This document shows, piece after piece, positions 1 to 64,000 of a stretch of DNA of 64,000 bases. The DNA comes from Actinotalea endophytica (GTDB lineage Bacteria; Actinomycetota; Actinomycetes; Actinomycetales; Cellulomonadaceae). Below the pieces are notes generated by a model. The model searched no databases, was not told where the DNA came from, and worked only from the letters and a program-made list of their open reading frames with translations. Location of the stretch: assembly GCF_025717005.1 (NCBI RefSeq), contig NZ_JAOVZU010000006.1, positions 202,925 through 266,924 on the forward strand. The letters run 5' to 3'. A program made the position numbers and the translations under genes. Numbering within the stretch: position 1 is the stretch's first letter; each line of letters opens with the position of its first letter.

Positions 1-736
1 CGTTCTCGACCGGAAGCATCGGTGCGCCCGCGGCGGCCCGGACCTGGTGGCCGACGCCGCCGACGGCCACCTCGGGACGCTCCGGGATGAACGTCGCGGT
101 GATCGCCGAGACCTCGGTCACGGGGTCGGCGAGCACGTACTGGGCGAGGTCGAAGCCGTGGCTGAGCAGGTCGCCGAGGACCCCGCTGCCGGCCTGGGCC
201 TTGACGAACCGCCAGGTGCGCGGCCCGGTCGGGTCCGCCGAGTAGTCGGCGTCGAGCCGGACCCGCACGTTGGTGACCCGGCCGAGCCGTCCGCTGCGGA
301 CGAGCTCGCGCAGGTGGTGGACGGCCGGGGCGTGCCGGTAGTTGAACCCCACTGCGGTCACCAGCTCGGCGGCGTCGACCGCCGCGGCGATCGCGCGCGA
401 GTCCGCCAGGCCGGCGCCCATCGGCTTCTCGATCCAGAACGGCTTGCCGGCGGCGGCCGCGGCCAGGGCGAACTCCTTGTGCAGGAAGTTCGGGGCGGCG
501 ATCGAGACGACGTCGACGGCGGGGTCGGCGAGCACCTCGCGGTAGTCGGTGGTGCTGCGGGTGTAGCCGAGCCGGTCGACCAGCCGCTGGGAGTTGGCCT
601 CGACCGTGTCGGCGACCACGACGAGCTCGGGCGAGACGCCGAGCTCGGGGTACTTGTCACCTACCGCGAGGTAGCCGCGCGAGTGCACGGTGCCCATCCA
701 GCCGGCCGAGATGAGGCCGACGCCGATGCGTGTCAT
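1..736 (-). CDS. Gfo/Idh/MocA family oxidoreductase (3' end cut by window edge)
   Basis: NAD(P)-dependent sugar or polyol dehydrogenase of the Gfo/Idh/MocA family. The reading frame opens at the ATG complementary to 734-736 and runs off the left edge, so about 245 residues are visible and the C-terminus is missing. The N-terminus carries a Rossmann glycine motif (GVGLISAGWMG) and the family's EKP motif appears as WIEKPMG. It is the third gene of a minus-strand operon (2776 to 1), 10 bases after the preceding dehydrogenase, so it probably acts in the same polyol pathway. The exact substrate cannot be read from the sequence. Confidence 0.85.
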   Translation of the reverse strand, partial: MTRIGVGLISAGWMGTVHSRGYLAVGDKYPELGVSPELVVVADTVEANSQRLVDRLGYTRSTTDYREVLADPAVDVVSIAAPNFLHKEFALAAAAAGKPFWIEKPMGAGLADSRAIAAAVDAAELVTAVGFNYRHAPAVHHLRELVRSGRLGRVTNVRVRLDADYSADPTGPRTWRFVKAQAGSGVLGDLLSHGFDLAQYVLADPVTEVSAITATFIPERPEVAVGGVGHQVRAAAGAPMLPVEN

Positions 737-746
737 GGGGACTCCT

Positions 747-1760
747 TCAGCTCTCGCGGATCTCGGCGATGGTGACGGGGCGGTGCTCGCGCATCGAGAT
801 GCCGCACGCCTCGGCGACGTACAGCGCCTCGAGCGCCTCGGCCGGCGTGCACGGGCTCGGGGCCCGACCGGCCGCGACGTCCACGAACGTGGCGAGCTCG
901 GCCCGGTACGCGGCCTCGAAGCGCTGGTGGTAGGTCTGGTAGGGCTCGGCCGGGGTCCAGGACAGGGCGGCCGGGTCCTCGGCGGTGACCAGCGGCGCGC
1001 GGTCGTCGAGCCCCACGAACCGGGAGTCGGCCGACCCGTGCAGCTCGAGGCGGACGTCGTGACCCGAGCCGTGGTAGCGCGTCGCGGAGACCAGCGCGGT
1101 CATCTCGTCGTCGTAGGTGATCAGCGCGTTGCAGGTGTCCACGTCGCCGCCGTCGCGGAAGAAGTCCGCGCCCATGTTCGAGCCGGTGCCCCAGACCGAG
1201 ACGGCCTGCCGCCCGGTGAGCCATGCGATCGCATCGACGTCGTGGATCGAGCAGTCCTTGAACAGCCCGCCCGAGGTCGGGATGTAGGCCGCGGGCGGGG
1301 GAGACACGTCGTACGTGGTCGCGTGCACGGTGTGCACGAACCCCAGCGACCCGCTCCGGTACGCGTCCCGTGCGGCGAGGTAGCCGGCGTCGAACCGGCG
1401 CTGGAAGCCGATCTGCACGGGCACGTCGGGGCGGGCGGCGGCGTGCTCGACGACCGCGCGCGTCGTGGGCACGTCGAGCGCGATCGGCTTCTCGGTGAAC
1501 ACCGCGACACCCGCGTCGAGCGCGCGGTGCAGCAGCGGAGCGTGGGCGGACGTGTTCGCAGTGATCACCACGCCGTCGACGCCCGCGCCGAACGCGTCGT
1601 CGGCCGAGACGTGAGTGGCCTTCGGGCTGATGGCGGCGAGGGCCGCCGCGCGGTCGGGGTCGCCGTCGGCCACCAGGAGCTCGGTCACGGCGTCGAGCGC
1701 GACCAGGCGGCGCGCGTGGGCCGCGCCGATCTGGCCGGCGCCGACGAGGGCGATGCGCAT
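747..1760 (-). CDS. Gfo/Idh/MocA family oxidoreductase, inositol-dehydrogenase-like
   Basis: A 337-residue cytosolic NAD(P)-dependent dehydrogenase of full family length. It shows the Rossmann motif GAGQIGAAHARR near the N-terminus, the cofactor/catalytic motif FTEKPIAL near residue 90, and the catalytic segment KDCSIHDVDAIAWL, with the Lys/Asp/His arrangement used by inositol dehydrogenases. The ATG at 1760 follows a purine-rich site and lies 20 bases after the preceding gene. It is the second of three consecutive dehydrogenases transcribed away from the LacI-type regulator. Myo- or scyllo-inositol is a plausible substrate, by family resemblance only. Confidence 0.88.
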   Translation of the reverse strand: MRIALVGAGQIGAAHARRLVALDAVTELLVADGDPDRAAALAAISPKATHVSADDAFGAGVDGVVITANTSAHAPLLHRALDAGVAVFTEKPIALDVPTTRAVVEHAAARPDVPVQIGFQRRFDAGYLAARDAYRSGSLGFVHTVHATTYDVSPPPAAYIPTSGGLFKDCSIHDVDAIAWLTGRQAVSVWGTGSNMGADFFRDGGDVDTCNALITYDDEMTALVSATRYHGSGHDVRLELHGSADSRFVGLDDRAPLVTAEDPAALSWTPAEPYQTYHQRFEAAYRAELATFVDVAAGRAPSPCTPAEALEALYVAEACGISMREHRPVTIAEIRES

Positions 1761-1780
1761 GGGTCCTCCTCGCGGACGGG

Positions 1781-2776
1781 TCAGTGCTCGATGCGGACCG
1801 GTCGCCCGGTGCGCAGGGACTCGGTGGCGGCCTCGGCGACGCGCTGCGCGATCAGCCCGTCCTCGAGCGACGGCTCGGGTGCGACGCCCGCGTCGAGGGC
1901 CGACACGAACGCGTCGAGCGCCGCGGGGTACGTCGCGGCCATCCGTTCGAACCAGCCGGTGTCGATGCCGGTGCTCGTCACGGTGCCGGTCGTGTACCGG
2001 GACACGGCGCCGGTCCGGACGCGGCCGGACTCGACCATGCCTGCGGAGCCGGCCACCTCGATCCGCTCGTCGTAGCCGTAGGCGGTCCGGCGTGCGGAGT
2101 CGATCTGGCACAGGGCGCCGTTGCTCAGGCGCAGGGTCGCGACCGACGTGTCGACGTCGGGGACGTCGGCGACCGCCGGGTCCGCGAGCGCTGCCCCGGC
2201 GACGTAGACCTCGACCGGCTCGAGCCCGGTGATCCAGCGCAGCAGGTCGAAGAAGTGCACCGTCTGGTCGCGCAGCTGGCCGCCGGAGACCGCGAGGTAG
2301 GACAGCGGGGGAAGCGACGGTCCGCGGCTGGTCATCTGGACGAGCTCCACGGCGCCGACCTCGCCGGCGCGGACCGCGTCGTGCAGCGCACGGTGGTTGG
2401 CGTCGAACCGTCGGTTGAAGTCGACCATGGCCGGGATGCCCGAGGCCCGCACGGCGTCGACCGCGCGCTCGGCGGTGGCCAGCGACAGGTCGATCGGCTT
2501 CTCGCACAGCACGGCCTTGTCCGCGCGCGCGGCGGCGTGCAGCACGGCGGCGTGGGTGTCGGTCGAGGACGCGATCAGGACGGCGTCGACCTGGGGGTCG
2601 GCGAAGACGGTCGCCACGTCGGCCGTGGCCGCGGCGCCGGTGCCGGCGGCCAGCGCGCGCGCCCGGGCGAGGTCGGGGTCCGCGACGGTCCGCAGCTCGA
2701 CGCCGGGGTGCGCGGCGAGGGAGCGCGCGTGGACCGCGCCGATGAAGCCGGCGCCGACGAGGGCGAACCTGTGCAC
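1781..2776 (-). CDS. Gfo/Idh/MocA family oxidoreductase, IolG-like
   Basis: A 331-residue NAD(P)-dependent dehydrogenase and the first gene of the minus-strand operon. The GTG start at 2776 is preferred because GGAAGGGAT lies just upstream and the Rossmann motif (ALVGAGFIGAVHARS) begins four residues later. CEKPIDL and the catalytic stretch RDQTVHFFDLLRW match the inositol 2-dehydrogenase group. A 12-base perfect palindrome lies 58 bases upstream, between this gene and the divergent LacI-family gene, so repression by that regulator is likely. IolG-type activity on myo-inositol or D-chiro-inositol is an inference. Confidence 0.88.
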   Translation of the reverse strand: MHRFALVGAGFIGAVHARSLAAHPGVELRTVADPDLARARALAAGTGAAATADVATVFADPQVDAVLIASSTDTHAAVLHAAARADKAVLCEKPIDLSLATAERAVDAVRASGIPAMVDFNRRFDANHRALHDAVRAGEVGAVELVQMTSRGPSLPPLSYLAVSGGQLRDQTVHFFDLLRWITGLEPVEVYVAGAALADPAVADVPDVDTSVATLRLSNGALCQIDSARRTAYGYDERIEVAGSAGMVESGRVRTGAVSRYTTGTVTSTGIDTGWFERMAATYPAALDAFVSALDAGVAPEPSLEDGLIAQRVAEAATESLRTGRPVRIEH

Positions 2777-2833
2777 GGGATCCCTTCCGGGCGCGACGGT
2801 GAGCGAGGTGGGTCGATGCCGACCGATCGCTTG

Positions 2834-2845
2834 TGGACCGGTCCA
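2834..2845. promoter_or_regulatory. Putative LacI-family operator
   Basis: A perfect 12-base palindrome, TGGACCGGTCCA, with the central CpG typical of LacI-family operators. It lies in the 132-base gap between the divergent dehydrogenase operon and the LacI-type gene. Autoregulation plus repression of the operon is inferred. Confidence 0.6.
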
Positions 2846-2908
2846 TCGATCGTCCAAACTAGAGGCCGGAGGCGGTAGTGTCAAGGCCGTCGTACGGAGG
2901 GAGGGGCG

Positions 2909-3961
2909 GTGCCTGGACCGACGATCCGCACGGTCGCCGAGCGGGCCGGGGTGTCGAAGTCCCTGGTCTCCCTCGTGCTGCGCGACTCGCCGCACGTCAG
3001 CCCCGAACGCCGGGCCGCGGTGCTCGCAGCGATCGAGGAGCTCGGCTACCGGCCGCACGCCGCGGCCCGGGCGCTGTCCGAGTCGCGGGCGCGCGCGGTC
3101 GGCGTCCTCGTGGACGACCTGCGCAACCCGTGGTACCTCGGCGCGCTCGAGGGCCTGCAGAGCGTGCTCGGCCGCGCGGGCCTGCAGGTGCTGCTCGCCG
3201 ACCACCGACTGGACGTCGCCGGCGGCGAGACGTTCGTGCGCAGCATGCTCGAGATGCGCGCGGACGGGATCGTGCTGGTCGGCTCGCTGCAGCCGTCGCG
3301 GGCGATCGAGGAGGTGGCCCGTGCGCTGCCCACCGTGGTGCTCGGCAACCGCGACCTCGACCTGCCCGGCGTCCTGACCGTCGCCGCGGACGACGCGGTC
3401 GGGGACCGCTTGGCGGTCGAGCACCTCGTGGCCCTCGGGCACCGTCGGATCGCCGCGGTCGGCGTCACCTCGACCACGGTCGGCCGGATCCGGCTGGACG
3501 CCTATCGCCGGTCGATGAGCGCCGTCGGCCTCGACGAGCACGTCGCGGTCGAGGTCGACGAACCCACCGAGGACGGCGGGTACCGCGCCGCGATCCGGCT
3601 GCTCGGCTCGAGCCCGCGGCCGACGGCGGTGGTCTGCTACAACGACATGACGGCGCTCGGCGCGATGTCCGCCGCGCGCGACCTCGGGCTGTCGGTGCCC
3701 GACGACCTGTCCGTGATCGGGTACGACAACACCCACCTCGCCGGGTTGCGGCACATCGACCTGGCGAGCGTGGACCTCGCGTCGCGGGAGATCGGCGAAC
3801 GGGCCGCCCGCGCGCTGCTCGTCGCCCGCGGGGCCGGCAGCCCGGTCGGCGCTCGGGGCGAGGGTGACGGCGACGGCGTGGCGTCGCGGGCGGGCGGTCT
3901 CGAGCTCGTCCCACCGCGGCTCGTGGTGCGCGGCTCGGTGGGGCCCGCACCATCCGCCTGA
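2909..3961 (+). CDS. LacI family transcriptional regulator
   Basis: A 350-residue DNA-binding repressor. The N-terminal helix-turn-helix (TVAERAGVSKSLVSLVLRD) begins near residue 7 and is followed by the hinge helix and a periplasmic-binding-protein-like effector domain (GVLVDDLRNPWYLG; VIGYDNTHLAG). The GTG start at 2909 has a strong GGAGGGAGGGG site. It is transcribed away from three sugar or inositol dehydrogenases and lies upstream of the second half of the cluster. A glycine/alanine-rich insertion near residues 308-328 makes it slightly longer than usual. The effector is probably a cyclitol or sugar, but this cannot be determined here. Confidence 0.92.
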   Translation: MPGPTIRTVAERAGVSKSLVSLVLRDSPHVSPERRAAVLAAIEELGYRPHAAARALSESRARAVGVLVDDLRNPWYLGALEGLQSVLGRAGLQVLLADHRLDVAGGETFVRSMLEMRADGIVLVGSLQPSRAIEEVARALPTVVLGNRDLDLPGVLTVAADDAVGDRLAVEHLVALGHRRIAAVGVTSTTVGRIRLDAYRRSMSAVGLDEHVAVEVDEPTEDGGYRAAIRLLGSSPRPTAVVCYNDMTALGAMSAARDLGLSVPDDLSVIGYDNTHLAGLRHIDLASVDLASREIGERAARALLVARGAGSPVGARGEGDGDGVASRAGGLELVPPRLVVRGSVGPAPSA

Positions 3962-4055
3962 GGACGTCGGGGGCCCGGCCGGTCGGTGGGACCAAGGCCC
4001 CGCGACCCGGGTCCCGTCCCGCCGTTCTCGCCGCTTCCTCGAACGCAGACGAACG

Positions 4056-4069
4056 TATGTCCAGACATA
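4056..4069. promoter_or_regulatory. Inverted repeat, GntR/HutC-type operator candidate
   Basis: The six-base arms TATGTC and GACATA are separated by CA. The pattern resembles operators of HutC-type GntR regulators (related to TTGTCTAGACAA). It ends four bases before the TTGACA box, a good position for repression. No GntR gene is present in the window, and the sequence differs from the LacI palindrome at 2834. Confidence 0.45.
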
Positions 4070-4072
4070 TTC

Positions 4073-4101
4073 TTGACAGCCCATGCGGTCGCGGATAACG
4101 A
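4073..4101 (+). promoter_or_regulatory. Promoter of the isomerase-dehydrogenase operon
   Basis: A perfect -35 TTGACA at 4073-4078 is followed, 15-18 bases on, by an A/T-rich stretch (GATAACGAT, 4094-4102) that can serve as the -10 box. This is one of the few canonical SigA-like promoters in the window and implies a long 5' UTR of about 270 bases. Confidence 0.5.
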
Positions 4102-4222
4102 TGAGCACGAACCCGGGGCGGCGCGTGCGACACCCGACCGAGCGCCCGGGTCCGGCGGCCATCCGGCCGCCGGGAGGCGGCCGAGTCCGGGTCCAGCGTG
4201 GGACCCGGGGGGAGTCGAGGAC

Positions 4223-4345
4223 GACGTGGCTCTCGCGCTTCTGCGCCACCCGAGGACGGGCAGCGGCCCGCGCCTCGGCGCTGCGTCGGCAACCACCTGT
4301 CTCAGTGCACCCGGCCAGGAAGGTGAGCCCCGGCCGGGAGTGCCC
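4223..4345 (+). ncRNA. Structured 5' leader, possible SAM-clan riboswitch-like element
   Basis: The leader folds locally. GACG...CAGCG (4255-4265) pairs with CGCTG/CGTC (4279-4287), immediately followed by CGGCAACC. CACCT (4294-4298) can pair with AGGTG (4321-4325). An asymmetric P2-like stem followed by CGGCAACC and an ACC...AGGAAGGTG arm recalls the SAM-I/SAM-IV riboswitch core, but the downstream conserved bases are not clearly present and the next gene is not obviously a sulfur gene. The identification is tentative. Confidence 0.3.
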
Positions 4346-4377
4346 GCACGCTCACACCACCCAGGGAAGAGGAACAC

Positions 4378-5304
4378 ATGAGCAAGGCGCGCAACACCGA
4401 TCCTCGGTACTCGAAGCTGGCGATCGGGGTCTGCCCGGACCAGTGGGGCGTCTGGTTCCCGGAGGACCCGCAGCAGATCCCGTGGCGGACCGCACTGGCC
4501 GAGATGGCCGAGGCGGGCTTCGAGCTGATGGAGACCGGGCCGTTCGGGTACTTCCCGAAGGACCCCAAGGAGCTCCAGAAGGTGATGGACGAGTTCGGCT
4601 TCAAGGTGGTCGCCGGCACCGGGTGGGGCATCCTGCACAAGCCCGAGGTGTGGGCCGAGACCGAGGCCTTCTTCCGCCAGGTCGCCGAGACCCACGCCGC
4701 CGTCGGCGCGGAGTACATCGTCCACCTGCCCCCGATGTTCCGCGACGAGCACACCGGCGACTTCACCGACGAGCGCGTGCTGACCGGGGACAACTGGAAG
4801 GCCTACGTGGACAACGCCAACCGGCTCGGGCAGATCCTGCTCGACGAGTACGGCCTCAAGATGGCGCTGCACCCGCACGGCGACTCGCACATCGAGACCC
4901 CCGAGGACATCGACAAGATCTTCGCCGCGACCGACCCGACCTACGTCAACCTGTGCCTGGACACCGGCCACATCGTCTACGGCGGCGGCGACCCGATCGA
5001 GATGATCAAGAAGTACCCCGAGCGGATCGCGTACGTGCACATCAAGGCGTTCGACGAGGACATCACCAAGCAGGCCCACGACGAGGACTGGCCGTTCGTC
5101 AAGGCCGTCGCTGCCGGCGCCTCGGTGCGTCCGCCGGCCGGTGCGCCCGACATGCAGGAGCTGGTCGACGCGCTCGCCGACCTGGACAAGGACATGTACG
5201 TCGTGTGCGAGCAGGACCTGTACCCCTGCGACCCGCGCCTGCCGCTGCCCAACGCCGTGATGACCCGCCAGTACCTGGCGTCGGTCGGTCTCGGCCTGCT
5301 CTGA
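4378..5304 (+). CDS. Sugar phosphate isomerase/epimerase, IolE-like TIM barrel
   Basis: A 308-residue xylose-isomerase-like TIM-barrel protein (AP endonuclease family 2). The N-terminal strand KLAIGVCPDQWG and the segment EMAEAGFELMETGPFG resemble IolE (2-keto-myo-inositol dehydratase) and related isomerases. Metal-ligand candidates are seen in MALHPHGDSH, CLDTGHI and YVHIKAFD, a typical divalent-metal set. The ATG at 4378 has a GGGAAGAGG site. It is followed by a dehydrogenase 33 bases downstream, so the pair is probably co-transcribed. A dehydratase or epimerase step after inositol oxidation is likely, but the exact reaction is inferred. Confidence 0.85.
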   Translation: MSKARNTDPRYSKLAIGVCPDQWGVWFPEDPQQIPWRTALAEMAEAGFELMETGPFGYFPKDPKELQKVMDEFGFKVVAGTGWGILHKPEVWAETEAFFRQVAETHAAVGAEYIVHLPPMFRDEHTGDFTDERVLTGDNWKAYVDNANRLGQILLDEYGLKMALHPHGDSHIETPEDIDKIFAATDPTYVNLCLDTGHIVYGGGDPIEMIKKYPERIAYVHIKAFDEDITKQAHDEDWPFVKAVAAGASVRPPAGAPDMQELVDALADLDKDMYVVCEQDLYPCDPRLPLPNAVMTRQYLASVGLGLL

Positions 5305-5337
5305 GATCTGATCAGCCTCGATCAAGGGAGATCGACC

Positions 5338-6348
5338 ATGACCGTTCGCATCGGCATCATCGGCCCGGGAGGGATGGGCAAGGCCCACATCGACCGGATC
5401 GTCAACGAGCTGGCCGGTGGCCAGGTGGTCGCGGTGTTCGACGTGGACGCCGCCAATGCCGCCGCGGTCGCCGGACCGCTCGGCGCGGCGGTGTACGCCT
5501 CCACGGACGAGCTGATCGGCGCCGCGGACGTCGACGCCGTGATGATCACCAGCGGCGGTCAGTTCCACGAGGCCGATCTGATCAAGACGATCGAGGCAGG
5601 CAAGCCGGTGTTCTGCGAGAAGCCGCTCACCAAGACCGCCGACGCGGCGGTCCGGGTGATGGCGGCCGAGCAGGCGGCGGGCAGGAAGCTCGTCACGGTG
5701 GGGTTCATGCGGCGCTTCGACCGCTCGTACAACGAGATGAAGGAGGTCCTCGACGCGCGTGAGCTCGGCGAGGCGATCCTGGTGCACAACCGGCACCGCA
5801 ACCCCACCGTGCCGGAGTCGTACACCGCGGACATGGCGATCAACGACACCGCGATCCACGAGATCGACACCATGCGGTGGCTGCTCGGTGAGGAGATCGT
5901 CAAGGTCCGGGTCGACAAGCCGAAGAAGACCACCAACCGGTTCCCGCACCTGCAGGACCCGCTGGTCATGGTGATGCAGACCGAGTCCGGTGTGCTGATC
6001 GACGACGAGGTCTTCGTCAACATCCAGTACGCGTACGACATCCGGTGCGAGCTCGTGCTCGAGTCCGGCACGGTCGAGCTGGCCGACCAGAACGTCATCT
6101 CCCGCCGGGACGCCCAGGGCGCCCGGAACCGGATGACGATGGATCACAACCAGCGGTTCCACCTGGCGTTCAACACCGAGCTCCAGCAGTGGATCAACGC
6201 GGTCGCCAAGGGCGAGCACACCGGGTCGTCCTCGTGGGACGGCTACGCCGCTGCCGTGGTCTGCGACGCAGGGGTCGCGTCGCTCGAGAGCGACGGCGAG
6301 GGCTGGGTCGAGGTCCAGCTGATGGCCAAGCCCGCGCTGTACGCCTGA
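5338..6348 (+). CDS. Gfo/Idh/MocA family oxidoreductase, inositol-dehydrogenase-like
   Basis: A 336-residue NAD(P)-dependent dehydrogenase. Motifs are the Rossmann segment [22 protein letters not shown] near residue 97 and the catalytic [13 protein letters not shown]. The ATG at 5338 has an AAGGGAG site. It is the second gene after the isomerase at 4378 and is closed by a strong hairpin at 6357. It is the fourth family member of the cluster and is divergent from the others, with [13 protein letters not shown] and a highly charged central region. Myo-inositol or scyllo-inositol is plausible but unproven. Confidence 0.88.
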
Positions 6349-6356
6349 GGCAGGAC

Positions 6357-6385
6357 GGGCCGGCGCCCCCAGGGGGCGCCGGCCC
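6357..6385 (+). terminator. Hairpin terminator
   Basis: GGGCCGGCGCCCCC and its exact complement are separated by one A, giving about 13 paired bases just after the stop of the dehydrogenase. There is no U-tract, as is usual in high-GC actinobacteria. Confidence 0.7.
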
Positions 6386-6448
6386 CGGCCTCGTCGCTAC
6401 GCCGAATCGAAGGGGCGTGCCCTGGGCGATCTGGCCCTGGACCCGAAC

Positions 6449-7288
6449 ATGTACTACCCGGCGATGCCGGTGTCGCGGACGTTGTTCAAGGCGGCCGAGC
6501 TCGGGTACCGGTTCATCGAGATGTCGCCGAACGCCGAGGTGCACTTCTGGAAGCGGTACCCGAAGGCGGACAAGGACCTGATCGCCGAGCTGAACCAGGC
6601 CCAGGCCGCCTCCGGGGTGCGGATCCGCACGCTGAACCCGGTGTACAACTGGTCGAGCACCGACGAGGCCGAGCGTCAGGCGCAGGTGGGGGCGTTCCGC
6701 CGGCTGCTGGAGATCGCCGACGCGCTGGACGTGCGGCAGATCGCGAGCGAGTTCTCCGGCGACCCGAACACCCCGGTGGAGTGCGAGTACCAGTGGTACA
6801 AGTCGATCGGTGAGCTCGCGCCGACGTTCGAGAAGTACGGGATCCGGTTGACGATGGAGCCGCACCCGTACGACTTCGTCGAACGCCACGACGACGCGTA
6901 CTCGATCGTGCGCGGGACGGACCTGGACTGGATCGGGTACGAGTACTGCTGCCCGCACACCTTCCACCTCGACGACGGCGTCGGTGACGTCGCGCGGATG
7001 ATCACCTCCAGCGCGCCCAAGCTGTGGGAGGTGCACATGGCGAACGCGTTCAACCACAAGGCCAACGACGGCAACCGGTACATCATCAACCCACCGGGCG
7101 TGGACGCCCGGGTGCACCAGCACAACGAGATCGGCCTGGGCGACGTCCCGTTCGACACCGTGTTCCAGACCCTGCGCGACATCTCCTTCGACGGCGTCGT
7201 GTCGGTGTGCGTGTTCGGCTGGCACGAACGCGCCGACCAGATCCACACCGCGATGCGCGAGCGCATCGAGTCCGAGCTCGGCGGCTGA
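6449..7288 (+). CDS. Sugar phosphate isomerase/epimerase, TIM barrel
   Basis: A xylose-isomerase-like TIM-barrel protein of at least 279 residues. Metal-site candidates lie in LTMEPHPYDFV, EVHMANAFNHKA and CVFGWHE. The first in-frame ATG is 6449, but it has no ribosome-binding site and lies inside what looks like the first strand (LALDPNMYY). An AAGGGG site at 6410-6415 sits six bases before an in-frame CTG at 6422, which would add MGDLALDPN, so translation may begin at that CTG. No ATG, GTG or TTG is in frame between that site and 6449. The function is an isomerase, epimerase or dehydratase in the same polyol pathway. Confidence 0.82.
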   Translation: MYYPAMPVSRTLFKAAELGYRFIEMSPNAEVHFWKRYPKADKDLIAELNQAQAASGVRIRTLNPVYNWSSTDEAERQAQVGAFRRLLEIADALDVRQIASEFSGDPNTPVECEYQWYKSIGELAPTFEKYGIRLTMEPHPYDFVERHDDAYSIVRGTDLDWIGYEYCCPHTFHLDDGVGDVARMITSSAPKLWEVHMANAFNHKANDGNRYIINPPGVDARVHQHNEIGLGDVPFDTVFQTLRDISFDGVVSVCVFGWHERADQIHTAMRERIESELGG

Positions 7289-7359
7289 CCCACGAACCCG
7301 GCGGCCGCGGCCGACTGCCACGCCGCACCAACCCCTCGAGTCCACGAAAGGACACCCAC

Positions 7360-8349
7360 ATGCTCAAGTTCGCGATCATCGGTGCAGGGCGGATCGGCGG
7401 CGTGCACGCGCGTGCCGTCGCAGGGCACCCGGCCGGCGAGCTCGCCCTCGTCGCCGACCCGGTCGGGGACGCGGCCGCGCGTCTCGCGGCGGGCTACGGC
7501 GCCGCGTCGACCACCGATGTGGCCGACGTCTTCGCGTCGGACGTCGACGCGGTGATCGTCGGCTCGCCGACCCCGTTCCACGTCGACCAGATCATCGCGG
7601 CGGTCGAGGCCGGCAAGGCCGTGCTCGCCGAGAAGCCGGTCGACCTCGACCTGGCGCGCGCCGACGAGTGCGTCGCGGCCGTGGGCGACCGTGCCGACCG
7701 CGTGATGCTGGGCTTCAACCGTCGCTTCGACCCCGGCTTCGCCGAGGTCCGGGCGCGGATCGACGCCGGCGAGATCGGTGAGGTCGAGCAGCTGACCATC
7801 ATCAGCCGCGACCCGGCCGCGCCGCCGGCCCAGTACCTGACGAACTCCGGCGGCATCTTCCGGGACATGACGATCCACGACCTCGACATGGCGCGCTTCC
7901 TGCTCGGCGACATCGTCGAGGTGACCGCGGTCGGGCAGAACTTCGCCGAGGACATCAAGGAGATCGGCGACTTCGACGGCGCGGTGCTCACGCTGCGCGG
8001 CGCGAACGGCGGCGTCGCGACGATCATCAACTCGCGGCACTGCGCCACCGGGTACGACCAGCGGGTCGAGGCGTTCGGCCCGCGGGGTTCGCTGCGCGCG
8101 GAGAACCACACCGCGACCCGCGTGCAGTTCTTCGGTGCGGAGGTCTCGGGTGCGTCGGGTCCGTACCTGAACTTCTTCCTCGAGCGGTACACCGAGGCGT
8201 ACGCGGCCGAGCTCGACCACTTCATCACGTCGATCGAGGCCGGCAAGGCGCCGTCGCCGTCGCTGTGGGACGGGCGCGAGGCGCTCGCCCTCGCCGACGC
8301 CGCGACCAGGTCGGCCCACTCGGGCGGCACCCCCGTCACCCTCGGCTGA
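7360..8349 (+). CDS. iolG: Inositol 2-dehydrogenase-like Gfo/Idh/MocA oxidoreductase
   Basis: A 329-residue NAD-dependent dehydrogenase, the best match in the cluster to the myo-inositol 2-dehydrogenase (IolG) subgroup. It has [25 protein letters not shown] and the characteristic [20 protein letters not shown], which includes the catalytic Asp and His. It would oxidise myo-inositol to scyllo-inosose with NAD+. The ATG at 7360 follows GAAAGGA. It is the last gene before the 15-base-pair hairpin at 8370. The isomerase gene lies 71 bases upstream, so the two are probably co-transcribed. The gene symbol is assigned by family resemblance. Confidence 0.75.
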
Positions 8350-8369
8350 CCGCCACCCACGTCGGCCAC

Positions 8370-8404
8370 GCGGGCCCCGACCGGACACCCCGGTCGGGGC
8401 CCGC
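8370..8404 (+). terminator. Hairpin terminator of the polyol cluster
   Basis: A perfect 15-base-pair stem (GCGGGCCCCGACCGG and its complement) with a five-base loop, 20 bases after the last dehydrogenase. Confidence 0.75.
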
Positions 8405-8480
8405 GGCGTCCGCGTCGGTCGCGCACCTGCGCGGACGGGGGCCGACAATGGTCGTCGGTCTGCCGAGGAGAGGGGGCGTG

Positions 8481-9773
8481 ATGGGCCGCCGCGTCGCGAT
8501 GCTCTCGGTGCACACCTCGCCGCTGGACCAGCCCGGGACCGGCGACGCGGGCGGCATGAACGTCTACGTCGCAGGGCTCTCCCGCGCGTTGGCCGCCCGC
8601 GGCGACGAGGTCGAGGTCTTCACCCGCGCGGTGTCCGCGGACCAGCCGGGCACGGTCGAGCTCGTACCGGGCGTGCTGGTGCGGCACGTCGCCGCGGGTC
8701 CGTACGGAGAACTGGACAAGGACGACCTTCCGGCGGTGCTGCTCGCGTTCGCCGACGGGGCGACGCGGGCCGCGGGCGGGCGCGGCGCCGCACCGTTCGA
8801 CGTGCTCCACTCGCACTACTGGCTCTCCGGGCAGGTCGGCCGCGCGCTGGCGCCGGCCTGGGGTGTCCCGCTCGTGCACACCATGCACACCCTCGCGAAG
8901 GTGAAGAACGCCACGCTCCCGCCCGGTGACCGGCTCGAGCCGGAGGCGCGCGTCGTCGGCGAGGAGCAGGTCGTGGCGGCGGCCGACGCCCTGGTCGCGA
9001 GCACCGCGGAGGAGCGGGCCGACCTCGTGGACCTCTACGGAGCCCGGCCCGACCGGGTGCACGTCGTCGCGCCCGGCGTCGACCTGAGCACGTTCCGCCC
9101 CGGCGCGGACCCGCAGGACGCCGACGCGAGCGCCGCAGCCCGCCGCCGGACGCGGGCGACCCTGGGCCTCGACCCCGCCGAGCCGGTCGTGCTGTTCGCC
9201 GGCCGGGTCCAGCCGCTGAAGTCCCCGGACGTGCTGGTCGCCGCGCTCGCCGAGCTGCGTGCGCAGGGCAGGACGGTGCCCCGGCTGGTCGTGGTCGGCG
9301 GGCCGAGCGGGCACCCGGGGGCGGTCGACGAGCTCGCGCGGCATGCGCGTGAGCTCGGGGTGGGGGACCGCCTGCGGCTCGAGCCGGCGCGTCCGCAGGA
9401 CGAGCTCGCGCACTGGATGCGGGCCGCCGACGTGGTCGCCATGCCGTCCCGGTCGGAGTCGTTCGGCCTCGTCGCGGCCGAGGCCCAGGCGTGCGCGACG
9501 CCGGTCGTCGCGACCGGCGTCGGTGGGCTGCGGACGGTCGTCGCCGACGGCGTGTCCGGCGTCCTGGTCCGTGGCCACGACTCTCGCCTGTGGGCGGCAG
9601 CGCTCGGCGACCTGCTCGACGACCCCGATCGCCGGGCCGCGCTCGGCGCCGGGGCGTGGCGTCGCGCGGCGCGGATGGGCTGGGACACCGCGGCCGACGA
9701 GATGGTCGCCGTCTACGACCTCGCGGCACACGACCGCAGGCCGCAGGTCCCGCGGGCGGCCGTCGGGCGATGA
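8481..9773 (+). CDS. mshA: D-inositol-3-phosphate glycosyltransferase MshA
   Basis: A 430-residue GT4-family, GT-B-fold enzyme. It transfers GlcNAc from UDP-GlcNAc to 1L-myo-inositol 1-phosphate, the first step of mycothiol synthesis. The N-terminal hallmark [17 protein letters not shown] and the C-terminal donor-site motif [15 protein letters not shown] are both present. The start is the ATG at 8481 after GAGGAGAGGGGG; a GTG lies directly before it. It overlaps or abuts gpmA, as in many actinobacteria. The upstream inositol-oxidation cluster makes an interesting neighbour, because both draw on inositol. Confidence 0.95.
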
Positions 9774-9787
9774 GGCAGGATGGCCCC

Positions 9788-10528
9788 ATGACCTACTCCT
9801 TGGTGCTGCTCCGCCACGGCGAGAGCGAGTGGAACGCGAAGAACCTGTTCACCGGTTGGGTGGACGTGCCCCTGTCCGCGAAGGGCGTCGAGGAGGCCAC
9901 CCGCGGCGGGACCCTGCTCACCGACGCCGGCGTGCTGCCGGACGTCGTGCACACCTCGCTCCTGCGGCGGGCGATCACCACGGCGAACCTGTCGCTGGAC
10001 TCGGCCGACCGGCACTGGATCCCGGTCAAGCGCAGCTGGCGGCTCAACGAGCGGCACTACGGCGCGCTGCAGGGCAAGAACAAGAAGCAGACGCTCGACG
10101 AGTTCGGCGAGGAGCAGTTCATGCTCTGGCGCCGCTCGTACGACGTCCCGCCGCCCGCGATCGAGCCCGGCTCGGAGTTCTCCCAGGACGCCGATCCCCG
10201 CTACGCGGACGCCCCGGAGGTGCTCACCGAGTGCCTCAAGGACGTGCTCGAGCGCGCGCTGCCCTACTGGCACAGCGACATCGTGCCGGACCTCGAGGCC
10301 GGCAAGACCGTCCTGGTCGCCGCGCACGGCAACTCGCTGCGCGCGATCGTGAAGTACCTCGACGACATCAGCGACGCCGACATCGCGGGTCTGAACATCC
10401 CGACCGGCATCCCGCTGCTGTACGAGCTCGACGAGGAGACCCTCAAGCCGGTGACCAAGGGTGGCACCTACCTCGACCCGGCCGCGGCCGAGGAGGCCAT
10501 CAAGGCGGTGGCCAACCAGGGTCGCTGA
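9788..10528 (+). CDS. gpmA: 2,3-bisphosphoglycerate-dependent phosphoglycerate mutase
   Basis: A 246-residue cofactor-dependent phosphoglycerate mutase that interconverts 3- and 2-phosphoglycerate in glycolysis and gluconeogenesis. The phosphohistidine motif [10 protein letters not shown] is at residues 7-16. [13 protein letters not shown] and the second catalytic histidine in [11 protein letters not shown] are intact. The ATG at 9788 is chosen because the family begins directly with the strand leading to RHGE; an earlier ATG at 9770 overlaps the mshA stop. It ends at a strong hairpin shared with the convergent phoU. Confidence 0.96.
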
Positions 10529-10544
10529 CCCCACCCGCGAACGA

Positions 10545-10585
10545 CCGAACGGCCCCGATCCCTCCTGCGGACCGGGGCCGTTCGG
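10545..10585. terminator. Bidirectional hairpin terminator
   Basis: CCGAACGGCCCCG pairs perfectly with CGGGGCCGTTCGG across a 15-base loop, between the convergent gpmA and phoU genes. Confidence 0.75.
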
Positions 10586-10603
10586 CGTCTGAGGTCGTGC
10601 GGC

Positions 10604-11263
10604 TCAATGCGCGCTGTGGTGGTCGGCCACCTCACCGGTGACCAGGTAGACCACGCGCTCGGCCACCGAGACCCCGTGGTCGCCGAACCGCTCGAAGTAC
10701 CGGGCGCAGAGCGTGACGTCCACCACCTGCTGCGGGGTCATCGTCGCGGGCTCCGCGGCGGTCGCCGCGAAGGTCTCGGTGAGCAACGCGTCGAGCTCGT
10801 CGTCGTCGGACTCGAGCTCGGCCGCGAGGTCGACGTCCAGGGTGTCGATCACGGTCGTGACCTTGCGGGCAACCTCGACCGCTGCGTGGTGCATCCCGAC
10901 GAACGTCGGCCGGATCGAGTCCGGCAGGGCGGCGCCGGGGTAGCGCAGCCGCGCGATCTGGGCGATGTGCCGCGCGAGGTCGCCCATCCGCTCGAGCGAG
11001 GCGCTCATCCGCAGCCCGGCGATGATGATCCGCAGGTCGCGTGCGACGGGCTGCTGCTGCGCGATCATCATCACGCAGCGCTCGTCGAGGTCGCGTTCCA
11101 TCGCGTCGATGGTGTGGTCGTCGGCGATCACGCTCTCGGCCAGGGCCAGGTCTCCGGTGAGCAGCGCCGTGCCGGCCGAGGAGATGGCGGTCTCGACGAG
11201 GCGGCTCATCGCGATGAGGTCCTCGCCGAGTGCTGTGAGCTCGGCGGTGAAGATGTCCCGCAT
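10604..11263 (-). CDS. phoU: Phosphate signalling protein PhoU
   Basis: A 219-residue all-helical cytosolic PhoU protein with the duplicated three-helix repeat. Metal-binding acidic segments are seen in ASLERMGDLARHIAQIA and ARYFERFGDHGVSVAERV. It links PstSCAB transport to the SenX3 sensor and inhibits signalling when phosphate is plentiful. The ATG at 11263 has GGAAGGGAT upstream. It is divergent from senX3, and a PHO-box-like repeat lies between them at 11303. Confidence 0.95.
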   Translation of the reverse strand: MRDIFTAELTALGEDLIAMSRLVETAISSAGTALLTGDLALAESVIADDHTIDAMERDLDERCVMMIAQQQPVARDLRIIIAGLRMSASLERMGDLARHIAQIARLRYPGAALPDSIRPTFVGMHHAAVEVARKVTTVIDTLDVDLAAELESDDDELDALLTETFAATAAEPATMTPQQVVDVTLCARYFERFGDHGVSVAERVVYLVTGEVADHHSAH

Positions 11264-11302
11264 GTGATCCCTTCCGGTCGTCGCGCCACGGTCGCAGGCC
11301 CG

Positions 11303-11331
11303 GGTGAACGGATCACCACGACCAGATGAAC
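11303..11331 (-). promoter_or_regulatory. PHO-box-like direct repeats (RegX3 site)
   Basis: Read on the minus strand, GTTCATC and GTTCACC are spaced 22 bases apart, equal to two 11-base units, with a degenerate unit between. This matches the 11-base periodic GTTCAYC repeats bound by PhoP/RegX3-type regulators. It lies in the phoU-senX3 divergent gap. Confidence 0.55.
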
Positions 11332-11392
11332 ATCCTTCCGCCGCCAGGCGTACGTTCGCGCGGGGACGCGCCGCGTGCCCCTGTGGCAACCG

Positions 11393-11398
11393 TACGCT
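11393..11398 (+). promoter_or_regulatory. -10 box of a leaderless promoter (senX3)
   Basis: TACGCT ends six bases before the GTG start of senX3, and no ribosome-binding site is visible. Confidence 0.5.
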
Positions 11399-11404
11399 GG
11401 TCGG

Positions 11405-12709
11405 GTGGGCCTGGGACTGGAGCTGCTGGCCGCCGGCCTGCTCGGCGTCGTCGTCGGTGTCGTGGCAGCCATGGCGTTCCGACGCAGCGAGCGCGAGCAG
11501 CTGACTGCGGAGCCGGCTCCGCCACCGGAGCTGGACGACGCCGCCGCCGGTGTGCTCGCCCTGCTGCGCTCCGCGACCGTCGTGCTCCGACGCGACGGGA
11601 CGGTCGTGCGCGCGAGCGCCGAGGCCCACTCGTTCGGTCTGCTGGCGGGCGACCGGATCGCGCCCGGTCCGGTGCGCACCGTGGTCGAGGACGTCGTCGC
11701 GGACGGCGAGACCCGGGACGCCGAGCTGGAGCTGCCCCGCGGCCGGTTCGGCCAGGCCACCCGGTTGCTGCAGGTCCGGGTCGCGCCGCTGGGCCAGAGC
11801 CTGGTGCTGCTGCTCGCCGACGACCACACCGAGGCGCGGCGGGTCGAGCAGGTCCGCCGCGACTTCGTGGTGAACGTGTCCCACGAGCTCAAGACGCCGA
11901 TCGGCGCGATGTCGCTGCTCGCGGAGACGGTCGAGCAGGCCGCGGACGACCCCGAGGCCGTGCGCCGGTTCTCCGGCCGCATCCAGACCGAGGCGGCCCG
12001 GCTCTCGGCCCTCGTGCAGGAGATCCTCGAGCTGTCCCGTCTCCAGGTGTCCGACACCCTCACCGACGCCGGCCCGGTGTCGGTCGACGACGTCGTCGCC
12101 GAGGCCGTGGACCGTGCGCGGACCGGCGCGGTCGCCAAGGAGATCGAGCTGGACGTCGGTGGTGACCGCGGCCTGCGGGTCTGGGGTGTCGCGGACCTGC
12201 TGGTCACCGCGCTGCGCAACCTGCTCGACAACGCCGTCTCCTACTCCGAGCCGGGCACCAGGATCGGGGTCGGGGTCACCGAGCGAGGGGGTGCGGTCGA
12301 GATCGCGGTGGTCGACCAGGGCATCGGGATCGCGGCGGACGACCTGCCCCGGCTGTTCGAGCGGTTCTACCGGGTGGACCCGGCCCGCTCCCGGGACACC
12401 GGCGGCACGGGTCTCGGCCTCAGCATCGTCAAGCACGTCGTCGGCGACCACGGTGGGGACGTCTCGGTCTGGTCCGAGCCCGGGAAGGGTTCGACGTTCA
12501 CGGTGCGCCTCCCGCTCGTCGGCGAGCAGCCGCCGGAGCATGTGATCGACCACCTGGGGGCCGGCCGGCCGGCGGCGTCGGCGGGGCCGTCGAACGCAGC
12601 GCCGACCGACGGGTCGACCCCGGACCCGACCGCCGACCCGACCGCAGCGCCGACTGGCAGGACGTCCGCCCGCGAGTCGCACACCACCGAGGGGAGAACC
12701 CGCCGATGA
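11405..12709 (+). CDS. senX3: Phosphate-sensing histidine kinase SenX3
   Basis: A 434-residue membrane-bound sensor kinase of the phosphate response. It has one N-terminal membrane segment (GLGLELLAAGLLGVVVG), a PAS-like region, an H-box with the phospho-acceptor (NVSHELKTPIGAM), an N-box (NLLDNAVSYSEPG), and G-boxes in DQGIGIAADD and GGTGLGLSIV. A roughly 50-residue Thr/Pro/Asp-rich tail (TPDPTADPTAAPTG) extends beyond the ATPase domain and is unusual in length. The start is the GTG at 11405. It overlaps regX3 by four bases (ATGA), indicating coupled translation. Confidence 0.92.
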   Translation: MGLGLELLAAGLLGVVVGVVAAMAFRRSEREQLTAEPAPPPELDDAAAGVLALLRSATVVLRRDGTVVRASAEAHSFGLLAGDRIAPGPVRTVVEDVVADGETRDAELELPRGRFGQATRLLQVRVAPLGQSLVLLLADDHTEARRVEQVRRDFVVNVSHELKTPIGAMSLLAETVEQAADDPEAVRRFSGRIQTEAARLSALVQEILELSRLQVSDTLTDAGPVSVDDVVAEAVDRARTGAVAKEIELDVGGDRGLRVWGVADLLVTALRNLLDNAVSYSEPGTRIGVGVTERGGAVEIAVVDQGIGIAADDLPRLFERFYRVDPARSRDTGGTGLGLSIVKHVVGDHGGDVSVWSEPGKGSTFTVRLPLVGEQPPEHVIDHLGAGRPAASAGPSNAAPTDGSTPDPTADPTAAPTGRTSARESHTTEGRTRR

Positions 12710-13389
12710 CCCGCATCCTCGTGGTCGAGGACGAGGAGTCCTACCGCGAACCGCTGGCCTACCTGCTGCGCAAGGAGGGCTTCGACGTCTCGCTCGCGGC
12801 GACCGGGCCGGACGCGCTCGCCGAGTTCGACCGCGGCGGTGCCGACCTGGTCCTGCTCGACCTCATGCTCCCCGGCATGAGCGGCACCGACGTGTGCCGC
12901 GCGCTGCGCACCCACAGCCAGGTCCCGGTGATCATGCTCACCGCGAAGGACAGCGAGATCGACAAGGTCGTCGGCCTGGAGATCGGGGCGGACGACTACG
13001 TCACCAAGCCGTACTCCTCGCGGGAGCTGCTCGCCCGCATCCGTGCCGTGCTGCGTCGGCACGTCGAGCCCGTCGAGGCCGACGACGCGGTGATCGAGGT
13101 CGGCAACGTCCGCCTCGACCCGGACCGCCACGTCGTCGAGGTGGACGGCGAGCCGACCGCGTTCCCGCTCAAGGAGTTCGAGCTGCTCGAGGTGCTGCTG
13201 CGCAACGCGGGCCGGGTGCTGACCCGCGGGCAGCTGATCGACCGGGTGTGGGGATCGGACTACGTCGGGGACACCAAGACGCTGGACGTCCACGTCAAGC
13301 GGATCCGCGCGAAGATCGAGACGGACCCCGCCAACCCGACCCGCCTGGTCACCGTCCGCGGCCTGGGCTACAAGGTCAGCGACGACTGA
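12706..13389 (+). CDS. regX3: Response regulator RegX3
   Basis: A 227-residue OmpR-type response regulator. The receiver domain has acidic residues in VVEDEESYR, the phospho-acceptor Asp in LVLLDLMLPGMSG, and the switch Lys in VTKPYSSREL. The winged helix spans residues 125-225 (FPLKEFELLEVLLRNAGRVL; VKRIRAKIE). Phosphorylated by SenX3, it activates the phosphate genes through PHO boxes such as those at 13433. It overlaps senX3 (ATGA). Confidence 0.95.
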   Translation: MTRILVVEDEESYREPLAYLLRKEGFDVSLAATGPDALAEFDRGGADLVLLDLMLPGMSGTDVCRALRTHSQVPVIMLTAKDSEIDKVVGLEIGADDYVTKPYSSRELLARIRAVLRRHVEPVEADDAVIEVGNVRLDPDRHVVEVDGEPTAFPLKEFELLEVLLRNAGRVLTRGQLIDRVWGSDYVGDTKTLDVHVKRIRAKIETDPANPTRLVTVRGLGYKVSDD

Positions 13390-13432
13390 GGTGTGACCCC
13401 CGCCACGGGGCGGCACCAAGTCGACCGGTCTC

Positions 13433-13454
13433 GTTCACCCTCCGTTCACCCTCG
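13433..13454 (+). promoter_or_regulatory. PHO box of pstS
   Basis: Two adjacent 11-base direct repeats, GTTCACCCTCC and GTTCACCCTCG. A -10-like TAGCGT lies at 13482-13487 without a good -35, consistent with an activator-dependent RegX3 promoter. Confidence 0.8.
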
Positions 13455-13540
13455 CGGGGCCTTCGGGTCACCGGCGCTCCCTAGCGTCTGAGCCAGCCCC
13501 GGGCACCCGCCCAGGTGTATCGAGACAGGACGGAACCAGA

Positions 13541-14665
13541 GTGACCCCCATCCGCAATCGCCGACTTGCCGCGACAGCCGTCATGGGCGCGCTCGCGCTG
13601 ACCCTGGCCGCGTGCGGCTCCGACAACCCCACCGGTGCTACCTCCTCGAGCTCGTCCTCCTCCGCCTCGGCCGACGACTCGGCCTCCACCTTGAGCGGTG
13701 AGATCGTGGGCGCCGGCGCGTCGACGCAGGAGTCCGCGATGAACGCGTGGATCGCCGAGTTCCAGAACGCCAACTCCGGCGTCACCATCTCCTACGACCC
13801 GGTCGGTTCGGGCGGCGGCCGCACCCAGTTCATCGACGGCGGCACCGACTGGGCCGGCTCGGACGCGTACCTGACCGACGAGGAGGTGACGGCGGCCGAG
13901 GCCACCTGCGGTGGCGAGATCATGGAGCTGCCGATCTACATCTCGCCGATCGCGATCATCTACAACCTCCCGTCGGTGTCCACGCAGATCAACATGTCGG
14001 CCGAGACCATCGCCAAGGTCTTCAACGGCGACATCACGATGTGGAACGACCCGGCGATCGCCGCCGACAACGAGGGCGTGGACCTGCCCGACACGGCGAT
14101 CACCGTCGTGCACCGCTCCGACGAGTCCGGCACGACCAAGAACTTCACCGACTACCTCTCGAAGGCCGCCGGGAGCGCGTGGCCGTACGAGGCCTCCGGT
14201 GACTGGCCGGTCGAGGGGCAGCAGTCCGCGCAGGGCACCTCGGGTGTCGTGCAGACCGTCCAGGGCGCCGAGGGCACCATCGGCTACGCCGACGCCTCGC
14301 AGGCCGGCAGCCTCGGCACCGTCGCGGTCGGCGTGGGCGACGAGTTCGTGCCCTACTCGGCCGAGGCCGCTGCCGCCGTGGTCGACAGCTCGACCCCGGT
14401 CTCGGGCCGCAGCGAGTTCGACTTCGCGATCGACCTCAAGCGCGACACGACCGAGTCCGGCAACTACCCGGTGGTCCTGGTGTCCTACGTGATCGGCTGC
14501 GTCAACTACCCGGCCGACCAGGTGGACCTGATGAAGGCGTGGTTCGGCTACATCGTCAGCGCCGAGGGTCAGGACGTCGCGGCGGGTGCCGCCGGCTCCG
14601 CTCCGATCTCCGACACGCTGCGCAACGAGGCGATGTCCGCGATCGACGCGATCTCGGCCTCCTGA
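13541..14665 (+). CDS. pstS: Phosphate ABC transporter substrate-binding lipoprotein
   Basis: A 374-residue extracytoplasmic phosphate-binding lipoprotein. The signal peptide ends in a lipobox (TLAACGS) with the lipidated Cys near residue 25, followed by a serine-rich linker. The phosphate-binding loops appear as GAGASTQESAMNAW, SYDPVGSGGGRTQF and HRSDESGTTKNF. The start is a GTG at 13541. It is driven by the PHO box at 13433 and separated from pstC by a hairpin at 14679, which probably makes pstS more abundant than the permease. Confidence 0.95.
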   Translation: MTPIRNRRLAATAVMGALALTLAACGSDNPTGATSSSSSSSASADDSASTLSGEIVGAGASTQESAMNAWIAEFQNANSGVTISYDPVGSGGGRTQFIDGGTDWAGSDAYLTDEEVTAAEATCGGEIMELPIYISPIAIIYNLPSVSTQINMSAETIAKVFNGDITMWNDPAIAADNEGVDLPDTAITVVHRSDESGTTKNFTDYLSKAAGSAWPYEASGDWPVEGQQSAQGTSGVVQTVQGAEGTIGYADASQAGSLGTVAVGVGDEFVPYSAEAAAAVVDSSTPVSGRSEFDFAIDLKRDTTESGNYPVVLVSYVIGCVNYPADQVDLMKAWFGYIVSAEGQDVAAGAAGSAPISDTLRNEAMSAIDAISAS

Positions 14666-14678
14666 ACACCGCTGCACA

Positions 14679-14716
14679 CGACGGCCGCCCCGGGGGACTC
14701 CTCGGGGCGGCCGTCG
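14679..14716 (+). terminator. Intra-operon hairpin between pstS and pstC
   Basis: A 14-base-pair stem (CGACGGCCGCCCCG and its complement). Its position inside the pst operon suggests partial termination or mRNA processing that sets the pstS to permease ratio. Confidence 0.65.
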
Positions 14717-14756
14717 GCCAGGTACCGTCACTCCACGTGACAGGAAGGTCGACCTC

Positions 14757-15752
14757 GTGAGTGCACACCGCGCCGACACGGTCGAGGTGGCGATCCCGGA
14801 CTCGGTGCAGTCCGACCTGCGGCACGGCCGTGCCAGCATGGTCAACCGGTTCTTCCAGTGGGCAGCCACGTTCTCCGGCACCCTGATCCTGCTGACGCTG
14901 GCCGCCGTCACCGCGTTCCTCGTGCTCGAGGCGATGCCGGCGTTCACCACCCCGACGGACGAGCTCGCGCACGACGTGTCCTGGTACACGGAGGCGGGGT
15001 TCTTCGCCTACGTCGGCCCGCTGGTCTTCGGCACGCTGCTCGCCGCACTCATCGCGCTGATCGTCGGGACACCGCTGGCGATCGGCATCGGCCTGTTCAT
15101 CTCGCACTACGCGCCCCGCCGCCTGGCGCAGGGCCTGGGCTACCTGGTCGACCTGCTCGCCGCGATCCCCTCCGTGGTCTACGGCCTGTGGGGCGCGATG
15201 GTCCTGGCGCCGGCGATCGTGCCGGTGCAGGACTTCCTGTCGACCTACCTCGGCTGGATCCCGCTGTTCGCCGGTCCGCCCTCGACGCCGGCCCGCACGG
15301 CGTTCACCGCCGGTCTGGTGCTCGCGGTGATGATCCTGCCGATCGTCACCGCGGTGTGCCGCGAGGTCTTCCTGCAGACCCCCCGCCTGCACGAGGAGGC
15401 CGCGCTCGCGCTCGGGGCGACCAAGCTCGAGCTCATCAGCACCGCGGTGCTGCCCTTCGCGCGCGGCGGCATCGTGTCCGGCGCGATGCTCGGGCTGGGT
15501 CGCGCACTCGGCGAGACCATGGCGGTGCTGCTGATCCTGTCGCCCGGGGCGACCTACTCGCTGTTCATCCTGCAGGCGGGCAAGCACCAGACGATCGCCG
15601 CGAACATCGCGGCCCAGTTCCCCGAGGCGAACACGTCGGGCGTGAGCCTGCTGATCGCGACCGGTCTGGTGCTGTTCCTCATCACCCTCGTGGTCAACAT
15701 GATCGCGCGCTGGATCGTCGCGCGGCGGGCCGAGTTCTCGGGAGCCAACTGA
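14757..15752 (+). CDS. pstC: Phosphate ABC transporter permease PstC
   Basis: A 331-residue inner-membrane permease with about six hydrophobic helices. The EAA loop contacting PstB reads EEAALALGATKLELI, and GRALGETMAVLLI follows. The GTG start at 14757 is favoured by the AGGAAGG site eight bases upstream. It forms a heterodimer with PstA. The stop overlaps the pstA start (TGATG), so the two are translationally coupled. Confidence 0.95.
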   Translation: MSAHRADTVEVAIPDSVQSDLRHGRASMVNRFFQWAATFSGTLILLTLAAVTAFLVLEAMPAFTTPTDELAHDVSWYTEAGFFAYVGPLVFGTLLAALIALIVGTPLAIGIGLFISHYAPRRLAQGLGYLVDLLAAIPSVVYGLWGAMVLAPAIVPVQDFLSTYLGWIPLFAGPPSTPARTAFTAGLVLAVMILPIVTAVCREVFLQTPRLHEEAALALGATKLELISTAVLPFARGGIVSGAMLGLGRALGETMAVLLILSPGATYSLFILQAGKHQTIAANIAAQFPEANTSGVSLLIATGLVLFLITLVVNMIARWIVARRAEFSGAN

Positions 15753-16696
15753 TGGCCGTCGTGCAGGACACCAAGCTCGCGGTCGAGCTGAGCTCGGCCG
15801 GCACGTCCGCGGGTCGGCGGTGGGCCGACCGCGCGATGACCGGCCTGGTCGTGCTCGCGTTCCTGATCGCGCTGATCCCGCTGGTCTCGGTCTCCTGGAC
15901 CGTGATCGTGCGCGGCATCGGGCGGCTCACGCCGTACTTCCTGTCGGTGTCGATGCGGGGCGTCTACGGCGGGATGGACGCCGGCGGCATCTACCACGCG
16001 ATCATGGGCACCCTCATCATCACGCTGCTCGCGACGTTGATCTCGGTGCCGATCGGTCTGATGACCGCGATCTACCTGGTGGAGTACGGCAAGGGGCCGC
16101 TGGCCCGATGGGTGACGTTCTTCGTGGACGTGATGACGGGCATCCCGTCGATCGTCGCCGGTCTGTTCGCCTACGCGTTGTTCGCGCTGATCCTCGGGCC
16201 GGGCATCCGGTCGGGGTTCGTCGGCGCGGTCGCGCTCTCGGTGCTGATGATCCCGGTCGTGGTCCGGTCCTGCGAGGAGATGCTGCGGCTCGTGCCGAAC
16301 GAGCTGCGCGAGGCGTCCTACGCGCTCGGGGTACCCAAGTGGTTGACCGTCGTGCGGATCGTGCTGCGCACCGCGATCGCGGGCATCACGACCGGCGTCA
16401 TGCTGTCGATCGCCCGGGTGATCGGCGAGACGGCGCCGCTGCTGCTGGTGGCCGGTCAGACCGACTCGATCAACCTCAACCCGTTCAGCGGGCGCATGAT
16501 GACCCTGCCGGTGTACATCTACAGCCAGTACCGCCAGGGGCTGGTGCCGTGCGCCGCGGATGCCACCGATTGCATCGCGACCATCAACTACGACCGGGCG
16601 TGGGCCGCCGCTCTCACGCTCATCATCATCGTGATGGGGCTGAACCTCATCGCCCGACTCATCTCGCGGCTCTTCTCCCCCAAGACCGGCAAGTGA
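15752..16696 (+). CDS. pstA: Phosphate ABC transporter permease PstA
   Basis: A 314-residue inner-membrane permease with six predicted helices. The EAA-like coupling loop is LREASYALGVPKWLTV, followed by ARVIGETAPLLL. The ATG at 15752 overlaps the pstC stop codon. A cysteine pair in VPCAADATDCIA near residue 270 lies in an external loop. It works with PstC, PstB and PstS to import phosphate. Confidence 0.95.
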   Translation: MAVVQDTKLAVELSSAGTSAGRRWADRAMTGLVVLAFLIALIPLVSVSWTVIVRGIGRLTPYFLSVSMRGVYGGMDAGGIYHAIMGTLIITLLATLISVPIGLMTAIYLVEYGKGPLARWVTFFVDVMTGIPSIVAGLFAYALFALILGPGIRSGFVGAVALSVLMIPVVVRSCEEMLRLVPNELREASYALGVPKWLTVVRIVLRTAIAGITTGVMLSIARVIGETAPLLLVAGQTDSINLNPFSGRMMTLPVYIYSQYRQGLVPCAADATDCIATINYDRAWAAALTLIIIVMGLNLIARLISRLFSPKTGK

Positions 16697-16720
16697 CCGG
16701 CCGACCGATCTGAGGACATC

Positions 16721-17500
16721 GTGGGCAAGCGCATCGACGTCAGTGACCTGAACATCTACTACGGCAGCTTCAACGCCGTGGCCGACGTGGCCATGACCAT
16801 CGAGCCGCGGGCGGTCACCGCGCTGATCGGGCCGTCGGGCTGCGGCAAGTCGACCTTCCTGCGCACCCTCAACCGGATGCACGAGGTCGTGCCGGGCGCG
16901 TACGCCGAGGGCAAGGTCGTCATGGACGGCGTGGACCTGTACGGGCCCGGCGTGGACCCCGTCGCGGTCCGCCGGCACGTCGGCATGGTGTTCCAGCGGC
17001 CCAACCCGTTCCCGACCATGTCGATCAAGGAGAACGTGCTCGCCGGGGTCAAGCTGAACAACAAGCGGATCGCGAAGTCCGACGCGGAGGACCTGGTCGA
17101 GGCGTCCCTGACCGGCGCGAACCTGTGGAACGAGGTCAAGGACCGCCTGGACAAGCCCGGCTCGAGCCTGTCCGGCGGGCAGCAGCAGCGGCTCTGCATC
17201 GCCCGCGCGATCGCGGTGAAGCCCTCGGTGCTCCTGATGGACGAGCCGTGCTCCGCGCTGGACCCGATCTCCACGCTCGCGATCGAGGACCTCATCCACG
17301 AGCTCAAGGACGACTACACGATCGTCATCGTCACCCACAACATGCAGCAGGCCGCGCGGGTGTCGGACAAGACGGGCTTCTTCAACATCGAGGGCACCGG
17401 CAAGCCGGGGCGGCTGATCGAGATGGACGACACCCGGGTGATGTTCTCCTCGCCGGCGAAGAAGGAGACCGAGGACTACATCTCCGGCCGCTTCGGCTGA
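16721..17500 (+). CDS. pstB: Phosphate ABC transporter ATP-binding protein PstB
   Basis: A 259-residue ABC ATPase. It has Walker [10 protein letters not shown], signature [14 protein letters not shown], Walker [13 protein letters not shown] and a switch His in [15 protein letters not shown] start at 16721. It powers phosphate import and, with PhoU, transmits transport status to SenX3. It is the last gene of the pst operon, followed by a short hairpin at 17589. Confidence 0.97.
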
Positions 17501-17588
17501 GCGCCGGCCGGGCCGCCGAGGCGCTGCCGGCCGCGCTCCGCGCGCCCGAGGCGGTGCCGGCCGCGGTGGCGCGAGCGACGTGCGGCGG

Positions 17589-17606
17589 CACCCGGCGAGC
17601 CGGGTG
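17589..17606. terminator. Short hairpin between convergent genes
   Basis: CACCCGGC and GCCGGGTG flank a tight loop just before the stop of the convergent lipoprotein gene. Confidence 0.45.
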
Positions 17607-17609
17607 TGC

Positions 17610-18074
17610 TCAGGGGGTCGGGACGAGGCTCGCGTACGCCTCGAGCGTGCCGTCCAGCACCGGCACGTCCACCGTGGCCGAGCCGTCCACGTCCGAGGCG
17701 ACCATGATCGTGGTGAGCGCGCCGGGCGGTGCGGGGACCGAGGCGATCGCGACCTCGACGTGGTCGGGCCCGAGCAGCGCGGTCGCGCCGGGCTCGATCT
17801 GGACGGTCACCGGGGCGTCGGGAGAGCCGACCTGCGCCGTGATCGCCGCCTCACCGGTGTTGGTCAGGGAGCCGAGCACGGTGCCCGGGTCGCCCTCGGC
17901 GGCGGTCAGGACCAGGAGGTTCCCGCCCCGCAGCGCGCCCACCGTGACGTCGATCCCGTCCGATGCCGCGTAGGGCCGCGAGGTCATCTCCGGGGCGCAC
18001 GCCGACAGGGTCGCGGCCGCCGCGACCGCGAGGGCGACGAGTGCCGCACGGCGGCGGACGAAGCGGCTGCTCAC
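17610..18074 (-). CDS. Putative lipoprotein of unknown function
   Basis: A 154-residue exported protein. It has an arginine-rich N-terminus, a hydrophobic core ([18 protein letters not shown]) and a lipobox-like LSAC around residue 26, so it is probably lipid-anchored. The mature part is rich in beta-strand-forming residues, with no family motif I recognise. The GTG start at 18074 has a GGGAGAG site. It is convergent with pstB and divergent from carD. Homologues commonly neighbour carD in actinobacteria, but a role is not established from the sequence. Confidence 0.75.
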
Positions 18075-18231
18075 GATGCTCTCCCAGGTCCAAGGTCCCG
18101 TGCGCGGACAGCCTAGCCGGTGCACGCGCGCGAGGCCCCATCAGCGGCCGAGATCCGGCTCGGTGCTCGCCTCGGCGCCCTGACCAGCACAAACGGGTGA
18201 CCCCGCGAGTCAAGGGCAGTTCGCACCGTGG

Positions 18232-18237
18232 TAAGAT
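18232..18237 (+). promoter_or_regulatory. -10 box of the carD promoter
   Basis: TAAGAT lies 28 bases before the carD start codon, with a weak -35 region (GTCAAG, 18209-18214) 17 bases upstream. Confidence 0.5.
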
Positions 18238-18265
18238 GGGTCTCCGCGAAAGGGGACGCCTTCAC

Positions 18266-18748
18266 ATGACCTTCACCGTCGGCGAGACCGTTGTCTACCC
18301 GCATCACGGCGCAGCACTCATCGAAGAGATCAAGTTCCGGACGATCCGAGGCGAGGAGAAGCAGTACCTCAAGCTCAAGGTCGCCCAGGGAGACCTGACG
18401 ATCGAGGTCCCCGCGGAGAACGTGGACCTGGTCGGTGTGCGCGACGTGGTTGGCGCCGAGGGGCTGGAGAAGGTGTTCGACGTGCTGCGCGCGCCGTACA
18501 CCGAGGAGCCGACCAACTGGTCGCGCCGCTACAAGGCCAACCTCGAGAAGCTCGCCTCCGGCGACGTCATCAAGGTCGCCGAGGTCGTCCGGGACCTCTC
18601 GCGCCGGGACGCCGACCGCGGCCTGTCCGCGGGTGAGAAGCGGATGCTCGCCAAGGCACGTCAGATCCTGGTCTCGGAGCTCGCGCTCGCGGAGCACACC
18701 GAGGAGGACAAGGCCGAGGCGATCCTCGACGAGGTCCTCGCCTCCTGA
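18266..18748 (+). CDS. carD: RNA polymerase-binding transcription factor CarD
   Basis: A 160-residue global regulator. The N-terminal Tudor-like RNA polymerase interaction domain ([15 protein letters not shown]) contacts the beta subunit. The C-terminal helical domain ([15 protein letters not shown]) stabilises the upstream edge of the open bubble. The ATG at 18266 is used because the family begins MTFxVGExVVYP; AAAGGGG lies upstream. It is followed by ispD-ispF, the usual actinobacterial order. Confidence 0.97.
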
Positions 18749-18781
18749 GCAGGCGCCTGACCGGGCGCGGGGCGGGCTGAG

Positions 18782-19519
18782 GTGACCGTCGCAGCGGTGC
18801 TCGTCGCCGCCGGTAGCGGGACTCGTCTCGGCCGCACCCTGCCCAAGGCGCTGGTCACGCTCGCCGGCGAACCGTTGGCCGGGCATGCCGCCCGGGGCCT
18901 CGCGGCCGGCCGGTCGGCGACCGGCGAACGGATCGAGCAGCTCGTGGTCACCGCACCCGCGGGTCACCTCGACGAGGTCCGCGACGCCGTGGCCGGCGCG
19001 CTGGTCGGGCTGGACCTGCCCGTCGTGGTGGTCGCCGGGGGCGCGAGCCGGCAGGCCTCCGTCGCTGCCGCCCTCGCCGCCCTGGACGAGCGCGCCGACG
19101 TGGTGCTCGTGCACGACGCCGCTCGCCCGCTCGTGCCGGGTTCGCTGGTCGGTCGCGTGATCGACGCCGTGCGCGCCGGGCATGCGGCAGTGGTCCCGGG
19201 CCTCGCGGTGACCGACACGATCAAGCGGGTGCCGCAGGGCACGGGGCCCGCGCTGCCGGTGCTCGAGACCGTGCCTCGGGACGAGCTGCGCGCCGTGCAG
19301 ACCCCGCAGGGCTTCGAGCGCGAGCTGCTCGACCGTGCGCACGCCGCCGCGGCCGAGCACGCCCACGACGAGTCGCTCGCCGCGTCCGACGACGCACGGC
19401 TGGTCGAGCTCGCCGGGGAGCAGGTCTGGGTCGTGGCGGGGGACGAGCGTGCCGCGAAGATCACCACGGAGCGTGATCTCGCGGTCGCCGAGCTGCTGCT
19501 CGGGGAGGAGCGAGGATGA
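18782..19519 (+). CDS. ispD: 2-C-methyl-D-erythritol 4-phosphate cytidylyltransferase
   Basis: A 245-residue cytosolic enzyme of the MEP isoprenoid pathway, converting MEP and CTP to CDP-ME. The nucleotide-binding loop [11 protein letters not shown] is at residues 7-17, and [11 protein letters not shown] and VQTPQGF are the conserved substrate-site segments. GTG start at 18782. It overlaps ispF by four bases, so IspD and IspF are made together. Confidence 0.95.
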
Positions 19520-20001
19520 CCGGCCTGCCGCGCACCGGGATCGGCGTGGACGTGCACGCGTTCGCGCCCACCGGTTCGGACCGTCCGATGTGGCTCGCGG
19601 GCCTGCTGTGGCCGGGTGAGGTCGGTCTCGCCGGGCACTCCGACGGTGACGTGGCCGCGCACGCCGCGGCGGACGCCCTGCTCTCCGCATCGGGGGTCGG
19701 CGACCTCGGGTCGGTGTTCGGCACCGACCAGCCGCAGTGGGCCGGAGCGTCCGGGGTCGCGCTGCTGGCCGAGGCCTGCGCGCGCGTGCGGGCCGCCGGC
19801 TTCGAGGTCGGCAACGTCGCGGTCCAGGTGATCGGCGTCCGGCCCCGGATCGGCGGACGCCGCGAGGAGGCCGTGGCCGTGCTCACCGAGGCGTGCGGCG
19901 CTCCCGTGTCGCTCAGCGCGACCACGACCGACGGGCTGGGCCTGACCGGCCGGGCCGAAGGCGTCGCCGCGATCGCGACGGCGCTCGTCGTGCCCCGCTG
20001 A
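19516..20001 (+). CDS. ispF: 2-C-methyl-D-erythritol 2,4-cyclodiphosphate synthase
   Basis: A 161-residue trimeric zinc enzyme that cyclises CDP-ME-2-phosphate in the MEP pathway. The metal ligands are visible in GVDVHAF and [17 protein letters not shown], and the C-terminal [14 protein letters not shown] is typical. The start overlaps ispD (ATGA). Confidence 0.96.
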
Positions 20002-20017
20002 GCCGGTCCGGGCTCAG
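19998..20017. terminator. Hairpin embracing two convergent stop codons
   Basis: CTGAGCC and GGCTCAG surround a six-base loop. Each arm contains a stop codon, of ispF on one strand and of the reductase on the other. Confidence 0.5.
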
Positions 20018-20943
20018 GGCAGCAGGATGATCTTGCCGGTCACGTGGCCGTCGATGCCGGCCCGGTGGGCGCGGGCCGCGTCCGCCAGGTGGTAGGTCGC
20101 ACCGACCCGGACGTCGATCTTCCCGGCCTCCCAGAGGCTGACGAGCTTCTCGCGCGCCGCGAGCCGCACCTCCGTGCCGGGATCGGCGCCCTCGCCGCCG
20201 CCCAACAGCTGGACCCCCAGCCGGGCGCCCAGCTTGTGACCGGCGAGCGTGGCGATCCGGGACTTCCGGCTGACCAGCGTCACGGAGGTCTCCAGCGCCT
20301 CGGCCGTCCCGGCCGCGTCGATCGCCGCAGTCACCGGGCCGAGCGTGCGGACCCGCTCGGTCAGACCGGGGCCGTACGCGACCGGTGTCGCGCCCAGGTC
20401 GGTGAGGTAGGCGTGGTTGGCGGGGCTCGCCGTGCCGATCACCCGTGCGCCCCGGACGTGCGCGAGCTGCACGAGCATCGCGCCGACCCCGCCGCTCGCA
20501 CCGTGCACGAGGACGGTGTCCCCGGCGCCGACCCCCGTGGCCGTGAGCGCGTGCACCGCCGTCACCCCGGCGACCATCAGGCCGGCGGCCTTCTCCCAGC
20601 TCATCGCGGAGGGCTTCGGCACCAGCGAGGTCGCGGGCACCACCAGGCGTTCCGCGTAGGCGCCGCGCGCAGGGTAGGCGATGACCTCGTCGCCGACGTC
20701 CAGACCGGTCACCTCGCGGCCGTGCGCGAGGACGATGCCGGCGGCCTCGGCGCCGAGCCGCATGGGTAACTTGAGCGGATCCGTGCTCCACGCGCCCGAG
20801 TACGCCTTCCAGTCCGCCGGGTTGACCCCGGCGGCGCGCACCTCGATCAGCACGTCGTACGGCCCCACGGTGCCGGACCTGATGTCGGTCACGTGGAGCA
20901 TCTCGGGACCGCCGTACCCCGTCGCCACCACCGTTCGTGCCAT
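20014..20943 (-). CDS. NADP-dependent quinone oxidoreductase-like MDR enzyme
   Basis: A 309-residue medium-chain dehydrogenase/reductase of the zinc-independent quinone oxidoreductase type. It has an N-terminal GroES-like domain ([17 protein letters not shown]) and the cofactor motif [18 protein letters not shown]. The catalytic zinc ligands of alcohol dehydrogenases are absent. The start is the ATG at 20943. It is convergent with ispF and divergent from cysS. The natural substrate is unknown; quinones or enones are usual for the family. Confidence 0.88.
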
Positions 20944-21096
20944 ACCTCGATCATTCTCCGCCTGGCCATCCCGGTCCAGGGCTGGGCGGGCAGCGCCGAC
21001 GATCCGGTGAGACGGGCGGTCCGTGGAGTGGGACGGCGGGGTGCCCGGGCCGGACGCGTGGCGGCGGCGGGGCGCCGGGGCCGGTCGTGTCGCCGG

Positions 21097-21102
21097 TACC
21101 CT
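21097..21102 (+). promoter_or_regulatory. -10 box of a leaderless promoter (cysS)
   Basis: TACCCT ends six bases before the GTG start of cysS, with no ribosome-binding site between. Confidence 0.55.
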
Positions 21103-21108
21103 GACGCG

Positions 21109-22512
21109 GTGACCCTGCAGCTGTTCGACACCGCCGCCCGCGAGCTCCGCGAGCTCGCCCCGCTCCACCCCGGCGAGGTCGGCCTCTACGTCTGCGGCGC
21201 CACCGTGCAGGGCGCACCGCACATCGGTCACCTGCGCACGGACGTGGCCTTCGACGTCCTGGTCCGCTGGCTGCGCCGGTCCGGGCTGCGCGTCACGCTG
21301 GTGCGCAACGTCACCGACATCGACGACAAGATCCTCGCCAAGGCGGCCGAGGCCGGCGTGCCGTGGTGGGCGTGGGCGCTGCAGCACGAACGGGAGTTCG
21401 CTGCCGCGCGCGACGCCCTGGGCATCCTCCCGGCCGACTACGAGCCGCGGGCTACCGGCCACGTCACCGACATGGTCGACCTCATGCAGACCCTGGTCGA
21501 CAAGGGCCACGCCTACTCCGAGGGGGACGGCGACGTCTGGTTCGACGTGCGCTCGTGGCCCGAGTACGGGTCCCTGACCAACCAGCGTCCCGAGGAGCTC
21601 TCGGCCTCAGCGGACGAGGAGGGCGGCGCGAAGCGGGACCCGAAGGACTTCGCGCTGTGGAAGCGGGCCAAGCCGGGCGAGCCCGCCGCCGCGGCCTGGC
21701 CCACCCCGTTCGGCACCGGTCGGCCCGGCTGGCACCTGGAGTGCTCGGCGATGGCCCGCCGCTACCTCGGCGACGAGTTCGACATCCACGGCGGCGGCCT
21801 CGACCTGCGCTTCCCGCACCACGAGAACGAGCAGGCCCAGTCGCGGGCAGCGGGGCTCGGCTTCGCGCAGCTGTGGCTGCACACCGCCTGGGTGACCCAG
21901 GGCGGCACCAAGATGAGCAAGTCCCTCGGCAACACGCTGGGTGTGCGGACGCTGCTCGCCCAGACGCCCGCCGTGGTGCTGCGGTACGCGCTGGCCTCGG
22001 TGCACTACCGCTCGATGCTCGAGTGGGGCCCGGAGACGATCGCCGAGGCCGAGGCCACCTGGTCGCGTCTGGCGGGCTTCGTCCGCCGCGCGGGCGAGCA
22101 GGTCCGCTCCGGTGACCCGACGGCCACCGTGCTGCCCGAGGACTTCGTCGCCGCGATGGACGACGACCTCAACGTCTCCGCGGCGCTCGCGGTGGTGCAC
22201 GAGCACGTGCACCGGGGCAACACGGCTCTGGCCGACGGCGACCTCGCGGACGTCGTGGTCGAGCTCACGGTGGTCCGGGCGATGCTGGACGTGCTCGGGC
22301 TCGACCCGGTGGCCTGGGCGGGGTCCGAGGGTGGCGGCCGGGCCGACAAGGCCCTCGAGACGCTCGTGCGCGCCCAGCTCGACGCCCGCGCTGCGGCCCG
22401 GGTGGCGCGGGACTGGTCGACCGCGGACGCGATCCGTGACACGTTGACGGCCGCGGGGATCGTGGTCGAGGACTCACCGGCCGGCGCGCGCTGGTCGCTG
22501 GGGGAGGACTGA
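21109..22512 (+). CDS. cysS: Cysteinyl-tRNA synthetase
   Basis: A 467-residue class I aminoacyl-tRNA synthetase. The zinc and active site begin at [16 protein letters not shown] (HIGH motif), the second signature is TKMSKSLGN, and HHENEQAQS is the conserved zinc-ligand segment. The anticodon-binding helical domain follows. The GTG at 21109 sits six bases after a TANNNT box. MshC, the related mycothiol enzyme, would be the alternative, but the length and RNA-binding C-terminus favour CysS. The stop overlaps the rlmB start. Confidence 0.95.
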
Positions 22513-23501
22513 TGGCCGGCAACTCGCAGCGCCGCGGCGCGACCCGCAAGTCGGGGACGAAGAAGACGCCCACCGTCGGCACGGGCGGCAAGGGCCGTCG
22601 CGCGCTCGAGGGCAAGGGCCCCACGCCCAAGGCCGAGGACCGCGAGTACCACCCCGCGCACAAGCGCAAGGTCGCGGCCGAGAAGCGCGCGTCGTCCGGC
22701 GGGCAGCAGCGCGGCCGCACGCAGCGCGAGCTCGGTGCCCGCACCCAACGCGGCGGGACCGAGGTCGTCGCCGGCCGCAACCCGGTGGTCGAGGCGCTGC
22801 GCGCCGGCGTGCCCTGCACCGGGGTGTGGATCGCGCACCAGATCGACGTCGACGACCGGGTCCGCGAGATCCGGCAGACCGCCACCGACCGCGGCCTGCC
22901 GCTGCTCGAGGTGACCCGGACCGAGCTGGACCGGATGACCGAGAAGCTCGCCCACCAGGGCGTCGCGATGCAGGTCCCGCCGTACGAGTACGCCGATCTG
23001 CGCGGCGTGCTGACTCGTGCCGAGCGCAGCGGCAGACCGCCACTGCTCGTCGCGCTCGACGGGGTCACCGACCCGCGCAACCTGGGCGCCGTGCTCCGCT
23101 CGGCAGGGGCGTTCGGCGTGCACGGGCTCGTGGTGCCCGAGCGTCGCGCCGCGGGCGTCACGGCCTCCGCGTGGAAGGTCTCGGCGGGTGCTGCGGCGCG
23201 GGTCCCGGTCGCGCGCGTGACGAACCTGGTGCGTGCCCTCGGCGAGCTGCGCGACGCCGGCTGCTCGATCGTCGGGCTGGACGCCGGCGGCACGATGCCG
23301 ATCGCCGACCTGCAGCTCGCGACCGACCCGGTGGTCCTCGTGGTCGGCTCGGAGGGCAAGGGGTTGGGCCGGCTGGTCCGGCAGACCTGTGACGTGATCT
23401 CCTCGATCCCGATCGCCGGGGAGAGCGAGTCGCTCAACGCCGGCGTCGCGGCCGGGATCGCTCTGTACGAGGTCGCCCGACTGCGCGGAGGGGTGGCCTG
23501 A
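22512..23501 (+). CDS. rlmB: 23S rRNA (guanosine-2'-O-)-methyltransferase RlmB
   Basis: A 329-residue SpoU/TrmH-family SAM-dependent methyltransferase acting on the 23S rRNA. A basic, disordered N-terminal extension of about 80 residues, rich in Lys, Arg and Gly, precedes the substrate-binding domain (VVAGRNPVVEALRAG). The knotted catalytic domain has ALDGVTDPRNLGAVLRSA, VVGSEGKGLGRLV and IPIAGESESLNAGVA. It is translationally coupled to cysS (TGATG). Confidence 0.95.
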   Translation: MAGNSQRRGATRKSGTKKTPTVGTGGKGRRALEGKGPTPKAEDREYHPAHKRKVAAEKRASSGGQQRGRTQRELGARTQRGGTEVVAGRNPVVEALRAGVPCTGVWIAHQIDVDDRVREIRQTATDRGLPLLEVTRTELDRMTEKLAHQGVAMQVPPYEYADLRGVLTRAERSGRPPLLVALDGVTDPRNLGAVLRSAGAFGVHGLVVPERRAAGVTASAWKVSAGAAARVPVARVTNLVRALGELRDAGCSIVGLDAGGTMPIADLQLATDPVVLVVGSEGKGLGRLVRQTCDVISSIPIAGESESLNAGVAAGIALYEVARLRGGVA

Positions 23502-23502
23502 G

Positions 23503-24060
23503 ATGCGGGTCAAGGGACAGATCACGCTCACGCCGCTGCTTGCCTGGCGCCTGCAGCTCGTGGGGTCCAAGCTCACCTGGCTCTGGCTCGTCGTGGTGGC
23601 GATCGCCGCGCTGGTGCTGTTCGGCGACCCGGCGACCGATCTGGGGGTCCGCGTGGTGCGAGCGGTGGGCTACGCCGTCGCGGCGGTCGTCGCGGTCGGC
23701 CTGATCGCGGCGATGTTCGCGTGGCAGACGTGGCGGGGGCAGCTCGGAGCCGTGCAGCACCTCGAGGTGACCGATCGCCGGGTCACGGTGCAGACCGGCG
23801 ACCGCACGACGCACGTGCCGTGGACCGACGTGCTCGACATCCGCCGGGCCCACACCGGCTGGTTCCTCAGCACCGCGAACCGACAGGTACAGCTGGCGCG
23901 CGCGGCGTTCTCGATCGAGGACGCCGCGGCCATCGACGCGTTCCTGGTCGAACGCGCCGCCCGCGTCAAGGAGGAGGCCGCGGCAGCCGATCGCGAGCGT
24001 CGCGCAGCACGGGCGGCGCGGCGGGCGGCCAAGAAGGGCGGCAAGCGCTCCGACGCCTGA
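23503..24060 (+). CDS. PH-domain membrane protein
   Basis: A 185-residue protein with two N-terminal hydrophobic helices (residues 24-43 and 50-72) followed by a bacterial PH-like domain (LEVTDRRVTVQTGDRTTHVPW), and a basic Lys/Arg/Ala-rich tail. It starts directly after the rlmB stop, so it is in that operon. The basic tail may contact RNA or acidic membrane, but this is speculation. The function is unknown. Confidence 0.75.
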   Translation: MRVKGQITLTPLLAWRLQLVGSKLTWLWLVVVAIAALVLFGDPATDLGVRVVRAVGYAVAAVVAVGLIAAMFAWQTWRGQLGAVQHLEVTDRRVTVQTGDRTTHVPWTDVLDIRRAHTGWFLSTANRQVQLARAAFSIEDAAAIDAFLVERAARVKEEAAAADRERRAARAARRAAKKGGKRSDA

Positions 24061-24090
24061 GCCGCAGGCGGCCGTGCCCGGAGCCGGCGC

Positions 24091-25347
24091 TCAGACCTCC
24101 GGCTCGAGCGCGACCCGGGGGAGCGCGGCGGTGTCGACCCCGAGCACCCGCTTCTCGTCCGGGCGCTTGCGCAGCACGTGCTCGACGTAGCTGCGGGCAG
24201 CCTCGTGGATGGGGACGTCGCGCTGCTGCTCGGCGGACAGGAACCAGCGGTGGTCGAGCATCTCGTGGAACATCTGCGCGGGCTCGAGCTTGCCGCGCAG
24301 CTCCTCGGGCACGGCGTGCACCGTGGGTTCGAAGACGTTGTCCAGCCAGTCGCGCGCGGCCCGTTGCTCCGGCTCGGCCTGGCGGTCGGTCGCCGCGCGG
24401 AACTGGTCCAGGTCGTTGAGCAGGCGCCGGGCCTGGTTCTCCTCCACGGAGAGCCCGGTGAGCCGGGCCAGGCGGCGTGCGTGATGCCCGGCCTCGACCA
24501 CCTTGGGCTGGATCGAGACCGTGGTCCCGCCGACGTCGGTCACGATGTCGAGCTCGGCGACGTCGAAGCCCAGCTCGTTGAGCATGTCGACGCGCTCGGC
24601 CACGCGCCAGCGGTCGCCCGCGCCGAACGACTCGATCCCGGTCAGGGCGTCCCACAGCCGGCTGTAGCGGTCGACGAGCCGGTCGCCGATCTCCACGGGG
24701 TCGACGTCCGCCTCGAGCAGGCCACCGGCCTCGAGGTCCATCAGCTCACCGATGATGTTGACCCGCGCGACGTCGAGGTCGTACGCGCGCTGGCCGGGGG
24801 TCAGCGCGTCGTGCAGGTCGCCGGTCTCGGCGTCCACGAGGTAGGCCGCGAAGCTCTCCGCGTCGCGGCGGAACAGCGTGTTGGACAGTGACACGTCGCC
24901 CCAGTAGAAGCCGGTCAGGTGCAGGCGGACCAGGAGCACCGTGAGCGCGTCGACCAGGCGTGCGCTGGTGCCGGGCTGCAGCTGCTGGCTGAACAGCGCG
25001 CGGTACGGCAGCGAGAACTGCAGGTGGCGGGTGATCAGCGCCGCTTCGAGCCGCTCACCCGACGGCGTCGCGCGCCCGGTGATGACCCCGACCGGCTCCA
25101 CGCTCGGCACCCCGAGCCTGCGGAGCGCGCGCAGCAGCTCGTACTCGCGGTGCGCGACGGTCTCGCCGATCTCCTTGACGGCGAGGAAGCGGCCCGAGAG
25201 CCGCACGAAGCGCACCACGTGGCGGGAGATGCCGCGGGGCAGCGCGGCGAGCACGTCGGCGGGCCAGTCCTCGAGCGGGATGCTCCAGGGCAGGTCGAGG
25301 AGCGCCGGGTCCGTGGCGGCAGCGGTGATCTGCAGCCGTTGTGCCAT
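24091..25347 (-). CDS. DUF4032 protein with kinase-like N-terminal part
   Basis: A 418-residue cytosolic protein. The first 200 residues look like a lipopolysaccharide-kinase-type fold: VKEIGETVAHREYELLRAL, a catalytic-loop-like LTGFYWGDVSLSNTLF, and AYLVDAETGDLHD. The C-terminal half is the DUF4032 domain. The ATG at 25347 has GAAGGAG. It is conserved across actinobacteria without a known role. Kinase activity is suggested only by the GDxSLSNxL and DAETG segments. Confidence 0.8.
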   Translation of the reverse strand: MAQRLQITAAATDPALLDLPWSIPLEDWPADVLAALPRGISRHVVRFVRLSGRFLAVKEIGETVAHREYELLRALRRLGVPSVEPVGVITGRATPSGERLEAALITRHLQFSLPYRALFSQQLQPGTSARLVDALTVLLVRLHLTGFYWGDVSLSNTLFRRDAESFAAYLVDAETGDLHDALTPGQRAYDLDVARVNIIGELMDLEAGGLLEADVDPVEIGDRLVDRYSRLWDALTGIESFGAGDRWRVAERVDMLNELGFDVAELDIVTDVGGTTVSIQPKVVEAGHHARRLARLTGLSVEENQARRLLNDLDQFRAATDRQAEPEQRAARDWLDNVFEPTVHAVPEELRGKLEPAQMFHEMLDHRWFLSAEQQRDVPIHEAARSYVEHVLRKRPDEKRVLGVDTAALPRVALEPEV

Positions 25348-25362
25348 GCGGGCTCCTTCACG

Positions 25363-25402
25363 ACGGAGGGCGGGGGCGGCTGTCGCCGACCCCGCCCTCC
25401 GT
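25363..25402 (-). terminator. Hairpin terminator of the ABC ATPase gene
   Basis: ACGGAGGGCGGGG pairs perfectly with CCCCGCCCTCCGT over a 14-base loop, nine bases beyond the stop codon. Confidence 0.75.
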
Positions 25403-25410
25403 GACGTTCG

Positions 25411-26538
25411 TCAGGCTTCGATGCGCTTGCCGGTCGATGGGGCGAACATGTGCTCCTCGCCCTTGCGGATCGTCACCGAGACGGTGTCGCCCTTCATCGG
25501 CACCGACCGGGGGTCGACCCGGACGATCACCTGGTTGTCGCCCGCCCCGGAGTGGATCTCAGCCCCCGGAGCGATCGGGTCGGTGATGGTGCCGTAGACG
25601 AACGCGTCGGAGCCCAGCTCCTCGACGAGGTCCACCTTGACGTGGAACGACTCCGGGTGGTCCTCCTTGGACAGGTCCAGGGACTCCGGACGGAAGCCGA
25701 TCGTGATCTGGCGGTTGTCCTCGGCGGTCAGCTTGTCGAGGGCCGCGCGCGGCATCGGCAGCCGGCCGGCGCCGAGGATGGCGTGGTCGCCGTCGATCCG
25801 GAAGTTGCCGATGTTCATCGCGGGCGAGCCGATGAAGCCGGCCACGAAGACGTTCTGCGGGGTGTCGTACAGGTCACGCGGGGTGCCGACCTGCTGCAGG
25901 ATGCCGTCCTTCAGCACGCAGATCCGGTCACCCATCGTCATGGCCTCGGTCTGGTCGTGGGTGACGTAGACCGTGGTGACGCCGAGCCGGCGCTGCAGCG
26001 AGGCGATCTGGGTGCGGGTCTGCACGCGCAGCTTCGCGTCGAGGTTCGACAGCGGCTCGTCCATCAGGAACACCTGGGGCTGGCGCACGATCGCGCGGCC
26101 CATCGCGACACGCTGGCGCTGGCCGCCGGAGAGCGCCTTCGGCTTGCGGTCGAGGTACTCGGTGAGGTCGAGGATCTTCGCGGCCTCCTCGACACGCTTG
26201 CGGATCTCGGCCTTCGGGGTGCCGGCGATCTTCAGCGCGAAGCCCATGTTGTCCGCGACGGACATGTGCGGGTAGAGCGCGTAGTTCTGGAAGACCATGG
26301 CGATGTCACGGTCCTTCGGCTGGACGTCGGTGACGTCCCGGTCGCCGATCAGGATGCGGCCCGCGTTGACGTCTTCGAGGCCTGCGAGCATCCGCAGCGA
26401 GGTGGACTTCCCGCAGCCCGACGGGCCGACGAGGACGAGGAACTCGCCGTCGGCGATCTCCAGGTCGAGCGCGTCCACCGCGGGACGCTCGGTCCCGGGA
26501 TACACCCGGGTTGCCTTGTCGTAGGTGACAGTAGCCAT
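25411..26538 (-). CDS. ugpC: Sugar ABC transporter ATP-binding protein, UgpC/MsmK type
   Basis: A 375-residue ATPase of the CUT1 sugar-importer family. It has Walker [10 protein letters not shown], signature LSGGQRQRVAMGRA, Walker B FLMDEPLSNLDAKLR and a switch His in YVTHDQTEAM. A C-terminal TOBE/MOP-like regulatory region follows (residues 240-375). No binding protein or permease lies nearby, so it is probably the shared ATPase for several sugar importers, as MsiK is in Streptomyces. The ATG at 26538 has AGGGAACGAC upstream. It is bounded by a strong terminator. Confidence 0.9.
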   Translation of the reverse strand: MATVTYDKATRVYPGTERPAVDALDLEIADGEFLVLVGPSGCGKSTSLRMLAGLEDVNAGRILIGDRDVTDVQPKDRDIAMVFQNYALYPHMSVADNMGFALKIAGTPKAEIRKRVEEAAKILDLTEYLDRKPKALSGGQRQRVAMGRAIVRQPQVFLMDEPLSNLDAKLRVQTRTQIASLQRRLGVTTVYVTHDQTEAMTMGDRICVLKDGILQQVGTPRDLYDTPQNVFVAGFIGSPAMNIGNFRIDGDHAILGAGRLPMPRAALDKLTAEDNRQITIGFRPESLDLSKEDHPESFHVKVDLVEELGSDAFVYGTITDPIAPGAEIHSGAGDNQVIVRVDPRSVPMKGDTVSVTIRKGEEHMFAPSTGKRIEA

Positions 26539-26747
26539 GTCGTTCCCTCCACCGGCAGGTACGTGCCGGACGATCCGAGTAGAGGACGGAGGGCAGGTCA
26601 ACCTCGGTGTTCCGATTCTGGACACTGCAGGTGGCCGGCCCCCGCGCCGGCGTCGACGACGCCACGGCCATCCTGCCATACGCGCCCGGGGTCCTGTAGG
26701 GGCGGTGGCGGACCAGGTCGAGCGGCCGGGCGGTCCGACCCGCACGG
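26539..26747. other. Intergenic region between otsB and the ABC ATPase gene
   Basis: A 209-base gap. It must contain the promoter of the minus-strand ATPase gene and the end of the otsAB transcript. No clear hairpin, operator palindrome or small gene is visible. Confidence 0.5.
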
Positions 26748-27536
26748 TCAGGCGGCCGCGGCGTCCAGGAGGTCGGCGAACCGGTGCAGCGTCTCGGCCA
26801 TCGCGTCGGTGTCCGCGACCCGGTGCTCGGCGATCGACTCGCCGTCGCCCACCCGGATCCCGACGTCGCCCGGGGCGAGCGTCGCGAGCGCGCGCTCGTC
26901 CGTCACGTCGTCGCCGGCGAACAGCACGTGCCGGACCTCGAGCGCGTCGCGCAGCGCGCGCAGCGCGTCGCCCTTGGTGACCGTGAGCACGGAGAGCTCG
27001 ACGATGTCGCGGCCGGTCATCACGTCGACGTCCGGCCGATCGCCGAGACCGCGCGCCAGGCCCGCCAGCCGGTCGGCCGTCGCGGGGTCGACCCCACGGG
27101 TGTGCAGCACGGCCGTGGTGGGCTTGACCTCGACCCGCGCGGTGGTGCCGGCCGCCAGGTCCCGCAGGCCCGCGGCGAGCTCGTCGAGCGTCGCGGCCCG
27201 GGCGTCGTCCAGCACGTGCGGCTCGCGCTCCAGGCGGCGGTGCCACGTGCCCCGCTCCGCGCCATGGCTGCCGACCAGGATCGTGCCGTCCGGCGGCTCG
27301 GCGACCGCAGCGAGATCGCCGAGCCCGCGGCCCGAGACGAGCGCGAGGTGCACCCGCGGGGCGTGCACCAGACGCGCCATCGCCGCAGCGCCCCGCGGCG
27401 TGGGCCTGGACTGCGAGGGCACGTCGACCAAGGGCGCGAGGACGCCGTCGAAGTCCAGCGCGACGAGCACGTCGTCACCGGCGCCGGCGGCCTCGGCCAA
27501 CCGTGCCAGAGCGGCGTCGAGAGCCTCCGGGCTCAT
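26748..27536 (-). CDS. otsB: Trehalose-6-phosphate phosphatase
   Basis: A 262-residue HAD-superfamily phosphatase that converts trehalose 6-phosphate to trehalose. The nucleophile motif is VALDFDGVLAPL (residues 25-36) and the metal-site motif is FAGDDVTDERAL. VSGRGLGDL and a lysine in VTKGDALRAL complete the HAD signature. The start overlaps the otsA stop by four bases (ATGA), so OtsA and OtsB are co-translated. Confidence 0.94.
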   Translation of the reverse strand: MSPEALDAALARLAEAAGAGDDVLVALDFDGVLAPLVDVPSQSRPTPRGAAAMARLVHAPRVHLALVSGRGLGDLAAVAEPPDGTILVGSHGAERGTWHRRLEREPHVLDDARAATLDELAAGLRDLAAGTTARVEVKPTTAVLHTRGVDPATADRLAGLARGLGDRPDVDVMTGRDIVELSVLTVTKGDALRALRDALEVRHVLFAGDDVTDERALATLAPGDVGIRVGDGESIAEHRVADTDAMAETLHRFADLLDAAAA

Positions 27537-28948
27537 GCGTCCCTCGCGAACGCGGGCTGCACCGCGGTCCCGGCGAGCGCCTCCAGGAAGCCGGTCGACC
27601 ACTTCGCGACGTCGTCGGTCAGCACCCGGCGCCGCAGCCGCCGCATCCGGGAGCGGACCTCGCGCGGCGCCATGGTCACCGCGCGTTCGATCGCGGACTT
27701 CAGGCCGTCGATGTCGTGCGGGTTGACCAGCAGAGCGCCGCTCAGCTCGTCCGCGGCGCCGGTGAACTCCGAGAGCACCAGCACCCCTCGGTCGTCGACG
27801 CACGCGGCGACGAACTCCTTCGCGACCAGGTTCATGCCGTCCCGCAGCGAGGTGACCAGCATGACGTCCGCGGCGGAGTACAGCGCGACCATCTCCTCGG
27901 GCGGGTAGGAGTGGTGCAGGTAGTGGATCGGCTGGCTGCCGATCCGCCCGTGCTCGCCGTTGATCCGCCCGACCAGGACCTCGACCTCCTCGCGCAGCTG
28001 CTGGTAGGCCTCGACGTTCTCCCGGCTCGGGCTGGCGACCTGTACGAACGCGGCGCCCGGCACGTCCAGCCGACCCTCGTCGAACAGCTCGCCGACAGCC
28101 TTGATCCGGTGCCGGATGCCCTTGGTGTAGTCCAGCCGGTCCACGCCGAGCAGGAGCACCTCCGGGTCGCCGAGGTCCGCACGGATCTCCGCAGCCCTGG
28201 CCCGCAGCCACGGGGAACGGGCGAGCTCGTCGAACCGGCGGGAGTCGATCGAGATCGGGAACGAGCCGACCCGGATGGAGCGCCCGTCGGGCATCGACAC
28301 GGTGCCGCCCCGGACCGCGAGGTCGGTCCAGCGGCGGGTGACGCGCAGGAAGTTCGAGGCGTCGCCGGAGCGCTGGAACCCGATCAGGTCCGCGCCGAGC
28401 AGGCCGTGGATCACCTGGGTGCGCCACGGGAGCTGGGCGAACAGCTCCAGCGGGGGGAACGGGATGTGGTGGAAGTACCCGATCCGGACGTCGGGCCGCA
28501 GCTCGCGCAGCATCGCCGGGACCAGCTGGAGCTGGTAGTCGTGCACCCACGCGGTGCCGCCTGGGGCCACCTGGGCCGCAGCCGCCTCGGCGAACCGCCG
28601 GTTCACCCTGCGGTAGGCGTCCCACCAGTGCCGGTGGTAGACGGGCGGGCTGATCACGTCGTGCGACAGCGGCCAGAGGGTGTCGTTGGAGAAGCCCTCG
28701 TAGAAGTCGGCGACCTCTTCCTCGGACAGCCCGATCGGCACGAGGTGCATCCCGTCGGCGTCGAACGGGGCGGGAGCCGGGCCGGGTGAGCCGGGCCAGC
28801 CGACCCAGGCCCCCTCGGCCCCTTGCATCACGGGCTCCATCGCGCTGACCAGGCCGCCGGGCGAGCGCCGCCACGAGGTCGATCCGTCCGGTTCGGTGCT
28901 GAGGTCGACAGGTAGTCGGTTGGCCACCACGACGAGCGGGTAGGTCAC
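27533..28948 (-). CDS. otsA: Trehalose-6-phosphate synthase
   Basis: A 471-residue GT20 retaining glycosyltransferase that joins UDP-glucose (or ADP/GDP-glucose) and glucose 6-phosphate. It has VVVANRLPVDL at the N-terminus, TAWVHDYQLQLVPAML, GVDRLDYTKGI and VTSLRDGMNLVAKEF. The GTG at 28948 is chosen because the strand leading to NRLP starts directly after it. Trehalose serves osmotic and desiccation protection. The upstream neighbour is a divergent Ser/Thr kinase gene. Confidence 0.95.
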   Translation of the reverse strand: MTYPLVVVANRLPVDLSTEPDGSTSWRRSPGGLVSAMEPVMQGAEGAWVGWPGSPGPAPAPFDADGMHLVPIGLSEEEVADFYEGFSNDTLWPLSHDVISPPVYHRHWWDAYRRVNRRFAEAAAAQVAPGGTAWVHDYQLQLVPAMLRELRPDVRIGYFHHIPFPPLELFAQLPWRTQVIHGLLGADLIGFQRSGDASNFLRVTRRWTDLAVRGGTVSMPDGRSIRVGSFPISIDSRRFDELARSPWLRARAAEIRADLGDPEVLLLGVDRLDYTKGIRHRIKAVGELFDEGRLDVPGAAFVQVASPSRENVEAYQQLREEVEVLVGRINGEHGRIGSQPIHYLHHSYPPEEMVALYSAADVMLVTSLRDGMNLVAKEFVAACVDDRGVLVLSEFTGAADELSGALLVNPHDIDGLKSAIERAVTMAPREVRSRMRRLRRRVLTDDVAKWSTGFLEALAGTAVQPAFARDA

Positions 28949-29047
28949 ATCGCCTCCAAGGTCTGCGTCGAGGCTATCCGGCGGCACCGCACGTTGCAGT
29001 CCGGTTCCGGCCCGGCGCGGGCACCCCCATGCGCGGGTGACGGCGGC

Positions 29048-29053
29048 TAGCGT
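29048..29053 (+). promoter_or_regulatory. -10 box of a leaderless promoter (Ser/Thr kinase)
   Basis: TAGCGT ends six bases before the kinase ATG. Confidence 0.5.
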
Positions 29054-29059
29054 GCCGAC

Positions 29060-30805
29060 ATGGAGCGGATCGGACTTGCCCCCGGCACCGAGATCGGTGG
29101 CTACCGGGTGCTCGGTCCGGTCGGTCAGGGCGGCATGGGCGCGGTCTACCGCGTGCGCGACGGCGACGGCGGCGAGGTCGCGCTCAAGCTGGTGCACCCG
29201 TACCTGACCGACGGGCCGGCACGCGAGCGCCTGGCGCGCGAGGTCGCGGCGTTGCAGCGGGTGCGCCACCCGGGCGTCGCGCGCGTGCTCGACGCCGAGC
29301 TCGACCAGGCCGAGGCCTTCGTGGTCACGGAGCTCGTGGACGGCCAGGACCTGGCCGGCTACGTCGACGAGCACGGCCCGTTCGACGCGGCCGGGCTCGT
29401 CGACCTCGGCTCCCGGCTGCGCGATGCGCTGACCGCGGTGCACGACGCCGGGGTGCTGCACCGGGACCTGACCCCCTCCAACGTGCTGATCGGCCCGGAC
29501 GGCCCGGTGCTCATCGACTTCGGGATCGCGCAGGCCGCCGAGGACGCGCGGGTCACGACCGCGGGCCACGTCGCGGGGACGCCGGGTTACCTGAGCCCCG
29601 AGGTGCTCGCCGGCGCCGAGCCCTCGCAGGCCGCGGACTGGTGGGGCTGGAACGGCGTGCTCGCGTTCGCGGCGACCGGCCGCCCGCCGTTCGGGATCCG
29701 GCCGCTCGCTGCCGTCCTGGCTCGCGTCCGCACCGGGGACGCGGACCTGGAGGACGTCGACGACGCCGTGGCCGACGCGCTGCGGCCGGCCTTCGAGGTG
29801 GACCCGGCCCGGCGCGCGGGCCCGGACGCGGTGCTCGCGGCGCTGCAGCGGGCCGCCGACGGCGGCGGTGCGGTCACCACGGTCCTGCCGCCGCCCCCGC
29901 CGCGGGACGAGGTGCCGGGCCTCGGGGCCGCCGTGGTCCCGCCGACGGCCGTGCTGGCCACGGAACCCGGGGAGCCACCGGACGCCGAGGCGGACGCGAC
30001 CCAGATGGTGCCGGCCCCGCCGCCGCCCGCCCCGCCGCCGCCCGTCGCGGAGTCCGACGACGCCGCGACCGGCGTCCCACCCGGTCCGGACGACGAGGAC
30101 GGCTGGGACGGTGACGAGGGGTGGGACGGCAGCGCCCAGGAGTGGGCCGAGGGCACCGGGCCCGAGCAGCCGCCCGAGCCGAACCCGCAGGCGCGCACCG
30201 TCACCGTGCTGGCCGCCGGGATCCTGCTCGCCGTCGCCGGTGCTGCGTGGCCGGCCATCTCGTTGATCGTCGCCGCGGTCCTCGCCGTCCTGGTGCGCAG
30301 CGTCGGGCTGGACATGCTCGCGCTGCACCAGCGTCGGGTCCGCAAGGGGTCGCGACGCGGCGAGACCGCACGCGCGGTCGTCGGATGGCCCTGGTACCTG
30401 CTGCGGGCCGTGCTCGGCGTGCTGCCGGCGGCCCTGGTCGCCGCGAGCGCGGTGGTCGTGGTCGGCGGTGTGGGCTGGTGGGGGATCGGGACGGGGCGCT
30501 GGCCGATCGCGCCGCTCGAGCCAGGTCAGGTCTCCGGCGAGCTGCCGGGGACCCAGCCGTGGGTCGAGTGGGCGCTGCTCGTGCTCGCCGTGACCGTCGG
30601 CCTGGTGCTGATCTGGTTCGGCCCGATGAGCCGGACCACCCGGGTCGGCGCGCGCTTCGCGCTCGCCGCCGTGGCGCCGCCGCGCGCCGGGGCGGTGATC
30701 GCGACGCTGCTGCTCCTTGCCGGGGCAGGTGTGGTCGCGACGCTCGTGGTGCTCGGTCAGGACGTGGTGTGGTGGCCGCTGCCCGGACCACCCGACCTCG
30801 GGTGA
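29060..30805 (+). CDS. Membrane-anchored serine/threonine protein kinase
   Basis: A 581-residue Hanks-type kinase without PASTA repeats. The glycine loop GPVGQGGMGAVY, catalytic Lys in VALKLV, catalytic loop HRDLTPSNVL (Thr in the usual Lys position), DFGIAQ and GTPGYLSPE indicate an active kinase in residues 12-260. A proline-rich acidic linker (residues 275-380) leads to four or five hydrophobic segments in residues 385-575. The multi-helix C-terminus instead of a single anchor with a sensor domain is less common. ATG at 29060. Confidence 0.88.
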   Translation: MERIGLAPGTEIGGYRVLGPVGQGGMGAVYRVRDGDGGEVALKLVHPYLTDGPARERLAREVAALQRVRHPGVARVLDAELDQAEAFVVTELVDGQDLAGYVDEHGPFDAAGLVDLGSRLRDALTAVHDAGVLHRDLTPSNVLIGPDGPVLIDFGIAQAAEDARVTTAGHVAGTPGYLSPEVLAGAEPSQAADWWGWNGVLAFAATGRPPFGIRPLAAVLARVRTGDADLEDVDDAVADALRPAFEVDPARRAGPDAVLAALQRAADGGGAVTTVLPPPPPRDEVPGLGAAVVPPTAVLATEPGEPPDAEADATQMVPAPPPPAPPPPVAESDDAATGVPPGPDDEDGWDGDEGWDGSAQEWAEGTGPEQPPEPNPQARTVTVLAAGILLAVAGAAWPAISLIVAAVLAVLVRSVGLDMLALHQRRVRKGSRRGETARAVVGWPWYLLRAVLGVLPAALVAASAVVVVGGVGWWGIGTGRWPIAPLEPGQVSGELPGTQPWVEWALLVLAVTVGLVLIWFGPMSRTTRVGARFALAAVAPPRAGAVIATLLLLAGAGVVATLVVLGQDVVWWPLPGPPDLG

Positions 30806-30828
30806 GGCGGGCGGCGTCGGGCACCGCG

Positions 30829-30834
30829 TATCCT
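30829..30834 (+). promoter_or_regulatory. -10 box of a leaderless promoter
   Basis: TATCCT ends six bases before the GTG at 30841. Confidence 0.5.
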
Positions 30835-30840
30835 CGCTGC

Positions 30841-31335
30841 GTGACCCGAGCGCCCGCCCGCGGCCTGCCACCAGTCCTGGTGGTGCTGCTCGGCGCGCTC
30901 ACGAGCGTCGTCGCCGGTGTCATGGCGCTGTCCCGGCACGCCGAGGTCCTCGTGCACCAGTGCGTGGCCGACGGCACGGCCGGGGCGATCGGCCTCCGGC
31001 TCGCGTTCCTGCGCCACGACGCGGCGTGCCCGTCCGGTGAGCTCGCCGTCGGCGGGGACACCCGTCAGGTGGTCGGCGTGGTCGTGCTCGTCGCGCTCCC
31101 CGTGGTCGTCGCGCACCTCCTCGGCGCCGTCGCCGGGGTGAGCCTGGTCGCCCGGGTCAGGTCGGCGCTGCGCACGGTGCGCGACGTCCTGGCCGGCCTG
31201 GTGCGGCCGCGGACCGCGGTCCGGGTGCCGGTCGTGCGAGCGCGCTGGACACCGTTCGAGGTGACGCACGCGCGCCTCGACGACCCGTGGCTGGCGGTCC
31301 CCACGCTGCGTGGCCCCCCGGTGGTGCCTGCCTGA
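30841..31335 (+). CDS. Hypothetical membrane protein
   Basis: A 164-residue protein with two predicted membrane helices (about residues 10-30 and 78-103). The intervening segment contains two cysteines (HQCVADG and DAACPSG), probably external and possibly disulfide-linked. The cytoplasmic tail is basic. The GTG at 30841 follows a leaderless -10 box. The neighbouring MauE/DoxX and DsbA-like genes handle disulfides, which may be relevant. No family recognised. Confidence 0.65.
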   Translation: MTRAPARGLPPVLVVLLGALTSVVAGVMALSRHAEVLVHQCVADGTAGAIGLRLAFLRHDAACPSGELAVGGDTRQVVGVVVLVALPVVVAHLLGAVAGVSLVARVRSALRTVRDVLAGLVRPRTAVRVPVVRARWTPFEVTHARLDDPWLAVPTLRGPPVVPA

Positions 31336-31381
31336 GGCGCGTCGGTCCCGGCGCGCCCCTTCCCGCGCACCTGGAGACCTG

Positions 31382-31882
31382 ATGAACGAACCCGTTGTGT
31401 CCCGATGGGCACGGACCCAGCCGTGGGTGTCGACGCTGCTGCGGCTCGTCCTGGCCGGGGTCTGCCTGTGGGCGGGCCTGGCCAAGGTGGGCGACCTGCC
31501 TGCCAGTGTCCGTGCGGTCCGGGCCTTCGAGCTGCTGCCCGAGGCCCTGGCCAAGCCTGTCGGCTACGGCCTGCCCGTCCTGGAGATCGCGCTCGGCGTG
31601 CTCCTCCTGGTCGGGCTGCTGACCCGCTATGCGGCTGCGGTGGTCGCTCTGCTGATGGTGGCCTTCATCATCGGCATCTCCGCCGCCTGGGCTCGTGGCC
31701 TCGCGATCGACTGCGGCTGCTTCGGCGGCGGCGGACCGACCGAGCCCGACCAGACCCAGTACCCGCTGGAGATCTTCCGCGACCTCGCGATCGCCGCCGG
31801 TGCGGTGTTCCTGGTGCGGTGGCCCACCTCCCGCTTCTCCCTCGACCAGACCCTCGGCCTCGTCGTCCCCGACGAGGCCTGA
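31382..31882 (+). CDS. MauE/DoxX family redox membrane protein
   Basis: A 166-residue integral membrane protein with four hydrophobic segments. It has the MauE/DoxX-like motif LAGVCLWAGLAKVGDLP and a vicinal-type cysteine motif DCGCFGGGG near residue 115. MauE-like proteins are thought to exchange disulfides across the membrane. The gene directly precedes a DsbA-like thioredoxin-fold protein (15-base gap), so the pair probably forms an oxidative or isomerising disulfide system. ATG at 31382. Confidence 0.85.
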   Translation: MNEPVVSRWARTQPWVSTLLRLVLAGVCLWAGLAKVGDLPASVRAVRAFELLPEALAKPVGYGLPVLEIALGVLLLVGLLTRYAAAVVALLMVAFIIGISAAWARGLAIDCGCFGGGGPTEPDQTQYPLEIFRDLAIAAGAVFLVRWPTSRFSLDQTLGLVVPDEA

Positions 31883-31897
31883 CCCGGAAGGAATCCC

Positions 31898-32764
31898 ATG
31901 TCCTCCTCACCGAAGGACCGCCGCGAAGAGGCGAAGGCCGCCGCGGCCGCCCTCAAGTCGCAGCAGGCGAAGGCCGCTGCGCGCCAGCGCACCATCGCGA
32001 TCGCCGCTCTGGTGGTCGGGCTCGTCGTCGTCGGCGTGCTCGTCGCCGTGATCCTCAACAACGGCAGCAAGGGCGGCTCGGCCGCCGCGACCGGCGACCA
32101 GGTCACGCCTGCCTCCGTCTCGACCCGGGGCGGCGTCGTGTTCGACAGCACCGGGCTGCTCCAGCCCGGTGCGGACGCACCGGGTGAGGACGGCGAGCTC
32201 GGCACCGCGGACGACCTGGTGTGGCCGCAGAGCCTGGCCGCGTCCGGCGGCCCCGTCGTCGTGAGCGTCTACTTCGACTTCATGTGCCCGTGGTGCGGGT
32301 ACTTCGAGCAGACCCAGGGCGCCACGCTCGACAAGCTGCTCGCGTCGGGTGACATCGTCATCGACTCGCACCCGATCGCGATCCTCGACCGCTACTCGAA
32401 CGGCACGAACTACTCCAGCCGGGCCGCTGCGGCCGCGTTCGCGGTCGCCGAGGGGTCCCCGGAGCACTACTTCGACTTCGTCGAGGCGATGATGGCCGAC
32501 GGCACGCAGCCCGAGGAGAACAGCGACGGCCTGACCAACGCCGAGATCTCGGCGATCGCCGCCGGCGTCGGCGTGCCGCAGGAGGTTCTGGACCAGATCG
32601 AGTCCGGTGCGTTCGTCGACTACACCGCGACCGCGACCGACCTCGCCTCGCAGGACCTCGGTCAGCTCCAGACACCGACAGTGCTGCTCAACGGCCAGCA
32701 GATGACCGAGAACTGGACCGAGGACGGCGTCCTCGAGCAGGCGATCGAGGCCGCGAAGGGCTGA
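31898..32764 (+). CDS. DsbA-like thioredoxin-fold protein
   Basis: A 288-residue membrane-anchored extracytoplasmic thiol oxidoreductase. An Ala/Lys-rich N-terminus precedes one membrane helix (IAALVVGLVVVGVLVAVIL, residues 29-47). The thioredoxin fold has a CPWC active site (DFMCPWCGYFE) and a cis-Pro segment in QLQTPTVLLNGQ. It belongs to the DsbA family (thioredoxin_4). It is partnered with the preceding MauE-like gene. The transcript ends at the hairpin at 32780. Confidence 0.9.
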   Translation: MSSSPKDRREEAKAAAAALKSQQAKAAARQRTIAIAALVVGLVVVGVLVAVILNNGSKGGSAAATGDQVTPASVSTRGGVVFDSTGLLQPGADAPGEDGELGTADDLVWPQSLAASGGPVVVSVYFDFMCPWCGYFEQTQGATLDKLLASGDIVIDSHPIAILDRYSNGTNYSSRAAAAAFAVAEGSPEHYFDFVEAMMADGTQPEENSDGLTNAEISAIAAGVGVPQEVLDQIESGAFVDYTATATDLASQDLGQLQTPTVLLNGQQMTENWTEDGVLEQAIEAAKG

Positions 32765-32779
32765 TCCGTACGTCAGAGG

Positions 32780-32808
32780 TGGCCCGGGACCCGCGCGGTC
32801 CCGGGCCA
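32780..32808 (+). terminator. Hairpin terminator
   Basis: TGGCCCGGGACC pairs perfectly with GGTCCCGGGCCA across five bases, 16 bases after the DsbA-like gene. Confidence 0.75.
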
Positions 32809-32901
32809 TCGGCGTCCCGGCCCGCCACGCACGGGCTGGCAGACTGTGGCCTGCTGCTCCACGGCGCGTGAGGCCTTCGGTCCGTGCCGGGGCGCAGCAC
32901 C

Positions 32902-32976
32902 GCCGCCTTAGCTCAGTGGTAGAGCACCCGCCTTGTAAGCGGACGGTCGTCGGTTCGAATCCGACAGGCGGCTCCA
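32902..32976 (+). tRNA. tRNA-Thr (anticodon UGU)
   Basis: A complete 75-base cloverleaf. The acceptor GCCGCCU pairs with AGGCGGC, the D-arm is GCUCAGUGGUAGAGC, the anticodon stem CCCGC pairs with GCGGA-type bases, and the loop is CUUGUAA with anticodon UGU at 32934-32936. The T-loop is GUCGGUUCGAAUCCGAC, and a genomically encoded CCA is at 32974-32976. It reads ACA, a rare codon in this GC-rich genome. Confidence 0.97.
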
Positions 32977-33104
32977 CGGGGCTGCGGCGCTCCGACTGCG
33001 CCGTTCGGGTGACCGTGTTGTCCGCGTGGGCCCTCAGTTGTCCGTTTCACCCTGGTTCTCGGTCGGGATCGCAGACGAGTCGGGCGAAACGGCGTCATGC
33101 GGGC

Positions 33105-33132
33105 TCAAGGTTCGGATCTCTTCGGACGAAAG
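33105..33132 (+). promoter_or_regulatory. Possible FliA/WhiG-type promoter
   Basis: TCAAG at 33105-33109 is followed, 15 bases on, by GACGAAAG at 33125-33132. This resembles the sigma-28-family arrangement TAAA-N15-GCCGATAA (about 5 of 8 matches in the -10 element). It lies about 90 bases before the first secreted paralogue of the locus. Tentative. Confidence 0.25.
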
Positions 33133-33220
33133 ATCATCTGGCCGGCCCACCCAGCCGGCTGCCCCCCAGCGGCGTCGTTCCCCCGAGCGCGCCCACCCGA
33201 CACGAAGGACCCGCCTCGCC

Positions 33221-33628
33221 ATGCCCATCAGCCGTCGCAAGTCCGCTGCCATCGCCCTCGCCGTCCTCGGTGTCGCCGGCCTCTCGCTGGCCAGCGCGTC
33301 GACCCTCGACCTCACCGGCGGCACCGTGCAGGCCGGTGTCACCGACCTCACCGACTGCCAGACCAGCGGTGACATCACCATCGGCTTCGGAACCCCCGGG
33401 TTCGCCGGTGGCTCCTACGGCGTCAGCTCGGTCGTGCTCCAGGACGTCGACGCCGCGTGCGCCGGCAAGGCCGTCCGCGTGACCCTCCTGGACGACGCCG
33501 GTTCACCGGTCGCCGCCGAGCTCACCACGACCGTCGCGTCCCCGTTCGCCGGTGGCGACGTCAGCCTGACCAGCGCCGCGGTCGCCGCCGCGTCGATCTC
33601 GTCGGTCGCCGTGGTCATCTCCGACTGA
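33221..33628 (+). CDS. Small secreted protein, SASxL-signal family (paralogue A)
   Basis: A 135-residue exported protein of unknown function. The signal segment VLGVAGLSLASASTLDLTGG lacks a classical AXA site and resembles the SipW-dependent type. The mature part is predicted to be beta-rich, with cysteines at 46 and 80, a GSYGVSSVVL strand, DVDAAC, and a terminal strand SSVAVVISD. The same plan and the same 34-residue Cys spacing recur in the proteins at 34302 and 36903. It lies 29 bases upstream of the signal peptidase gene, its probable processing enzyme. Confidence 0.7.
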   Translation: MPISRRKSAAIALAVLGVAGLSLASASTLDLTGGTVQAGVTDLTDCQTSGDITIGFGTPGFAGGSYGVSSVVLQDVDAACAGKAVRVTLLDDAGSPVAAELTTTVASPFAGGDVSLTSAAVAAASISSVAVVISD

Positions 33629-33657
33629 CCGGACCCGCACTTCGGCCAAGCCCGGCG

Positions 33658-34263
33658 ATGACCGCCACCGAGGCTCCCGCAACCGGCGCAGGACTCCTGC
33701 GCCGGTTGCGGCGTCACGCCGGTGACGCGCTGTTCCTGGTCACGGCCCTGGTGGTCGGCTGGTTCCTGTGGCCGACGTCGCTCGGTGGCTGCACGACCCT
33801 GACGATCGTCTCCGGTCACTCGATGGAGCCGACGTACTACACCGGGGACCTCGTGGTCGCGCGGTGCGGCGGCTACCAGGTCGGCGACATCGTCGTCTAC
33901 AACCCGCCGGACGTCGGTGAAGCCCGGGTGATCCACCGGATCGTCGGCGGCGACGCCGCCGAGGGCTGGGTCATCCAGGGCGACAACAACGACTTCCTCG
34001 ACCCGTGGCAGCCGACCGACGAGCGGATCCTGGGCCGGGCCGTGCTGCACCTGCCGAAGGTCGGCCTGGTCGGCACCGTGCTGGTCAGCCCGATCACCTG
34101 GGTGTCGCTGCTGCTGGTCGCGGCGGCCCTGGTGATCTGGCCGTCGAAACCTGAACCCGAGGTGGACGCCGCGCTTCCCGACGGCGGCGCGTCCCCGCCG
34201 ACGGAGGGCGACGAACCGGACCCGGAGCGCGACGTCGCGCCGCACCCGGCCGACGTCGTCTGA
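33658..34263 (+). CDS. ER-type (SipW-like) signal peptidase I
   Basis: A 201-residue membrane serine peptidase of the S26B branch. The catalytic Ser is Ser55 in VSGHSMEPTYYTGDL. The position occupied by Lys in normal bacterial enzymes is His93 in VIHRIVGG, as in SipW, eukaryotic and archaeal signal peptidases. QGDNNDFLDPW supplies the Asp residues. It has an N-terminal membrane helix (residues 25-42) and a C-terminal one (residues 140-157) plus an acidic tail. Flanking secreted paralogues on both sides are its likely substrates. Confidence 0.9.
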   Translation: MTATEAPATGAGLLRRLRRHAGDALFLVTALVVGWFLWPTSLGGCTTLTIVSGHSMEPTYYTGDLVVARCGGYQVGDIVVYNPPDVGEARVIHRIVGGDAAEGWVIQGDNNDFLDPWQPTDERILGRAVLHLPKVGLVGTVLVSPITWVSLLLVAAALVIWPSKPEPEVDAALPDGGASPPTEGDEPDPERDVAPHPADVV

Positions 34264-34301
34264 CCCCCGCGGTCCCTCAGCCCCTGATACCTGGAGCCCC
34301 G

Positions 34302-34730
34302 ATGCCTCGCCTGCGACCCACCCGGCGCGCCGCTGCGCTGGCGTTCGCGGTGCTGGGCCTCGCCGGGCTCTCGGCGGCCTCGGCGTCCCAGCTTGCGGTG
34401 GACGGCGGGACGATCCAGTCCGGCGTCGGCCTGGTGGTGGACTGCCAGCCCGCCGGGACACCGATCCGGGTCGAGCTCAGCAGCGCCTTCACCTCGGGCG
34501 CCTACCGGACCACCGGCGTCCGGTTCAGCGGCGTCGACGAAGCGTGCGACGGCCTCCGCTTCCGGATGCAGCTGATCAGCACCACCGGGACCGTGATCGA
34601 CATCGACCCGTCGACCTCCGCGACCGACGTCGGGGGCAGCGTGGGGCTCGCCGGGGGCGTGTTCACCGTGCCGGTGCCGAGCACTCCCACGACCTCGATC
34701 GGGACCGTGGCGCTGGTGGTGACCGACTGA
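34302..34730 (+). CDS. Small secreted protein, SASxL-signal family (paralogue B)
   Basis: A 142-residue exported protein. Its signal VLGLAGLSAASASQLAVDGG closely matches that of paralogue A. Cysteines at 48 and 82 have the same 34-residue spacing, with GAYRTTGVRF, GVDEACDG and the terminal strand GTVALVVTD. This points to a small disulfide-stapled beta-sandwich. The ATG at 34302 lies 38 bases after the peptidase gene, and the stop overlaps the next gene (TGATG), so the genes form one operon. Confidence 0.7.
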   Translation: MPRLRPTRRAAALAFAVLGLAGLSAASASQLAVDGGTIQSGVGLVVDCQPAGTPIRVELSSAFTSGAYRTTGVRFSGVDEACDGLRFRMQLISTTGTVIDIDPSTSATDVGGSVGLAGGVFTVPVPSTPTTSIGTVALVVTD

Positions 34731-35578
34731 TGCGCGGCATCACCGTACGGCGCCGAGCGGTCGTGGCCGCGCTGACGGCGCTCGCCGCCGCGGGCATGGT
34801 GACGGCGTCGGCCTCCGCCCTGGACGTGTCCGGCGGGACGCTCTCCGCGTCGAGCGTCGGGCACCCGTGCCCGGGCACCGCGCTGGCGTCACCGGTCGGT
34901 TCGACGGACTGGTTCAACCCCGGTTACGCGGGCCTCCAGGTCACGCTGCCCGAGGGCTGCGCAGAAGCGACCGTGGACGTCACCGTGCTGTCCGGCAGCA
35001 CCGTGGTGGCCCAGGGCGCCGGCACGGTGGACGGCACCGCGACCGTGGCGACCGACCTGTTCACCGACCCGGACGTCACCGTGCAGGCGACCGTCGACGG
35101 CTGGGCCCTCCGGGTGGCGTACTCGTACGTCCCGCCGGCCACGTGCACCGTCACGGCCGGCTCGGGGACCTGCGACGCGACCGTGACGGTGTGGACCGGC
35201 CAGCGGCCGGGCGGATCGTCATCGGCCCTCTACTTCGACGTCTGGGTCACCACGACCTCGAGCTCGTGGCTCACCTGGGAGGTCACGTTCGACCTCGGCA
35301 ACCCGTACTACGGCCAGACCGTCACCAGGCTCGGCAACTCCGACCTGGACTCCTACACCGACGCCGTCACGACGTGGTCGCAGGGCGGCTACGTCAACGA
35401 CGTCCACCGGACGAGCGACTGCTCCGCGCTGCCGTCGCTCACCGTGGCCGGCGACACGACGAGCCGGAACAACAACCGCGACTTCGCGGTGGTGCGGGCC
35501 GGTCGCGACCGCTTCTTCTCGCTCGTGGTCAACCGCACCGAGACCGGCTACGACGACGTCCTGACGCCCGGCTGCTGA
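34730..35578 (+). CDS. Secreted two-domain protein of the same family (paralogue C)
   Basis: A 282-residue exported protein coupled to paralogue B. The signal region AAAGMVTASASALDVSGGT fits the family. The first domain keeps a Cys pair (47, 77). A second domain from about residue 136 (ATCTVTAGSGTCDATVTV) ends with further cysteines. The WLTWEVTFDLGN segment recalls a carbohydrate-binding CBM2-like sandwich, but this is only an impression. It may display a binding or adhesive domain on the cell surface. It ends the plus-strand operon starting at 33221. Confidence 0.65.
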   Translation: MRGITVRRRAVVAALTALAAAGMVTASASALDVSGGTLSASSVGHPCPGTALASPVGSTDWFNPGYAGLQVTLPEGCAEATVDVTVLSGSTVVAQGAGTVDGTATVATDLFTDPDVTVQATVDGWALRVAYSYVPPATCTVTAGSGTCDATVTVWTGQRPGGSSSALYFDVWVTTTSSSWLTWEVTFDLGNPYYGQTVTRLGNSDLDSYTDAVTTWSQGGYVNDVHRTSDCSALPSLTVAGDTTSRNNNRDFAVVRAGRDRFFSLVVNRTETGYDDVLTPGC

Positions 35579-35631
35579 CCGAGCCCGCGATCGGGCGACG
35601 GCCGCGCGGGCGGGCGGTACGACCGGCGCCC

Positions 35632-36495
35632 TCAGCCGGGTTCGACGGGCTCCAGCGCCGGGCGCTTCGCGCGGCGCGTGTCGCCCGAGGAACGGCCGCG
35701 CAGGCGGCGGGTGGCCCACGGGTACGCGTGGTCGCGCAGCCACACGGCGTCGGTGCGCACCTGCTGGCTGCGCGGCAGGCCCGGCAGCGGTGTCAGCGGG
35801 TCGTCCCATCGTTCGTCGTCCGGCTCCAGGCCGAGCGCCACCAGGGCCGCCTGCGCGACGCGGCGGTGCCCCTCGGTGGTGAGGTGGATGCGGTCCGGTG
35901 CCCACATCCGCCAGTCGCGCAGCGACCGCATGCCCCACACATCGACGACGTACGCGCCGTGCCGGCGCGCGATCGTCCAGATGTTCGCGTTGAGCACGCC
36001 GGTACGGCTGCGGGTGTGCCGCACGACCGGGCTGTCGTGGGTGTCCATCCCGGTGGCCAGCAGGACGTCCGCGCCGGTGGCCCTGACCTGGACGACCGCC
36101 TCCTCGAGCAGCGCGCCGAGGGCGTCCGGGTCGCCGTTGGGCCTCAACAGGTCGTTGCCGCCGCCGATCACGCTGACCAGATCGGGTTCCAGCCGGAGGG
36201 CGGCGGGCACCTGGTCGCGGACGATGGGACCGAGCAGGCGTCCGCGGATCGCCAGGTTCGCGTAGGTCACCGGGGTGTCGGAGGTGTGGTCCGCCCTGGC
36301 CGCCAGGTGCCCGGCGAGCAGGTCGGCCCAGCCGCGGCAGACCAGGGCCGGGTCGGTCGTCGTGGTCCGTTCGGGTGGGGCGGCACCGGGGACGTCCCAC
36401 AGGCCCTCGGTGAACGAGTCCCCGACGGCGACGTACCGCCGCCAGGCCGGGGTCCGGGGTGTGGCATCCGAGTGGCGCGATCGGGTGATTCCCAC
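35632..36495 (-). CDS. SGNH/GDSL-type hydrolase
   Basis: A 287-residue esterase or acyl hydrolase of the SGNH superfamily. Block I is VAVGDSFTEGL with the nucleophile Ser, the block III Asn is in GGGNDLLRP, and the Asp/His of block V is in PDRIHLTTEGH. No signal peptide is seen, so it is probably cytosolic. The GTG start at 36495 is chosen for GGAGGTGAT eight bases upstream; the conserved YVAVGDSF begins near residue 19. It is divergent from the riboswitch-led gene. The substrate is unknown. Confidence 0.85.
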   Translation of the reverse strand: MGITRSRHSDATPRTPAWRRYVAVGDSFTEGLWDVPGAAPPERTTTTDPALVCRGWADLLAGHLAARADHTSDTPVTYANLAIRGRLLGPIVRDQVPAALRLEPDLVSVIGGGNDLLRPNGDPDALGALLEEAVVQVRATGADVLLATGMDTHDSPVVRHTRSRTGVLNANIWTIARRHGAYVVDVWGMRSLRDWRMWAPDRIHLTTEGHRRVAQAALVALGLEPDDERWDDPLTPLPGLPRSQQVRTDAVWLRDHAYPWATRRLRGRSSGDTRRAKRPALEPVEPG

Positions 36496-36902
36496 GCCGC
36501 AGATCACCTCCAACACGCACAGGTCGGGACGAACCGGGCGCTTGCGGACCTGGACGCGACCGACGCCCTCGGTCATCCTGTTCATGTCAGCGACAAACGG
36601 CAAACCCACCGTGAGGTGGGGACGCAAAGCCACGGGACCCTCCGGGTCAGCCGGGCCACCGAACGACAGAGGATCGACCATGAGGGCACCTCGGGGCTCA
36701 GCTCCCCTTCCCACCCGTGAGGCACGCATGACGCGTGCCCGGGGTGCGGCGTGCCGCGGTCCCATCAGGAAGGGGACCACGCTCCCGATCTGACGGGAGA
36801 AGTACTGCCCCGACACCGCAGGATGCGCGACCGGGGCACGACCGGAGGGCACGGACGTCCGCCGGAGCAGCACCCGGGAGCGGGACCCACGGAGGGGGAC
36901 AC
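36496..36902. other. Intergenic region carrying a c-di-GMP riboswitch
   Basis: A 407-base gap between the divergent SGNH hydrolase and secreted paralogue D. It contains the class I c-di-GMP aptamer at 36585-36668. A perfect seven-base-pair hairpin follows (GGCACGC/GCGTGCC, 36721-36739), along with other GC-rich stems before the GTG at 36903. No small gene is supported. Confidence 0.75.
36585..36668 (+). ncRNA. Cyclic di-GMP-I (GEMM-I) riboswitch
   Basis: The class I aptamer core is clear. GGCAAACC is at 36599-36606. Stem P2 is CCCACC/GGTGGG with a GTGA GNRA tetraloop at 36605-36620. ACGCAAAGCCAC is at 36622-36633. P3 is GACCC/GGGTC at 36636-36648, followed by AGCCGGGCCACCG, and P1 closes with TGTC/GACA. 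The element lies 235 bases before paralogue D, with hairpins between as a possible expression platform. It should make that secreted protein responsive to c-di-GMP. Confidence 0.9.
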
Positions 36903-37313
36903 GTGAGCAGCGCGAGCACTCGTCGGGCCACAGCGGTGGCCCTTGTCGTGATGGCCTTGGCGGCCGTCCCGACGGCGAACGCTCTCGGCTCCGGTCTGTC
37001 CGCACCCGGTCTGCTCATCGGCAGCTCCGCTGCGGATCCGTGCGGGAGCTCTGCGATCGAGGTCGACTACGACCTCGCCTATGACGTCGAGCTCGGTGGA
37101 TACGGGGTGAGCGCCGCCTGGTTGTCGGGACTGGACGAGCGCTGCCAGGGATACGACGCGATCGTCTCCCTCAACGGGCCCGGGGGGGCGCCGTTGGCCG
37201 AGATGACCACCGAGATCGATGCGACGCGGGTACGCGTCGTGGTACCGGCGGCCACGCCGGTCGCTGCTGAGCAGCTCACGGGGGTGAGCGTCGTGCTCAG
37301 AGGAGGGGCCTGA
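36903..37313 (+). CDS. Small secreted protein, riboswitch-controlled (paralogue D)
   Basis: A 136-residue exported protein. The signal segment [20 protein letters not shown] is followed by the family plan: cysteines at 47 and 81 (34-residue spacing), [18 protein letters not shown], and terminal strand [11 protein letters not shown]. The GTG start at 36903 has GGAGGGGGAC. It is the only gene on this strand after the c-di-GMP aptamer. It is convergent with ung and separated from it by the GC homopolymer tract at 37333. A matrix or adhesion role is inferred. Confidence 0.7.
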
Positions 37314-37317
37314 CCCC

Positions 37318-38051
37318 TCATGCGGTTGACGTGGCGGCGCCCCCCCGGGGGGGGGGGGGGGCGGGGCGCGGGCCGCGGGGCGGGCCCCCCGCCGCGGCGG
37401 GGGGGGCCGCGGCGCGAGCAGCGCGTCGACGCGGGAGAAGGGCCGTGAGCCGAAGAACCCGCGGGCGGCGGACAGCGGGCTCGGGTGCGGGCTCGCCACG
37501 GCAGGCACGCCGCGCAGCACGGGCCGCAGCTCCTGCGCCTGGCTGCCCCAGAGCACCGCCACCAGCGGGCCGCCGCGCTCCACGAGGGCCTCGACCGCGC
37601 ATGTCGTGACCTCCTGCCAGCCGAGGTCACGGTGTGACGCGGGGGTCCCTGCGCGCACCGTGAGCACGCGGTTGAGCAGCAGGACGCCCTGCTCGGTCCA
37701 CGGGGTGAGGTCGCCGTTCGGCGGGGGTGGGCAGCCGAGGTCGGCGGACAGCTCGGTGAAGATGTTGACCAGCGAGCGTGGCACCGGTCGCACGTCCGGC
37801 GCCACCGAGAACGCGAGCCCGACGGCGTGCCCCGGCGTCGGGTAGGGATCCTGCCCGACGACCAGCACCCGGACCTCGGACATCGGCCGGGCGAACGCCC
37901 GCAGCACGGCGTCGCCCGCAGGCAACCACGCCCGGCCGGCGCCGTTCTCCGCGCGGAGCGCGTCCCCGATGCGTCGCAGCGTGGGCTCGACGGGTGCGAG
38001 GGCCTCGGCCCAGTCGGGCGCCATGATCTGGTCGAGTGGCTGGCGTGGCAC
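37318..38051 (-). CDS. ung: Uracil-DNA glycosylase with corrupted C-terminus
   Basis: Family 1 uracil-DNA glycosylase, which removes uracil from DNA in base-excision repair. The water-activating motif [18 protein letters not shown] and the leucine-loop segment [20 protein letters not shown] are intact. The recognisable sequence stops after SRVDALLA (about residue 212). The expected short C-terminus is replaced by a Pro/Arg/Ala-rich translation of the G/C tract. In the unshifted frame no stop occurs before the neighbouring gene; a shift would end at 37318. A sequencing or assembly error is more likely than a true mutant. ATG at 38051. Confidence 0.85.
37333..37417. repeat. G/C-only homopolymer tract, possible assembly artefact
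   Basis: This stretch is pure G/C. It includes seven C followed by 15 G (37340-37361) and an eight-base G run at 37399-37406. Such runs occur nowhere else in the window. The tract lies between convergent genes and destroys the end of ung. Confidence 0.7.
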
Positions 38052-38121
38052 ATCCGCAGGGTAGAGCGACCGGGGCGCGCGCGGCCCGGACGGCCGAATG
38101 ACAGGCGTGTGATTCCGGCAC

Positions 38122-38127
38122 TACGAT
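38122..38127 (+). promoter_or_regulatory. -10 box upstream of the DUF3263 gene
   Basis: TACGAT lies 26 bases before the ATG at 38154. AGGAGGGA between them is a strong ribosome-binding site. Confidence 0.4.
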
Positions 38128-38153
38128 GACGGGGTCGGTCAGGAGGGAGAACC

Positions 38154-38441
38154 ATGGACGCCGTCGCACACCGGGTCGCCCAGGTGGTTCCCGAGCTGTC
38201 CGAGCGTGACCGTGAGGTCCTCGCCTTCGAACGTCAGTGGTGGAAGTACGCCGGCGCCAAGGAGCAGGCGATCCGCGAGCTGTTCGACATGTCGGCGACC
38301 CGCTACTACCAGGTCCTCAACGCCTTGATCGACTCCCCGGCCGCTCTCGCGCACGACCCGATGCTGATCAAGCGCCTGCGTCGGATGCGCTCGTCGCGGC
38401 AGCGCGCCCGCACCGCGCGCCGCCTCGGCGTCGAGGTCTGA
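38154..38441 (+). CDS. DUF3263 protein
   Basis: A 95-residue small actinobacterial protein with a helix-turn-helix-like core (LSERDREVLAFERQWW; ATRYYQVLNALI) and an Arg-rich C-terminus, suggesting nucleic-acid binding. Divergent from ung, with AGGAGGGA before the ATG at 38154. It is followed by the LytR C-terminal-domain gene, an arrangement common in relatives. Confidence 0.85.
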   Translation: MDAVAHRVAQVVPELSERDREVLAFERQWWKYAGAKEQAIRELFDMSATRYYQVLNALIDSPAALAHDPMLIKRLRRMRSSRQRARTARRLGVEV

Positions 38442-38507
38442 GCCTCCCCGCGGGCCGACTGATCGAAACCCGTCGGCCATCCGGGTGGAGGACTCGGCGC
38501 GAGCGGA

Positions 38508-38513
38508 TACCCT
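38508..38513 (+). promoter_or_regulatory. -10 box of a leaderless promoter
   Basis: TACCCT ends seven bases before the GTG at 38521. Confidence 0.5.
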
Positions 38514-38520
38514 GTCCGCC

Positions 38521-39168
38521 GTGAGGTCGGCCGACTACCCGTATCCCCCAGACGAGTTCGACGCCGCCGCGAACGCCGGCGGACCGCGCGGCGTGCACCG
38601 CACACCGCGCTCCACGTGGAGCCGGTGGTGGCCGTGGCTCGTCGCTCTCATCGTCTTCCCTGCGCTCGCGTTCGTCGCGGTGACGCTGCTGTCCGGCGGG
38701 ACCCTGTTCGGGTTCGGGATCGGCGCGTCGGGCTCCGAGTCGTCGTCGACGTCGGCCACGAGCACGGCGACCGAGTCGGCGACCGAGTCGGCGACCGAGA
38801 CGCCGACCGAGACCGCCACCGAGACGCCGACCGAGACCGCCACCGAGACGCCGACCGAGACCGCCACCGAGACGCCGACCCCCGAGCCCGACCTCGCACG
38901 CACGGTGCGGATCGACAACGCGACGACGACCTCGGGCCTTGCCGGTGGCGCGCGTGACGTGCTCGAGGCGGACGGGTTCACCGACGTGTCGACCGGGAAC
39001 TGGAGCGGCGCCGACGTCGGCACCTCGGCCGTCTTCTACCCGACGGCCGAGGACGTCGGCACCGCGGCCCGGATCGCCGAGACGCTCGGCATCACCCGGG
39101 TCGAGGAGAACGCGGACCTCGCCGGCGACGTGGTGCTCGTGGTCCTCGAGGCGGACTACACGCCCTGA
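38521..39168 (+). CDS. LytR C-terminal domain membrane protein
   Basis: A 215-residue protein with a cytoplasmic Pro/Tyr-rich N-terminus, one membrane helix (WPWLVALIVFPALAFVAVTL), and a Thr/Glu-rich external linker encoded by 24-base repeats. The LytR_C domain follows (VRIDNATTTSGLAGGARDVL). Stand-alone LytR_C proteins are found in actinobacteria and may act in the cell wall. The GTG at 38521 follows a leaderless -10 box. The repeated TETATETP linker could vary in length between strains. Confidence 0.82.
   Translation: MRSADYPYPPDEFDAAANAGGPRGVHRTPRSTWSRWWPWLVALIVFPALAFVAVTLLSGGTLFGFGIGASGSESSSTSATSTATESATESATETPTETATETPTETATETPTETATETPTPEPDLARTVRIDNATTTSGLAGGARDVLEADGFTDVSTGNWSGADVGTSAVFYPTAEDVGTAARIAETLGITRVEENADLAGDVVLVVLEADYTP
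38794..38880 (+). repeat. 24-base tandem repeat encoding TETPTETA
   Basis: Three exact copies of a 24-base unit beginning ACCGAGACGCCG, plus a partial fourth, encode the Thr/Glu/Pro linker of the LytR_C protein. Confidence 0.85.
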
Positions 39169-39196
39169 GGCTGTGTCCTGGTCGCCAGGACGCCCG

Positions 39197-39223
39197 CTTG
39201 CACTCGCCGTGCCCGAGTGCCAA
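39197..39223. promoter_or_regulatory. CIRCE element 1 (HrcA operator)
   Basis: CTTGCACTC-N9-GAGTGCCAA, a near match to TTAGCACTC-N9-GAGTGCTAA. Upstream of groEL. Confidence 0.75.
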
Positions 39224-39231
39224 TAATCTGC

Positions 39232-40996
<1,765 letters not shown>

Positions 40997-41015
40997 GTCC
41001 TGCTCCACCGACACG

Positions 41016-41049
41016 CAACGGCGGGCGTCCCTTCGGGGGCGCCCGCCGT
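41016..41049. terminator. Strong UUCG-capped terminator
   Basis: A 15-base-pair stem starting AACGGCGGGCG, closed by the stable tetraloop TTCG. It lies between groEL and the convergent DUF4031 gene. Confidence 0.85.
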
Positions 41050-41097
41050 TCGTCGTGCCGGGGCTGCGTCGCGCGGCGGACCGTCCGGTCCGCTCGC

Positions 41098-41376
41098 TCA
41101 GTGTCGGTCGCGGTGCCGGTCGCGCGCGGGCACCCGGAGCCCTGAGGCGCGCAGCCGGCGCACGAGCTCGCGGGTGTCGACGAGCTGAGCACCGAGAGCG
41201 AGCAGCTCGTCGTAGCGCTCGGCCGGGACGTCGTAGTGGTCCAGGTCGAAGCCGCGCTCGGGTATCCCGGCTCGTGCCGCGAACTCGTGGAGCTCGCCCA
41301 GGGAGGCATCGCTGACCAGGTGGCCCCAGACGCGCCCGTGGCGCGGCCACAGTGGCGGGTCCACGAGCACGGTCAT
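41098..41376 (-). CDS. DUF4031 protein
   Basis: A 92-residue small protein with the family motif VLVDPPLWPRHGRVWGHLVSD and FDLDHYDVPAERYDELL. DUF4031 proteins are widespread in actinobacteria, with no established role. The ATG at 41376 opens the conserved strand. It is convergent with groEL. Confidence 0.85.
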   Translation of the reverse strand: MTVLVDPPLWPRHGRVWGHLVSDASLGELHEFAARAGIPERGFDLDHYDVPAERYDELLALGAQLVDTRELVRRLRASGLRVPARDRHRDRH

Positions 41377-41476
41377 CCGCCGATGCTGTCACGTGGCCCG
41401 TGGCTCCGCGCGGCGCGGCGCCGGCCAGGCGCCACGGCGGGTGTGCGGGCGGCCCGGGGCGCGCCCCGCGTGTGCC

Positions 41477-41764
41477 CTACCGCAGGAACAGGCGCGTGGC
41501 CTGCTGCTCGGCGGCGTCGTAGTGCTGTGCCGCCGCACCCAGCGCTGCGGTGATCTGGTCCAGGCTCTCCTCGACCCGGCGCTGGGTGGCCGTCCAGTCG
41601 GTCAGCACGCCCGCGAACGCGCTCGCCGCGCCGCCCCGCCAGCCCGCCTGCAGGTCGGTGAGGTGGCGCAGCAGTGCCGCCACCTCGGTCCGGATCGCGC
41701 CGACCGACGCGGCCGCCGCGGACGACGCCCGGGCGACCTGATCGCTGTCGACCTCGTACCTCAT
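41477..41764 (-). CDS. WXG100-family protein (ESAT-6-like)
   Basis: A 95-residue helical-hairpin protein with the central WxG turn in LQAGWRGGAASAF at about residue 42, typical of type VII secretion substrates. The ATG at 41764 has GAAGGGAGC upstream; a longer frame exists but lacks such a site. A YxxxD/E-like motif (YDAAE) occurs in the second helix. No type VII secretion machinery gene is nearby, so its exporter must be elsewhere. Confidence 0.85.
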   Translation of the reverse strand: MRYEVDSDQVARASSAAAASVGAIRTEVAALLRHLTDLQAGWRGGAASAFAGVLTDWTATQRRVEESLDQITAALGAAAQHYDAAEQQATRLFLR

Positions 41765-41927
41765 GGTTGCTCCCTTCGTCAGGGCAACCAGGGTGAGACG
41801 GAGGCGGACGGCAGCCCGCGCGGGTCCGCGGAGGTCGTGGACGCGCACGCCACTCCCGAGACGGGGGACGGCCAGACGCCCTCGGGGCTGGGAGGCGCCC
41901 CGCGAACGGCGGCCCGCGCGTGGGTGA

Positions 41928-42028
41928 GGGTCGTCTCAGGCCCGGGCCGGTGCACCGGGCGGGTCGTCTCAGGCCCGGAGCGGTTCCGCCTGCCGGGTCG
42001 TCTCAGGCCCGGAGCGGTTCCGCCGGCC
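41928..42028 (-). repeat. 34-base tandem repeats carrying stop codons
   Basis: Two nearly identical 34-base units (41961-41994, 41995-42028) and a diverged 33-base unit (41928-41960). All begin GGGTCGTCTCAGG. The neighbouring gene's own terminal segment (GGGTCGGCTCAGG, 42029-42041) is a further variant copy, so the stop codon region has been multiplied. Confidence 0.85.
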
Positions 42029-42036
42029 GGGTCGGC

Positions 42037-42771
42037 TCAGGCGTGGGCGTCGTGCGTCTCGTCCGCCGAGGCGTGCTCCGCCTCGATCCCGGCGAGCTCC
42101 TTCTCGAGCCGGTGCAGCTCGGCCCGCAGGTTCTGCCGGGCCGGCTCCTCCCACGCGGCGCCGAGCGGCGTCTGGAAGAGCGTGTCGCGCTGGTCGAGCT
42201 TGCGCAGGATCGCGATCCGCGCGCGCACGAACTCCTCGACCGGGAGGTGTGCGTACTCGGCCCGTACCTCGGCGAGGTACGTCTTGTAGCGCTGCGGGTC
42301 GCCGGCGAGCATCGCCAGATCGGCGTCGCACAGCACACCGCAGTCGACGTCCTCCGGCTTGGGGGCGTGGCGGCGCAGTGCGGTCACCAGCTCGGCGACC
42401 CGGTCGGCGCGCTCGGCGGGCATCCCCAGCTCGATGAGCTCGGCACGGGCCAGCGCGGCCGAGGCCTGCTCGTCCTCACCGCCCCTGCGGTCGTAGGAGG
42501 CGCCCTCGTCGGCGTCGAAGATCGCACCGTGGTACCAGGCGCCGAGGCGCACGAGGTCGGGCTCGTGCGTCTCGCGCTCGAGCTCGTCGACCCGCGCCAG
42601 GACGTCGGTCAGGTGCCGGATGTTGTGGAAATGCCGTCCGGCCTGCATCCAGCGCCCGATGAGGCGGTCGCCGGTCTCGACGACCTCGGCCTCGTCAGCC
42701 GTCGTGCCGGCGTGCTGGCACGTTCGTACCCACTCCCTGATCAGCCACTCGGGCGCGTCGGGAACAGTCAT
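42037..42771 (-). CDS. HD-domain-like phosphohydrolase, variant metal site
   Basis: A 244-residue protein resembling the predicted metal-dependent HD phosphohydrolases of the COG4339 type. The first helix has HFHNIRHLTDVL and the second AWYHGAIFDADEG. The signature His-Asp pair appears as His81-Gly82, so a key metal ligand is replaced. DEQASAALARAEL and LCDADLAMLAGDP complete the pattern. The ATG at 42771 is preferred over an upstream GTG-type extension. Activity may be altered. The stop codon lies at the edge of a tandem repeat. Confidence 0.75.
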   Translation of the reverse strand: MTVPDAPEWLIREWVRTCQHAGTTADEAEVVETGDRLIGRWMQAGRHFHNIRHLTDVLARVDELERETHEPDLVRLGAWYHGAIFDADEGASYDRRGGEDEQASAALARAELIELGMPAERADRVAELVTALRRHAPKPEDVDCGVLCDADLAMLAGDPQRYKTYLAEVRAEYAHLPVEEFVRARIAILRKLDQRDTLFQTPLGAAWEEPARQNLRAELHRLEKELAGIEAEHASADETHDAHA

Positions 42772-42849
42772 GACACTTCCGTCCGTCGATGACAACGGTT
42801 GGACATCGTAGCCCGCTGCTGCGGGACCTCTGACCACCTCCTCGACGGG

Positions 42850-44472
42850 TCACCCCATCCGGTGACCCTGCTCGATCCGGGAGTCGTCGTCGTCGATGTC
42901 GCCGGACCGGTCCGCGGGCCCGTCGGCCGCATCGCCGGGCTCGGCCGTGTCGGCGCTCTCGGCTGCTGTGCGCGGTGCGTCGTCGAGCTCGACCTCGAGC
43001 TCCTCGAGGTCGTCCAGGTCGTCCGCGTCGGCGTCCTCCTCGATGGCGGCGAGGATGACCCGGACCGTGGTGCCGCCCCCGGGCGTGGCCGCGAGCTCGA
43101 CGCGCCCGCCGTGCGCCTCGACGATCGCGGCGACGATCGCCATGCCGAGACCGGCGCCGCCGGACTCGCGGCCGCGTGCGGCGTCGATCCGGTAGAAGCG
43201 CTCGAAGACCCGTGCCGCGTGCTCCGGGGGGATGCCGGGACCGTGATCCCGCACCTCCAGGATCGCCGCGCCGTCGGTCCGGCCGACCGCCAGCTCGGTC
43301 GGGGTGCCGCCCGGAGTGTGCTGGACGACGTTGCCGATCAGGTTCGCGACCACCTGCCGCAGGCGGGCCTCGTCGCCCCAGGCCAGGGCGCCCGCCGTGG
43401 TCCCGCCCTCGGCGAGCGGCTCGAGACGGACCGGGCGTGCGGAGTCCAGCGCGCGCAGGTCGGCGACCGCGTCCGCGGCGAGCACGGCGAGATCGACGTG
43501 GTCACGGTGCATCGGGCGGTTCTCGTCCAGCCGGGCCAGGTGCAGCAGGTCCTCGACCAGGGCGCCCATCCGGTGCGCCGAGTCCTCGATCCGGCGCATG
43601 GCCGCGGCGTGCTCGTCGGGCGGCAGCGCGCCGATCCGGTAGAGCTCGCCGTACCCGCGGATCGTGGCCAGCGGCGTGCGGAGCTCGTGGCTGGCGTCGG
43701 CGACGAACCGCCGCATCCGGTCCTCGGAGGCGGCCCGTGCGTCGAAGGCCTGCTCGATCTGGGAGAGCATCGTGTTGAGCGCGGCGGAGAGCCGGCCCAC
43801 CTCGGTGGTCGGCGGCTCGGGCGGGACGCGTCGCGACAGGTCGCCCTCGGCGATCGCGGCGGCGGTGTCCTCGATCCGGCGCAGCGGGCGCAGCGAGCGA
43901 CGCACCGCCCACCACCCGGCGAACGCCCCGACGACCACCACGCCCAGCGCGATCCCGCCGAGGAAGAGCTTCATCTCGCGCAGGGTCGCCTCGGCCGAGT
44001 CGAGCGGCAGCGCGACCGCTACCGCGCCGACGATGGCCGATCCGCTCGCGGGCTTGACGAGAACCCGCCAGTGGCCGTCGCCCGTGGTGTCGTCCACCGT
44101 GAAGGCCTTGCCGTCCAGCGCGATCACCTGGTCGGTCGTCAGCGCGGGGATCACCGGCGCGCCGCCGTCGTCGTTGATCGACCAGGTGTCGAGCGTGCCG
44201 CCCTCGGCGTCGAGGAACGTCACGTGGTAGTCGCTGAAGCCGCGTTCGACGGCCTCCTCGTTCCCTCGGATGCCGCTGTGCAGCGCCTGGTCGACCACCG
44301 GCTGGGCCGCGGTCGACAGCTGGGAGTCGATCTGGCTGATCAGCGTGCGTTCCAGGAGCGTCAGGGCCACGCCGCCGCTGAGCAGCAGGCCGACCACGAG
44401 CAGCCCGGTGAACACCGCCGTCAGCTGGGTGCGCAGCGGCAGTCGCGACCAGGCGGAGCGGTCCTCGCTCAT
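42850..44472 (-). CDS. Sensor histidine kinase with acidic tail
   Basis: A 540-residue membrane kinase. It has a first helix in residues 16-36 (LTAVFTGLLVVGLLLSGGVAL), an external sensory domain, a second helix (LFLGGIALGVVVVGAFAGWW), HAMP, an H-box (FVADASHELRTPLATIRGY), an N-box (NLIGNVVQHTPGG) and G-boxes (GPGIPPEHA; GAGLGMAIVAAI). A strongly acidic C-terminal tail of about 60 residues (DADDLDDLEELEVELDD) is unusual. It overlaps the response regulator stop (ATGA). Similar to TcrY/MprB-type kinases; the signal is unknown. Confidence 0.9.
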   Translation of the reverse strand: MSEDRSAWSRLPLRTQLTAVFTGLLVVGLLLSGGVALTLLERTLISQIDSQLSTAAQPVVDQALHSGIRGNEEAVERGFSDYHVTFLDAEGGTLDTWSINDDGGAPVIPALTTDQVIALDGKAFTVDDTTGDGHWRVLVKPASGSAIVGAVAVALPLDSAEATLREMKLFLGGIALGVVVVGAFAGWWAVRRSLRPLRRIEDTAAAIAEGDLSRRVPPEPPTTEVGRLSAALNTMLSQIEQAFDARAASEDRMRRFVADASHELRTPLATIRGYGELYRIGALPPDEHAAAMRRIEDSAHRMGALVEDLLHLARLDENRPMHRDHVDLAVLAADAVADLRALDSARPVRLEPLAEGGTTAGALAWGDEARLRQVVANLIGNVVQHTPGGTPTELAVGRTDGAAILEVRDHGPGIPPEHAARVFERFYRIDAARGRESGGAGLGMAIVAAIVEAHGGRVELAATPGGGTTVRVILAAIEEDADADDLDDLEELEVELDDAPRTAAESADTAEPGDAADGPADRSGDIDDDDSRIEQGHRMG

Positions 44473-45191
44473 CGCGGCGCGCTGCGCAGCACGTACCCGA
44501 CGCCGCGCTTGGTGTGGATCAGTGGCTCGACCTCGCCGAGTTCGGGGTCGCGGTCGACCTTGCGTCGCAGGTACGAGATGTAGGACTCCACGATCGACCC
44601 GTCGCCGCCCCAGTCGTACTGCCACACGTGGTCGAGGATCTGGCTCTTGGACAGCACCCGGCCGGCGTTCAGCAGGAGGTAGCGCAGGAGCGCGAACTCG
44701 GTGGGGGACAGCTCGATCGGGTGTCCGGCGCGGGTCACCTCGTGGGAGTCCTCGTCGAGCTCGAGGTCGGAGTAGCGCAGCACCGAGGCGTCGTCGGCCG
44801 GCCCGCGGCCCGTGCGGCGCAGCACGGCGCGGATCCGGGCCACGACCTCCTCGAGGCTGAACGGCTTGGTCACGTAGTCGTCGCCGCCGACGGTCAGGCC
44901 GGTCACCTTGTCGCTGGTGTCGTCGCGTGCGGTGAGGAAGAGCACCGGGACGTGCTGGCCGCGCTCGCGCATCCGTCGGGTGACCGCGAAGCCGTCGAGG
45001 TCCGGGAGCATCACGTCGAGCACCACGAGGTCGGGGTTGACGTCCGCGATGGTGGACAGTGCGCTCGCACCGTCCCCCGCAGGGTGCACCTCGAAACCTG
45101 CGAAGCGCAGTGACGTGGTGAGCAGCTCACGGATGGTCGGTTCGTCGTCGACGACGACGAGCCTGGCCTCGGGCGCGGCGGAGTCAGCCAT
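44469..45191 (-). CDS. OmpR-family response regulator
   Basis: A 240-residue regulator. The receiver domain has VVVDDEPTIREL, the phospho-acceptor in LVVLDVMLPDLDG, and the switch Lys in VTKPFSLEEV. The winged-helix output covers residues 140-236 (ELSPTEFALLRYLLLNAGRV; SYISYLRRKVDRD). It is the partner of the kinase that overlaps its stop. The start is ATG 45191. It resembles TcrX/TrcR-type regulators. Target genes are not evident; PspA lies immediately upstream on the same strand. Confidence 0.94.
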   Translation of the reverse strand: MADSAAPEARLVVVDDEPTIRELLTTSLRFAGFEVHPAGDGASALSTIADVNPDLVVLDVMLPDLDGFAVTRRMRERGQHVPVLFLTARDDTSDKVTGLTVGGDDYVTKPFSLEEVVARIRAVLRRTGRGPADDASVLRYSDLELDEDSHEVTRAGHPIELSPTEFALLRYLLLNAGRVLSKSQILDHVWQYDWGGDGSIVESYISYLRRKVDRDPELGEVEPLIHTKRGVGYVLRSAPR

Positions 45192-45271
45192 GGGTTCAGT
45201 CTGCGCGCGGAACCTGGGAAGCGCCTGGGAGCCCGCTGGGTGTGTCCGCCCGGTGCTGCACGCACTGCGAC

Positions 45272-45334
45272 GAACGCGGCCGGGTGCGCACCGGGCGGCC
45301 GTCGAGGGCCGCCCGCGCACACCCGGCCGCGTTC
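45272..45334 (-). terminator. Long two-tier hairpin terminator after pspA
   Basis: The outer stem GAACGCGGCCGGGTG/CACCCGGCCGCGTTC (15 pairs) and inner stem CGGGCGGCC/GGCCGCCCG (9 pairs) form one extended hairpin 15 bases after the PspA stop. It separates pspA from the downstream two-component genes. Confidence 0.8.
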
Positions 45335-45349
45335 GGCCGAGCCCGAGCG

Positions 45350-46084
45350 TCAGGCGTCGAGCTGCGGGGTGCCGCCGGCCTTCATCGCAGCCAGCCGCGC
45401 CTCGATCTCGAGGGTCTCGCCGGCGTCCTCGAGCTCGGCGAACTGCGCGTCCAGCGAGGACGCGGCGATCTCGGCCTGACCGGCCACCCGGGCCTCGTCG
45501 CGGCGCACCTTCTCCTCGAAGCGGGACAGCTCGGAGGTCGGGTCGAGGACGTTGATCGAGCCGATCGCGTCCTGCACCTGAGCCTGCGCCTGGGCGGACT
45601 TGGCGCGCGCCACGAGCTCGTCGCGCTTGGACTTGAGCTGGTCCAGCTTGAGCTTCATCTGGGTGAGGCCGTCCTTGAGCTTGGCCACCACCTCGGTCTG
45701 CGAGGCGATCATCGGCTCGGCGGAGGACGCCTCCTGCTCGAACTGGATCTGCTTGCCGAGCGCGACCTTCGCCAGGCCGTCGAACCGGTCGGCGTCCGCG
45801 GCGTTGCCCTGGCCGCGCAGCTGGTCGGCCTTGGACGACGCGGCGAGGGCCTTCGCGCCCCACTCCTTGGCGGCGGCGACGTCCTCGGCGTGGTCGGCCT
45901 CGGCCAGCCGCAGGTTGCCGATGGTCACGGCGACCGCGTCCTCGGCCTCGGCGATCGAGTTCGTGTAGTCCCGGATCATCTGGTCGAGCATCTTCTCCGG
46001 GTCCTCGGCGCGGTCCAGCAGGGCGTTGACGTTCGCCTTGGTGAGCTGGGCGATGCGCCCGAGGATCGTCTGCTTCTCGGCCAT
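45350..46084 (-). CDS. pspA: PspA/IM30 (Vipp1-like) membrane-stress protein
   Basis: A 244-residue, almost wholly coiled-coil ESCRT-III-like protein that binds stressed membranes from the cytosol. Typical segments are ILGRIAQLTKANVNALLDRA, EDPEKMLDQMIRDY and a heptad-rich centre (LKDGLTQMKLKLDQLKSKRD). The ATG at 46084 follows GAAGGCA. It is followed by a long hairpin. Its neighbour upstream is the TPM-domain protein, the usual pairing in actinobacteria. Confidence 0.93.
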   Translation of the reverse strand: MAEKQTILGRIAQLTKANVNALLDRAEDPEKMLDQMIRDYTNSIAEAEDAVAVTIGNLRLAEADHAEDVAAAKEWGAKALAASSKADQLRGQGNAADADRFDGLAKVALGKQIQFEQEASSAEPMIASQTEVVAKLKDGLTQMKLKLDQLKSKRDELVARAKSAQAQAQVQDAIGSINVLDPTSELSRFEEKVRRDEARVAGQAEIAASSLDAQFAELEDAGETLEIEARLAAMKAGGTPQLDA

Positions 46085-46159
46085 CGTGATGCCTTCCTTC
46101 GGTGTCGGTGCGGGTGGTCGTCGGGGTGCCGGTGAGTCAGGTCGCGGGGGTCGAGGAGG

Positions 46160-48184
46160 TCAGAAGCGGCCCCCTCCGCCGCGGCGTCCGCGCGTGCCGC
46201 CGCCCCCGAAGGACCCGGCGGACCGGCCGCCGCGGTGCGGTGCGGAGAAGCCGCCACCGCGCGAGCCGCGCGGCGTGCGCATCGGGCTGCCGAAACCGCC
46301 CGTCCCGCCGCGCATGGCCTGGCCGAGCAGGATGCCGCCCAGGACCATCGACGTGGTGCTGCCGCCTCCGCCGGGACCCCGTTGCTGGCTCGCCTGCCAC
46401 TGCCGGACGTCGGCCTCGGCGAGCTGCTGCGCGGAGCCGGCGAGCTGTCCGGCGCGCTGCGCCATCGGCAGGGCCACCATCGGGTCGGTCGCACTGGCCT
46501 TCTCGGCCTCCTGCGCGAGCCGGGCCGCCTCGGCGAGCCTCGTCCGGGCCTCGGCTCCGACGGCGCCACGTCGGGTCTCGATGAAGTCGGCGACCGAGCG
46601 GATCTGCGTGCCGACCTGGCCGAGGGTGTTCGCGAGCTGTGCGCGGGCCCGCTCGGCCCGGTCCGCGGCCTCGCGTGCCGGGCCGAGCGCGGCGTCGAGG
46701 GCGGCCTCCGCCTCGGTGAGCCGGCGCAGGGCCGCGAGCAGGTCGCCGCCCTGCCGGGCCGCCGTGGCCTCGGAGATCACCTGGCGCGCCACGCCCGCGG
46801 CGGCGGTCACCGCGGGGTCGGACGGCGCGAGTCGTTCGGCGTCCGCGACGTCCGCACCGATCGAGGCGAGCGCGGCGTCGACCTTGGTGCCGGCCTCGGC
46901 GAGGTCGGCACGCGCGTGGTCGACGGCGTCGAGGAGACGGACCGCCTGCTCGACCGAGTCCTCGGCTGCCCGCGCCAGCCCGACCGCGGCGGCCCGGTCG
47001 GTCTCGACCACGGCGAGCCCCCTGTCCACGGACTCGCGAGCCCCGGCGAGCAGCGCCTCGGCCTGGTCGGCGTTGTCGGCGACGGAGCTGAGCGCTGCCG
47101 GGGTGAAGGTCGTGGCCAGCGAGGACAGCGTCGCGCGGGCGCCGCCCAGCCGGGAGGAGACCTCGTCGGCGCGCTGCCGGGTCTCGGCGAGCACCTGCGG
47201 CGCCCGGGACTGCAGGTCGCGGAGACGGTCGAACTCGTCCGCCTGAGCGTCGAGCTGCTCGTCGGCAGAGCGGCACAGCTCGAGGATCTGGGTCATCATC
47301 GCGCGGGCCTGGGGCTCGGTCTCGGGCTCGGAGTCGTCGAGCTTCTGCCGGAGGGCGAACGCCTGCGCGAGCGACGACGTGGCCTGCGCGAGCACCTCGG
47401 TGAACCGGCGGGTCGCCTCGACGCCGAACTGCGCCTGCGCGAACCCGAGCTCCTGCTCGGACGTCTTGACCGCGTCGTCGAGCTCGACGAGTGCGGCGCT
47501 CGCCCGCCTGCCGAGCTCGGCGGTGGGCAGCTTCGTCGTGTCGTCGGCGGCGGTCCCGCGACTCCGCGAGCGGCGGGAGGCGACGAACCAGAAGATGCCG
47601 ATCACGACGAGCCCGATGATCCCGGCGACCAGCAGGCCGCTCACGCCGCCGGACGAGCCCGAGGCGGTGCCGCCGGACGCTGCATCCTCGATCGCGCTCG
47701 CGGTGGCGATCGCAGCGCCGGCCCAGTCGTCCTGTGCGAGGTGCTGCTCGGCGGTGCGCTCGATCTCGCCGAGCTGGTCGTCGGTGAAGGCGATGGCGTC
47801 GTCGACCGAGAGGTGGTACTGGCGGTCGTCCACCGCCACGGCGAGCAGCAGGTCGTCCCGTCCGAGGCCCGAGGCCGTCGCGGTCTCGTTCGCCCAGTCC
47901 GCCGCGCTCATGCCGTCGAACGACGGGACGTAGGCGACGAACAGCTGGTAGCCGGTGTCGGCCTGAAGCTGGTCGAGGGCGTCCTGCACCTCCGTGGCCT
48001 CGGAGTCGCTGAGCACGCCGGCCGTGTCGGTCAGGTCGGCGGGGAGATTCCCCGGTTCGTCGGCCCACGCCGGCGCGGCGAGGGTGCCGGCCAGGAGGGT
48101 CAGGACGAGGGCGGCGACGGTGCGCCACCTCTCCCGACGTCGGGGGACACGGGGGCCGGGCGCTGCACTGCCGATCACGACCAT
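46160..48184 (-). CDS. TPM-domain membrane protein with coiled-coil C-terminus
   Basis: A 674-residue exported protein. The signal peptide (VAALVLTLLAGTLAAPAWA) is followed by a TPM domain (residues 45-160; LTDTAGVLSDSEATEVQDAL). A membrane helix is near residue 190 (VAGIIGLVVIGIFWFVA), followed by a long Ala-rich coiled-coil region and a Gly/Arg/Ser-rich tail. The topology puts the TPM domain outside and the coiled coil inside. The gene precedes pspA, suggesting a membrane-stress role. The ATG at 48184 is used; a GTG six bases later is possible. Confidence 0.85.
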   Translation of the reverse strand: MVVIGSAAPGPRVPRRRERWRTVAALVLTLLAGTLAAPAWADEPGNLPADLTDTAGVLSDSEATEVQDALDQLQADTGYQLFVAYVPSFDGMSAADWANETATASGLGRDDLLLAVAVDDRQYHLSVDDAIAFTDDQLGEIERTAEQHLAQDDWAGAAIATASAIEDAASGGTASGSSGGVSGLLVAGIIGLVVIGIFWFVASRRSRSRGTAADDTTKLPTAELGRRASAALVELDDAVKTSEQELGFAQAQFGVEATRRFTEVLAQATSSLAQAFALRQKLDDSEPETEPQARAMMTQILELCRSADEQLDAQADEFDRLRDLQSRAPQVLAETRQRADEVSSRLGGARATLSSLATTFTPAALSSVADNADQAEALLAGARESVDRGLAVVETDRAAAVGLARAAEDSVEQAVRLLDAVDHARADLAEAGTKVDAALASIGADVADAERLAPSDPAVTAAAGVARQVISEATAARQGGDLLAALRRLTEAEAALDAALGPAREAADRAERARAQLANTLGQVGTQIRSVADFIETRRGAVGAEARTRLAEAARLAQEAEKASATDPMVALPMAQRAGQLAGSAQQLAEADVRQWQASQQRGPGGGGSTTSMVLGGILLGQAMRGGTGGFGSPMRTPRGSRGGGFSAPHRGGRSAGSFGGGGTRGRRGGGGRF

Positions 48185-48306
48185 GATCCTCGACCACCCG
48201 GCACGGGACTCGCAACGCCCACCCGGGCGGCCACGGTCGCCGCACGGCACCCGGACCGGTCGGCCACAGACTCGGGCCGGGGCGTGGCGAGAATCACAGC
48301 GTTCTG

Positions 48307-48320
48307 TGTGAAGGTTCACA
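48307..48320. promoter_or_regulatory. Palindrome upstream of the amidotransferase gene (Crp-like)
   Basis: TGTGAAGGTTCACA is a perfect 14-base palindrome containing TGTGA and TCACA arms. The four-base spacing is shorter than the standard six of Crp/GlxR sites. It lies 45 bases before a leaderless -10 box. Confidence 0.4.
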
Positions 48321-48364
48321 TGCCTGTGACCGGATGGACCCCCGTTTGGCTCCGAACGCGTCCG

Positions 48365-48370
48365 TACACT
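48365..48370 (+). promoter_or_regulatory. -10 box of a leaderless promoter
   Basis: TACACT ends six bases before the GTG at 48377. Confidence 0.5.
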
Positions 48371-48376
48371 TCCCGG

Positions 48377-49141
48377 GTGAGACTGACAGTGCTGGAAAAC
48401 GTGGCGGCGGTTCCGCTCGACCGGTTCGCCGGTTGGCTCGCCGAATCTCCCCAGGCTCCTGAGATCGTGACGGTCCGCCCGTGGGCGGGCGACGCGGTCC
48501 CGAGCCTCGACGACTGCGGCGACGGGCTCATCGTGCTCGGCGGTCTGCAGAACGCCTACGACGACGCCGTGGCTCCGTGGCTGCCCGCCACCCGTGCCCT
48601 GCTCGGTGAGGCGACCCGCTCCGGGCTCCCGACGCTCGGTCTGTGCCTCGGCGCCCAGCTGCTCGCGGTCGCGAACGGCGGCACCGTCCAGGTCAGCGCC
48701 CCTCCGGGACGTGAGGCCGGCGTGATCGACATCGTGCCGCGACCGGCCGCCGCGCACGACGCGCTGCTGGACCGCCTCGCGGCCGACGTCCCGGCCGACC
48801 ACCCGGCCGGCGGCGGCGTGCTCGCCAAGATGCCCTCGATGCACGCCGACGCCGTGGTGAACCTGCCGGTCGGCGCCACCTGGCTGGCGTCGTCCGCGCA
48901 GTACCCGTACCAGGCGTTCCGGGTCGGCGAGTGCGCGTGGGGCCTGCAGTTCCACCCGGAGGCCTCGGCCGAGACTGTGCTGGCCTGGGCGCGCGACTTC
49001 GAGGACGTGGACGCCGACGCCGTCGCGGCCGAGATGGCCGAGCACGCCGAGGCGATCGAGTACGCCGGGCGCGCCCTGGCGTTCGGGTTCGCCGAGGTGG
49101 TGGCCGACGAGGCCGCCGCGATCGCCGAGCTCGTCGGCTGA
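48377..49141 (+). CDS. Class I glutamine amidotransferase-like protein
   Basis: A 254-residue GATase1 protein. The nucleophile Cys lies in LGLCLGAQLLA, and the His/Glu pair in GLQFHPEAS. The catalytic triad is therefore intact. No synthase domain is attached. Related stand-alone proteins act as glutamine amidotransferases or gamma-glutamyl hydrolases, for example on GMP-synthase-like or polyamine pathways; the partner is unknown. GTG at 48377, six bases after a TANNNT box. Confidence 0.88.
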   Translation: MRLTVLENVAAVPLDRFAGWLAESPQAPEIVTVRPWAGDAVPSLDDCGDGLIVLGGLQNAYDDAVAPWLPATRALLGEATRSGLPTLGLCLGAQLLAVANGGTVQVSAPPGREAGVIDIVPRPAAAHDALLDRLAADVPADHPAGGGVLAKMPSMHADAVVNLPVGATWLASSAQYPYQAFRVGECAWGLQFHPEASAETVLAWARDFEDVDADAVAAEMAEHAEAIEYAGRALAFGFAEVVADEAAAIAELVG

Positions 49142-49147
49142 GCTCAT

Positions 49148-49166
49148 CGCCTGCGGTGCGCAGGCG
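49148..49166. terminator. Hairpin between convergent genes
   Basis: CGCCTGCG and CGCAGGCG with a three-base loop fill the gap between the amidotransferase and the XPB helicase stops. Confidence 0.55.
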
Positions 49167-50816
49167 TCACTCGGCCGGGTCGGCCTCCAGGTCGTGGGAG
49201 TCCACGATCGTGTAGGCGTAGCCCTGCTCGGCGAGGAACCGCTGGCGGTGGGCGGCGAACTCCTGGTCGACGGTGTCGCGGGCGACCACCGCGTAGAAGT
49301 GCGCGGTACGCCCGTCGGCCTTGGGACGCATGATCCGGCCGAGCCGCTGGGCCTCCTCCTGACGTGACCCGAACGAGCCCGAGACCTGGATGGCGACCGC
49401 TGCCTCCGGCAGGTCGACGGAGAAGTTCGCGACCTTGCTGACCACCAGCCGGGAGATCTCCCCGGCCCGGAACGCGTCGAACAGCCGTTGGCGCTCGCGG
49501 ACCGTGGTCTGACCGGTGAGCAGCGGGGCGTCGAGGTGCTCGGCGAGCTCGTGCAGCTGGTCCAGGTACTGGCCGATCACCAGCACCTGCTCGTCGGAGT
49601 GACGCGCGACGAGCTGCTCGACGACCCGGTTCTTGCCGGACGCCGAGGCGGCGAGCCGGTAGCGGTCCTCCGGCTCGGCCGTCGCGTAGACCATGCGCTC
49701 GGTCTCCGGCAGGGTCAGGCGCACCTCGGTGCACACGGCCGGAGCGATGTAGCCCTGCGCCTCGATGTCCCGCCACGGAGCGTCGTAGCGCTTGGGCCCG
49801 ATCAGGGAGAACACCTCGTCCTCGCGACCGTCCTCGCGCACCAGGGTGGCGGTGAGGCCGAGCCGCCGGCGGGCCTGCAGGTCGGCGGTCATCCGGAAGA
49901 TCGGTGCGGGCAGCAGGTGCACCTCGTCGTAGACGATCAGCCCCCAGTCGCGGGCGTCCAGCAGCTCGAGGTGCGGGTAGACGCCCTTCCGCTTCATCGT
50001 GAGCACCTGGTAGGTGGCGATCGTGACCGGGCGGACCTCCTTGCGTGCGCCCGAGTACTCACCGATCTCGTCCTCGGTGAGGGTCGTGCGGCGCAGCAGC
50101 TCGTCGCGCCACTGCCGGGCCGCGACGGTGTTCGTCACCAGGATCAGCGCGGTGGTCTTGGAGTGCGCCATCGCGGCCGCGCCGACGATCGTCTTGCCCG
50201 CGCCGCAGGGCAGCACCACGACGCCCGAGCCGCCGTGCCAGAAGGAGTCGGCGGCCTGCTGCTGGTAGGGCCGCAGCGCCCAGCCGTCGGTCACCAGGTC
50301 GATCAGGTGGGCTTCGCCGTCGACGTAGCCGGCCAGGTCCTCGGCGGGCCAGCCGAGCTTGACCAGGGCCTGCTTGAGGCGACCGCGCTCGGAGGGGTGC
50401 ACCGCGACGTCGTCGGTGTCGAGCCGCGCGCCGAGCATCCCGGCGGTCCGCTTGGAGCGCAGCACCTCCTCGAGCACCGCACGGTCGAGCGCGTGCAGCA
50501 CCAGCCCGTGCGTCGGGTGGTCGACCAGCTGCAACCGGCCGTAGCGGTCCATCGTCTCGGCGAGGTCGACCAGCAAGGCGTGCGGCACCGGGTAGCGCGA
50601 GTACTCGATCAGGGCGTTGACCACCTGCTCGGCGTCGTGGCCGGCCGCTCGTGCGTTCCAGAGACCGAGCGCGGTCAGCCGGTAGGTGTGCACGTGCTCG
50701 GGAGCGCGCTCGAGCTCGGCGAACGGGGCGATCGCGCGACGGGCCTCTTCCGCTGCGGGGTGGTCGACCTCGAGCAGCAGCGTCTTGTCGCTCTGCACGA
50801 TCAGCGGTCCGTCCAT
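49167..50816 (-). CDS. DNA repair helicase XPB
   Basis: A 549-residue superfamily 2 helicase of the XPB/ERCC3 type found in actinobacteria and archaea. An N-terminal damage-recognition-like domain (residues 1-180) precedes Walker A PCGAGKT, the DEAH-like VYDEVHLLPA, and C-terminal helicase motifs (VIGQYLDQLHELAEHL; EEAQRLGRIMRPKADGR). It unwinds DNA with 3'-5' polarity in studied relatives. It lies 50 bases downstream of a helicase-associated protein, its likely partner. ATG at 50816. Confidence 0.95.
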   Translation of the reverse strand: MDGPLIVQSDKTLLLEVDHPAAEEARRAIAPFAELERAPEHVHTYRLTALGLWNARAAGHDAEQVVNALIEYSRYPVPHALLVDLAETMDRYGRLQLVDHPTHGLVLHALDRAVLEEVLRSKRTAGMLGARLDTDDVAVHPSERGRLKQALVKLGWPAEDLAGYVDGEAHLIDLVTDGWALRPYQQQAADSFWHGGSGVVVLPCGAGKTIVGAAAMAHSKTTALILVTNTVAARQWRDELLRRTTLTEDEIGEYSGARKEVRPVTIATYQVLTMKRKGVYPHLELLDARDWGLIVYDEVHLLPAPIFRMTADLQARRRLGLTATLVREDGREDEVFSLIGPKRYDAPWRDIEAQGYIAPAVCTEVRLTLPETERMVYATAEPEDRYRLAASASGKNRVVEQLVARHSDEQVLVIGQYLDQLHELAEHLDAPLLTGQTTVRERQRLFDAFRAGEISRLVVSKVANFSVDLPEAAVAIQVSGSFGSRQEEAQRLGRIMRPKADGRTAHFYAVVARDTVDQEFAAHRQRFLAEQGYAYTIVDSHDLEADPAE

Positions 50817-50866
50817 GCCTCTCCCGTCGAGTGGTCAGGTTGTCGAGTGGTCAGGCTGTCGATCGG

Positions 50867-53215
50867 TCAGGTTGCCGAGCGGTCGGCGTGCAGGTCCTCG
50901 CCGCTGCTCGGCTCGGCCGGCTCGGCGCCGACGATCCGGTGCACCGCGACGATGAGCTCGGACTCCCGTTCGGCATCCAGCACACGGACCCGGCCCGCGT
51001 CGACCCGGAGCACACGGACCCGGCGCCGGGAGGGCCCGGACGGGCCGGCCACCTCGAGCCAGACCTCGCGCCCGGCCGCGGCGGCCTCGCGCAGCAGTCC
51101 CAACGTCTCGACGGGCTCCGCTGTTCCCTGGTCCTCGGGCTCCGGGTCCGGTGTCCCGGCCAGGTCGGCCGCGACCCGCTCGAGGCGCCGTCGGCCGAGC
51201 GCGGGGTCGGGCACGGTGCGCCGGCGGAGTCGGACCCGGTGCGCCGTTGGGGTCAGCCGCACGGCGAGGCCGTCGGCGTCCTCGAGAACGGCGGGGAGCC
51301 CGGCGGCCCGGACGGCCTCGACGAGCTCTGCGGGTGGCGCCGTGGCGATCAGCACGCCCGGTGCGACCAGCCGGGCGCCGAGCCCGCGCATCGCCGCGTG
51401 GCCGGTGAGCGTGGCGAGCGCGGCCGGGTCGCCGCGCAGGTAGGCGAGTGCGCTGCCGGCCCGGACCTGGCCGTGCCGCCTGGCCGCGTCGCTGACCAGG
51501 TACTCGAGTGGTTGGGGCACGCCGGTGCGTGCGTGCGCGCCGAGCGCGGCGAGGATCTCCTCCGCGGTGCGACTGTCCAGCGCGGACCGCACGCTCGCCT
51601 CGGTGAAGCGCACGGTGAGCCCGGCGCCGCGCGACTCGACCTCGGCGATCTCGGTGAGCAGGGCTGAGAGCCGGTCGCTCGGCCGGCCGGGCACGATGCC
51701 GGTCAGGTCCCCGCCGAGCAGGACCTCGTCCACCGGTGCGGGCAGCACTGCCTCGAGCGCGTCGGCCGTGCGGCTCGCCCACCCGTCCGACTCGTCCGGG
51801 CGGCCGTCGGTGCCCGACGCCTCGACGGCGCCGTCGATCAGGTCGAGCAGGGCACGGGCGTGCGGCGCCAGCACGCCCGCTCCGCTGACCCCGAGCAGGG
51901 CGGCCTCGTCCAGCACGGCGCGGACCGCGTGCTCGGTGGGTGCCGTGCGCGGCGTGCGCCAGGCCAGCTGGGCGTGCACGTCGGCCGGGTCCAGGCGGCC
52001 GTCGCCCGCGTCGGCGAGCACCTGGAGCACCGCCGCGCGCAGCCGGGCCGCCCAGGGCCGGTGGTTCGTGGGGTCGAGCGCGGAGCGCAGCGCGCCGGCG
52101 TCGTCGCGGGTCCCCACCAGCCACGGTGCACGGTCGCTGGCCAACCAGGCGCCGGCGAGCTCCGCCCATCGTTCGCCGATGCCTCGGGAACCCCACTCGT
52201 CGGCCAGCGTGGTCGGGCAGAAGACGGGCTCCTCCTCGCCGTCGTCGGCCACCAGCTGGGCGGCTCCCGCGACCTCGACGAGCACGGCCGCGGTTCCCGC
52301 GTCGACGTCCAGGGCGCCGGCCACCCGGCGCAGCTCGCGCACGCCGAGGCCGCCGGCCCGCAGCACCGGGGCAGGGGTCCGGCCCCAGGTCGCGACCAGC
52401 TCGGCGGTCAGTCGGACGGCCTCGAGCGCGTGGCGGGCGGCCTCTCCGGCCACCAGCCCGGGGTCCACCGGTGTCGGCTCGAGACGGGGCCGGACCGGCG
52501 GCTCGGCCCGCAGACGACCGCCGCGCCGCGCGAGTGCCACCTCGCGCGGCAGGAGGACGTGCTGGGGGTCGCCGACCGCGAGCAGTCCATGCTGCAGGAG
52601 CCACGAGACGGCGGTGTGCCCGGGTGCGTCGCGGCTCGGGCTGCGGCCCACCGGTGGACCCCACGCGAGCGCGTCGAGGACGGCCGGAGCCCCGGCCGGG
52701 GCCGTGTCCAGGAGCTCGGTGATCGCGGCGGGGTCGGCGAGGTGGGCCGCGATCGCCTCGGGGGACGGGTCGGGCACGCCGAGCACGTCCGCGAGGGCCG
52801 CGAGGGTCTCGGGCGTGCGGCGGGCGAGGGTCGTGGACAGGCTCGGGCCGAGCCCTGCCGGCCAGGGGCCGAGCAGCTCCGCAAGCCCGGGGGTCGCGTG
52901 CAGCCCGTCCTCGTCCGCCCAGGCGAGTGCCCGTTCCAGGGCGTCGGCGACCCAGTCGGCGGCGTCGGCGCCGAGCGCGGCGGCGACGTCCTCGGCGCTC
53001 ACCGGGGCCGGCAGGACGAGCAGCGCGTCGAGCGTCGCCAGGACGCCCGCGTCGACGGTGGCCAGCGCGCGGTCGAGGCTCGCGCGGGTCGTCGCCCGGG
53101 CCGCGAGCGCGCGGACGGAGGCGGGCGGCGGTGCGGCCAGGTCGCGGCGCAGCTCGAGCAGCGCGACGAGGCCGTCCGGGCCCAGCGCACGCAGGTGCTC
53201 GGTGAACGTGGCCAT
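50867..53215 (-). CDS. Helicase-associated (XPB/Ssl2 N-terminal-like) protein
   Basis: A 782-residue Ala/Leu/Arg-rich protein built of helical repeats with several winged-helix-like segments. It has an XPB/Ssl2-like domain in its C-terminal part (APGVLIATAPPAELVEAVRA). No ATPase motif is visible. It directly precedes the XPB gene on the same strand and is a standard neighbour in actinobacteria, so it probably assists the helicase. The ATG at 53215 is seven bases after a minus-strand TATCGT box, indicating a leaderless transcript. Confidence 0.85.
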   Translation of the reverse strand: MATFTEHLRALGPDGLVALLELRRDLAAPPPASVRALAARATTRASLDRALATVDAGVLATLDALLVLPAPVSAEDVAAALGADAADWVADALERALAWADEDGLHATPGLAELLGPWPAGLGPSLSTTLARRTPETLAALADVLGVPDPSPEAIAAHLADPAAITELLDTAPAGAPAVLDALAWGPPVGRSPSRDAPGHTAVSWLLQHGLLAVGDPQHVLLPREVALARRGGRLRAEPPVRPRLEPTPVDPGLVAGEAARHALEAVRLTAELVATWGRTPAPVLRAGGLGVRELRRVAGALDVDAGTAAVLVEVAGAAQLVADDGEEEPVFCPTTLADEWGSRGIGERWAELAGAWLASDRAPWLVGTRDDAGALRSALDPTNHRPWAARLRAAVLQVLADAGDGRLDPADVHAQLAWRTPRTAPTEHAVRAVLDEAALLGVSGAGVLAPHARALLDLIDGAVEASGTDGRPDESDGWASRTADALEAVLPAPVDEVLLGGDLTGIVPGRPSDRLSALLTEIAEVESRGAGLTVRFTEASVRSALDSRTAEEILAALGAHARTGVPQPLEYLVSDAARRHGQVRAGSALAYLRGDPAALATLTGHAAMRGLGARLVAPGVLIATAPPAELVEAVRAAGLPAVLEDADGLAVRLTPTAHRVRLRRRTVPDPALGRRRLERVAADLAGTPDPEPEDQGTAEPVETLGLLREAAAAGREVWLEVAGPSGPSRRRVRVLRVDAGRVRVLDAERESELIVAVHRIVGAEPAEPSSGEDLHADRSAT

Positions 53216-53222
53216 CCGCACC

Positions 53223-53228
53223 ACGATA
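53223..53228 (-). promoter_or_regulatory. -10 box of a leaderless promoter (minus strand)
   Basis: On the minus strand TATCGT ends seven bases before the ATG of the helicase-associated gene. Confidence 0.45.
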
Positions 53229-53262
53229 CGGCGGCCGTCGCGCCCGGCCGGGCGCGGGCCCT

Positions 53263-53268
53263 TAGCAT
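53263..53268 (+). promoter_or_regulatory. -10 box of a leaderless promoter
   Basis: TAGCAT ends seven bases before the GTG at 53276. Confidence 0.5.
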
Positions 53269-53275
53269 CGTCGCC

Positions 53276-53620
53276 GTGGAGATCGTCAAGAACCTGCTGC
53301 TGGTGCTGCACTTCGTCGGGCTCGCGAGCCTGCTGGGTGGGTTCCTGGTGCAGATGAAGCCCGCGGTGAAGACCGTCAACCCGGCGATGCTGCACGGCGC
53401 CCTGACCCAGCTGGTCACGGGGGTCGCGCTGGTCGGGGTGATCGAGGCGATCGGCGAGCACGAGCTCAACTACCCGAAGATCATGACGAAGACGGCCGTG
53501 CTGCTGGTGATCACGGGCCTGGTCTTCGTGTTCCGCGGTCGCGAGCGGGTACCCACCGGGGTGTGGGGCGCGATCGGTGGGCTCACGCTGCTCAACATCG
53601 TGCTGGCGGTGTTCTGGTAG
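53276..53620 (+). CDS. Small integral membrane protein
   Basis: A 114-residue protein with about four hydrophobic helices (residues 5-25, 42-60, 72-90, 94-113). Two small charged loops contain MKPAVKTVNPAM and EHELNYPKI. The family is widespread but unnamed in actinobacteria. GTG at 53276 after a leaderless -10 box. The downstream hairpin separates it from the cold-shock gene. Confidence 0.75.
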   Translation: MEIVKNLLLVLHFVGLASLLGGFLVQMKPAVKTVNPAMLHGALTQLVTGVALVGVIEAIGEHELNYPKIMTKTAVLLVITGLVFVFRGRERVPTGVWGAIGGLTLLNIVLAVFW

Positions 53621-53644
53621 GCCCGTTCGGGTGCAATCCCGACG

Positions 53645-53666
53645 ACCGGCCGGGGAACCGGCCGGT
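53645..53666 (+). terminator. Hairpin terminator
   Basis: ACCGGCCGG and CCGGCCGGT enclose four bases. The last base overlaps the TACCCT -10 box of the next gene. Confidence 0.6.
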
Positions 53667-53671
53667 ACCCT
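53666..53671 (+). promoter_or_regulatory. -10 box of the cold-shock gene
   Basis: TACCCT lies 29 bases before the GTG at 53701. GAAGGAGAC before the start is a good ribosome-binding site. Confidence 0.5.
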
Positions 53672-53700
53672 GGTTCCTGCCCTGACAGAAGGAGACTGCG

Positions 53701-54084
53701 GTGCCCACGGGCAAGGTCAAGTGGTTCGACGCCGAGCGCGGGTTCGGCTTCATCGCCGGTGACGACGGCGGCGAGGTCTTCCTGCACGCCTCGGCGCTGC
53801 CGGCCGGGTCCACGCCGCCCAAGCCGGGCTCGCGCGTGGAGTACGGCGTGGCCGACGGCCGTCGCGGTCCGTCGGCGTTGTCGGTGACGTTGCTCGACCC
53901 GCCGCCGTCGGTCGTGAAGGGCCAGCGCAAGCCTGCCGAGGACATGGCGATCATCGTCGAGGACCTCATCAAGGAGCTCGACCGGATCGGCAACGGGCTG
54001 CGGCACGGTCGCTACCCGGAGCGGGCTCGCGGCCAGAAGGTCGGCGCGATCCTGCGTGCCGTCGCCGAGCAGCTCGAGGCCTGA
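53701..54084 (+). CDS. Cold-shock protein with C-terminal extension
   Basis: A 127-residue protein. The first 67 residues are a CspA-type OB-fold with RNA-binding motifs GKVKWFDAERGFGFI and EVFLHASAL. The remaining 60 residues form a helical extension (EDMAIIVEDLIKELDRIG), about twice the usual CspA length. This longer form is typical of actinobacterial neighbours of DUF3027. GTG start at 53701. The stop overlaps the DUF3027 start. Confidence 0.93.
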   Translation: MPTGKVKWFDAERGFGFIAGDDGGEVFLHASALPAGSTPPKPGSRVEYGVADGRRGPSALSVTLLDPPPSVVKGQRKPAEDMAIIVEDLIKELDRIGNGLRHGRYPERARGQKVGAILRAVAEQLEA

Positions 54085-55037
54085 TGCCCAGCGCCACGGA
54101 CACCGTCCTCGACGCCGCGGTCGAGCTCGCCCGGTCTGCCGCGGAGGAGATCGCCGGCGACCCCGGGCTCGTCGGTGAGCACCTCGGCCTCGTCCACGAG
54201 AGCGAGCGTCTGGTCTCGCACCGGTTCGCGACCACGGCCTCGGGCTACCCGGGTTGGGCGTGGACGGTCACGGTCGCGCGCGTGCCGCGTGGCCGGACCG
54301 CGACGGTCTGCGAGGTGGACCTGCTCCCGGGTGACGACGCGCTGCTCGCGCCGGCCTGGGTGCCGTGGGCCGACCGGCTCCGTCCCGGCGACCTGGGGCC
54401 GGGCGACGTGCTGCCGTTCCTCGCCGACGACGAGCGCCTGGACCAGGGGTACGAGGCGACGGGTGACGAGGACGCCGACCGGGTGGCTGTCGTCGAGCTC
54501 GGCCTCGGCCGCCCCCGGGTGCTGTCCGCCGCCGGCCGCGCCAACGCCGCGGACCGCTGGTATGCGGGCTCGCACGGCCCGATGGCACCGACGGCGCTGG
54601 CCGCCAGCGCACCGTGCTCGACCTGCGGCTTCCTGGTGCTGCTCGCCGGGTCGTTGCGCACGACGTTCGGCGTGTGCGCCAACGAGTGGTCCCCGGACGA
54701 CGGTCGCGTCGTGAGCATGGACCACGGGTGCGGGGCGCACTCCGAGACGGATCTCGCCCAGCCGGCGAGCGACTGGCCCGACCCGCCGAGCGGGTCGGCC
54801 GAGGTCGAGGTCGTCTCTCTCGACACTGCGGTGGCCGAGGTGCCCGCGGCGGAGGCGTCGGACGACGTGCCTGCCGACGCGCTGCCTGGCGAGGACGTGC
54901 CGGCGGACGAGCCGGTGGCCGTCGACGAGCCCGTGGCCGTCGAGGAGGCTGCGCCGGCCGACGACGCCGGGGCCTCCGCCGACGACACCCCCGCCGCCGA
55001 GGCGCCGGTCGACGAGTCGGCGGACCCGGAGGCGTGA
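54084..55037 (+). CDS. DUF3027 protein
   Basis: A 317-residue protein. The DUF3027 core (residues 1-230) has SHRFATTASGYPGWAWTVTV, CEVDLLPGDDALLAPAWVPW and a Cys pair CSTCGF that could bind metal. The C-terminal 90 residues are a low-complexity Asp/Ala/Val/Glu tail. The start overlaps the csp stop (TGATG) and the stop overlaps the next gene (GTGA), so three genes are coupled. No function known. Confidence 0.85.
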   Translation: MPSATDTVLDAAVELARSAAEEIAGDPGLVGEHLGLVHESERLVSHRFATTASGYPGWAWTVTVARVPRGRTATVCEVDLLPGDDALLAPAWVPWADRLRPGDLGPGDVLPFLADDERLDQGYEATGDEDADRVAVVELGLGRPRVLSAAGRANAADRWYAGSHGPMAPTALAASAPCSTCGFLVLLAGSLRTTFGVCANEWSPDDGRVVSMDHGCGAHSETDLAQPASDWPDPPSGSAEVEVVSLDTAVAEVPAAEASDDVPADALPGEDVPADEPVAVDEPVAVEEAAPADDAGASADDTPAAEAPVDESADPEA

Positions 55038-57937
55038 CCAGCACCTCGCTGCCCTCCGTGGCCGCGAGGCTACGGGCGGCCACGCTCGCCGCATGGGCCG
55101 ACCATCCCGGCCGGTTCCGCGAGGACGCCAACGCCGAGGAGGACCACGCCGCGGGCTGGTACCGCGACCGTGTGGTCGTCGAGCTCGCCCAGAACGCTGC
55201 GGACGCGGCGCAGGCCGCGGGCCGACCGGGCCGGTTGCTGCTCCGGCTCTCGGCCGACGGCCGCACGCTCGTGGCCGCGAACACCGGGGCGCCGCTGGAC
55301 GGTGCGGGCCTGACCTCGCTCGCGTCCCTGCGCGCGTCGGCCAAGCGCGGCGTCGCGAGCGTCGGGCGCTTCGGCGTCGGCTTCGCCGCGGTGCGATCGG
55401 TGGCCGACGAGGTCGCGGTCGTCTCGACCACCGGCGCCGTGCACTTCTCCGCGGTCCGCACGGCCATCGAGCTCGCGGCGCTGCCGGCGCTCGTCGAGGA
55501 GGTCGACGCGCGCGCGGGCGCGCTACCGGTGCTCCGGCTGCCGTTCGACGGCGCCGGCCCGGCCGCGGAGGGTGTGCTGGACGGTGGCTGGGACACGGCG
55601 GTCGTGCTGCACCTGCGCGACGACTCCGCGGTCGCCGAGGTCCGGTCCCAGCTCATGGGGCTCGACGACGCGCTGCTGCTGGCCCTGCCCGGGCTGGCCT
55701 CGGTCGAGATCGAGGTGGACGGCACCTCGCGCACGCTCGCGGAGGTCGCCGCGCGGTGGGTCACGGTCACGGCGACCGGCCGTCTGGACCCCGGGCTGCT
55801 CGCCGAGCGGCCGGTCGAGGAGCGTGAGCGGACCGACTGGCGTGTCACCTGGGCCGTGCCGACCTCGGGGGCGGGGGTGCGCCGCGTCGTGCACGCTCCG
55901 ACCCCCACCGACGACCCCTGTGGGGTGCCCGCGCTGCTGATCGGCACGTTCCCGCTGGATCCCGGCCGCCGGCGTGTGGCGCCGGGCCCGATCGCCGATC
56001 TCCTCGTGGCCGAGGCCGGGCGGCTGTGGCCCGATCTCCTGGTGGCCTGCCGCCGCGCGGCCGAGCAGGGTGATCCGGCGCCCGACCCGCTCGACCTCCT
56101 GCCGTCCGGCTTCCCGGCGGGAGCGCTCGACGCGGCGCTGCGCACGGCGGTGGTCGACGCGACCAGGGACGCCCCGGTGCTGCCGACCGCGTCGGCCTGG
56201 GTGACGCCGCGCGAGGCTGCCGCCCTGGCGGCGCCGTGGGACGGGGGCGATGCGGCCGGGCTGCTCGGCGGCTGGTTCGACACCCTGGTGCAGGTCGGCC
56301 CGGGCCGGCGCGACGAGCTCCGGGTCCTCGAGGTCGCGACGGTCGGCCTCGGTGAGCTGGTCGAGCAGCTGCCGGTGACCGACCCGGCCGCGCTGCGCGA
56401 GGTCTACGGCCTGCTGGCCTCGAGCCCGTCCGGCGACCTCGACGAGCTCGGCGCCGCCCCGGTGCCACTGGTCGACGGTCGGGTCGTGCGCGGTGCGCGC
56501 GGCACCGTCGTGGTCGAGGGGGTCGGCGCCGACGTGCTCGCGCCGCTGGTCACCTGGGGTCTGCGGGTGGTGCACCCCGAGGCCGCGCACCCGGTGCTCG
56601 AACGGCTCGGTGCGGTGCGGGCCGGGGCGGGCGAGCTCGCCTGCCACCCGGTGCTGCGCGACCACGTCCTGGACGGCGACCCCGATGCCGCCGATGTGCT
56701 GCTCGGCCTGGTCGAGGCGGCGCCGGCCACCGAGGACCCGGGCTGGTGGTCCCACGTGCTGCTCGAGGTCGGCGGCGGAGACGCGGACGGCGAGATCGCT
56801 CCGGCACGAGAGCTGGTCCTGCCGGGCAGCCCGGCCGCCGGCTGGTTCGACCCCGAGGTCCTGCCGCCCGTCGGCGCGGCCGTCGTGGCCCGCTGGGGCG
56901 AGGTGCTGGAACGCGTCGGGGTGCGCGGTGGGCTCGTCGTGGAACGCGTCGACGACCTCGTGGCCGACGCGCTCGACGGCTGGGAGGACTACCTCGACAC
57001 GACCGGTGCGGTGGACGACGGCGAGCTGCTCGTGGTGGCGGACCTGGATGCCGTCCGCGACTGGCCGGGCGTCCTGGTGGCGCTCGCCGACCACCCCGAG
57101 CTGATCGCTCCGGTGCGGGCCGCCGACGGCGCCCTCGTGCCGTCCTACGTGGCCTGGCGGCTGCGCGACGAGCCCGGGCTCGGCACCGGCCGGCCGTTCG
57201 CGCTGCCCGGCGCGGACCGCTCGGCCGGCGTGCTCGCGCACCTGGACCCCACGCCGGCGGTGCTGGCCGGGCTCGGCCCGCACGCCGAGCCGTTGCTGCG
57301 CGCCCTGGGCGGGGTCGGCGGGGCGGACGGGCTGGCGACCGAGGACTGGGCGCTGCTGCTCGACGACCTGGTCGAGGGCGACGCGGTTCCGCTGGACCTC
57401 GCGGTGGACGTGTGGCGCGCGCTCGCCGCGCACGTCGACGACCTGGGTGAGCTCGCCGAGGTGCCCACCCTGCCCGGCTGGGACGGCAGCGGCGCGCGCG
57501 CCTACCCGGCCGACGAGCTGGTGGTCGCCGATCCGCAGTGGCGGCGGCACCCCGCGGCGTGGCCGGTGCTGCCCGCGCCGGCCGGCCTCGCCGAGGCCGT
57601 CGCCGACGCCCTGGGCCTGGACCTCGCGGCCGACCGGGCGCCGGGCGAGGTCGCCTCGGGCGGGACCCGGCGGCCGGTGTCGCAGGCGGTCGTCGGGCTG
57701 GTCCCCGGGCTTCCTGGCTCGGTGATCCACCACGAGACCCTCGAGGTCGACGGGCACCGGCTCGCGTGGTGGCTCGCCGACGATCTCCACGTGACCGACG
57801 ACGGGCTCGCGGACGGTCTCGCCGCCGTGGCGGGCTGGCACCTCAGGCATGTGCTCGCCCGCGTCCTGGCCGCAGGGCCGGATCCGTCGCAGGCGGCGGC
57901 CGCCCGGACCGAGGCGCTCCTCGACTCGCTGGACTGA
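55034..57937 (+). CDS. Large GHKL-ATPase (sacsin/Hsp90-like N-terminal) protein
   Basis: A 967-residue protein. The N-terminal domain has GHKL-type ATP-binding motifs: ELAQNAADAAQ (N-box, residues 50-60), VAANTGAPLD (G1-like) and GRFGVGFAAVRSVADEV (G2-like). This fits the sacsin/Hsp90/MutL-like fold. The remaining 700 residues are helical, Val/Leu/Asp-rich, with no recognised domain. Start GTG at 55034 overlaps DUF3027. A chaperone-like or nucleic-acid role is inferred from the fold only. Confidence 0.85.
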   Translation: MTSTSLPSVAARLRAATLAAWADHPGRFREDANAEEDHAAGWYRDRVVVELAQNAADAAQAAGRPGRLLLRLSADGRTLVAANTGAPLDGAGLTSLASLRASAKRGVASVGRFGVGFAAVRSVADEVAVVSTTGAVHFSAVRTAIELAALPALVEEVDARAGALPVLRLPFDGAGPAAEGVLDGGWDTAVVLHLRDDSAVAEVRSQLMGLDDALLLALPGLASVEIEVDGTSRTLAEVAARWVTVTATGRLDPGLLAERPVEERERTDWRVTWAVPTSGAGVRRVVHAPTPTDDPCGVPALLIGTFPLDPGRRRVAPGPIADLLVAEAGRLWPDLLVACRRAAEQGDPAPDPLDLLPSGFPAGALDAALRTAVVDATRDAPVLPTASAWVTPREAAALAAPWDGGDAAGLLGGWFDTLVQVGPGRRDELRVLEVATVGLGELVEQLPVTDPAALREVYGLLASSPSGDLDELGAAPVPLVDGRVVRGARGTVVVEGVGADVLAPLVTWGLRVVHPEAAHPVLERLGAVRAGAGELACHPVLRDHVLDGDPDAADVLLGLVEAAPATEDPGWWSHVLLEVGGGDADGEIAPARELVLPGSPAAGWFDPEVLPPVGAAVVARWGEVLERVGVRGGLVVERVDDLVADALDGWEDYLDTTGAVDDGELLVVADLDAVRDWPGVLVALADHPELIAPVRAADGALVPSYVAWRLRDEPGLGTGRPFALPGADRSAGVLAHLDPTPAVLAGLGPHAEPLLRALGGVGGADGLATEDWALLLDDLVEGDAVPLDLAVDVWRALAAHVDDLGELAEVPTLPGWDGSGARAYPADELVVADPQWRRHPAAWPVLPAPAGLAEAVADALGLDLAADRAPGEVASGGTRRPVSQAVVGLVPGLPGSVIHHETLEVDGHRLAWWLADDLHVTDDGLADGLAAVAGWHLRHVLARVLAAGPDPSQAAAARTEALLDSLD

Positions 57938-57948
57938 GGCCGTCGACG

Positions 57949-58170
57949 TCAGCCGGCGGCGCTGCGGTGCCGGCGCTCCCAGAGCAGCCCGAAGCCGCCG
58001 AGCGCGATCCCGGTGAGGCAGACCCACACGCCGTGGCCGGTCGAGACGCCGGCGAGCGCGAGCACACCGATCACGACCAGGGCGACCACCCAGATCGCGA
58101 TGCCGCCCCAGAACACCCGTCGCAGGTCGACCTGGAGCGGGGCGACCCGGCTCGGCTCGAGGATCCGCAC
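57949..58170 (-). CDS. DUF2530 membrane protein
   Basis: A 73-residue protein with two membrane helices (residues 22-42 and 48-65). The short motif PLQVDLRRVFWGG matches DUF2530. The ATG at 58170 opens the conserved region. It is convergent with the GHKL-ATPase gene and divergent from the permease. No known function. Confidence 0.82.
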   Translation of the reverse strand: MRILEPSRVAPLQVDLRRVFWGGIAIWVVALVVIGVLALAGVSTGHGVWVCLTGIALGGFGLLWERRHRSAAG

Positions 58171-58262
58171 CCGCTCAGCGTAGGGCCACGGCGGCCGTGG
58201 ATCGGGGTGGTGCGCCCGCCGGCGGCCGAGGTGGCTTTGCGCCGGTTCGACCCGGCGTTCAT

Positions 58263-58282
58263 CATGTGTACGTCTTCACATG
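58263..58282. promoter_or_regulatory. Inverted repeat upstream of the permease gene
   Basis: CATGTG-N8-CACATG, perfect six-base arms. It lies 32 bases before the permease ATG, so it could overlap the promoter or leader and act as an operator. Confidence 0.4.
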
Positions 58283-58313
58283 GTGGACACACAGGTCTGC
58301 TTGGCTGTGCGCC

Positions 58314-59810
58314 ATGGCGCACACCCCCTCCGAAGCCCCGCCCTCCGCCACGACGCAGGTCGGTGCCCTCGACAAGTTCTTCAAGATCACCGAGCGCGGC
58401 TCGACCATCGGGACCGAGGTCCGCGGCGGCTTGGTGACCTTCTTCACGATGGGCTACATCATCGTGCTCAACCCGCTGATCATCGGCACCGTGCAGGACA
58501 ACGGTTTCAGCGGCAACTTCCTCGGTGGCGGCAGCGCCCCGAACCTGCCCGCCATCGCTGCGACGACGGCCCTCATCGCCGGCGTGATGAGCATCCTGAT
58601 GGGTGTCGTGGCGAACTTCCCGATCGCGCTGGCGGCCGGTCTCGGCCTGAACGCCGTGGTCACGTTCTCCATCGCCGCGCTGCCCGGGATGACCTGGCCG
58701 GACGCGATGGGCCTGGTCGTCCTCGAAGGCCTGATCATCCTCGTGCTCGTGCTCACCGGGTTCCGGTCGGCGGTCTTCAAGGCCGTCCCGCACGAGCTGA
58801 AGACCGCGATCAGCGTCGGCATCGGCCTGTTCATCGCCTTCATCGGTCTCGTCGACTCCGGGTTCGTGCGCATCCCGGCAAGCCTCGCGACCCCGGTCGA
58901 GCTGGGCATCGGCGGTTCGCTCGCCGGCTGGCCGCTGCTGGTGTTCGTCGTCGGCCTGGTGCTGTCGATCGTGCTGATGCTCCGCAAGGTGCGCGGCGCG
59001 CTGCTGATCTCGATCCTCTCCGCGACGGTGCTCGCCGTGATCATCGAGTCGATCGCCCACCTGGGTTCGCAGCCGGTGGACGGCTCGAACCCGAAGGCGT
59101 GGGAGCTCAACGCCCCGGCCATCCCCGACGGTGGCCTGGTCGCCACGCCGGACTTCTCGCTGCTCGGCCAGTTCTCGCTGTTCGGCTCGGTCGAGAAGAT
59201 CGGGATCGTCGCGGTCGTCCTGCTGGTCTTCTCGCTGCTCCTCGCGGACTTCTTCGACACGATGGGCACGATGGTCGCGATCGGCGGCGAGGCCGGCCTG
59301 CTCGACGAGCAGGGCAACCCGCCGAAGACGAAGCAGATCCTGATCGTCGACTCGCTCGCCGCGGCGGCCGGTGGCGCCGGCTCGGTCTCGTCGAACACCA
59401 GCTACATCGAGTCCGCCGCCGGCGTCGGTGACGGCGCCCGCACGGGTCTCGCGTCGGTCGTCACCGGCATCGCGTTCCTGCTCGCGACGTTCCTGTCGCC
59501 GCTGGTCGACATGGTGCCGTTCGAGGCCGCGACCCCGGCTCTCGTGGTGGTCGGCTTCCTCATGGTGATGCAGGTGTCGGGGATCAACTGGCGCAACTAC
59601 GAGGTCGCCATCCCGGCGTTCCTCACGATGATCCTGATGCCGTTCACCTACTCGATCACGGTGGGCATGGGCGCGGGCTTCATCGCGTTCGTCGTGCTCA
59701 AGGTCGCGGCGGGCAAGGCCAAGGAGGTGCACCCGCTGATGTGGGGCACCGCAGCGCTGTTCGTCGTGTACTTCGTGCTCGGTCCGATCAAGACCATGCT
59801 CGGGGTCTGA
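58314..59810 (+). CDS. NCS2-family purine/xanthine permease
   Basis: A 498-residue permease with 12-14 membrane helices. It has GYIIVLNPLIIG, GLGLNAVVTFSI and the conserved DFFDTMGTMVAIG motif of the AzgA-like adenine/guanine/hypoxanthine subgroup. The inserted loop near residues 60-80 is glycine-rich. The ATG at 58314 begins directly after a short leader. An upstream palindrome may bind a regulator. Confidence 0.92.
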   Translation: MAHTPSEAPPSATTQVGALDKFFKITERGSTIGTEVRGGLVTFFTMGYIIVLNPLIIGTVQDNGFSGNFLGGGSAPNLPAIAATTALIAGVMSILMGVVANFPIALAAGLGLNAVVTFSIAALPGMTWPDAMGLVVLEGLIILVLVLTGFRSAVFKAVPHELKTAISVGIGLFIAFIGLVDSGFVRIPASLATPVELGIGGSLAGWPLLVFVVGLVLSIVLMLRKVRGALLISILSATVLAVIIESIAHLGSQPVDGSNPKAWELNAPAIPDGGLVATPDFSLLGQFSLFGSVEKIGIVAVVLLVFSLLLADFFDTMGTMVAIGGEAGLLDEQGNPPKTKQILIVDSLAAAAGGAGSVSSNTSYIESAAGVGDGARTGLASVVTGIAFLLATFLSPLVDMVPFEAATPALVVVGFLMVMQVSGINWRNYEVAIPAFLTMILMPFTYSITVGMGAGFIAFVVLKVAAGKAKEVHPLMWGTAALFVVYFVLGPIKTMLGV

Positions 59811-59824
59811 TCCCTGCGCTCGTC

Positions 59825-59857
59825 CCGGTGGCCCCGACCGACGGTCGGGGCCACCGG
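59825..59857 (+). terminator. Hairpin terminator with short U run
   Basis: A 15-base-pair stem starting CCGGTGGCCCCGACC with a three-base loop, followed by CTTT. Confidence 0.8.
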
Positions 59858-59947
59858 CTTTCCCGGACCGCACCCGGCCGTGGGACGTGCAAGGATCGAG
59901 CACGCGCAGGTTGCCCGTAAGGGGGCAGACGGGAGAGAGGCGATGCC

Positions 59948-61261
59948 ATGCGGATGTCGGTGATCGGTTGCGGATACCTGGGTGCCGTGCACGCTGCGGC
60001 GATGGCCGAGCTCGGCCACGAGGTGGTGGGTGTCGACGTGGACGCCCAGAAGGTCGCCCTGCTGGCGGCGGGCCAGGCGCCGTTCTTCGAACCGGGTCTG
60101 CCCGAGCTGCTCACCGAGGTCGGCGCCACGGGTCGGCTCACGTTCACCACCGACATGGCCGCGGTGCAGGGCGCGGCCGTCCACTTCATCTGCGTGGGCA
60201 CGCCGCAGAAGCGCGGTGAGTACGCGGCGGACCTCGCCTACGTCGACGGCGCGGTCGAGTCGCTCCTTCCGTACCTGTCGCCCGGAGACGTCGTGGCCGG
60301 CAAGTCGACGGTCCCGGTCGGCACGGCGGAGCGGATCGCCGAGCAGGTCGCCGCGGCACAGCCGGAGGCGACCGTCGTGTGGAACCCGGAGTTCCTCCGG
60401 GAGGGCTTCGCGGTCCAGGACACGTTGCACCCGGACCGGATCGTGCTGGGCGTCCCGGCCGGGCCGGACGGCGAGCGCGCCACCGCGATCATGGACGAGG
60501 TGTACGCCGCCCCGCTGGCGGACGACACCCCGCAGGTGATCACCGACCTCGCCACCGCACAGCTGGTGAAGGTCGCGGCGAACTCGTTCCTGGCCACCAA
60601 GATCTCGTTCATCAACGCGATGGCGGAGCTGTGCGAGGCCACCGGCGCCGACGTGACGCGTCTGGCGGACGCGATCGGCTTCGACGCCCGGATCGGCCGG
60701 CGGTTCCTCAACGCCGGTCTCGGCTTCGGTGGCGGCTGCCTGCCGAAAGACATCCGCGCGTTCATGGCGCGGGCCGGTGAGCTCGGGGCCGACCAGGCGC
60801 TGTCGTTCCTCAAGGAGGTCGACGCGATCAACATGCGCCGGCGGGTCCGGATGGTCGACCTGGCGCGAGAGGTCTGCGACGGCTCGATCGTCGGCAAGAA
60901 GATCGCCGTGCTGGGCGCCGCGTTCAAGCCGGACTCCGACGACGTGCGTGACTCTCCGGCGCTGTCCGTCGCGGCCCAGATGGGCCTGCAGGGCGCCCGG
61001 GTGGTCGTGACCGACCCGCAGGCCGTCGCCAACGCGCGGCGCGCCTGGCCGGACCTGCGCTACGCCGCGACGCCCGAGGAGGCTGCCGCCGGTGCCGACG
61101 TCGTGGTGCTCGCCACCGAGTGGCGCCAGTACCGCGACCTCGACCCCGAGGCTTTCGGCGAGATCGTCGGCCACAAGCGGATCGTGGACGGCCGCAACGT
61201 GCTGGACCCGGCGGCCTGGCGGGCTGCCGGCTGGACCTACCGCGCACTCGGCCGCCACTGA
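59948..61261 (+). CDS. ugd: UDP-glucose 6-dehydrogenase
   Basis: A 437-residue enzyme that oxidises UDP-glucose to UDP-glucuronate with two NAD+. The Rossmann motif is VIGCGYLGAVHAAAMAE. NPEFLREGFAV, the nucleophile Cys in GFGGGCLPKDI, and FKPDSDDVRDSPAL are all intact. The ATG at 59948 is used; ATG 59954 is an alternative. UDP-glucuronate feeds exopolysaccharide or teichuronic-type polymers. It is followed by a strong hairpin. Confidence 0.96.
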   Translation: MRMSVIGCGYLGAVHAAAMAELGHEVVGVDVDAQKVALLAAGQAPFFEPGLPELLTEVGATGRLTFTTDMAAVQGAAVHFICVGTPQKRGEYAADLAYVDGAVESLLPYLSPGDVVAGKSTVPVGTAERIAEQVAAAQPEATVVWNPEFLREGFAVQDTLHPDRIVLGVPAGPDGERATAIMDEVYAAPLADDTPQVITDLATAQLVKVAANSFLATKISFINAMAELCEATGADVTRLADAIGFDARIGRRFLNAGLGFGGGCLPKDIRAFMARAGELGADQALSFLKEVDAINMRRRVRMVDLAREVCDGSIVGKKIAVLGAAFKPDSDDVRDSPALSVAAQMGLQGARVVVTDPQAVANARRAWPDLRYAATPEEAAAGADVVVLATEWRQYRDLDPEAFGEIVGHKRIVDGRNVLDPAAWRAAGWTYRALGRH

Positions 61262-61276
61262 CCGCACGCGTCCACG

Positions 61277-61313
61277 AGGACGGCCCCGCCCGATCACCGG
61301 GCGGGGCCGTCCT
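61277..61313 (+). terminator. Hairpin terminator of ugd
   Basis: AGGACGGCCCCGCCCG pairs perfectly with its complement over a five-base loop. Confidence 0.85.
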
Positions 61314-61446
61314 GCGTCCCGGGCGCATGGTGCGGGAGGCCGCGCGCCGCACGCAGCGCGCCGCACGCCGCGGCGGCCGCCCGGTGCGTCGCCGGGCCGT
61401 CGGGTGCGTTCGGTGGGCCGTCCGGGGGAATGATCCCATGAGTGAT

Positions 61447-61467
61447 GTCGTTACCCGAGGTAATGAC
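61447..61467. promoter_or_regulatory. Operator of the MarR-type regulator
   Basis: GTC-N-TTACC-CGA-GGTAA-N-GAC, a perfect interrupted palindrome 14 bases before the MarR ATG. It is a classical location and form for MarR autoregulation and control of the downstream exporter. Confidence 0.75.
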
Positions 61468-61480
61468 CTACGATAAGCAC

Positions 61481-61939
61481 ATGTCCTCCTCGCCCACGCC
61501 GCACGTCCCCGCGAAGGCGTGCCGGCCGGCGCCCCTCGCGAGCGACCTGCGGATCGCGCTGACCCGGTCCGTCCGGCGTCTGCGCCTCGAGCGCAGCAGC
61601 GACCAGATCACGGACGGCCAGTACTCCGTGCTCGCCGCGCTCGCCAACCGCGGCCCGATGACCCCCTCTGCGCTCGCCGAGGACCAGCACGTCGCCGCGC
61701 CGCCGATGACCCGCACCGTGACCGCACTGGCCGACGCCGGCCTGGTGCGCCGCGACGCCGACCCGAGCGACGGCCGTCAGGTCCTGGTGTCGATCACCGA
61801 GGCCGGCCTGGTCGAGGTCAAGGAGACCCGGCGTCGGCGCAACGAGTGGCTCTCGTCCCGGCTCGCCGAGCTGACGCCCGAGGAGCGCGAGGTGCTCGCG
61901 CAGGCTGCGGTGCTGCTGGACCGGGTGGTGGTGCGATGA
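61481..61939 (+). CDS. MarR family transcriptional regulator
   Basis: A 152-residue winged-helix repressor. The recognition region is TPSALAEDQHVAAPPMTRTV, and the wing carries RRDADPSDGRQVLVS (typical DxRxxxV). ATG at 61481. It overlaps the downstream MFS gene (ATGA), indicating one operon. The strong palindrome directly upstream is its probable operator. Ligand unknown, likely a toxic small molecule exported by the MFS partner. Confidence 0.94.
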   Translation: MSSSPTPHVPAKACRPAPLASDLRIALTRSVRRLRLERSSDQITDGQYSVLAALANRGPMTPSALAEDQHVAAPPMTRTVTALADAGLVRRDADPSDGRQVLVSITEAGLVEVKETRRRRNEWLSSRLAELTPEEREVLAQAAVLLDRVVVR

Positions 61940-63279
61940 GCCCGACGTTCGCCTCGCTGCGCTACCCGAACTACCGGCTGTGGTTCGCCGGGGCCCTGGT
62001 CGCCAACACCGGTACCTGGATGCAGCGCGTCGCGCAGGACTGGCTGGTGCTCACCGAGCTGTCGGACGACTCCGGCGTGGCCGTGGGTCTGGTCACCGCG
62101 CTGCAGTTCCTGCCCACGCTGCTGCTCGGTGCATGGGCGGGAGTCCTCGCCGACCGGCTGCCCCGGCGCGCGCTGCTCGCGGCCACGCAGGCCGGACAGG
62201 GCGTCCTCGCGCTGGGCCTCGGCGCGCTCGTGCTCTCGGGGCGCGCCGAGCTGTGGCACGTCTACGTGTTCGCGACGCTGCTCGGCGTGGTCTCCGCGCT
62301 CGACGCCCCGGCGCGGCAGACGTTCGTCGCGGAGCTCGTGCCGCCGGAGCGGCTGTCCAACGCGGTCGGGCTGAACGCGGCGTCCTTCAACGCCGCACGG
62401 CTGATCGGCCCCGGCCTGGCCGGGCTGCTCATCGCCGCGGTGGGTTCGGGCTGGGTGTTCGTCATCAACGGGCTCTCGTTCGGCGCGACGATCCTGTCGC
62501 TGGTGATGATGCGGCGGTCCGAGCTCCACCGGGTCGACCGCGCCACCGGGTCGCGGCGCGGCCAGCTCCGCGCGGGCCTGCGCTACGTGCGGCGGCGCAC
62601 CGACATCATGGTGATCATGGCCGTGATGGCCGTGGTCAGCACGTTCGGGCTCAACTTCCAGCTGACCTCGGCGATGATGGCGCGGACCGAGTTCGGCCGC
62701 GGCGCCGGCGAGTACGGCATCATCGGCTCGGTCCTGGCGATCGGCTCGCTGTCCGGCGCGCTGCTCGCGGCCCGGCGGGAGCGCCCCCGGGTCCGACTGG
62801 TGATCGGTGCCGCGTTCGCGTTCGGCCTCGCCATGGCGGTGCAGTCGGTGATGCCGACCTACTGGACGTACGTGGTGATGTCGATCCCGGTGGGCCTCGC
62901 GTCGCTGACGATGATGACTGCCGCGAACTCGGCGATCCAGGTCTCGACCCCGCCCGAGATGCGGGGGCGTGTCATGGCGCTGTACATGGTCGTGTTCATC
63001 GGGGCGACCCCGATCGGGTCGCCGATCATCGGCTGGATCGGCGAGGTGTTCGGCGCGCGGTGGTCCGTCGCGGTCGGCGGCATCGCGTCGATGGCGGTGG
63101 CGCTCGCAGCGGCCGTCTGGGCCAAGCGGGCCTGGCACGTCGAGGTCCGGTACCACCTGCGCTCGCGGCCCCTGCTCGAGGTCCGGCACCCGACGCCGGC
63201 CGTCGAGCGGGCAGCCCGCGAGGAGGCCCGGCTGGCGCTCGCCGCCGAGCGGACCCGGGACGACGCGACGGCCGCCTGA
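61936..63279 (+). CDS. MFS exporter (EntS/MFS_3-like)
   Basis: A 447-residue transporter with 12 predicted helices of the enterobactin-exporter-type MFS_3 family. It has RYPNYRLWFAGALVANTGTWMQRV at the N-terminus (positions 7-30), the motif A equivalent DRLPRRALL, and VSALDAPARQTFVAELV. It is translationally coupled to the MarR regulator, which suggests an inducible efflux pump. The C-terminus is a charged cytosolic tail. Confidence 0.92.
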   Translation: MSPTFASLRYPNYRLWFAGALVANTGTWMQRVAQDWLVLTELSDDSGVAVGLVTALQFLPTLLLGAWAGVLADRLPRRALLAATQAGQGVLALGLGALVLSGRAELWHVYVFATLLGVVSALDAPARQTFVAELVPPERLSNAVGLNAASFNAARLIGPGLAGLLIAAVGSGWVFVINGLSFGATILSLVMMRRSELHRVDRATGSRRGQLRAGLRYVRRRTDIMVIMAVMAVVSTFGLNFQLTSAMMARTEFGRGAGEYGIIGSVLAIGSLSGALLAARRERPRVRLVIGAAFAFGLAMAVQSVMPTYWTYVVMSIPVGLASLTMMTAANSAIQVSTPPEMRGRVMALYMVVFIGATPIGSPIIGWIGEVFGARWSVAVGGIASMAVALAAAVWAKRAWHVEVRYHLRSRPLLEVRHPTPAVERAAREEARLALAAERTRDDATAA

Positions 63280-63303
63280 GCCGGCGCCCTACAGGGCGCC
63301 GGC
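63280..63303. terminator. Bidirectional hairpin over the stop of the convergent gene
   Basis: GCCGGCGCCCT and AGGGCGCCGGC with a two-base loop. The TAG stop of the minus-strand MFS gene lies within it. Confidence 0.65.
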
Positions 63304-64000
63304 GCCCGTGGTGCGCAGCACCCTGGTCAGGGCCGCGGTCGCGACCACGAGCAGCAGCGGGACCAGCAGGAACGCGGTGTGCGCGCCGACCACGTCGGCT
63401 GCCGCGCCCAGCAGGAACGGTGCGACGCCCACGGCGGCGCCCACGCCGAGCAGCGCGCGCGCCTGGCCGAGGTCCGGCCTGTCCCCGGCCGCGCGGATCA
63501 GCAACGACACCGCCAGCGGGTAGTGCGTGCCGTACCCGAGACCGGCCACGAACAGGCCCACGACAGCGAGCCAGGGTGTGGTCGCGAGCCAGAAGACCAG
63601 CCAGCCGGCGGCCGCCACGGCGTAGCCGGCGAGCAGCAGCATGGCGGCCGGCGTGCGCCGGGTGAGCCGGGGGACCGCGAGGCGGACCACGGTCATGCCG
63701 GCCAGCAGGGAGGCGACCACGGAGGCCGCGACCGCCTCGGTGGCTCCGGCGCGCTCCCGGACCAGCTCCGAGGCCCAGAAGGTCGTGCTCAGCTCGATCG
63801 CGACCCCGGAGACCGTCGCGACCCACAGCCACCAGTACGTCGGGCCGAGGCCGGACCGCTCATGGTGGGTCGTGGTCTGCGGTGCGGCCGGCACGCCGAG
63901 CGCACCGGTACCGGGCTCGCGCAGCACCAGCAGGGAGCTGCCCAGCGTGGCGACCAGGGTGATCGCGACCGCGGGGCGCCAGCCGAGGCCGGCCCCGACG
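63289..64000 (-). CDS. MFS transporter, 5' end beyond window
   Basis: C-terminal part (237 codons visible) of a major facilitator. The frame is open to the right edge, so the start is not in the window. About six hydrophobic helices are seen, beginning with GWRPAVAITLVATLGSSLL, then TYWWLWVATVSGVAIELSTTF and GYGTHYPLAVSLLIRAAGDR. The stop lies inside the shared hairpin. Substrate unknown. Confidence 0.85.
   Translation of the reverse strand, partial: VGAGLGWRPAVAITLVATLGSSLLVLREPGTGALGVPAAPQTTTHHERSGLGPTYWWLWVATVSGVAIELSTTFWASELVRERAGATEAVAASVVASLLAGMTVVRLAVPRLTRRTPAAMLLLAGYAVAAAGWLVFWLATTPWLAVVGLFVAGLGYGTHYPLAVSLLIRAAGDRPDLGQARALLGVGAAVGVAPFLLGAAADVVGAHTAFLLVPLLLVVATAALTRVLRTTGAGAL

Follow-up and report, generated by a model that had tools for sequence, protein, structure and literature searches.

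A candidate S26B export locus in Actinotalea, with a c-di-GMP class I aptamer whose adjacent start codon belongs to a leader ORF

When a c-di-GMP aptamer lies among genes for small secreted proteins and a signal peptidase, does it act on the whole group, on one gene, or on something in between? The question is raised by a locus of Actinotalea endophytica, a member of the Cellulomonadaceae, which are soil bacteria. The locus lies in the window, the whole stretch of 64,000 nucleotides that was analysed, and the analysis bears out its genes, its peptidase and its aptamer, all of them conserved. Its features are:

33221..33628, forward strand: P1, small secreted paralogue, 135 aa, two Cys (ORF, alignment, genome search; modelled beta-sandwich)
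33658..34263, forward strand: S26B (ER/archaeal-type, Ser/His) signal peptidase, 201 aa (TIGR02228, 58.2 bits; SEC11C, E 1.4e-4)
34302..34730, forward strand: P2, small secreted paralogue, 142 aa, two Cys (alignment to P1, genome search)
34730..35578, forward strand: P3, a longer secreted protein of 282 aa with six Cys, weakly paralogous in its N-terminal part; ATG overlapping the stop codon of P2 (TGATG)
35632..36486, reverse strand: SGNH/GDSL hydrolase, a neighbour judged to be outside the system, start approximate (Lipase_GDSL_2, E 1.1e-24)
36589..36664, forward strand: c-di-GMP class I aptamer (RF01051, 61.2 bits; RF03167, 59.1 bits)
36680..36793, forward strand: leader ORF of 37 codons, 14 nt 3' of the aptamer (SD-like motif AGAGG)
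36794..36902, forward strand: spacer, 109 nt, from leader stop to P4 start, with the P4 SD near its end
36903..37313, forward strand: P4, aptamer-linked secreted paralogue, 136 aa, two Cys

A class I c-di-GMP riboswitch before the last paralogue had been proposed in a preliminary description of this DNA, and the aptamer indeed exceeds the gathering score of 35 for RF01051 (c-di-GMP-I) and just exceeds that of 59 for RF03167 (c-di-GMP-I-GGC). The RF03167 consensus has G at the position equivalent to A47, the base to which we take the 'GGC' of the name to refer, and the aptamer has A there, so that the 'GGC' label does not describe it. Because A47 is kept, the aptamer is by its sequence a canonical c-di-GMP-I aptamer, and the Rfam label is the name of the nearest model; a variant for a different ligand was rejected, the differing base being the canonical A. 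A47 is present in all 79 aptamers examined (78 by script, one by eye). Among the 15 P4 leaders, A47 and C92 are invariant, and G20 was found by script in 14; in the aptamer of the window the script caught an upstream motif and G20 was taken by eye. All three positions were placed through the Vc2 numbering. The genome has 30 GGDEF matches, and c-di-GMP is therefore likely made. PMC4744006 names G20, A47 and C92 as ligand contacts, and from the RF01051 score and the kept contacts the aptamer is predicted to bind c-di-GMP. In a published passage that names it, c-di-GMP-I-GGC is an item in a list of families.

Control of the entire system by the aptamer, as had been supposed, is not supported: the aptamer precedes P4 only, not the peptidase operon, and among 28 paralogue regions from other genera just one (G022) has an aptamer above the Rfam threshold. 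Within Actinotalea, P4 is present in 14 of 19 genomes and the aptamer lies directly upstream in all 14. Nor does the layout bear out the claim that c-di-GMP control is direct, since the start codon beside the aptamer is not that of P4. It opens a previously overlooked reading frame, the leader ORF (36680-36793), which separates the aptamer from P4, and the anatomy of this ORF recurs in every Actinotalea P4 leader (14/14, 23-43 codons). An SD-like motif and ATG stand 11-14 nt 3' of the aptamer in 15/15 leaders (14 Actinotalea and G022), and the leader stop falls 95-126 nt before P4 in 14/14, although leader length spans 72-132 nt. In 2000 sets of shuffled leaders, a stop fell at 90-130 nt in a mean of 1.33 of 14 (maximum 7, never 14), a significance that is overstated because the related species are not independent. 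The leader is not an N-terminal extension of P4, because the relative frames differ between species. Against a role for the leader counts G022, where the leader has 111 codons and extends 52 nt beyond the start of P4.

The leader peptide shows no sign of coding constraint. The sole equal-length pair above 60% identity has 1, 4 and 3 differences at codon positions 1, 2 and 3, and in 6/7 pairs compared the divergence of the leader equals or exceeds that of the spacer; a conserved leader peptide is thus unsupported. P4 has a good SD of its own (AGGAGGG type) and therefore could be translated independently. Predicted SD accessibility was discarded as a guide to ON or OFF: mean unpaired values of 0.41 (14 P4 leaders) and 0.48 (63 others) do not tell the two apart.

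It is possible, though we think it unlikely, that the aptamer has direct control over P4, either through sequestering its start over a long range or through a terminator within the leader. The leader ORF would then be an untranslated coincidence or the remnant of a copied aptamer-SD-ATG cassette. The absence of coding constraint on the peptide would suit this, and so would the spacing of the start codon, which is a genus rule: the start codon of an ORF of at least 40 codons lies 6-22 nt downstream of 62/64 other Actinotalea aptamers, which would allow the cassette to have been copied as a unit. Structure in the spacer fits as well: across the 14 leaders its first ~80 nt fold more stably than shuffles, with stability rising past the leader stop (mean z -1.39 in windows at +5, -1.75 at +35). 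However, RNAalifold found neither conserved spacer structure nor covariation (z -0.3), which leaves a conserved attenuator helix unsupported, and inspection by eye showed no U-tract following the hairpins of the spacer. Also against this reading, the leader keeps its SD-like motif and ATG in 14/14, and its in-frame stop at 95-126 nt from P4 despite varying leader length.

In a second alternative, what is regulated would be a small protein encoded by the leader ORF, and P4 would have a promoter of its own within the spacer. This reading draws on the 21/64 other cases in the genus in which the aptamer directly precedes genes for small proteins of 47-61 aa. Those proteins look conserved across species, whereas the leader peptide does not; the near-constant distance from stop to P4 and the tracking of P4 with the aptamer (14/14) also speak against it, and we regard it as improbable.

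We propose instead that the aptamer acts on P4 through the leader ORF. From the layout of aptamer and start codon, and from a leader ORF kept without constraint on its peptide, it is probable that c-di-GMP switches translation of the leader and that P4 is gated by it; the leader ORF would thus be translated. In this mechanism, binding of c-di-GMP to the class I aptamer would alter access to the SD directly 3' of it, an SD that would start the 23-43-codon leader ORF rather than P4, and whether ribosomes get as far as the stop codon of the leader, some 110 nt short of P4, would decide if P4 is made. Such ribosomes may keep the structured spacer from closing, or else forestall premature termination.

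What P4 would be added to depends on the rest of the locus. The peptidase scores 58.2 bits against TIGR02228 (cut-off 51.85) and aligns with SEC11C through S-M-E-P, H-R and G-D-N-N, Ser and His being kept, and the proposed ER-type Ser/His enzyme among the paralogues is thereby confirmed. The four secreted paralogues described earlier are a family as regards the small P1, P2 and P4 (P2 39% and P4 28% identical to P1 over the full-length alignment), but P3 is longer and weakly related, its N-terminal part resembling P1 at E 0.023 in the own-genome search; P1 has four matches in its own genome at E<=1, all within the locus. The common atypical signal (SAS ... GGT) holds for three of the four, because P4 lacks the signature by eye. 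Likewise, two Cys and no likeness to TasA characterize P1, P2 and P4, but P3 has six Cys. The P1 model is a beta-sandwich, confident except for its N-terminal part (about 1-50).

Across the family, an S26B gene lies within the paralogue region in 36/40 Cellulomonadaceae genomes having paralogues (own genome included), and 23 of the 37 regions having S26B have it flanked by paralogues. In Actinotalea, each of the 12 genomes with paralogues has an S26B match at E<=4.3e-13; in the 5 genomes without paralogues the match is absent or only at E>=1.7e-5, and the five genomes without P4 lack a strong S26B. Within Actinotalea, then, peptidase, paralogues and riboswitch are co-conserved, as predicted earlier. 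The SGNH gene, formerly a possible member, is outside the system because it is kept, beside UDG, in 3/5 Actinotalea genomes without the module. That P1-P4 are cleaved by an ordinary signal peptidase, with the S26B gene and paralogues as chance neighbours in a block of conserved synteny (DsbA ... SGNH-UDG-DUF3263-GroEL), would fit the ordinary-looking A-S-A end of the P1 signal, a gene that by its motif looks LepB-like, and G038, which has a paralogue and no S26B in the region although its contig is long, but this is quite unlikely, given that S26B and paralogues are gained and lost together in the genus while SGNH and UDG remain, and given the 36/40. We infer that the locus S26B peptidase processes P1, P2 and P4, and that the Cellulomonadaceae have a surface-protein export module of this peptidase with dedicated beta-sandwich proteins P1 and P2 and the longer P3.

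The closest known layout is tapA-sipW-tasA of Bacillus subtilis, where an ER/archaeal-type signal peptidase is likewise encoded with secreted beta-sandwich proteins (PMC9674648); a conserved N-terminal segment outside the modelled domain would suit strand exchange. The differences are considerable. P1, P2 and P4 are proteins of 135-142 aa with a Cys pair, and by eye their signals lack the TasA-type signature. No member among 23 P1/P2/P4 sequences matches TasA/camelysin (PF12389, Pfam, E<=0.1), P3 has no PF12389 match at E<=1, and neither the P1 nor the P3 model has a structural match at E<=0.001 (Foldseek); homology to TasA was rejected, with nothing above threshold in Pfam, NCBIfam, PDB sequences or Foldseek. 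The best sub-threshold matches were SecDF_P1_head in 6/23 members (best E 0.0029) and the S-layer model halo_surf_glyco in 1/23 (E 0.0014). The peptidase reaches 25.6 bits against a cut-off of 190 for the SipW equivalog (NF046067) and was rejected as a SipW orthologue. The 'SipW-like' of the preliminary description thus fails in the strict sense, also because a separate TasA/camelysin-family (PF12389) protein adjoins its own S26B gene elsewhere in the genome.

Taken together, an S26B export module with a c-di-GMP-switched leader ORF gating P4 is the explanation that we favour, with modest confidence in it as a whole. In Actinotalea one paralogue, P4, would have become c-di-GMP-responsive; with P4 joining the P1/P2/P3 surface proteins or being held back from them, c-di-GMP would alter surface composition. 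A surface or biofilm-matrix function may follow. The more detailed picture is doubtful, in which the riboswitch acts only via a sequence-indifferent leader ORF and adds P4 to a non-TasA, S26B-processed, Cys-paired, strand-exchanging P1/P2 fibre with P3 at tip or base.

There is a precedent for the proposed role of the leader in ppe2 of Mycobacterium tuberculosis, where a riboswitch-controlled uORF is required for PPE2 expression (PMC11260477), with aptamer, uORF and main gene in that order in an actinobacterium. The match of the P4 leader is one of anatomy: the ppe2 ligand is B12 rather than c-di-GMP, and its uORF overlaps ppe2 (AUGA), a gene that has no SD, whereas the P4 leader stops 95-126 nt upstream of a gene with its own SD. 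With c-di-GMP class I riboswitches (RF01051; RF03167) the P4 leader has aptamer and ligand-contact positions in common, but the start codon directly behind its aptamer is that of the leader ORF and not that of the structural gene. In the open-licence PMC literature, no report was found of Actinotalea with c-di-GMP, of Cellulomonas or BldC with a c-di-GMP riboswitch, or of a SipW-dependent signal peptidase in Actinobacteria, and the matches listed for uORF and c-di-GMP together were, by title, only reviews or RNA-discovery surveys. If the explanation is true, dedicated S26B export is not confined to TasA but also serves a separate substrate family of high-GC Gram-positives, and a leader ORF relays the signal of a c-di-GMP riboswitch. 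The near-uniform layout of aptamer and start codon in the genus makes the role of the leader testable with simple reporters. The c-di-GMP aptamers of the genus also precede BldC-type regulators and an unnamed conserved small protein.

The genome that holds the window (4.25 Mb, 20 contigs), here assigned to Actinotalea in the family Cellulomonadaceae, carries four secreted genes, a signal peptidase gene and a c-di-GMP aptamer, each where the preliminary description had placed it:

33221-33628, P1, small secreted paralogue
33658-34263, S26B, ER/archaeal-type Ser/His signal peptidase
34302-34730, P2, small secreted paralogue
34730-35578, P3, longer and weakly related
35632-36486, minus strand, SGNH hydrolase gene, start approximate
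36589-36664, c-di-GMP class I aptamer (RF01051)
36680-36793, leader, short open reading frame (ORF)
36903-37313, P4, small secreted paralogue

The module of S26B gene and paralogues is real and conserved. With a three-row paralogue profile, paralogues were found in 40 of 150 family genomes (G009 and G100 weakly), and for the 39 genomes other than our own, 40 regions were taken. The co-conservation of peptidase and paralogues expected in relatives was found: an S26B gene lies within the paralogue region in 35/39 genomes, or 36/40 with the window. By midpoints, and with the window included, it has paralogues on both sides in 23 of 37 S26B-bearing regions and stands beside them in 14, a count in which weak paralogues may have escaped the blastp cut-off. 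Of the four genomes lacking it in the region, G022, G119 and G026 are cases of short contigs or contig ends; the region taken from G038 genuinely has none. For G119, S26B matched on a contig other than that of P4, and P1 was not found; this may be P4 without the rest of the module, or a broken assembly. S26B matches occur anywhere in the genome in 117/150 family genomes; thus, adjacency rather than presence is the family-level evidence. Among the 17 Actinotalea genomes compared, each of the 12 with paralogues matches S26B at E<=4.3e-13; those without have weak matches only (G050, G143) or none (G089, G125, G130).

The proposed four-member family holds for P1, P2 and P4, which are full-length paralogues sharing one invariant Cys pair; P3 is longer, and its weak relatedness is confined to the N-terminal part. 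The peptidase scores over the TIGR02228 cut-off, and its alignment with SEC11C spans the Ser, the His and the GDNN box, making it S26B; its score is far under the SipW equivalog cut-off, and the name SipW-like does not hold in the strict sense. The AlphaFold model of P1 (23 alignment rows, mean pLDDT 78) shows, with confidence, a beta-sandwich that begins near residue 50; confidence is low over the first 45-50 residues, among them the conserved segment that follows the signal peptide. A strand-donating subunit would look like this in a model, and so, equally, would any flexible N-terminus. Foldseek returned no match to the P1 model at E<=0.001, the weak matches being assorted Ig-like and carbohydrate-binding domains. 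The P3 model is poor (pLDDT 71, six alignment rows). Upstream of tRNA-Thr and the module, at 31382-32764, lie genes for a MauE/DoxX-like protein and a DsbA-like thioredoxin, which could oxidise the Cys pairs of the module; in relatives these genes stand at a greater distance from it.

Excerpts of PMC9674648 present TasA as a fibre assembled by strand exchange. Our genome has its TasA-like pair (L012, G000:C17 near 27449-27952) roughly 175 kb before the window: a second S26B gene and, adjoining it, the gene of a protein that matches PF12389 (camelysin/TasA family; 31.9 bits, cut-off 22.5). The SipW-type signal of this protein was judged by eye, with no match among NCBIfam signal models. Since this protein and the second S26B gene stand elsewhere, the module is a separate, non-TasA system, for which we infer a surface function.

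The SGNH gene, previously a possible member, is a fixed neighbour instead, because it is present in 17/19 Actinotalea genomes and is directly adjacent to the UDG gene (ung), which follows P4, in three module-less ones. The long G/C runs between P4 and ung (37338-37415) are an assembly fault or else a terminator of an unusual kind; the ung frame continues through the complement of P4 without a stop.

P4 occurs in 14/19 Actinotalea genomes, and an RF01051 match lies just upstream of it in 14/14, in line with the riboswitch co-conservation expected. In other genera, 28 paralogue regions scanned against Rfam gave one c-di-GMP aptamer over threshold, in G022. In G001 and G026, P4 sits between SGNH and UDG with no aptamer to accompany it, which suggests that aptamer and leader were acquired later. 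The c-di-GMP link thus stands, in sequence, for P4 and not for the rest of the system. The window aptamer scores 61.2 bits with RF01051; Rfam's overlap rule reported it as the GGC variant (RF03167), a label we rejected because the consensus G of that variant is an A here, as in 79/79 aptamers inspected (78 by script, one by eye). Excerpts of PMC4744006 give G20, A47 and C92 as ligand contacts. The genome has 30 GGDEF matches.

Direct RNA control of P4 had been claimed; the ATG adjacent to the aptamer opens the leader, and the c-di-GMP link to P4 is probably indirect, by way of this ORF. The genus has 85 RF01051 matches, 14 before P4 and 71 others, of which 64 were examined. In 62 of these 64, an open frame of at least 40 codons starts 6-22 nt downstream; one has its start codon at 42 nt, and one has none. 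By sequence pattern, the 64 precede 26 BldC-like, 21 small (47-61 aa), 14 large and 2 other small proteins, and 1 none. An ATG with an SD-like motif occupies that position in 15/15 P4 leaders (14 Actinotalea and G022), opening a short frame, with P4 starting 185-238 nt further downstream in the 14 Actinotalea. These 14 leaders have 23-43 codons and stop 95-126 nt before P4 (mean 110.7), the SD being 17 for leader length against 6.9 for this distance. Dinucleotide shuffles placed stops at 90-130 nt in a mean of 1.33/14, at most 7 and never 14 in 2000, which is not a strict probability, as the species are related. Neither control frame of the 14 leaders groups its stops at 95-126 nt: first stops in +1 fall shortly after the leader start (13/14 of them at 181-233 nt before P4), and those in +2 are widely scattered. 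G022 is the exception, as its leader of 111 codons runs 52 nt into P4 before it stops. No codon-position bias was seen in the leader peptide; if the leader matters, it is therefore translation as such that matters.

We propose a gate between leader and P4, for which a hairpin, Rho and coupling are all candidates. Folded singly, the sequences just past the leader stop are more stable than their shuffles (mean z -1.39 at +5, -0.92 at +20, -1.75 at +35), whereas z runs from -0.25 to -0.51 within the leader and from -0.08 to -0.29 around the P4 start; the spacer alignment gave no support for a common structure. A published precedent in an actinobacterium, the M. tuberculosis ppe2 leader, likewise combines riboswitch and uORF, and excerpts of PMC11260477 indicate that a riboswitch can act via a uORF; there, uORF and main frames overlap, whereas those of the P4 leader do not.

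Behind the non-P4 aptamers, the 26 BldC-type regulator genes comprise L001 and L004 in our genome and 24 others; the one protein scanned matched NF033787 (101.6 bits). The 21 proteins of 47-61 aa (L002, G000:C1:77964-78038, in our genome and 20 others) mostly read '...VPPQVLARWAA...LPxQ...', and two members had no NCBIfam or Pfam match at E<=1; judged by eye, they may be shrunken BldC relatives. In L197 (G150) and L206 (G135), the protein directly behind the aptamer is, by its motif, presumably EAL phosphodiesterase-like, and feedback on c-di-GMP is possible there. Elsewhere in the window, 38521-39168 encodes a protein that has a LytR_C domain and a stretch of Thr/Glu repeats, and 26537-26594 on the minus strand matches msiK RNA (56.3 bits).
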